Source of the DNA: a virus
Direction: 5' to 3' (one strand)
DNA length: 21,042 bases
IMG/VR virus record: IMGVR_UViG_3300045117_000042
Span: 1-21,042 of that record
Position 1 is the first letter of the stretch; each line of letters begins with the position of its first letter. Positions 1-21,042 of the stretch are shown one piece after another. Under the pieces are notes generated by a model. It searched no databases, had not been told where the DNA came from, and was given only the letters and a program-made list of their open reading frames with translations. Position numbers and translations under genes: made by a program.

Positions 1-335
1 GATCCTGTTAATGTTAAACCGTCATTTGTTGCATGAGTAAGAGAAAATGTAACAGTATCGCTACTGATGGTCATTGTCTTATCACTTGCATATAGATCAT
101 CCCATGAGTTTATGCCTCCACCTCCTCCACCTACAGATGCCCAAGTAGTACCGTTCCAATACTTGAGTGTTGTACTTTGGAAAGCTAAGGCGCAAACATC
201 GGATGTCAAATCTGCCAAGGCAGTCGCTTGTTGGAAAGCAATAAAACCGTCAGTAGAACCATTACCTTTTAGGTATAGATTTCTAGCGGTGTTACCCTTT
301 TTCCCGTTGATCTGTTGGCATAATTCTTTTGCCAT
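1..335 (-). CDS. Tail-fibre-like structural protein (N-terminal part, cut by window edge)
   Basis: Open frame starting with ATG (MAKELCQQINGKKGN) and running off the left edge, so only about 111 residues are visible. It contains the phrase KYWNGTTWASVG followed by six glycines, then INSWDDLYASDKTMTISSD. The YWNGT-W pattern and a Gly-rich hinge before beta-rich, Ser/Thr-rich sequence are common in phage tail-fibre and adhesin proteins; this is family resemblance, not a domain match. It lies downstream of the capsid gene in the late minus-strand operon, as expected for a tail gene. The leader is unusually long and structured (366-460). No Shine-Dalgarno sequence precedes the ATG. Another surface or head-fibre protein is possible. 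Confidence 0.6.
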   Translation of the reverse strand, partial: MAKELCQQINGKKGNTARNLYLKGNGSTDGFIAFQQATALADLTSDVCALAFQSTTLKYWNGTTWASVGGGGGGINSWDDLYASDKTMTISSDTVTFSLTHATNDGLTLTG

Positions 336-365
336 AATGTGTGTTGTTAAGTATTATTCCCAGAC

Positions 366-387
366 GACTTATATCCACCAATAAGTC
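366..387 (-). promoter_or_regulatory. Stem-loop in leader of the tail-fibre-like gene
   Basis: Perfect 7-bp inverted repeat GACTTAT / ATAAGTC (366-372 and 381-387) with an 8-base loop. It starts about 30 bases upstream of the start codon at 335. There is no T-run after it on the minus strand, so it is not a standard terminator. It may affect mRNA stability or translation, but that is inference. Confidence 0.45.
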
Positions 388-402
388 ATAGAGCATTTTT
401 GT

Positions 403-460
403 AGTGGCTAGTCAGGAGGAAAAAATGTAAAACCTCTTTTCGCAAACGCTAGACTAGCCA
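403..460 (-). promoter_or_regulatory. Long inverted repeat between capsid and tail-fibre-like genes
   Basis: TGGCTAGTC (405-413) and GACTAGCCA (452-460) are a perfect 9-bp inverted repeat with a 38-base loop. The loop can form an inner GAGG/CCTC helix. It begins 8 bases beyond the capsid stop codon. No T-run follows on the minus strand (ACTACAAAAATG), so a Rho-independent terminator is unlikely. The 11-mer AGTGGCTAGTC (403-413) recurs at 6034-6044 in the portal leader, which suggests a shared post-transcriptional or protein-binding element. Confidence 0.45.
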
Positions 461-468
461 TTTAAGAA

Positions 469-1458
469 CTACGCAACGTTAGTTCCCTTGCTGGCTACCC
501 AGTTTCTCATGTTATTAGCACCTCTATCGTAGAAAGCTGTGATCTTTCTCTTATAAAGGTCTGTATCATATTCGTACTCTGGAACATCCATTTTTGGTCT
601 TTGTGACCATCTCCATTGAAGACCATAACGATCATTCTTCTTTGAAGAATCAAATGCAAACCAGTAAGCATCGTTATCTAGGTGCTTTAGAGTGATAAGT
701 TTTGGTAAGCCGACTTTTGCAGCTCCATCATTCTCATCACCTCCAGGAATATAGTTTCTTGTGATTGCGCCCATAAGTTCCTCATATCTGTCATGTACAG
801 AAGAACCATGTTTACAAACCAAAGTATCTAGTTCAATTCCTAGTTTTTGTCCACGACCATTTACGATCGCAGAAGCTGTTTTACGAGCAGCTTTTAGAGC
901 ATCGTACTCAAAATCCATATTAACAGTAGTTCCATCAGTTACTCTGTTGCCCCATGCTGTTCCTCCATCTTCTCTTGTATGAGAAGCTGAGAAATAAGCA
1001 ACGGCATCGCCTCCAACTGTTGATACTGTTTGACCATCATCATCTGTATAAGATGTTGCGAATCCATTGCTCAACATATCAGCTCCATCTGTTTCAATTT
1101 TCTCATCCATTGCATCCATCATTGCTTCTACCAAAGAAGTAATGTTTCTGAATTGGATTCCGAATTTCCATAGATGATCAGAGATCTTTAGTCCATCTCC
1201 ATATTTCTTTTGAGTGTAGGTTTTGTCAAATCCTTGGATTGGAGCATCGTAAAGAACAGAAGCGTTTTCTGAAATAAACTTTGCTCTCTCAGTTCCTACA
1301 ACTGAACTGTCTTTATCGTAATAAGAAGTTGTATCACTAACGTTGAAATATTGGTCAACTTTGCGTGGTAGTTCACTTCTCATTACAAATATGTTCTGTA
1401 TACTTTCATCAATCAAATCGCCAAATTGAGCGAGTGTTGCTGGTACAATAGGTGCCAT
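469..1458 (-). CDS. Major capsid protein (HK97-fold type)
   Basis: A 329-residue protein that would form the icosahedral shell. Support: its length; its position after portal, scaffold and decoration-like genes; and its composition. The N-terminal half is acidic and helix-prone (EAMMDAMDEKIETDGADMLS), matching the spine-helix region. The C-terminus reads ITAFYDRGANNMRNWVASKG, resembling the conserved P-domain ending of HK97-type capsid proteins, where an aromatic residue and Arg-Gly-Trp-type motif sit near the end. No N-terminal prohead protease or delta domain is visible; the scaffold is encoded separately at 1974-2711. The start is ATG in an A/T-rich leader with no Shine-Dalgarno sequence. 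Family placement rests on motif and synteny. Confidence 0.8.
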   Translation of the reverse strand: MAPIVPATLAQFGDLIDESIQNIFVMRSELPRKVDQYFNVSDTTSYYDKDSSVVGTERAKFISENASVLYDAPIQGFDKTYTQKKYGDGLKISDHLWKFGIQFRNITSLVEAMMDAMDEKIETDGADMLSNGFATSYTDDDGQTVSTVGGDAVAYFSASHTREDGGTAWGNRVTDGTTVNMDFEYDALKAARKTASAIVNGRGQKLGIELDTLVCKHGSSVHDRYEELMGAITRNYIPGGDENDGAAKVGLPKLITLKHLDNDAYWFAFDSSKKNDRYGLQWRWSQRPKMDVPEYEYDTDLYKRKITAFYDRGANNMRNWVASKGTNVA

Positions 1459-1484
1459 AAATGTAATTGGTTAAATAGTAAATA

Positions 1485-1919
1485 TTAAGATAATGCCTTT
1501 GGAGACTGTGAACCCACAATATATCCACGCATTTTTGAACTTGATACAACTTCAATATTTCTTACAAAAGCTGTAGCTGCTGTTGAAATTGTTGTTGAAT
1601 TTGCAACAGTAGTAGCATTAGTAAGATCATTTAGTTTTCCAAGTTGTCCTGATGCTGTAGCATTAGTACAATCGTATTCCCATAATTGTCCAGGAACGAT
1701 CGGAATAACTGGTACAGTTGTATCAGCTGCAGCTGGTGTTTTTACAGCTACTCCAGCGACATTGCATCCTAGCAATAGGCTGGTAGCAGGAATAACAGGA
1801 GAAACTGCGGCTCCTGTAGAAACATCAAATACTACAACACTTCCCTCTGTTACAGAGGAACTTGTGCCGCAATACATTGGCTGTGATTGGTCAAAGCCCT
1901 TAACACATTTGAAAGCCAT
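1485..1919 (-). CDS. Capsid decoration/stabilisation-like protein
   Basis: A 144-residue protein encoded 26 bases upstream of the capsid gene. It is rich in Thr, Ala, Val and Ser with almost no charged residues in the middle, suggesting a compact beta-rich fold. A distinctive stretch is VPVIPIVPGQLWEYDCTN. A small beta-rich gene immediately beside a major capsid gene is usually a decoration or head-stabilising protein (lambda gpD-like in role); this is synteny-based inference. It has no transmembrane segment or signal peptide. A minor head protein is the alternative. Confidence 0.6.
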   Translation of the reverse strand: MAFKCVKGFDQSQPMYCGTSSSVTEGSVVVFDVSTGAAVSPVIPATSLLLGCNVAGVAVKTPAAADTTVPVIPIVPGQLWEYDCTNATASGQLGKLNDLTNATTVANSTTISTAATAFVRNIEVVSSSKMRGYIVGSQSPKALS

Positions 1920-1973
1920 AATTAGTAAATTAAATAATAATATGTTTCCCCTTACAAATTACGGCTTATTAGA

Positions 1974-2711
1974 CTACTTTTTGTAGTAAGATCTATTTTG
2001 TAGAATCTTATCAAATTCGTCAGCTACCGCTTTTTGTTCGGGAGTTTGCTTCTTTTTAGGAGCAGAAGCAGATGCTCCTGACGAACCACCTCCTAGAGAG
2101 GCATTAAGATTAGCTTGCGCCATTCCTAATGATTTTCCTTTTTCTAGTTGTAACTCCGGTGTAGAACTTATATCTTTGTGCGCTTTCTTCAGTATGTCAT
2201 ACCATTTAGAAGGATCTTCTGGAACTTTGTATTGTCCGGCTTCCGCCATCAATTTGTCCCACGCAGCATCAGATTTTTCATCTCCTACCTGTCCGTACTC
2301 AGGAAATTCTTTTATGAATCTCTCTTTTGCGGACTCGGATTCTTTGGAGTATATCTGTTGCTGTAATTCTTCATTCAATGGTATTCCAGCTGCTCTAGCC
2401 AAAGCTTTAAAAGCTGCTACATCAGCAGGAGTTACCTGTGGATCATCACTTTGCGTCTGAACAGGTTGAGCTTTTAAGGCGTCCCGTTCATTTTTTAGTT
2501 TTAACGCTTCATCTTTAGAAGCCCTTAATAGCGTAGATTGTCTTGCGACTTTAGCTTCAAGTTCTGCTAATCTAGCTCTAAGATCTTCATCCGATTCCTT
2601 GTTTTCAATGATTGCGTTATCCTTATTGGGTGCAATTTGCTCAGTTTCCTCTTGAGCTGGAGTAGTAGGTTGTTCCTCTTGCGAAGTTCCTACATTTGTA
2701 TCTTCTGCCAT
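1974..2711 (-). CDS. Probable capsid scaffolding protein
   Basis: A 245-residue, highly charged protein. The N-terminal 40 residues are acidic and Gln/Glu-rich. Residues about 40-80 form a predicted coiled coil (LRARLAELEAKVARQSTLL). The centre is helical and acidic, a Gly/Ser/Ala hinge (LGGGSSGASASAPKKK) follows, and the tail is Lys-rich and basic. An acidic coiled coil ending in a short basic helix is the typical design of phage scaffolds, which bind capsid protein through the basic C-terminus. It lies between portal and capsid genes, the usual scaffold position. No protease motif is seen. The start is ATG. Confidence 0.7.
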   Translation of the reverse strand: MAEDTNVGTSQEEQPTTPAQEETEQIAPNKDNAIIENKESDEDLRARLAELEAKVARQSTLLRASKDEALKLKNERDALKAQPVQTQSDDPQVTPADVAAFKALARAAGIPLNEELQQQIYSKESESAKERFIKEFPEYGQVGDEKSDAAWDKLMAEAGQYKVPEDPSKWYDILKKAHKDISSTPELQLEKGKSLGMAQANLNASLGGGSSGASASAPKKKQTPEQKAVADEFDKILQNRSYYKK

Positions 2712-2757
2712 TTTTAATTAAATTATATTGTAATATGGATTGTCCTCATGGATTCCA

Positions 2758-3258
2758 CTATTCTATACGAGCTGTTGGTAATCTCAATCCTTTTCTCATC
2801 GCTGCACTTGTTATGTTTGCTATAACCCTTTCAAGCCATTTAATAGCAACGTTTACATCTTTTAGTGAATGCCATCTAACATCTGGAAACACTACTCTTT
2901 CCGTAATTTCATTGCCTTCCTCGTCAATCTTGGCTTTTCTTGTTCGGTTATCCCATACAATTCTTGTTTCTTCTCGGTACTCAGTTGAATATTCTTTTGG
3001 AACATCAACATAAATTGCGTATCCTCCGAAATCCTCTCTCCACTCTTGCCCAATTCCGAATTCATTCAGCCAGTTAGGAATTTCTCTTTCAAGGAATTCA
3101 ACTACTGGTTTTGGTAACTCTCTGTATTTAGTTACCGGTTCTACAGGTTTTGCTTGTTCTTGTGGATTTACCATCTGGGGAGCTCTACATCTCATGTTGT
3201 GCCCTCTCAGTTGTGGTACTGTAGCGAATTGTTTTCCACAATTTTCGCAGTTGACCAT
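2758..3258 (-). CDS. Zinc-finger (C2HC) protein in head operon
   Basis: A 166-residue protein opening with a clear zinc-finger signature: Cys4-X2-Cys7-X12-His20-X3-Cys24, with the aromatic/hydrophobic spacing (Phe11, Leu17) of classical C2H2 fingers but Cys as last ligand. A proline-rich linker follows (residues 25-45). The rest is a mixed alpha/beta domain with many charged and aromatic residues (NWLNEFGIGQEWREDFGGYA), then a basic C-terminus. I do not recognise the second domain. It lies between portal and scaffold genes and could act in head assembly, DNA binding during packaging, or host takeover. The start is ATG; no Shine-Dalgarno sequence is visible. Confidence 0.75.
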   Translation of the reverse strand: MVNCENCGKQFATVPQLRGHNMRCRAPQMVNPQEQAKPVEPVTKYRELPKPVVEFLEREIPNWLNEFGIGQEWREDFGGYAIYVDVPKEYSTEYREETRIVWDNRTRKAKIDEEGNEITERVVFPDVRWHSLKDVNVAIKWLERVIANITSAAMRKGLRLPTARIE

Positions 3259-3275
3259 ACATTTTTGGTTATAAA

Positions 3276-3422
3276 TTATTTTGCTAACATCCTTTTTTTA
3301 ATGATCATTTGACCTTTCTTTGCGGACTTAATCCCCATTCCAAGTGATTTTAACGTTGGTCTGTACTTAATGCCCTTTGAAGGCTTTGCTGTTCTTAAAC
3401 TGTAAGTTTTTAGAATCGCCAT
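3276..3422 (-). CDS. 48-residue very basic small protein
   Basis: ATG frame of 48 residues (MAILKTYSLRTAKPSKGIKY to KKRMLAK) filling the gap between the zinc-finger gene and the 114-residue gene. It has about 14 Lys/Arg and no Asp or Glu, so it is strongly cationic; a nucleic-acid-binding or internal head peptide is conceivable. The evidence for coding is the tight fit to the gap (10 bases to the upstream gene, 17 to the downstream start) on the operon strand. No family is recognised. Confidence 0.55.
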   Translation of the reverse strand: MAILKTYSLRTAKPSKGIKYRPTLKSLGMGIKSAKKGQMIIKKRMLAK

Positions 3423-3432
3423 ATTTTAATTG

Positions 3433-3777
3433 TTAAAATAGTATGCCGCTCGGTGTTGCCCTTAATCCCCCTGCTACTCCGTTATTCATGTATCTGTTCA
3501 CATCAATCGTAAAACATACTTCCTCTCCTTGTTTTATATCTTTTTCCGCTTTAACTATTACTCTCGCTTTACCGCTACTTATCTCTTGCTCAAGTATCTC
3601 TGAAAACAATTCATTCCCTCTATCTGCTGGCAATTCTGCTCTTACTAATGCTGCTAAATCTTCTGTTAAAACTTCCACGCTCTCTCCGCCAACAGTAAGC
3701 TTCAATTCATTTGGACCAACCCTGTCAACGCCCATTCTAGCCCCACCCCTTAATGATTGAATTGTGTATTTATTCAC
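3433..3777 (-). CDS. Hypothetical head-region protein
   Basis: A 114-residue protein of unknown function. It starts at a GTG that overlaps the upstream gene by 8 bases; an internal ATG (residue 15, MGVDRVGPNE) is an alternative start. The sequence suggests short beta strands and an amphipathic helix (LTEDLAALVRAELPADRG), ending in a Gly-rich tail (NNGVAGGLRATPSGILF). It has no cysteines or membrane segments. Translational coupling to the gene upstream and its place just after the portal suggest a minor head or connector-associated role. Confidence 0.6.
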   Translation of the reverse strand: MNKYTIQSLRGGARMGVDRVGPNELKLTVGGESVEVLTEDLAALVRAELPADRGNELFSEILEQEISSGKARVIVKAEKDIKQGEEVCFTIDVNRYMNNGVAGGLRATPSGILF

Positions 3778-3979
3778 GAGATATATTGTTTATTTCAGTA
3801 ATTATGTCGTTTAATGCTTCTATGTATCCGTCTCTCCTGCCACAATTGTAAGATAATTGCTGTGGATTCGGATTAAATGTTATTTCCTTGGATTTTTCCT
3901 TAAGATCATCTACTACTGTCTCTAACGCACTCCAAGCCCCAGAACTAGCCAAATTTTTAATAAATCCTCTGTCTATCAC
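3770..3979 (-). CDS. Small hypothetical protein coupled to portal
   Basis: A 69-residue protein whose GTG start overlaps the portal stop codon (GTGA, 4 bases) and whose end overlaps the next gene by 8 bases, so three genes are translationally chained. The sequence is mostly helical (ALETVVDDLKEKSKEI), with YNCGRRDGYIEALNDIITEI near the end. That last segment resembles short phage proteins found between portal and head genes, but I cannot name a family. The function is unknown. Confidence 0.6.
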   Translation of the reverse strand: MIDRGFIKNLASSGAWSALETVVDDLKEKSKEITFNPNPQQLSYNCGRRDGYIEALNDIITEINNISRE

Positions 3980-5994
3980 ATTGGCGGTGTTAATTGTGAA
4001 CTCAATCCTCCTGTACTAGCCGGCTGCTCTAATTCATTTGGTGGAACTAATGTTGGAGCTCCTTCAGTCTGTGGCCCCTCCGGCATTTCCTCGCCCATCA
4101 TTCCACCTTGCGCAGCCATAGCTTGAGTCATCATTACATCTTCTTCTGATTTCATCCATTCTTCTGGATCTTCATTTCTTCTCTTTAGTAAAGTCTTTTC
4201 AGCCTTATATATATCTGTATCTGGTAGTGGTGCAACAATGTTAAATGTCTCCAAAGCTCTTGACTCCTCTAATGATTTACTCATTGGAATCGTTGAGAAC
4301 GCTCTGATTCTAACATCGTAATCGCCTCTTATCTCATCACCTTCAATTCCTAACATAGAAGGAGTTACTTCCATTAAGTTATCTTGTTCGGAAGGCTCAA
4401 TTTCACCTTCGTTAGTCTTTTCAAAACTTAATCTTTCTTGTTTAAATTCATTTCTAAACATCTCTCCAGTAGCTTCGTTAGTTGGAAATTTCTGTGCAAA
4501 TTCTATCTCACTACCTTTTCCTTTCTCCTCTAAGTATTCATTTAATAAATCTTCATCAATAATGTTCCCAAAGTCGTCTTTTATAACTTTAGTAACTGAA
4601 GGCCTGCTATAAATTAATTGGATCATATCAACTCTCAATCTAGCGTGTCTTTCTAATGCAAATTCAACATTCTGCAAAGGTGTACTTAATCTTCTCATTC
4701 CTGCCTCTCTGTTAAGCACAGCTTCACCTAATGTTTTACCAACTTGTTCACCTCCTAGACTCTTGGTAACTCCAGAATGCTCATCAGCGGAATTTAATAC
4801 AAATTCAATCATGTTAAAGGTTGCAGCATCAGGACTTGGTATTTTTGGAAATATAATTCTTTCAGCATCCTTTAATTTCTTAAGTTTAGGCTCAAGTATA
4901 AGATCAGATTCAGTTACATTACTCGTACCTCCATAATATCCCGCACCTCCAATACTCAAATAAACTTGATTAAATGTAGTGTTTACTAACTTGTCAAGCA
5001 TGTTCTGTTCGTTCTCAAGGATCTCAGGCAATCCAATACCGTAAACAATCTGCTCGTTTCTAAGCTTCCACATTCCAGTAACGCAGCTTAATTGATGATT
5101 GATTAAAGGTTCTTTATAAATCAAAACCGTTCCATCTGTAATAATAAACTCATCGTCTTCAATATTCTCATAGAACCATAACTTAATTTGACCAGCTCCG
5201 GCGTTTAAGTCGTCAGAATGGTCAGCTTTATCTTTGTAATCTTTTTGAGCATTTGTTGGAGTAACATACTTAGCCTCCGGAAATCTCTCAACCGGAAACA
5301 TTTTAACAAATGTGGAATAATCGTATGTCTTTAAGAAACACCAATCTCTCATTGATTCCTCATCGTAAGGTTTAGCTCTATGGTCAAACCAGCAATCTCT
5401 TATAGGCAAAACTTCAAAATACGGTTCATCATGCTTAATTATCTCTTTGTCTTTAACAATATGCTTGCCTTCTTCTGGATCATAGCCAACTATATCTTGA
5501 ACAGTTTGCTTCTCAAATCTGTGGTATTCTCTACCTACAGCAAAACCATACTTAGCGATATTATTGATAAATTTAATCACTTGTTGTCTTCCTTGCCCTT
5601 TATCCCAACTCAAAGAATACAAAGCCTCTAAGATCTTTGTTTTCTTTTCAAATCTCTTGTTCCTAGCACTGATCTCAACCTCTGGATTCTTTGAAGCTAT
5701 AATTGAAACAGCTGTGTCAATCTTAGCTAAAATCAATGGAATAGAGTTGTCACTCATCCACGACATCATTTCAGCGTGCCAATACTTATGAGGTAAAGAT
5801 ACATAATCAGCGTAATTCCACATTTCTTCAATACTTCTAGCGTTAGGACTTACGTCATACTCATTGCAATTCAAAGAAGAACGATAAGTTTTTAACTCAT
5901 CAATTCTAGTCATCAGCTTGTTAACTGTATCCCTATCTTCCTGAGAAGGCTTGTAACTTGGTATCTTTGGTGGATCTTGTTGGTTTACCGGCAT
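3976..5994 (-). CDS. Portal protein
   Basis: A protein of about 672 residues that would form the dodecameric ring through which DNA enters the head. The N-terminus includes a conserved-looking WNYADYVSLPHKYWHAEM and helix-rich wing sequence. The centre has a long helix region (GLPEILENEQNMLDKLVNTT) followed by the HSGVTKSLGGEQVGKTLGEA segment typical of portals with a P22-like large architecture. The C-terminal 60 residues are disordered, rich in Met, Gln, Pro and Gly (MMTQAMAAQGGMMGEEMPEG). Length and position next to terminase support the call. I chose the ATG at 5994; the frame also opens at a TTG two codons earlier. A dedicated promoter lies at 6062-6090. Confidence 0.85.
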   Translation of the reverse strand: MPVNQQDPPKIPSYKPSQEDRDTVNKLMTRIDELKTYRSSLNCNEYDVSPNARSIEEMWNYADYVSLPHKYWHAEMMSWMSDNSIPLILAKIDTAVSIIASKNPEVEISARNKRFEKKTKILEALYSLSWDKGQGRQQVIKFINNIAKYGFAVGREYHRFEKQTVQDIVGYDPEEGKHIVKDKEIIKHDEPYFEVLPIRDCWFDHRAKPYDEESMRDWCFLKTYDYSTFVKMFPVERFPEAKYVTPTNAQKDYKDKADHSDDLNAGAGQIKLWFYENIEDDEFIITDGTVLIYKEPLINHQLSCVTGMWKLRNEQIVYGIGLPEILENEQNMLDKLVNTTFNQVYLSIGGAGYYGGTSNVTESDLILEPKLKKLKDAERIIFPKIPSPDAATFNMIEFVLNSADEHSGVTKSLGGEQVGKTLGEAVLNREAGMRRLSTPLQNVEFALERHARLRVDMIQLIYSRPSVTKVIKDDFGNIIDEDLLNEYLEEKGKGSEIEFAQKFPTNEATGEMFRNEFKQERLSFEKTNEGEIEPSEQDNLMEVTPSMLGIEGDEIRGDYDVRIRAFSTIPMSKSLEESRALETFNIVAPLPDTDIYKAEKTLLKRRNEDPEEWMKSEEDVMMTQAMAAQGGMMGEEMPEGPQTEGAPTLVPPNELEQPASTGGLSSQLTPPM

Positions 5995-6061
5995 AAACAA
6001 CTAATTAAGAAATGAATCTTAAGTAGCTGCATCAGTGGCTAGTCTACCTATTCCTACATTT

Positions 6062-6090
6062 ATTATACGCTAGTATCTGTGAAAAGTAAA
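6062..6090 (-). promoter_or_regulatory. Sigma70-type promoter for portal/head genes
   Basis: On the minus strand, TTTACT (6085-6090), a 17-bp spacer and TATAAT (6062-6067). The -35 continues as TTTACTTTT, as in the other phage promoters here. The predicted start of transcription is near 6055, about 60 bases upstream of the portal ATG. The leader carries GACTAGCCACT (6034-6044), shared with the region at 403-413. It would boost portal and capsid expression independently of the main late promoter. Confidence 0.75.
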
Positions 6091-6100
6091 TACAATTTAT

Positions 6101-6268
6101 TCAAAATTTAACACTTTCTAACATTTTTGTTGCGCTTACCGGCTTTCCATCTCTAAATTGTAGCGTCATTTCACAATAAGGATGCTGTTTAACATATTCT
6201 AAAAGATTGATCCAGCTCTGATCTACTTGTATAACTTTATCCAACGATGTTTTAACCGCTACAATCAT
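6101..6268 (-). CDS. 55-residue protein, YezD/DUF2292-like
   Basis: ATG frame overlapping the large-terminase stop codon (ATGA, 4 bases) and ending just upstream of the portal promoter. The sequence is MIVAVKTSLDKVIQVD then SWINLLEYVKQHPYCEMTLQ and FRDGKPVSATKMLESVKF. A short helix, then a beta strand, then DGKPV and a basic end is the layout of the small YezD/DUF2292 family of unknown function; I make this match by eye only. The tight overlap with the terminase gene is the main evidence for translation. Confidence 0.6.
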   Translation of the reverse strand: MIVAVKTSLDKVIQVDQSWINLLEYVKQHPYCEMTLQFRDGKPVSATKMLESVKF

Positions 6269-7635
6269 CTGTAAAGCCTATTATAATTAAACTTTTTATC
6301 TTTACGATACCAAGGGCTATCTGGATCGTTTTGGTAAACATTAACTTCTCCTTGAGTTTTAAGTATTGGCAATGGCGGCAAACTCATCAATCCATACCTT
6401 ATTGCGTCTGCGGCGTGATCTTCTCCAGCAGAATCCAAGTCTTCAACCTTCAATCCTTTAGCTATATCGTTGTAAACTAATGCTGGAATGGTTCTTATTG
6501 CATTTACACAATTCTCAAAGAAAACTATTTTACCTTGCAATAAGTAATCTCTAAACAGGTTCCAACCGATAATTCTCTCTTTATTGGCTGAAGTTATTGG
6601 AACTCCGTTCTCAGCAAAGGTATCATCTCCATCTTTACCAGTATCAGGACTCTTATCAAATACAGATGTATCCGCTACGGTATAGTCTATAACTTCATCT
6701 TCTGGTGTCATGTTGACTATTTCCTCAGCTAATGTTTTGTAAGTGTATCCAACTCCATAAAGTTCTCTATAAACATAAACATTACCATCGTAATCAACTG
6801 CTAACCAGTAAACGGCAGAAGGTTTGGCGTAACCATAATCTAAGCATCTGATCTTTGTCCAACCACTAGGAATCTCAAAGTATTCGCAAACGTGTCTTTC
6901 TGAACTCCATTCAGTAAAGTATTGGCCGGCAAATATATCCCAAGAACCTTCTCTATAAGCTTTCCTAAGCTTTTCAGGCAATTGTTCAAGTGTTCTTATG
7001 TATTCCTGGCCTAAGTAAGTATTATCCTCTACCCTAGCCCGTATAAACACAAATTCTTTCGGATCAAGTGATTCATCAGAAAAATCCCTATCTATCCATA
7101 ACTTTTTAACAAATCCGTGTCCAATACCTCCTGGATTACTAGCTCCAATAAACTTAGTATCAGGTATTCCTGGCCACCTACGCCTCATGTTAAGAAAATC
7201 AAATGTTTCTCTTGGATTCTTGGTAAGCTCGTCTACTAAAGTTGAAGCAAACTCAGATGACAAATATTTTGAAGGATCATCTAGGTTACGAAACGCTAGC
7301 ACTCCGCCACCACACTCGTCATTTAAGATAAATTCATGGTCAGATTTGTTTAGCACTCCAAGTTCCCTAGGAAATTCATACTGTATTTTAGACAAATGCC
7401 TTTCTCTTAAAGCCGGATAATCTTCACAGAACAATCCTATTCTAACCCCTTTTAAGCGATACTTCTTGTAATATCTCAATAAAAGCTTAATCCCTTCCCA
7501 CCTAAGAAAGTAACTCTTACCTCCTCCGGCTGCTCCGCCATAAAACGTGTACGTAAAATTATTTACAGCACGATCAGCCTCTAACTGCTTATCTTGAAAC
7601 TTACAAAATTCGTTGAATGAGATTTCTTTAGCCAC
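6265..7635 (-). CDS. terL: Terminase large subunit (packaging ATPase-nuclease)
   Basis: A 456-residue DNA-packaging motor. The ATPase domain has Walker A GGAAGGGKS (residues 33-41), Walker B LVDE (133-136) and the coupling motif GASNPGG (164-170). The RNase-H-fold nuclease has its acidic residues in RCLDYG (Asp266), TVADTS (Asp322) and EDHAAD (Asp410). The order, spacing and length are normal for TerL, so the protein looks intact. The start is GTG, 2 bases after the small-terminase stop; the nearby ATG is out of frame. It overlaps the next gene by 4 bases. Together with the portal it would drive DNA into the prohead. Confidence 0.93.
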   Translation of the reverse strand: MAKEISFNEFCKFQDKQLEADRAVNNFTYTFYGGAAGGGKSYFLRWEGIKLLLRYYKKYRLKGVRIGLFCEDYPALRERHLSKIQYEFPRELGVLNKSDHEFILNDECGGGVLAFRNLDDPSKYLSSEFASTLVDELTKNPRETFDFLNMRRRWPGIPDTKFIGASNPGGIGHGFVKKLWIDRDFSDESLDPKEFVFIRARVEDNTYLGQEYIRTLEQLPEKLRKAYREGSWDIFAGQYFTEWSSERHVCEYFEIPSGWTKIRCLDYGYAKPSAVYWLAVDYDGNVYVYRELYGVGYTYKTLAEEIVNMTPEDEVIDYTVADTSVFDKSPDTGKDGDDTFAENGVPITSANKERIIGWNLFRDYLLQGKIVFFENCVNAIRTIPALVYNDIAKGLKVEDLDSAGEDHAADAIRYGLMSLPPLPILKTQGEVNVYQNDPDSPWYRKDKKFNYNRLYR

Positions 7636-7637
7636 AT

Positions 7638-7922
7638 TTAATCGTCTAGCTTAAGAACTATTGATTCACCCTTGGAGGTTATGTCGTTCTCGCTTCTAGC
7701 TAACTTAGGCTTATGATATTCAAGTAATCTTTCATAATGCTCAATAAATTCCATTTCAGGTTTACTTAGTTCAGCGCCATTACTTAAATCTTTCAACTTA
7801 CTTAAAAAACTAAATCCACCATCTGTAACTAACCATCCAACAATATTATTCCATTGTTCAGTTTTAGCTTTTGGCTTTCCCTTCTGATTAGGATTTGACA
7901 CTACTCCTTTCTTGAATGGCAT
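7638..7922 (-). CDS. Probable terminase small subunit
   Basis: A 94-residue protein directly upstream of TerL. It begins MPFKKGVVSNPNQKGKPKAK, the basic Gly-Asn-Pro opening common in small phage DNA-binding terminase subunits, and ends in a helix-rich part with YERLLEYHKPKLARSE. The phrase LEYxKPKLAR recurs in small terminase-like proteins of many environmental phages (known by general familiarity, not by search). It has no ATPase motif. In role it would recognise the packaging site and pass DNA to TerL. Synteny is the strongest evidence. Confidence 0.65.
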   Translation of the reverse strand: MPFKKGVVSNPNQKGKPKAKTEQWNNIVGWLVTDGGFSFLSKLKDLSNGAELSKPEMEFIEHYERLLEYHKPKLARSENDITSKGESIVLKLDD

Positions 7923-7959
7923 AAGCTTCTAATTTACTTATATCAAATTTATTTTATAA

Positions 7960-8427
7960 CTATTCTTGTATTCCTAGTGCGTCAGCTAATTCAATAAAAG
8001 CTTTCATGTTTGTAAACTTATCCTTAGCTTTCTTGAATTGTTCTTTAACTTCTGATAGATAGTTTTCATCCATGCTTACTTCTATTTCAACTTGACCTTC
8101 GCTTTGTTCAAGTTTAAGCATTTTTTCGTTTAATGGAGCTACAAGTTTATTGCCTTCTTCTATGAGCTTCTTTTTTTCAGCTTCAGACTTTGGATCTTTC
8201 TTGGCTTCTAAGGCTTTTAGCTTTTCAGCGTAAGGTTTTGCTAATTCTTGTAGTTCTAGCTTAATAGCTTGGAGTTTGTCCATGTAAGGCTTTGTGGCTT
8301 TTTCTAGAACTTCCATTGCGCCTGAGATCTTTCTGATAGATTTTAGATCTGGCAAATCCTTGGGAGCAATATCCCCAACTAGGAGAGTTAAATCTACCAG
8401 TCTAACAGTCTTGAGCTTGATTACCAT
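7960..8427 (-). CDS. Coiled-coil protein, first gene of late operon
   Basis: A 155-residue protein, very rich in Lys and Glu (about 40 per cent charged). Residues about 35-110 are predicted coiled coil (AIKLELQELAKPYAEKLKAL), followed by VSMDENYLSEVKEQF and a last helix, MKAFIELADALGIQE. I do not recognise the family. The frame is open back to a TTG at 8490, but the ATG at 8427 is preferred because it follows the A-rich leader AACCAAACAAAAA seen at other starts. The gene sits about 110 bases after the late promoter at 8542-8570, behind a structured leader. Confidence 0.75.
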   Translation of the reverse strand: MVIKLKTVRLVDLTLLVGDIAPKDLPDLKSIRKISGAMEVLEKATKPYMDKLQAIKLELQELAKPYAEKLKALEAKKDPKSEAEKKKLIEEGNKLVAPLNEKMLKLEQSEGQVEIEVSMDENYLSEVKEQFKKAKDKFTNMKAFIELADALGIQE

Positions 8428-8454
8428 TTTTTGTTTGGTTAATGTTATCAGTAC

Positions 8455-8517
8455 TCCCGAGGCTATTAAACCCCGGAAGCTAAAACCCAAATCCCATGAA
8501 AAAAGCTAGCATCGGGA
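8455..8517 (-). promoter_or_regulatory. Structured 5' leader of the late operon
   Basis: TCCCGAGGC (8455-8463) pairs with GCATCGGGA (8509-8517): 8 of 9 positions, 5 of them G-C next to each other. The structure lies in the roughly 108-base untranslated leader between the late promoter (start near 8535) and the ATG at 8427. There is no terminal T-run, so it is not a simple terminator. It could protect the message or be a regulator target; this is inference. Confidence 0.45.
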
Positions 8518-8541
8518 ATATTAATAACATTTCCGTCAAAA

Positions 8542-8570
8542 ATTATAGCGCGGAATTTGAAAAAAGTAAA
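8542..8570 (-). promoter_or_regulatory. Main late promoter (sigma70-type)
   Basis: On the minus strand, TTTACT (8565-8570), 17 bp, then a perfect TATAAT (8542-8547). The -35 runs on as TTTACTTTTTTCAAA. Transcription would start near 8535 and read the packaging and head genes. It is back to back with the early promoter at 8584-8612: only 13 bp separate the two -35 elements. Confidence 0.8.
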
Positions 8571-8583
8571 TGCAAAAATTGTC

Positions 8584-8612
8584 TTTACTTTTTCCGAGGT
8601 TCGTAAGATAAT
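8584..8612 (+). promoter_or_regulatory. Early promoter (sigma70-type)
   Basis: TTTACT (8584-8589), 17 bp, GATAAT (8607-8612). Predicted start near 8619, about 19 bases before the ATG of the kinase gene. The -35 extension TTTACTTTTTCC matches the other phage promoters. The sequence after the -10 (ATAATTCATTCAGAT) closely resembles that at 12236 (ATAATTCATTTAGAT), so similarity extends into the transcribed part. Confidence 0.75.
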
Positions 8613-8637
8613 TCATTCAGATCACTTAACAATTCTT

Positions 8638-9111
8638 ATGGAGTTACCAAGAATAATAATCCTTGAGGGGTGCGACAAAACAGGTAAAAGCACTCTGGCT
8701 AAAAAATTATCAGAAGAACGCGGATACCAAGTAATTCACTTTGGCGTTCCGAGCGGCAACTGTTATTACAAGTCACTTATTGAGATACTGGACAGGTGTA
8801 AATTTGGGAGGATAGTATTTGACCGCTTCCATTGGGGGGACAGGGCGTATGTCGGGATAACCACTAATAAAGTTTTTCTAAGCAATTCAGAATTCCAAGA
8901 TATTGAGAGTAGATTATCCAAAGAAGGAGCGGAAGTTGTTTATTGCCATGATTCCATAAGAAACATTAAAAGGAGAATGGCTGAAGACGGGGAAAAATTG
9001 ATAAAACCCGAAGATGTAAAAGTTATACTAAGTAGATACAAAGATTTAATATCAAACACTAGATTGCCGGTTAATTACCATTGCATATCTGGTGAACAAT
9101 TTAACTTATAA
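8638..9111 (+). CDS. Thymidylate/deoxynucleoside monophosphate kinase-like protein
   Basis: A 157-residue P-loop kinase that would convert a dNMP to dNDP in the cytoplasm. Walker A is EGCDKTGKST (residues 10-19), the form typical of thymidylate kinases, where an acidic residue follows Glu-Gly. The DRFHWGDRAY segment is the DR(Y/F/W) substrate-loop motif found in TMK-like phage kinases. EDGEKLIKPEDV is near the C-terminal lid region. It is shorter than host Tmk (about 210), usual for phage versions. The frame extends upstream to a TTG, but that stretch contains the promoter; the ATG at 8638 fits a 19-base leader. It is the first gene of the early operon. A link to the ThyA-family enzyme at 11258 is likely. 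Confidence 0.75.
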   Translation: MELPRIIILEGCDKTGKSTLAKKLSEERGYQVIHFGVPSGNCYYKSLIEILDRCKFGRIVFDRFHWGDRAYVGITTNKVFLSNSEFQDIESRLSKEGAEVVYCHDSIRNIKRRMAEDGEKLIKPEDVKVILSRYKDLISNTRLPVNYHCISGEQFNL

Positions 9112-9113
9112 AT

Positions 9114-9311
9114 ATGGTTTTAAGAAACAGAATAAGGTATTACAGGATCAAAGCTGGCCTTAAACAGATAGAACTAGCCAAAGAAATTGGCCTCGGATTA
9201 ATAACCGTTAGGCAACATGAAAGGTGTGAACGCGACATAAAAGGGGAACACGTGGGTAAATACACCAAGGCGTTAGGAATAAGCCAAAAACAGCTGTTTG
9301 ATTTAGAATAG
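9114..9311 (+). CDS. Cro/CI-type helix-turn-helix regulator
   Basis: A 65-residue protein made almost entirely of one HTH_3 (XRE/Cro) domain. It starts RNRIRYYRIKAGLKQIELAK and continues EIGLGLITVRQHERCERDIK, matching helices 1-4 with the recognition helix in GLITVRQHE. It lacks a dimerisation or cleavage domain, so it is more like Cro than CI. It begins 2 bases after the kinase stop and is transcribed from the early promoter; a further promoter follows it immediately. A natural target would be the divergent promoter region at 8542-8612, but no clear operator repeat beyond the shared -35 elements is visible. Confidence 0.85.
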   Translation: MVLRNRIRYYRIKAGLKQIELAKEIGLGLITVRQHERCERDIKGEHVGKYTKALGISQKQLFDLE

Positions 9312-9312
9312 C

Positions 9313-9341
9313 TTTACTTTTTCAAAATAATGCGCTAAAAT
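9313..9341 (+). promoter_or_regulatory. Sigma70-type promoter for replication genes
   Basis: TTTACT (9313-9318), 17 bp, TAAAAT (9336-9341). The -35 extends as TTTACTTTTTCAAA, identical over 14 bases with the promoter at 12212. It begins one base after the HTH gene stop codon. Expected transcription start is near 9348, about 30 bases before the ATG at 9380. Confidence 0.7.
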
Positions 9342-9379
9342 AGCGTTACAAAACTTTCAACAACACCTTACCAACAACA

Positions 9380-9535
9380 ATGAGTAAAATGCCAACAAAA
9401 AACGAAATAATGACAGCGGTAGCCACGGAATACCGTGATGATTTGGCGTTCCTTGAAGAAATAAATAGCCTCAGTTGGAGTCTTAAGGTGAGATTGAAAG
9501 CTAACCTTAAAACGCAATATGAGCAACGAAAATAG
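9380..9535 (+). CDS. 51-residue hypothetical protein upstream of replication gene
   Basis: ATG frame, MSKMPTKNEIMTAVATEYRD then DLAFLEEINSLSWSLKVRLK, ending ANLKTQYEQRK. Charged and helical, with no cysteines. It is the first gene after the promoter at 9313 and overlaps the replication gene by 17 bases, which supports coupled translation. Start context is ACCAACAACA, A-rich without Shine-Dalgarno. No family is recognised. Confidence 0.55.
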   Translation: MSKMPTKNEIMTAVATEYRDDLAFLEEINSLSWSLKVRLKANLKTQYEQRK

Positions 9536-10289
9536 AAAACGCCCGTCATTTCAATTTTACCCAGAAGATTGGTTATCAGATCCAAATGTTTTAGCCATGT
9601 CTGACCGCCAAAGAGGCGCATATATACACATACTAGCAACCATGTGGTGCACGGAGAATTGTGAATTGAGAAATGAGCCGGCATATTTAGCTAAAATAGC
9701 ATCAACAACCATTAAAACTATCATTGGAATTTTGCCATGTTTTATTCCTATTGAAAACAAAATAACACATAAAAGATTGCAATACGAAAGGGAAAAACAA
9801 GATGAGTTCCGCAGAAATGCATCAGCATGGGGTAAAAAAGGTGGTGGAAATCCCAACTTCAAAAAACGAGTAAACAAGCCGAATCCATCCAAAGGTGACT
9901 TTAAAGGTATGTATAAAGGTGATGTAAACTCTCCTTCTCCTTCTCCTTCTTTAAAAATAAAAAATTCTTTAAAAAGAATTGAGCAACTTGTTGCTCAGGA
10001 AATACCCATATATGGGAATGAAAATATAAACAAAATGTTAACAGCCTTAAAGGATAAGATCGGCATACAAGCTTTTGTTGATTCGTCAATAGAAAGAAAC
10101 ATGGCGAAGCACTGCGTTAATCTGATTGGCAAGATAGGCAAAGAAGAATTCGTGCGCCGCCTAGATCTTTTACTGGCAGACCAATTCCATTACAAAAATT
10201 GCAATAAGATTAAGTATGTTTATAATAACATAAAGGGATTTATTGACCAACAGCCAAAAATTAATAATCGCATAATCATAAAAAAATGA
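9519..10289 (+). CDS. Replication protein, DUF1376/YdaU-like
   Basis: A 256-residue protein. Residues about 8-60 (PSFQFYPEDWLSDPNVLAMS, then RQRGAYIHILATMWC) match the DUF1376/YdaU N-terminal domain of phage replication and primosome proteins. This winged-helix-like module is known from genes at lambda O-like positions. A linker (residues about 100-145) is basic and repetitive (KGDFKGMYKGDV, SPSPSPS). The C-terminal part is helical (RRLDLLLADQFHYKN). No helicase or primase motif is visible, so it is probably an initiator or helicase-loader type. The linker-coding DNA contains iteron-like repeats and palindromes (9891-10016), as in lambda O. It ends in an ATGA overlap with the next gene. Confidence 0.7.
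   Translation: MSNENRKRPSFQFYPEDWLSDPNVLAMSDRQRGAYIHILATMWCTENCELRNEPAYLAKIASTTIKTIIGILPCFIPIENKITHKRLQYEREKQDEFRRNASAWGKKGGGNPNFKKRVNKPNPSKGDFKGMYKGDVNSPSPSPSLKIKNSLKRIEQLVAQEIPIYGNENINKMLTALKDKIGIQAFVDSSIERNMAKHCVNLIGKIGKEEFVRRLDLLLADQFHYKNCNKIKYVYNNIKGFIDQQPKINNRIIIKK
9891..10016 (+). other. Candidate replication origin inside the replication gene
   Basis: Three AAAGGT repeats at exactly 12-bp spacing (9891, 9903, 9915). Then three CTCCTT repeats (9931-9948), an A/T-rich stretch, and three inverted repeats in a row: AATTCTT/AAGAATT (9963-9969, 9974-9980), TGAGCAAC/GTTGCTCA (9980-9987, 9990-9997) and the perfect palindrome CCCATATATGGG (10005-10016). Iterons plus A/T-rich DNA within the initiator gene is the lambda O/ori arrangement. 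The function is inferred. Part of the repetition could reflect the low-complexity protein linker. Confidence 0.45.
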
Positions 10290-10741
10290 ACGAATTATCA
10301 ACAGAATTAAAAACTTTCGTAGTAATCTTTAAGGGCAAGGGCGAAGAGCAAAAAGCCCCAATGTATATAAATTCAGAGCAAGCTCGCCAATTCTCAACAA
10401 TATTACATGACAGAAACAGCAAGTACATTGAGATTTCTGACGAAGAAGGTAATTTTAGTGAAATGTTGGACAAAAGCATGATAGCCAGCATTAGAAAATT
10501 AGGAAAAGATGAAATAGGGTTAAAAGATAATTCAGCTAGGTATATGGTTTGTGAATATGGTGGTAGGCATCCACATTTAGGCAGGAATGGATTTGAAAAA
10601 TGTAATTGCAAAGAAAAATTCAACAACATACCGCCATGCATATTTCAAAAGATAGCGCGTAGCAAATTTAACATAAATTATGAGAACGACATAACCCCAA
10701 AAATATCAGAAGAAATGATTAATATTTGTAAAAATATATAA
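10286..10741 (+). CDS. Hypothetical protein with Cys/His cluster
   Basis: A 151-residue protein of unknown function, coupled to the replication gene by an ATGA overlap. The first 85 residues are mixed alpha/beta with many charges. Residues 89-118 hold a likely metal site: Cys89, His95-X-His97, Cys106-X-Cys108 and Cys118 within CEYGGRHPHLGRNGFEKCNC. No known zinc-ribbon spacing fits exactly. Given its place beside the replication gene, a nucleic-acid role is possible, but that is inference. Confidence 0.65.
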   Translation: MNELSTELKTFVVIFKGKGEEQKAPMYINSEQARQFSTILHDRNSKYIEISDEEGNFSEMLDKSMIASIRKLGKDEIGLKDNSARYMVCEYGGRHPHLGRNGFEKCNCKEKFNNIPPCIFQKIARSKFNINYENDITPKISEEMINICKNI

Positions 10742-10759
10742 CATATAACCTCACGAAAC

Positions 10760-11251
10760 ATGAAAAAGTTTTCGCAAAGAAAGCAAGTAATCCTAAGAGA
10801 TTACATCAGGAAGATGGATCCTGAAGAAACGTTATCCATCTGGGAATTGTTGGAAAATACTGGATTATCAAAGTATAATTCAACACTTTCAAACGGGGTG
10901 CCGGATTATGCCCTAGATTTATTGAGCGGCATGAAAAAATCAGACACAATACAATTAGAAACTCCATCCGACAGGAGTGCGCTATTTTGGACGCTAACAA
11001 GAAGCAGAATAGAAATACAAGCAGAAAAAACTCCACAACATTACGGGTCACGAAAATCTTTTGAGGAAGCCTTGGAAAATTTCCTGCAAGAAGTTAAAGA
11101 ATTCACTAATAAAGCAGTAATTGAAGAAAATAAAGCACTTTCTGCGAGATTGGCAGAACTGGAGAAAATTAATTCAGAACTGCTATTTCAGGTAGAAGAA
11201 AACAAGCAAAATGTAGCTAATGATTTAATAAACAAGGTATTTCTTAACTAA
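10760..11251 (+). CDS. Hypothetical coiled-coil protein
   Basis: A 163-residue protein. The N-terminal half contains DPEETLSIWELLENTGLSKY, which could be a small helical, HTH-like fold. The C-terminal third (residues about 110-155, KALSARLAELEKINSELLFQ) is a strong coiled coil, so an oligomer is likely. It lies between the Cys/His protein and the ThyA-family gene, 6 bases before the latter. No family is recognised. The start is ATG after TCACGAAAC. Confidence 0.6.
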   Translation: MKKFSQRKQVILRDYIRKMDPEETLSIWELLENTGLSKYNSTLSNGVPDYALDLLSGMKKSDTIQLETPSDRSALFWTLTRSRIEIQAEKTPQHYGSRKSFEEALENFLQEVKEFTNKAVIEENKALSARLAELEKINSELLFQVEENKQNVANDLINKVFLN

Positions 11252-11257
11252 TAAACA

Positions 11258-12202
11258 ATGGAACTACACGGGTATTGCATAACAGATATATACACCCAAC
11301 TGTTAGAAAAATTATTAACAGCCCAGCCGATTAACAGCAGGGGCATGGCGGTTAGAGAGATAAGAAATGTCACATTAGTTTTAGAAAATTCTTATCATTC
11401 ATTGGTTTTACAAAAGGAACGCAAACTAAATTATGCTTATTGCATATTAGAACCAATATTATTAACTAGGCCGCAGAATTATAACACGGTTGAAGCGTGT
11501 TGTTTTTATGTTGGTAAATTCTTAAAAGAACACGTCGTCAATAAGGCCACTGGATTAATGCAGGGTTGGTACGGAGACCGTATAAATGACAATGGGGACT
11601 GCCAACTTTACGAGGTGTATAAAATTTTACGAGATGATCCGGGGTCTAGGAGGGCAGTAATCACAATACATAATTCATGGAACGAATTGCGAAGGCCGTT
11701 TAGTTTAGATATCCCTTGCACCTTGGAAATACAATTTATGATTCGCAACAATGAATTGCAATGCTTCGTAAATATGCGTGGAAATGATGCCATGTTAGGA
11801 ACTCCACAGAACGTTGCTATGTGGACGTTTTTCCAAAGAATGTTAGCCTCATGGCTAGGCATAAAATCAGGGGTATATGTTCACCACGTCAATTCAATGC
11901 ACTTGTACGAAAGAGATGCCGAAAAAGCCAAGAAAATAATTGAAAATCCACGGCTTGAGGATATAGAAATTGATTTGTCGTGGCCGATAGAAGACCCCAT
12001 TGAATCAATAAAACAGTGTGAAATATTCGCTGAATATGAGAAATTATATCGTAATAATAACCAAATACCATTTATGGAAACAAACAAATTACACCCAAAA
12101 TTGAAGGGATGGTTTGAAAAAATAATCGCCCCTAAAATTGACAAAAAGAAACAGGCGGCCATCAAAAAAATGTGTAATCCATATGCCGTTGAAGAATGTT
12201 AA
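11258..12202 (+). CDS. Thymidylate synthase-family enzyme (TS or pyrimidine hydroxymethylase)
   Basis: A 314-residue member of the ThyA superfamily, which moves a one-carbon unit from methylene-tetrahydrofolate to C5 of a pyrimidine nucleotide. Visible motifs: SRR (130-132, phosphate-binding arginines), catalytic Cys154 in DIPCTLEIQF, Arg174 and Asp177 in NMRGNDAMLG, Asn185 in TPQNVAM, and His215-X-Tyr217 in NSMHLYERD. Asn185 aligns with the TS Asn that selects dUMP over dCMP. Deviations: the usual PCH is PCT, and RSxD is RGND. A C-terminal extension (about 80 residues, ending NPYAVEEC) replaces the normal TS terminus. These changes leave open TS versus dUMP hydroxymethylase. Its early-operon kinase partner is at 8638. 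Confidence 0.75.
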   Translation: MELHGYCITDIYTQLLEKLLTAQPINSRGMAVREIRNVTLVLENSYHSLVLQKERKLNYAYCILEPILLTRPQNYNTVEACCFYVGKFLKEHVVNKATGLMQGWYGDRINDNGDCQLYEVYKILRDDPGSRRAVITIHNSWNELRRPFSLDIPCTLEIQFMIRNNELQCFVNMRGNDAMLGTPQNVAMWTFFQRMLASWLGIKSGVYVHHVNSMHLYERDAEKAKKIIENPRLEDIEIDLSWPIEDPIESIKQCEIFAEYEKLYRNNNQIPFMETNKLHPKLKGWFEKIIAPKIDKKKQAAIKKMCNPYAVEEC

Positions 12203-12211
12203 CAAATTCAC

Positions 12212-12240
12212 TTTACTTTTTCAAAGGATTGGAATATAAT
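12212..12240 (+). promoter_or_regulatory. Sigma70-type promoter for recombination genes
   Basis: TTTACT (12212-12217), 17 bp, perfect TATAAT (12235-12240). The last 15 bases (GGATTGGAATATAAT) are identical to the promoter at 15621-15649. Transcription should start near 12247 and read the zinc-ribbon, annealing, exonuclease and NinB-like genes. A leader of about 150 bases with hairpins follows. Confidence 0.8.
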
Positions 12241-12264
12241 TCATTTAGATTCATTCTACGATCC

Positions 12265-12306
12265 ATGGAAAGAAACCTTTCGGCAATTAAGCCATTACAA
12301 GGATAA
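12265..12306 (+). CDS. Possible 13-residue leader peptide
   Basis: ATG frame MERNLSAIKPLQG followed by TAA, about 18 bases after the predicted transcription start. It lies before a stable GC-rich hairpin (12332-12368) and the first main gene at 12399. That order (promoter, tiny ORF, hairpin, operon) recalls attenuation leaders. There is no run of a single codon to sense an amino acid and no Shine-Dalgarno sequence, and a frame this short can occur by chance. Confidence 0.2.
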   Translation: MERNLSAIKPLQG

Positions 12307-12331
12307 AACAAAACCAAACGTAGCGGAATCT

Positions 12332-12368
12332 AGGCCGGGAGAGTAATTCTCATCATTTCTCCCGGCTT
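12332..12368 (+). promoter_or_regulatory. GC-rich hairpin in leader of recombination operon
   Basis: GCCGGGAGA (12334-12342) and TCTCCCGGC (12358-12366) are a perfect 9-bp inverted repeat, extendable by a G-T and an A-T pair, with a 15-base loop. An alternative short pairing GAGA/TCTC inside the same segment would compete with it. There is no T-run after the stem (TTCCCTAATAAA), so termination would be weak. It is the most GC-rich structure in this AT-rich window and lies about 30 bases upstream of the ATG at 12399. A second small hairpin, GAAAG/CTTTC, lies at 12268-12281. Confidence 0.5.
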
Positions 12369-12398
12369 CCCTAATAAAACATTACTAACCGTAAAACC

Positions 12399-12611
12399 AT
12401 GAAAAAATGTATTACGTGCGGGGCGGAACTGGAGAACACAGATTTCTTCTGTTCTATTGGCTGCGCCTTCAAAGGTATCAAAAATGATGCCAAAAAATTG
12501 CAAGAAGCTTTTGAACTTAAAGATCAAGAGGATGCTGAAGATTTAGAATTTGCCAAGCAATGTGCGCGAGAAAAATATGAAATGCAATATTTTAATAATC
12601 CATCATTATGA
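12399..12611 (+). CDS. Small zinc-ribbon-like protein
   Basis: A 70-residue protein with Cys4-X2-Cys7 and Cys18-X3-Cys22 (KKCITCGAELENTDFFCSIG), a short treble-clef or ribbon-like metal site. The rest is a charged helix (KKLQEAFELKDQEDAEDLEF). It is coupled to the annealing-protein gene by an ATGA overlap. Small Cys4 proteins like this are frequent in phage recombination operons, often without known function. Start context GTAAAACC, no Shine-Dalgarno sequence. Confidence 0.65.
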   Translation: MKKCITCGAELENTDFFCSIGCAFKGIKNDAKKLQEAFELKDQEDAEDLEFAKQCAREKYEMQYFNNPSL

Positions 12612-13096
12612 ATAAAAAGATTAAGACGATGAGCCTGCAGGGAAATGAATATGCGCGAGTGGCTGAAAGAATTAAAGTATTCAGGGAAGATTGCCCAAAT
12701 GGCCTCATAGAAACTTTCCCAACCATTCAAGATAAAAATGTCATGTTCAAGGCTAGGGTGTTGAAAGATAAATCCAAATCTGATTCCGGGGAGGCGACAG
12801 GGCATTCAATTGGGGAAAACAAAGGGCAAAAAGCTTTTGAGAAATTAGAAACAATTGCTATTGGTAGGGCTTTGGCAATTCTAGGATATATGGCAAGTGG
12901 AGAGATTGCGTCTTCTGAAGAGATGGAAGAGTTCATAGATTATATGGAGAATAAGAAAATTGAAGCCATTGCGTCATTAAGAGAATGTAAAACTTTAGAA
13001 GAATTGAAAACTTGCTTTATGGGGCTTGGATCTTTGATGGGAGATTCTAATATTATAAAAGTAAAAGATGAATTAAAACTTAACTTGTCTAAATAA
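12608..13096 (+). CDS. Single-strand DNA annealing/binding protein (Erf-like)
   Basis: A 162-residue protein. It has LQGNEYARVAERIKVFREDC near the N-terminus and FEKLETIAIGRALAILGYMA (residues about 77-96). The KAFEKLET-GRALA-LGY pattern with a following EIASSEEMEEF is shared with Erf/Sak-type and related phage annealing proteins, which pair complementary single strands. Its direct neighbour is a YqaJ exonuclease (TAATG overlap), the usual annealase-exonuclease pairing of phage recombination. Exact family (Erf, Rad52-like, or a separate ssDNA-binding group) cannot be settled by eye. C-terminal residues about 115-160 form a helical tail. Confidence 0.65.
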   Translation: MNKKIKTMSLQGNEYARVAERIKVFREDCPNGLIETFPTIQDKNVMFKARVLKDKSKSDSGEATGHSIGENKGQKAFEKLETIAIGRALAILGYMASGEIASSEEMEEFIDYMENKKIEAIASLRECKTLEELKTCFMGLGSLMGDSNIIKVKDELKLNLSK

Positions 13097-13710
13097 TGAA
13101 AATACTAAACGTTGAACAAAATTCAGAGGAATGGATACAGGCTCGTAAAGGAAAAATAACTGGATCTAAATTGGGCGGAATAGTTGTTAAAAGGGGAAAT
13201 AATAAAAAAATTGGCTATTATGAACTCATGGCTGAAAGAATAGCCATCCAAGAACCTTATGAAGACCCGATGGAAAGGGGACATAGGCTAGAAGAAGAAG
13301 CAATAGAACTTTTTCAAACTAAATATAGTAAAAACATTGAGCAAATTGGATTGTGCATTTCTGATGCAAATCCAGATATAGCATTAAGCCCAGATGGGTT
13401 AATCAAGATTGATGGCAAATATTTACAAGCCATTGAAGTTAAATGTTTATCTTCCGCCAACCATTTGAGAGCATATTTTGAGAATGAAATCCCTTCAGAT
13501 TATTACGAGCAGGTAATTCAGTATTTTATTGTTGATGAAGATTTGCAAAAACTATACTTCGTTTTCTATGACCCGAGAGTCACTATATTGCCAATGTTTT
13601 ATATTGAAGTTAAGAGATCCGAGGTTGAAGATGATATAAAATTTTTATTGGAATATCAGCAAAACACCCTTAAGGAAATAGACGAACAATTATCTAAATT
13701 GGCATTCTAA
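13096..13710 (+). CDS. YqaJ-family lambda-type exonuclease
   Basis: A 204-residue 5'-3' exonuclease of the PD-(D/E)XK fold. It starts NVEQNSEEWIQARKGKITGS, the standard YqaJ opening in which a Trp and Arg precede G-K-I-T-G-S. GHRLEEEA (62-69) supplies the conserved Glu. Catalytic residues are Asp100 (LSPDGL), Glu114 and Lys116 (AIEVKC). Complete length for the family. Partner of the annealing protein upstream: it would resect double-strand ends for strand annealing. TAATG overlaps on both sides show coupled translation. Confidence 0.9.
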   Translation: MKILNVEQNSEEWIQARKGKITGSKLGGIVVKRGNNKKIGYYELMAERIAIQEPYEDPMERGHRLEEEAIELFQTKYSKNIEQIGLCISDANPDIALSPDGLIKIDGKYLQAIEVKCLSSANHLRAYFENEIPSDYYEQVIQYFIVDEDLQKLYFVFYDPRVTILPMFYIEVKRSEVEDDIKFLLEYQQNTLKEIDEQLSKLAF

Positions 13711-14141
13711 TGGGGATTAAATCAGTTACATTTTGGGGAAACGTATCCAATGGCAAATTGTCTCTTAATTCTCCTGAAAAATTTAAGAAATATGTTAGTG
13801 GAATAAATGGCATAGTGTCATTGACGGTCAAAAAAAGAAGAAAAATTAGGACAACTCCACAGAATTCATTGTACTGGTTATGGGTAACAGAAATTGCTAA
13901 TTACTGCGGATATGAACCGGAAGAAATGCATGACACTTTTAAAACAATGTTCAACAGCGAAATAAAAACAATACCAAATAAATCTAGCGGAGAAATTAAG
14001 GAAATAAAAGTAACCAGATCAACGACAGTTTTGAATATAGTTGAATTCATAGAATACATGGAAAGAATAGAAAGATATGCTGCCGAACTCGGCATAACAT
14101 TACCGCAGCCCGAAGATTATTATAACAATAACAATTCATAA
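13710..14141 (+). CDS. NinB-like recombination protein
   Basis: A 143-residue protein. Key segment: RKIRTTPQNSLYWLWVTEIA (residues about 44-63), matching the R-T-x-x-Q-N-x-x-Y/W motif of NinB (lambda Orf) proteins, then GYEPEEMHDTFKTMF. The C-terminal STTVLNIVEFIEYMERIERY, followed by AAELGITLPQPEDYY, is the usual end of this family. Lambda Orf/NinB binds ssDNA and helps replace host RecFOR. Its place after annealase and exonuclease genes agrees. It ends 2 bases before the next gene. Confidence 0.75.
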   Translation: MGIKSVTFWGNVSNGKLSLNSPEKFKKYVSGINGIVSLTVKKRRKIRTTPQNSLYWLWVTEIANYCGYEPEEMHDTFKTMFNSEIKTIPNKSSGEIKEIKVTRSTTVLNIVEFIEYMERIERYAAELGITLPQPEDYYNNNNS

Positions 14142-14143
14142 TT

Positions 14144-14464
14144 ATGGCACAAGAAAGTTTATTTGCCGTAAGGAGAGAAATAGCAAAAGGCGAACTCACT
14201 AGACTTGAAAAATTAGTAATAAGAGTATTTGAAGAGAGGCCAGATCTTAGAAATATAGGAAATAAGGATGGCAAAAAATGCATTAACGAACTTATTCGTT
14301 ATATTTGGGCTAACTACGGAGATGAAAATGCTAGTTCAATAGTTAGAATAGCCAGTAAAATAAGAGCGGAGCGCCCAGAATACGACACTGAGCATAATCA
14401 GAACGAAAGGGCAAACGCAGAAACCGCCGCTCACCAATATTTTGGTAATTACGGAGTTGATTAA
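14144..14464 (+). CDS. Hypothetical helical protein
   Basis: A 106-residue protein with no recognised family. Mostly helical and basic in the first half (EIAKGELTRLEKLVIRVFEE), then INELIRYIWANYGDENASSI and VRIASKIRAERPEYDT. The repeated I-R-x-I/A pattern suggests a small DNA- or protein-binding fold similar in size to phage resolvase partners, but no catalytic motif is visible. It sits between the NinB-like gene and the putative glycosyltransferase with 1-2 base gaps. Confidence 0.6.
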   Translation: MAQESLFAVRREIAKGELTRLEKLVIRVFEERPDLRNIGNKDGKKCINELIRYIWANYGDENASSIVRIASKIRAERPEYDTEHNQNERANAETAAHQYFGNYGVD

Positions 14465-14465
14465 T

Positions 14466-15611
14466 ATGAAAATACTTTATTGTTCAAGTTGGCAAAAATT
14501 AGAATTAGATTTTGCTAATTCTAGCGTGGCGAGATTGGGGACTGATTTAAGGTTGCCAATAATAGAAGCTATGATAAATCTTGGTCATGAAGTTAGTTTT
14601 CCGGACACGGCTAAAATAGAATTACCAAGCGGTAATAAAGAAATGTTTAGATCTAATTTAACATTTGACTATAATTTTCTAAATAAAATTACAAAGTTTA
14701 CTAAAATACAAGACTATGAACTAATGTTTATAGAAGGGGGGTGCAATAATACAATCTTTGAAAAAGGAGTTGGTTGGTTTAATTTAGCTGGATTACTAAA
14801 TAATTTCAATGGTAATGTCATTTATTACCACCACGGAGATATGGTGACGATGGCTTTCCCATTCGGAGATTGTATTAAGGAAACAGATTCTGATAATCCA
14901 CTTAATTTAAGGAATATACTAAGCGCGCAATCTTTGGCCGGTAAAAAGTGGAAAGTATTAACTCACGCAATTGATACAGAAAAAATGTGTAAGATGATAA
15001 AACAATCTCGTTTCATGTATTCAAAAATAGGAGTGCCGATTGAATTCATGCCAATTGGATATTCTAAAAATTTTGATAGAAAACAGGGCAATAAAAGGAA
15101 ACCGCTTAAATATGATTTATTATATATAGGCAATCAAAGAGATGATAATAGGAAAAACAAATTGCTAAAGTTTTTAAGCAATACAGAACTAAATATCGCA
15201 GTAATAGGCAAATGGGAATACAAAGGATTGTTTGAAAACATAAATTTTTTAGGTAGAATGGGGGGGCATGGCGAAATTTATGATTTTTACAATGACGCTT
15301 TATCAACCTTGCAAATAGGAGATTTAGGATTTGAAAAAATAGGCATGCGCACAACCAGGATAGCCCAAGCAATTTGTTCTGAAACGATTTTATTTACGGA
15401 TGGCGAAATATTAAAGCCAGAAGAATTTACTTTGCCAGATAACGTAATTGAAACAAAGGAAGATTTAATGCGAAGAATATTACACTATAAAAATTGTGAC
15501 TTAGAATTAGAAAATGATATTGCGGCTCAAAAAGAAATGCTAAGTGAATGGCGTGATGTAATAGGTGGGGCAATTTTAAATTCCGGGTTTGCCAACTTAA
15601 CACTAAATTAA
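14466..15611 (+). CDS. Putative GT-B glycosyltransferase
   Basis: A 381-residue soluble protein. The N-terminal Rossmann-like start MKILYCSSWQKLELDF and a central HHGDMVTMAFPFGD fit a GT-B acceptor domain. The C-terminal half begins DLLYIGNQRDDNRKNKLLKF, a typical second-domain opening, and has NINFLGRMGGHGEIYDFYND then GMRTTRIAQAICSETILFTD, like the nucleotide-sugar domain of GT-B enzymes. No membrane segment is seen. The frame also opens at an ATG at 14442 inside the preceding gene; the ATG at 14466, one base after that gene's stop, is preferred. Acceptor unknown: phage DNA bases are an option given the ThyA-family and kinase genes; a host molecule is another. Confidence 0.5.
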   Translation: MKILYCSSWQKLELDFANSSVARLGTDLRLPIIEAMINLGHEVSFPDTAKIELPSGNKEMFRSNLTFDYNFLNKITKFTKIQDYELMFIEGGCNNTIFEKGVGWFNLAGLLNNFNGNVIYYHHGDMVTMAFPFGDCIKETDSDNPLNLRNILSAQSLAGKKWKVLTHAIDTEKMCKMIKQSRFMYSKIGVPIEFMPIGYSKNFDRKQGNKRKPLKYDLLYIGNQRDDNRKNKLLKFLSNTELNIAVIGKWEYKGLFENINFLGRMGGHGEIYDFYNDALSTLQIGDLGFEKIGMRTTRIAQAICSETILFTDGEILKPEEFTLPDNVIETKEDLMRRILHYKNCDLELENDIAAQKEMLSEWRDVIGGAILNSGFANLTLN

Positions 15612-15620
15612 ATTTTTGGC

Positions 15621-15649
15621 TTTACTTTCTTTATGGATTGGAATATAAT
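15621..15649 (+). promoter_or_regulatory. Sigma70-type promoter for accessory genes
   Basis: TTTACT (15621-15626), 17 bp, TATAAT (15644-15649). It shares GGATTGGAATATAAT exactly with the promoter at 12212-12240, suggesting one was copied from the other. Expected start near 15656, about 19 bases before the ATG at 15675. It drives the run of small genes, the homing endonuclease and probably the tRNA. Confidence 0.78.
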
Positions 15650-15674
15650 GTTTTTGCATACTAACCAAGAACTT

Positions 15675-15818
15675 ATGAAAAATCAAAATCTAGAAAAACT
15701 TTTCAAAGAAAGTGGAGAAGGTAAATTTATTGAAGGGGCGATTTATTTAATTAGTAAAATAATTAACCGGAAACAAAATGGCAAACAAATATCACATCAG
15801 ATACAAAAAGAATCCTGA
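15675..15818 (+). CDS. 47-residue hypothetical protein
   Basis: ATG frame, MKNQNLEKLFKESGEGKFIE then GAIYLISKIINRKQNGKQIS. The frame is open further upstream to 15633, but that stretch contains the promoter -10, so 15675 is chosen. It overlaps the next gene by 41 bases. The central IYLISKII is hydrophobic but too short for a sure membrane span. No family is recognised. Confidence 0.5.
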   Translation: MKNQNLEKLFKESGEGKFIEGAIYLISKIINRKQNGKQISHQIQKES

Positions 15819-15933
15819 AGACGGCAAATCTTACAAAGAAAGATTACAGGCTGAAATGAATAAAGGTAAGATAGGGGGTTTAACAAGTTGGGGAGAACAG
15901 AGATTAAATCAAGCATTAAGAAAATATCAATGA
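15778..15933 (+). CDS. 51-residue hypothetical basic protein
   Basis: ATG frame, MANKYHIRYKKNPEDGKSYK then ERLQAEMNKGKIGGLTSWGE, ending QRLNQALRKYQ. Basic and helical. It starts in the context CGGAAACAAA, overlaps the previous gene by 41 bases and the next by 4 (ATGA). Its coupling to the next frame supports translation. No family is recognised. Confidence 0.5.
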   Translation: MANKYHIRYKKNPEDGKSYKERLQAEMNKGKIGGLTSWGEQRLNQALRKYQ

Positions 15934-16034
15934 AAACATTAAACACAATCTGGTGGTATATGACTATCTTAATGAGTCTAATAGCGATAGGATTATTTCT
16001 TAACTTGGTATGGCCTACTACAATAAACCAATAA
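15930..16034 (+). CDS. 34-residue single-span membrane peptide
   Basis: ATGA overlap with the gene before. Sequence MKTLNTIWWYMTILMSLIAI then GLFLNLVWPTTINQ: one hydrophobic helix of about 20 residues (residues 8-28) with aromatic ends. It is followed 3 bases later by the ATG at 16038. Tiny membrane peptides are common in phage early regions, for example in superinfection exclusion or lysis control; no function can be assigned. Confidence 0.5.
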   Translation: MKTLNTIWWYMTILMSLIAIGLFLNLVWPTTINQ

Positions 16035-16037
16035 ATA

Positions 16038-16283
16038 ATGAACCAAAAGAAAACACTTGAAGAAGTAAGGCGCCCAAATATATTTGGAAAATCATGGAAG
16101 CAAGATATGGAAATATTGTTAGAGTTACGAAAAGGCATAAACTATATAATATTTGCCAGCGTTAAAGGGAATACCCACATAATTCCAGAGATTAAATTAA
16201 AGGAAATGTTACAAGAAGCCAGAACTCAAGCAATAGAAGAGTGTAAAAGAAATAATTTAATCAAATCACATGAAAAAGATTAA
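16038..16283 (+). CDS. 81-residue hypothetical protein
   Basis: Charged protein beginning MNQKKTLEEVRRPNIFGKSW and KQDMEILLELRKGINYIIFA, ending in a helix (MLQEARTQAIEECKRN). No motif is recognised. It starts 3 bases after the membrane peptide and overlaps the homing endonuclease gene by 14 bases. The overlap suggests the endonuclease either inserted here or uses this gene for translation. Confidence 0.55.
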   Translation: MNQKKTLEEVRRPNIFGKSWKQDMEILLELRKGINYIIFASVKGNTHIIPEIKLKEMLQEARTQAIEECKRNNLIKSHEKD

Positions 16284-16827
16284 TCCAAAAGAAGAGTGGC
16301 GCGACGTAAAAAGCTATGAAGGGTATTACCAGGTAAGTAATCTTGGCAGGGTAAGGAGCTTGGATAGATGTGTGAAAGACGACTACCATATAAGTAGAAT
16401 TTTAAAAGGAAAGATTAGAACTCTTTTTACAAGACCAGATAAACGTATTCAATTATCTCTTCATAAGGGCAATAAAAGAGAAAGAGCAGATATTCATAAG
16501 CTAGTTGCAGAAGCGTTTGTACATAAACCTAAAGGAAGATTGGAAATAAATCATGTTGACGGGAATCCGAGCAATAATCGTGCAGACAATCTAGAATGGA
16601 TAACTAGAAGTGAAAATCAAAAGCACGCCTACAGACTTGGTTTAAAAAAAGCATTAAGAGGAGAACAAAACAAGTGTTCTAAGTTAAACAATTGGCAGGT
16701 TCAAAGAATTAGGCTTATGAAAGAAGTAACTCCTAAAATAACAACCAGAAAAATAGCTAATTTTTTTGATGTGTCAAAAACATCCATAATATATATTTTT
16801 AATAGAAAAACTTGGACTCATATTTAG
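16270..16827 (+). CDS. HNH homing endonuclease (NUMOD4-HNH)
   Basis: A 185-residue selfish DNA endonuclease. NUMOD4 DNA-binding motif at the N-terminus: EEWRDVKSYEGYYQVSNLGR followed by VRSLDR (residues about 8-33). HNH core: HKLVAEAFVHKPKG then EINHVDGNPSNNRADNLEW (residues about 77-112) with the typical N-H-x-D-G and N-N-x-x-x-N-L-E-W. The C-terminal part (WQVQRIRLMKE... KITTRKIANFFDVSKTSI) looks like a helix-turn-helix DNA-binding end. It is free-standing, not inside an intron. It lies next to a tRNA gene flanked by direct repeats, so this is a mobile spot. Confidence 0.9.
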   Translation: MKKINPKEEWRDVKSYEGYYQVSNLGRVRSLDRCVKDDYHISRILKGKIRTLFTRPDKRIQLSLHKGNKRERADIHKLVAEAFVHKPKGRLEINHVDGNPSNNRADNLEWITRSENQKHAYRLGLKKALRGEQNKCSKLNNWQVQRIRLMKEVTPKITTRKIANFFDVSKTSIIYIFNRKTWTHI

Positions 16828-16859
16828 CTGTACCGCCAAGAAGCAATTAAATCTTTAAC

Positions 16860-16983
16860 TAATTTAAAATGAAAAAAAAGCGCTAGAAGTGTTTATGGTG
16901 GCATAGCTGCCTTCCAAGCAGTTGGAGCGAGTTCAAATCTCGTTTAGCGCTCCAAATAATCACTTAATAATTTAAAATGAAAA
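16860..16983 (+). repeat. 16-bp direct repeats flanking the tRNA gene
   Basis: TAATTTAAAATGAAAA occurs at 16860-16875 and again at 16968-16983, exactly 108 bases apart and bracketing the tRNA gene. It may mark duplication or insertion of a tRNA cassette, or be a homing-related footprint. The motif is A/T-rich and the window is AT-rich, so chance is not excluded. Confidence 0.5.
16880..16954 (+). tRNA. tRNA-Gly(UCC)
   Basis: A 75-base cloverleaf. Acceptor GCGCTAG (16880-16886) pairs with TTAGCGC (16944-16950); discriminator is T and CCA is encoded (16952-16954). D-arm GTGT/GCAT with two G-T pairs; anticodon stem GCTGC/GCAGT with loop CTTCCAA giving anticodon TCC (16913-16915); T-arm GCGAG/CTCGT with loop TTCAAAT. 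U73 agrees with bacterial glycine tRNAs. Position 8 is A instead of the near-universal U, and the D-stem is weak. It reads GGA, a frequent codon in these AT-rich genes. Confidence 0.9.
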
Positions 16984-17033
16984 TTTCAAAGAAAGTTAAA
17001 ATAACTATATTATAATCTACTAACAAAATAACT

Positions 17034-17363
17034 ATGAACTGGAAAATTGTGCTTAAAAGACTTGAATACTGGAGGTCACAAGACGAAAAATGGCAAAAAG
17101 CTATGAAGCAATTTTGTGAGGTTATTGCTCCAGATGAATATGCGCCAATTCTTTCACCTAATTATGTGGAGAGTTTTATCGCTGGCATAGATATAGATGG
17201 CGATGGTAGCGAAACAAGTCTTGGCAGTTGGTTATCTTACTGGGTATATGAAGTGCCAATGTTTAAGGATATAAAAAAGTGTGAAGTTAAAGACAGAAAT
17301 GGTAACAAGTATGATTTTAAAAAAAGAAAAGATGTAATTAAATTTCTTAAAAATAATTACTAA
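17034..17363 (+). CDS. Hypothetical protein, conserved-looking phage type
   Basis: A 109-residue acidic/aromatic protein. It has LKRLEYWRSQDEKWQKAMKQ and FCEVIAPDEYAPI, then FIAGIDIDGDGSETSLGSWL followed by SYWVYEVP. The W-, Y- and D-rich pattern looks like a conserved globular phage protein, but I cannot name a family. DGDGSE might bind a cation. It is joined to the next gene by TAATG (one-base overlap). The first 200 bases upstream contain the tRNA and no other gene. Confidence 0.65.
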   Translation: MNWKIVLKRLEYWRSQDEKWQKAMKQFCEVIAPDEYAPILSPNYVESFIAGIDIDGDGSETSLGSWLSYWVYEVPMFKDIKKCEVKDRNGNKYDFKKRKDVIKFLKNNY

Positions 17364-17608
17364 TGGAAGACTTCACAGAACTATTAGATTCCATACCAGA
17401 AAAAGAACAGCCTATACAGGACATAGGCCAACTCGCACACAAACTAGCTATGGTTATTCTAACAGAAGCACTTGAAGGCAATTTGGACGCTAAACGCATG
17501 GCTAATAGAAATGTAAGTCCTGTATCACTGGCAAATGCTTGTGCCGCAGCTTGTATAAAAGTAATTGAAGAAGAATTGACTAAAGAAGTAAAAAGTGATA
17601 AACTATAA
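17363..17608 (+). CDS. 81-residue hypothetical helical protein
   Basis: Acidic N-terminus (MEDFTELLDSIPEKEQPIQD), then an Ala-rich helical body with AHKLAMVILTEALEGNLDAK and SPVSLANACAAACIKVIEEE. Three cysteines lie close together (ANACAAACIK plus none elsewhere makes two in this stretch), without a metal-binding spacing. It overlaps the upstream gene by one base. The function is unknown. Confidence 0.6.
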   Translation: MEDFTELLDSIPEKEQPIQDIGQLAHKLAMVILTEALEGNLDAKRMANRNVSPVSLANACAAACIKVIEEELTKEVKSDKL

Positions 17609-17630
17609 TGTATTCTTTAACAAAACAAAT

Positions 17631-17726
17631 ATGAAATCAACCTCATTCCGAGTATGGGTGGCAGCACTAGCGATTGCCACATTTGGACTCCTTTGTGTGT
17701 CCATGTTCGCACCACTAATAAAATAA
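17631..17726 (+). CDS. 31-residue single-span membrane peptide
   Basis: ATG frame MKSTSFRVWVAALAIATFGL then LCVSMFAPLIK: a short basic N-terminus followed by one hydrophobic helix (residues about 8-28). The start context is AACAAAACAAAT, A-rich as at other genes here. It lies 19 bases before the cell-wall hydrolase gene, so a pinholin- or regulator-like role in lysis can be imagined, but nothing proves it. Confidence 0.45.
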   Translation: MKSTSFRVWVAALAIATFGLLCVSMFAPLIK

Positions 17727-17745
17727 ACACTAACAAAACTCACCT

Positions 17746-18858
17746 ATGAACAAACTCAAACTAAGTCTAGTAATTGGACTAATTCTAAGCTTAACAATCG
17801 GATTAACTGTACTTGCAGTTTATGATCCTATTGCGTCTGCTAGATCTAAAAATGATCTTTTATTCAAAGAACTACAATCACAGCAATTCAAAGTTAAACA
17901 AGAACAACTCAAAGAGAAGGAAGCTTTGAAAGAATACTGTTTAAGCCTTAAAGAAACTGCTACGCTTCTTTTAGAAGAAAGCGGTGAAGCTACTAAAGAA
18001 CAGATAGAAACTTGGAAACGATTAAAAGAAAGAAGTTGTGGTACTTATTATGTAAACTCACTTAAAGACGTTTATAGCGATCCTAGTGACCTATTCTATA
18101 CGTTCTTGAAAGCTGACGGTGCATATATCACGCAGAATATCAGAACGCACTTCTATCGTAACGGATACGCAGCCGTAGACATTGGAACCGGCGGAAAGAA
18201 ACTTACAATGTATGCACCTTCTTATATGAAGTCCGAAGGAGAAGATTTAGAACGTGAATATACTGTTGAATTAGCAGATTTTCCTAAAACAACAGGTAGA
18301 ACAATGATTCTACACTGGAATGAAGATGGTGTTAAAATGTCTTTCTTACTAGGTCATATTTCAAGTTATTTAGTGCAAGACGGTGCTATTGTAAAGACAG
18401 GTGATAAAATAGCCATTAGTGGTGGTGATCCTACTGAAGACGATCAAGGAGCTACTACTGGACTTCATTTGCATTTTGAGATGCGTATGAATGATGTAGC
18501 TGTTCCATATCCTTCTTATGCTTACACAAAACATACTAAAGAAGATGGAAATGTTGAGATTGAAGAAAAGCCAGTAGACTTAGATAAGCTTGCTTATGCT
18601 GTTGCTATGGCAGAAACTGGAAATTGCACAAAAGGATCTGCTATATCTAATAAGAATTGTTTTGGTATAATGGAATGGCCTAATGGTAAACGCCAACTTA
18701 AAACGTATAAAGACATAAAAGATTCTTTTAAAGAATTTAAAGAGATTTGGAAAGACCATTACAAGACTTTTCCTGACTATGAAATGGCTAAACTATGGAC
18801 TGGCAACGACAGACCTGATACTTGGCTTAAAGCTGTAACTCAATATTATAATGAGTAA
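17746..18858 (+). CDS. Membrane-anchored two-domain cell-wall hydrolase (M23-like plus lysozyme-like)
   Basis: A 370-residue protein, probably exported. Residues 5-25 are a signal anchor or signal peptide; 33-98 a charged helix/coiled coil; about 125-255 an M23/LytM-like peptidase domain with AAVDIG (Asp145), LLGHIS (His204) and HLHFE (His241, His243). The usual first zinc ligand, His four residues before the Asp, is Tyr141, so this domain may be inactive or use another ligand. Residues about 278-370 resemble a lysozyme-like/glucosaminidase domain with LAYAVAMAETG (Glu290) and NKNCFGIM. It could act in lysis or wall penetration. It overlaps the next gene by 8 bases. Confidence 0.7.
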   Translation: MNKLKLSLVIGLILSLTIGLTVLAVYDPIASARSKNDLLFKELQSQQFKVKQEQLKEKEALKEYCLSLKETATLLLEESGEATKEQIETWKRLKERSCGTYYVNSLKDVYSDPSDLFYTFLKADGAYITQNIRTHFYRNGYAAVDIGTGGKKLTMYAPSYMKSEGEDLEREYTVELADFPKTTGRTMILHWNEDGVKMSFLLGHISSYLVQDGAIVKTGDKIAISGGDPTEDDQGATTGLHLHFEMRMNDVAVPYPSYAYTKHTKEDGNVEIEEKPVDLDKLAYAVAMAETGNCTKGSAISNKNCFGIMEWPNGKRQLKTYKDIKDSFKEFKEIWKDHYKTFPDYEMAKLWTGNDRPDTWLKAVTQYYNE

Positions 18859-19039
18859 AACATTAATTGAAATCATGGTCGCAGTAGATTTATTAGAAGG
18901 AAAACAGGCATTAAAGAAAATTCCTTATGAAACTTTATTTAGACAACACCAATCACTATGCAAAACAAGAAAGGAGATAACAGAGATAAGAATGAAGACT
19001 TTATTTGGCAAACTTTACAGAAAGCTCTTAGGAGAATAG
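18851..19039 (+). CDS. 62-residue hypothetical protein
   Basis: ATG overlaps the end of the hydrolase gene (8 bases). Sequence MSKTLIEIMVAVDLLEGKQA then LKKIPYETLFRQHQSLCKTR, with a basic C-terminus (FGKLYRKLLGE). Helical. It shares 82 bases with the next frame (18958-19146) in another register; both may be translated, or one may be spurious. No family is recognised. Confidence 0.5.
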   Translation: MSKTLIEIMVAVDLLEGKQALKKIPYETLFRQHQSLCKTRKEITEIRMKTLFGKLYRKLLGE

Positions 19040-19146
19040 ATGAGCAAGATAGAATAATTAAGTCTTTATCACTTTATATTTTAAAGAATGAAAAAGAAAA
19101 AGATAGAAAAGTTTTGGTTAAACAAAAAAGGTCCAAAAATAACTAG
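18958..19146 (+). CDS. 62-residue hypothetical charged protein
   Basis: MQNKKGDNRDKNEDFIWQTL then QKALRRIDEQDRIIKSLSLY, followed by a very basic tail (KVLVKQKRSKNN). Helical, coiled-coil-like. It overlaps 18851-19039 by 82 bases and the NinG-like gene by 59 bases. The heavy overlap lowers confidence; the coiled-coil pattern and plausible residue use favour it slightly. Confidence 0.4.
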   Translation: MQNKKGDNRDKNEDFIWQTLQKALRRIDEQDRIIKSLSLYILKNEKEKDRKVLVKQKRSKNN

Positions 19147-19507
19147 AAAAGGATTAGTAAAGAAACTAGATGCAGCCTTTAGTGAATTTATAAGAGAACG
19201 TGATAAAAAATGCGTAGTATGCAAGACAACTATTGACTTAACTTGTGGACACTTATTTACTCGTACAGCCTATTCAACTCGCTGGGATGAAGTAAACTGC
19301 CACTGCCAATGTCTATCTTGCAATTATATACACGAATCTAATCCACATCCGTTCTGTAGTTGGTTTATTCACAAATTCGGATTAGAAGCGTATGATAATC
19401 TCATTCAACAACATAAAACTATTAAAAAATTTTCTGATTACGATATAGCAACTTTAACACTTGAATACAAAAGAAGAACAGAATTGCTTAAAGATAATCA
19501 AATTTAA
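19088..19507 (+). CDS. NinG/Rap-like recombination nuclease
   Basis: A 139-residue HNH-like protein. After a basic N-terminus comes LVKKLDAAFSEFIRERDKKC, the standard NinG start, then Cys42-X2-Cys45, GH55 (TCGHLFTR), WDEVN (66-70) and Cys75-X2-Cys78-Asn79 (CQCLSCN). These are the zinc and catalytic positions of the lambda NinG (Rap) family, which cleaves recombination junctions. It ends with helices (YDIATLTLEYKRRTELL). It is far from the annealase/exonuclease genes but on the same strand, and completes the recombination set. Confidence 0.85.
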   Translation: MKKKKIEKFWLNKKGPKITRKGLVKKLDAAFSEFIRERDKKCVVCKTTIDLTCGHLFTRTAYSTRWDEVNCHCQCLSCNYIHESNPHPFCSWFIHKFGLEAYDNLIQQHKTIKKFSDYDIATLTLEYKRRTELLKDNQI

Positions 19508-19516
19508 CTGAGATAA

Positions 19517-19636
19517 ATGAGTAAATTATGTAAAATCATCTTAGGATTTGCAATTTTAGCACTTATAACCATTATAAGTATGAAAATCTTTATACAGATC
19601 ATTATTTGGATCTCCTTAATTCCAATGTTATTCTAA
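19517..19636 (+). CDS. 39-residue single-span membrane peptide
   Basis: ATG frame MSKLCKIILGFAILALITII then SMKIFIQIIIWISLIPMLF, nearly all hydrophobic after a Lys/Cys start: one long or two short membrane helices. It is the last plus-strand gene and starts 9 bases after the NinG-like gene. Its last bases overlap the candidate minus-strand terminator at 19635-19654. Function unknown. Confidence 0.45.
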   Translation: MSKLCKIILGFAILALITIISMKIFIQIIIWISLIPMLF

Positions 19637-19654
19637 AAAACTCCATCTAGAGTC
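19635..19654 (-). terminator. Candidate Rho-independent terminator
   Basis: On the minus strand, GACTC (19650-19654), loop TAGATG, GAGTT (19639-19643), then a short T-run (plus-strand A's 19635-19640). The stem is only 5 bp with one G-T pair, so strength is modest. It would end the candidate small RNA and any read-through from the holin gene. Confidence 0.45.
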
Positions 19655-19785
19655 GTACACATCTTATTTAGGCCTTGAAAGACTATGTACTAACTGATAA
19701 ACAGAGTTTTTACTCGTTACCGCGCTTATAGCAGTCGGCTAAAGTGATTATTTGCCCCGACGTTTGTATGAAGCTTCTCAGTTAA
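19635..19785 (-). ncRNA. Candidate structured small RNA (three-way junction)
   Basis: About 150 bases between convergent gene ends, transcribed from the promoter at 19792-19819. Closing helix P1: TAACTGA/TCAGTTA (19778-19784 with 19691-19697, 7 bp). Inside it are two arms: P2 GCTT/AAGC (19771-19774 with 19724-19727), stacked towards GTCGG/CCGAC (19757-19761 with 19734-19738), and P3 ACTC/GAGT with a 4-base loop (19704-19715). After P1 comes a possible GTACAT/ATGT-GTAC stem and the terminator. No open frame of note and no tRNA features (no TTCRA loop). The family is not recognised; a packaging-type RNA, an RNA decoy or an antisense regulator are possibilities. Confidence 0.45.
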
Positions 19786-19791
19786 CTTAAT

Positions 19792-19819
19792 AGTATATCT
19801 ACTTTGACGATAAAGTAAA
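19792..19819 (-). promoter_or_regulatory. Candidate promoter of the small RNA
   Basis: On the minus strand, TTTACT (19814-19819), 16 bp, TATACT (19792-19797). The -35 continues TTTACTTT as in the six stronger promoters; the spacer is one base shorter and the -10 is not perfect. It starts right after the holin stop codon and points away from any minus-strand gene in the next 200 bases, which suggests an RNA product. Confidence 0.5.
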
Positions 19820-19820
19820 T

Positions 19821-20084
19821 CTACTTATTCTTTCCTGTTTTAATAGTTGTTTCGTAATTCGTAAGGAAACGCCTAAGAACCTCAGCGATAGTTGACCAAA
19901 AGGCAACCAATAAAACAGTTAAATCTAATTCCTTTCCAGCTACCATTACAGTAAAACCTGAATCTGATAGCCAAACAGTTATAGCTGTTAATAAAGCACC
20001 AGCTAATGCTACAAGTAGAAATCTACCTGCTTTCAGTAAATCAACTTTATTAAGTTGAAATCTTCTTACACCTACTAATTTCAT
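19821..20084 (-). CDS. Holin-like two-span membrane protein
   Basis: An 87-residue protein. First hydrophobic helix about residues 18-38 (AGRFLLVALAGALLTAITVW), a short hydrophilic turn, then a second near 53-70 (DLTVLLVAFWSTIAEVLRRF), and a basic tail (ETTIKTGKNK). Size and layout match small phage holins, which form holes in the inner membrane at lysis. It follows the papain-like peptidase gene with a 10-base gap. Other small membrane proteins cannot be excluded; no named holin family is claimed. Confidence 0.65.
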   Translation of the reverse strand: MKLVGVRRFQLNKVDLLKAGRFLLVALAGALLTAITVWLSDSGFTVMVAGKELDLTVLLVAFWSTIAEVLRRFLTNYETTIKTGKNK

Positions 20085-20094
20085 AAATTTATGA

Positions 20095-21012
20095 TTAAAT
20101 TCTACCTAATTTGTCTAAAGCTACAATCCAGCGAACTAAACTAACACTTCCTATTGCTTTAGTAAATACACCTAATTTAATTAGAATTTCTTCTAAAGCA
20201 TTAGTACCTACAATTTCATTTAAATCCGACTTTGTAGTTATTAGTTTAGCCTTAATAGCCTTCTCAACGCTCACAGTTGCCCATAGAGGCACGTTTGCAA
20301 AAAAACCACTAGTTAGGTTCAATTCTTCAAAATCCTTCTTTATAACGAAAATATAGCCCTTCTTGTAGAATACTTTATTTTTAACTAGATCTTTTAAGTT
20401 AGCTTTCTTGATTTTATAAGTATTTGGATCTCTGCCTAGATAATTATCCACTACCATTTCATAAATATCTACATCTGTTTGCGTCATTCTTACGCAATGA
20501 CCGTAAGTACCAGTTCCAAATGAAGTTCCATCTAAAATTCCATCTTTATAGTCAATATTAAAATCCTTATTACCTGAATATCCCATTACTACAGAATATC
20601 CTTTTGTCAAAGCATCATAAAATAGTTCTGAATCAACATCCACCGCAAATGATAGAAGTTCTTGATTGTATATTCTGAAATAATTCTTACGTATCAAATC
20701 TACTGCATCAGAAATAAACCACCCTTGATTAGGATCAAGACCTAACTTAAGAGATTGATCGTAAATATCTCTCTGATCTTGCATAGACCATACTTTACCA
20801 GTAAGATCAGATACTGCTCCCATTGAACCGAATAAAGTGCATGAGTATCTTCCAATAGAGTTCTGATTATATTGAACTTTTAAATCAGAATACTTGAACG
20901 GAGATTTAGGAATATCAATTATCTCCGCTCCTAAACGATAGACATCTTCGTTTTCCTTTTCTGCAATTATTCCATAGAAATCAGCATATTCAGGAATTGA
21001 AAATTTTTTCAT
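20095..21012 (-). CDS. Papain-like cysteine peptidase
   Basis: A 305-residue protein with the layout of a papain/C39-type fold. Gln50 and Cys58 lie in YNQNSIGRYSCTLFGSMGAV (oxyanion Gln and nucleophile), His172 in GTYGHCVRM, and Asp189/Asn190 in MVVDNYLG, giving the order Q-C-H-N/D. Residues 1-45 form a possible pro- or structural segment. After residue 225 a separate helical region (VSVEKAIKAKLITTKSDLNE to VRWIVALDKLGRI) may be a binding domain. There is no signal peptide. Next to a holin-like gene it could be a peptidoglycan-cleaving lysin; a virion-associated or maturation protease is the alternative. The start is ATG near the right edge. Confidence 0.55.
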   Translation of the reverse strand: MKKFSIPEYADFYGIIAEKENEDVYRLGAEIIDIPKSPFKYSDLKVQYNQNSIGRYSCTLFGSMGAVSDLTGKVWSMQDQRDIYDQSLKLGLDPNQGWFISDAVDLIRKNYFRIYNQELLSFAVDVDSELFYDALTKGYSVVMGYSGNKDFNIDYKDGILDGTSFGTGTYGHCVRMTQTDVDIYEMVVDNYLGRDPNTYKIKKANLKDLVKNKVFYKKGYIFVIKKDFEELNLTSGFFANVPLWATVSVEKAIKAKLITTKSDLNEIVGTNALEEILIKLGVFTKAIGSVSLVRWIVALDKLGRI

Positions 21013-21042
21013 ATTATATTGGTTATCTTTTCTTTCCTTTCA

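Follow-up and report, generated by a model that had tools for sequence, protein, structure and literature searches.

The stretch of DNA analysed in this study (hereafter the window) corresponds to an entire IMG/VR record, a linear fragment of 21,042 bases. Its head and packaging genes lie on the minus strand and are followed by early-type genes on the plus strand, while two further minus-strand genes are found at 19821-21012 (Table 1). One of the latter encodes a 305-aa protein (20095-21012, minus strand) for which no match was obtained in Pfam, PHROGs, NCBIfam, the phage records or the IMG/VR patterns. The ends of the early and late genes converge on a gap of 184 nt (19637-19820). The preliminary description of this DNA had correctly recognized a non-coding gap between convergent gene ends, although it placed the limits at 19635-19819. 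It had also stated that no reading frame explains the gap, in agreement with the finding that no ORF of at least 20 aa lies inside it on either strand.

A related record of 45,187 bases (G001), with values of 62% for TerL, 56% for the portal and 66% for the capsid with respect to the window, was the single further phage with this junction in IMG/VR scans using TerL, capsid, YqaJ-like, NinG and G001 amidase sequences. It supplies the gene order missing from the window, in which late genes are followed by tail-type genes, an amidase-like gene (205 aa) and a small membrane gene, after which the late and the early blocks converge head-on. It must be noted that the labels amidase-like, in G001, and holin-like, in the window, were assigned by where the genes lie, how large they are and how their sequences read, without a family match. 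In G001 the ends of the 68-aa membrane gene (15933) and of the opposite-strand hydrophobic ORF (16112) leave a gap of about 179 nt, and the layout is common to both phages. In both of them the stop codon of the small ORF overlaps the A-tract of the hairpin described below, the late strand reads TTTTTAGAATAA, and about 100 nt of non-coding DNA precede the hairpin. Direct alignment of the two gaps was poor except at the 3' end, and no clear sequence conservation with G001 was seen in the 5' part. No relatives of the gap DNA were found in 50,697 phage records or in the fetched loci, nor were any found in protein searches from both flanking minus-strand genes or by comparing the portal and capsid proteins with the phage records. 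Alignment of the capsid against genome contigs gave no match and therefore no clue to the host.

Table 1. Features of the window and of the corresponding junction in G001.
Feature	Position	Strand	Remarks
Head and packaging genes	469-7922	minus	Capsid PF25209, P22-like portal PF16510, terminase large subunit
Early-type genes	about 8.6-19.6 kb	plus	Include NinG homologue (19088-19507), thymidylate synthase, M23 peptidase
39-aa hydrophobic ORF	19517-19636	plus	Last early-block gene; stop codon overlaps hairpin A-tract
Predicted small RNA	19635-19785	minus	About 151 nt; promoter and terminator hairpin, no ORF inside, no Rfam family
3' hairpin	19635-19711	minus	29 pairs, basal stem AAAAACTCTGTTTA/TAGATGGAGTTTTT, then T6
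Proposed closing helix, 3' arm TCAGTTA	19691-19697	minus	Inside terminator hairpin
GTCGG...CCGAC stem-loop, 5' part	19734-19761	minus	5-bp stem; arms 19734-19738 and 19757-19761
Proposed closing helix, 5' arm TAACTGA	19778-19784	minus	Also a copy of the clade start motif TAAC
-10 box TATACT of putative gap promoter	19792-19797	minus	Spacer 16
Palindrome AGTATATCTACT	19792-19803		Overlaps -10; possible operator
-35 box TTTACT of putative gap promoter	19814-19819	minus	Family membership
Palindrome AGTAAATCTACT	19814-19825		Possible operator overlapping -35; the two copies are 22 bp apart
87-aa membrane ORF	19821-20084	minus	Last late-block gene; holin-like by position; no family match
G001 counterpart of 39-aa ORF	L090:16112-16222		36 aa; positional

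Potential promoters were sought as TTTACTT and TATAAT separated by 16-18 bases, with at most one change allowed. Seven sites of this family were present in the window (6090-, 8570-, 8584+, 9313+, 12212+, 15621+ and 19819-), compared with 0.225 expected from shuffles, none of which, in 200, contained more than two. Six of them have a spacer of 17 and precede genes or operons. The remaining site (19819-19792, minus strand) is found immediately after the holin-like gene and points into the gap only. It is the weakest member of the family and a criterion restricted to spacer 17 would miss it. With spacers of 16-18, about 0.001 family site would be expected in the gap on the minus strand (0.225 × 184/42,084). 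A generic sigma-70 scan returned 7 sites, with 9.5 expected from shuffles, and does not by itself support a promoter. The same promoter is found in another related phage (L172), where, as in the window, it also occurs upstream of the portal gene. G001 contains no site of the family, so that a conserved separate promoter finds no support there. The preliminary description had placed a phage-type promoter on the minus strand just upstream of the gap RNA, and the overrepresentation of the family indicates that this promoter is probably real.

The promoter family also touches the annotation of other regions. The starts listed for the ORFs at 8557-9111, 7960-8490 and 15633-15818 lie upstream of or inside the region in which RNA would start from the promoters at 8584, 8570 and 15621; therefore, the true start codons are probably located further downstream, or the ORF is spurious. 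In addition, a second non-coding stretch (12203-12398, plus strand) has a family promoter at 12212 and includes, at 12321-12400, the most significant of all the window's folds (z -5.2). It would be either the leader of a 70-aa zinc-finger-like ORF starting at 12399 or another small RNA.

Two exact matches to the palindromic pattern AGTANATNTACT were found in the window, compared with 0.03 expected, an expectation that is generous given that the pattern was derived from those two copies. Their placement over the -35 and -10 boxes of the gap promoter resembles that of operators and suggests repressor control. The window also encodes a helix-turn-helix-like protein of 65 aa (9114-9311).

At the other end of the gap, the minus strand between 19711 and 19635 can be folded into a hairpin of 29 pairs in 77 nt, with a 13-nt loop, internal loops and a low G+C content (MFE -22.8, z -3.6). 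The U-run follows directly after the stem, T6 occupying positions 19640-19635. Among the eight most stable T-run hairpins of the window (best 8 of 58), it ranks first in energy per base and second in energy. A hairpin is found at the same place on the late strand of G001 (L090:16024-16113), where it is within the 4 most stable of 69 and reaches a z of -3.4 when fitted to 16026-16113. With the two hairpins placed foot to foot by hand, each of the 11 basal pairs is a standard one in both phages: 7 are identical, 1 has changed on one side and 3 on both sides. Two sequences do not have the power to prove common descent of the stem, but both phages clearly carry a terminator-like hairpin at this junction and on the same strand. 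The hairpin and T-run which the preliminary description had seen at the expected 3' end are, in this way, well supported.

Some properties of this hairpin are unusual. In a fold scan across the window with a fixed length of 80 bases the gap did not stand out, so the z value of the hairpin is valid only for the fitted stretch and together with its recurrence in G001. The hairpin loop is larger than a generic terminator scan accepts, and for this reason that scan detected none. The stem is long and A+U-rich instead of compact and G+C-rich with a short loop, and for this reason the hairpin is termed terminator-like by its layout. A bidirectional terminator was considered and, by this measure of folding, rejected: the hairpin is stable on the minus strand only, since several of its pairs are G-U and are lost on the plus strand, where it does not form. 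It shares with the intrinsic (Rho-independent) terminators of convergent operon ends the A-tract, the long stem, the U-run and the position at a two-operon junction, whereas its unusual length, low G+C content and one-strand stability set it apart from them.

The sequence features of the gap are best read as a short transcription unit: a promoter is followed by about 150 nt specifying a non-coding RNA, and the terminator at its end serves the late operon as well. We favor this reading with moderate confidence. RNA polymerase would start a minus-strand RNA at the phage-family promoter (19819-19792), the 5' end being set about 7 nt after the -10 box as an inferred position, and a DNA-binding protein at the two palindromes would probably control this promoter. 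The RNA would end at the long hairpin and U-run (19635-19711). The same hairpin would terminate the late operon arriving from the holin-like gene, and termination at this point would keep that operon out of the convergent early genes.

The strongest alternative to this transcription unit is that the operon simply ends here and that the promoter-like site is a stray one. The hairpin would then be just the late-operon terminator and the rest of the gap its 3' untranslated region, the promoter match would be due to chance or decay, and no separate RNA would be made. A terminator is indeed expected where two operons converge, and G001 keeps the place and type of the hairpin without conserving the 5' part and the promoter. 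However, the number of family sites expected by chance in the gap is very low, the palindromes sit exactly on the promoter, and the non-coding DNA before the hairpin has been kept in both phages. We regard a plain operon end as a serious but less likely possibility. The claim of the preliminary description that a minus-strand RNA of about 150 nt has its own promoter and terminator receives support in silico.

A further reading concerns translation. Shine-Dalgarno sequences are absent at the gene starts of the window, of G001 (L090-L092) and of L171, L172 and L173. The motif TAAC was found about 12-15 bases before the start codon at 16 of the 32 starts of the window and at 18 of the 32 starts of G001, with a background of about 7%. 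Across the clade it is present at 46-86% of the starts, compared with a median of 5% over 150 loci. No description of such a start motif was found in the literature searched. The 10-mer TTAACTGAGA, a copy of this motif, occurs twice in inverted orientation, at 19504-19513 (plus strand), before the 39-aa ORF, and at 19776-19785 (minus strand), at the 5' end of the predicted small RNA. The possibility that the two copies bound an insertion was rejected, since the gene order is the same in G001 and its gap is of nearly the same size. The second copy could belong to an unrecognized tiny ORF, such as a minus-strand frame of 19 codons opening with ATA, 15 nt past the TTAAC motif. We consider this highly unlikely: its frame has no ATG, GTG or TTG start, falls short of 20 aa and lacks a counterpart in G001.

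The preliminary description had gone further and had proposed a three-way junction in which the helix TAACTGA/TCAGTTA encloses two other helices, a layout that it compared, in architecture only, with that of the phi29 packaging RNA. Both arms of the 7-bp closing helix are present, but at chance level: 2 inverted repeats of 7 bp were seen in the gap compared with a mean of 1.33, and at least one was present in 63% of the gap shuffles. Its pair probability in the predicted transcript was 0.05-0.15 (at 37 C and 20 C), decreasing to 0.02 with the full gap, so that it represents a minority state. The GTCGG/CCGAC helix is likewise present, in a 5' part (70 nt) which folds no better than shuffles (z -0.02 in the window and -0.03 in G001). 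The matching region of G001 forms one irregular hairpin, at shuffle level, and no such junction. At an offset similar to that of GTCGG/CCGAC, G001 has the stem CCCTC/GAGGG, but stems of 5 bp say little about correspondence in such a stretch. With regard to covariation, which the preliminary description had suggested as a check and for which G001 was the only relative, both-side changes were found in the basal stem of the terminator and none could be demonstrated in the closing helix because the 5' part of G001 folds otherwise.

In addition, the TCAGTTA arm lies within the terminator hairpin, and the junction and the better-supported hairpin are therefore mutually exclusive. The junction fold is just 1.0-1.7 kcal/mol above the best fold of the predicted transcript at 37 C, and it would form first during transcription and then give way to the hairpin, for which reason a two-state reading is kept open. 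Taking together the existence of the helix, the small energy difference, its chance-level frequency, its competition with the hairpin and its absence from G001, we find it very improbable that the gap encodes a three-way-junction RNA of the phi29 type.

The comparison with the phi29 packaging RNA was dropped since neither the closing helix nor the 5' structure is supported. The sole likeness is the idea of a junction closed by the RNA ends, whereas in the candidate some 55 nt separate the 3' arm from the RNA 3' end and the 3' part is the terminator hairpin. No Rfam covariance model matched within the gap, and the packaging genes are of other families than those of phi29: the large subunit matches Terminase_3 and the PHROG terminase large subunit, and the portal is P22-like. 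The analysis in this way trims an over-reading of the locus, as the fold resembling a packaging RNA finds no support.

To our knowledge, only a small number of such RNAs have been described from virulent phages, the majority of them without a known role. The listed phage small RNAs include OOP of lambda, of 77 nt, and sar of P22, of 68/69 nt (PMC12197685), and OOP has been reported to have its own promoter (PMC12197685; PMC4933390). Phage PAK_P3 produces two abundant late small RNAs of about 100 nt, sRNA1 and sRNA2, and the band C and D RNAs of T4 are earlier cases from virulent phages (PMC4933390). The candidate would belong with this known kind, judging from its sequence: it resembles the stand-alone RNAs as a short RNA gene in a phage, with its own predicted promoter as in lambda OOP. 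It differs from them in its location at the convergence of the early and late blocks, in sharing its terminator with the late operon and in having no Rfam match. In this last respect, the gap gave no match at the gathering score, and relaxing the limit to E = 5 added none inside it; the matches up to that E value were chance matches to eukaryotic or eukaryotic-virus families and were discarded. The RNA, which the preliminary description had called possibly new, is new in the sense that no Rfam family matches it, and in that sense only.

Regarding its role, the predicted RNA would, on our reading, act as a regulatory RNA during infection, with the 3' hairpin doubling as operon terminator, and base-pairing with phage or host messages would be the most likely mode of action. 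In a duplex scan of 34 phage start regions none stood out as an antisense target (best z -2.4). A more elaborate possibility, to which we give little credence, is a clade-specific regulatory RNA with a repressor-switched promoter and two competing folds, in which the TAACTGA/TCAGTTA helix would hide the TAAC of the 5' end and the long terminator hairpin would free it. If true, such a two-fold RNA would influence translation in a host where TAAC takes the place of Shine-Dalgarno sequences at translation starts. With a putative promoter, a possible operator and a terminator, the candidate would be easy to test once the host is known, and a clade that lacks Shine-Dalgarno sequences and has TAAC in their place may be of more general interest.
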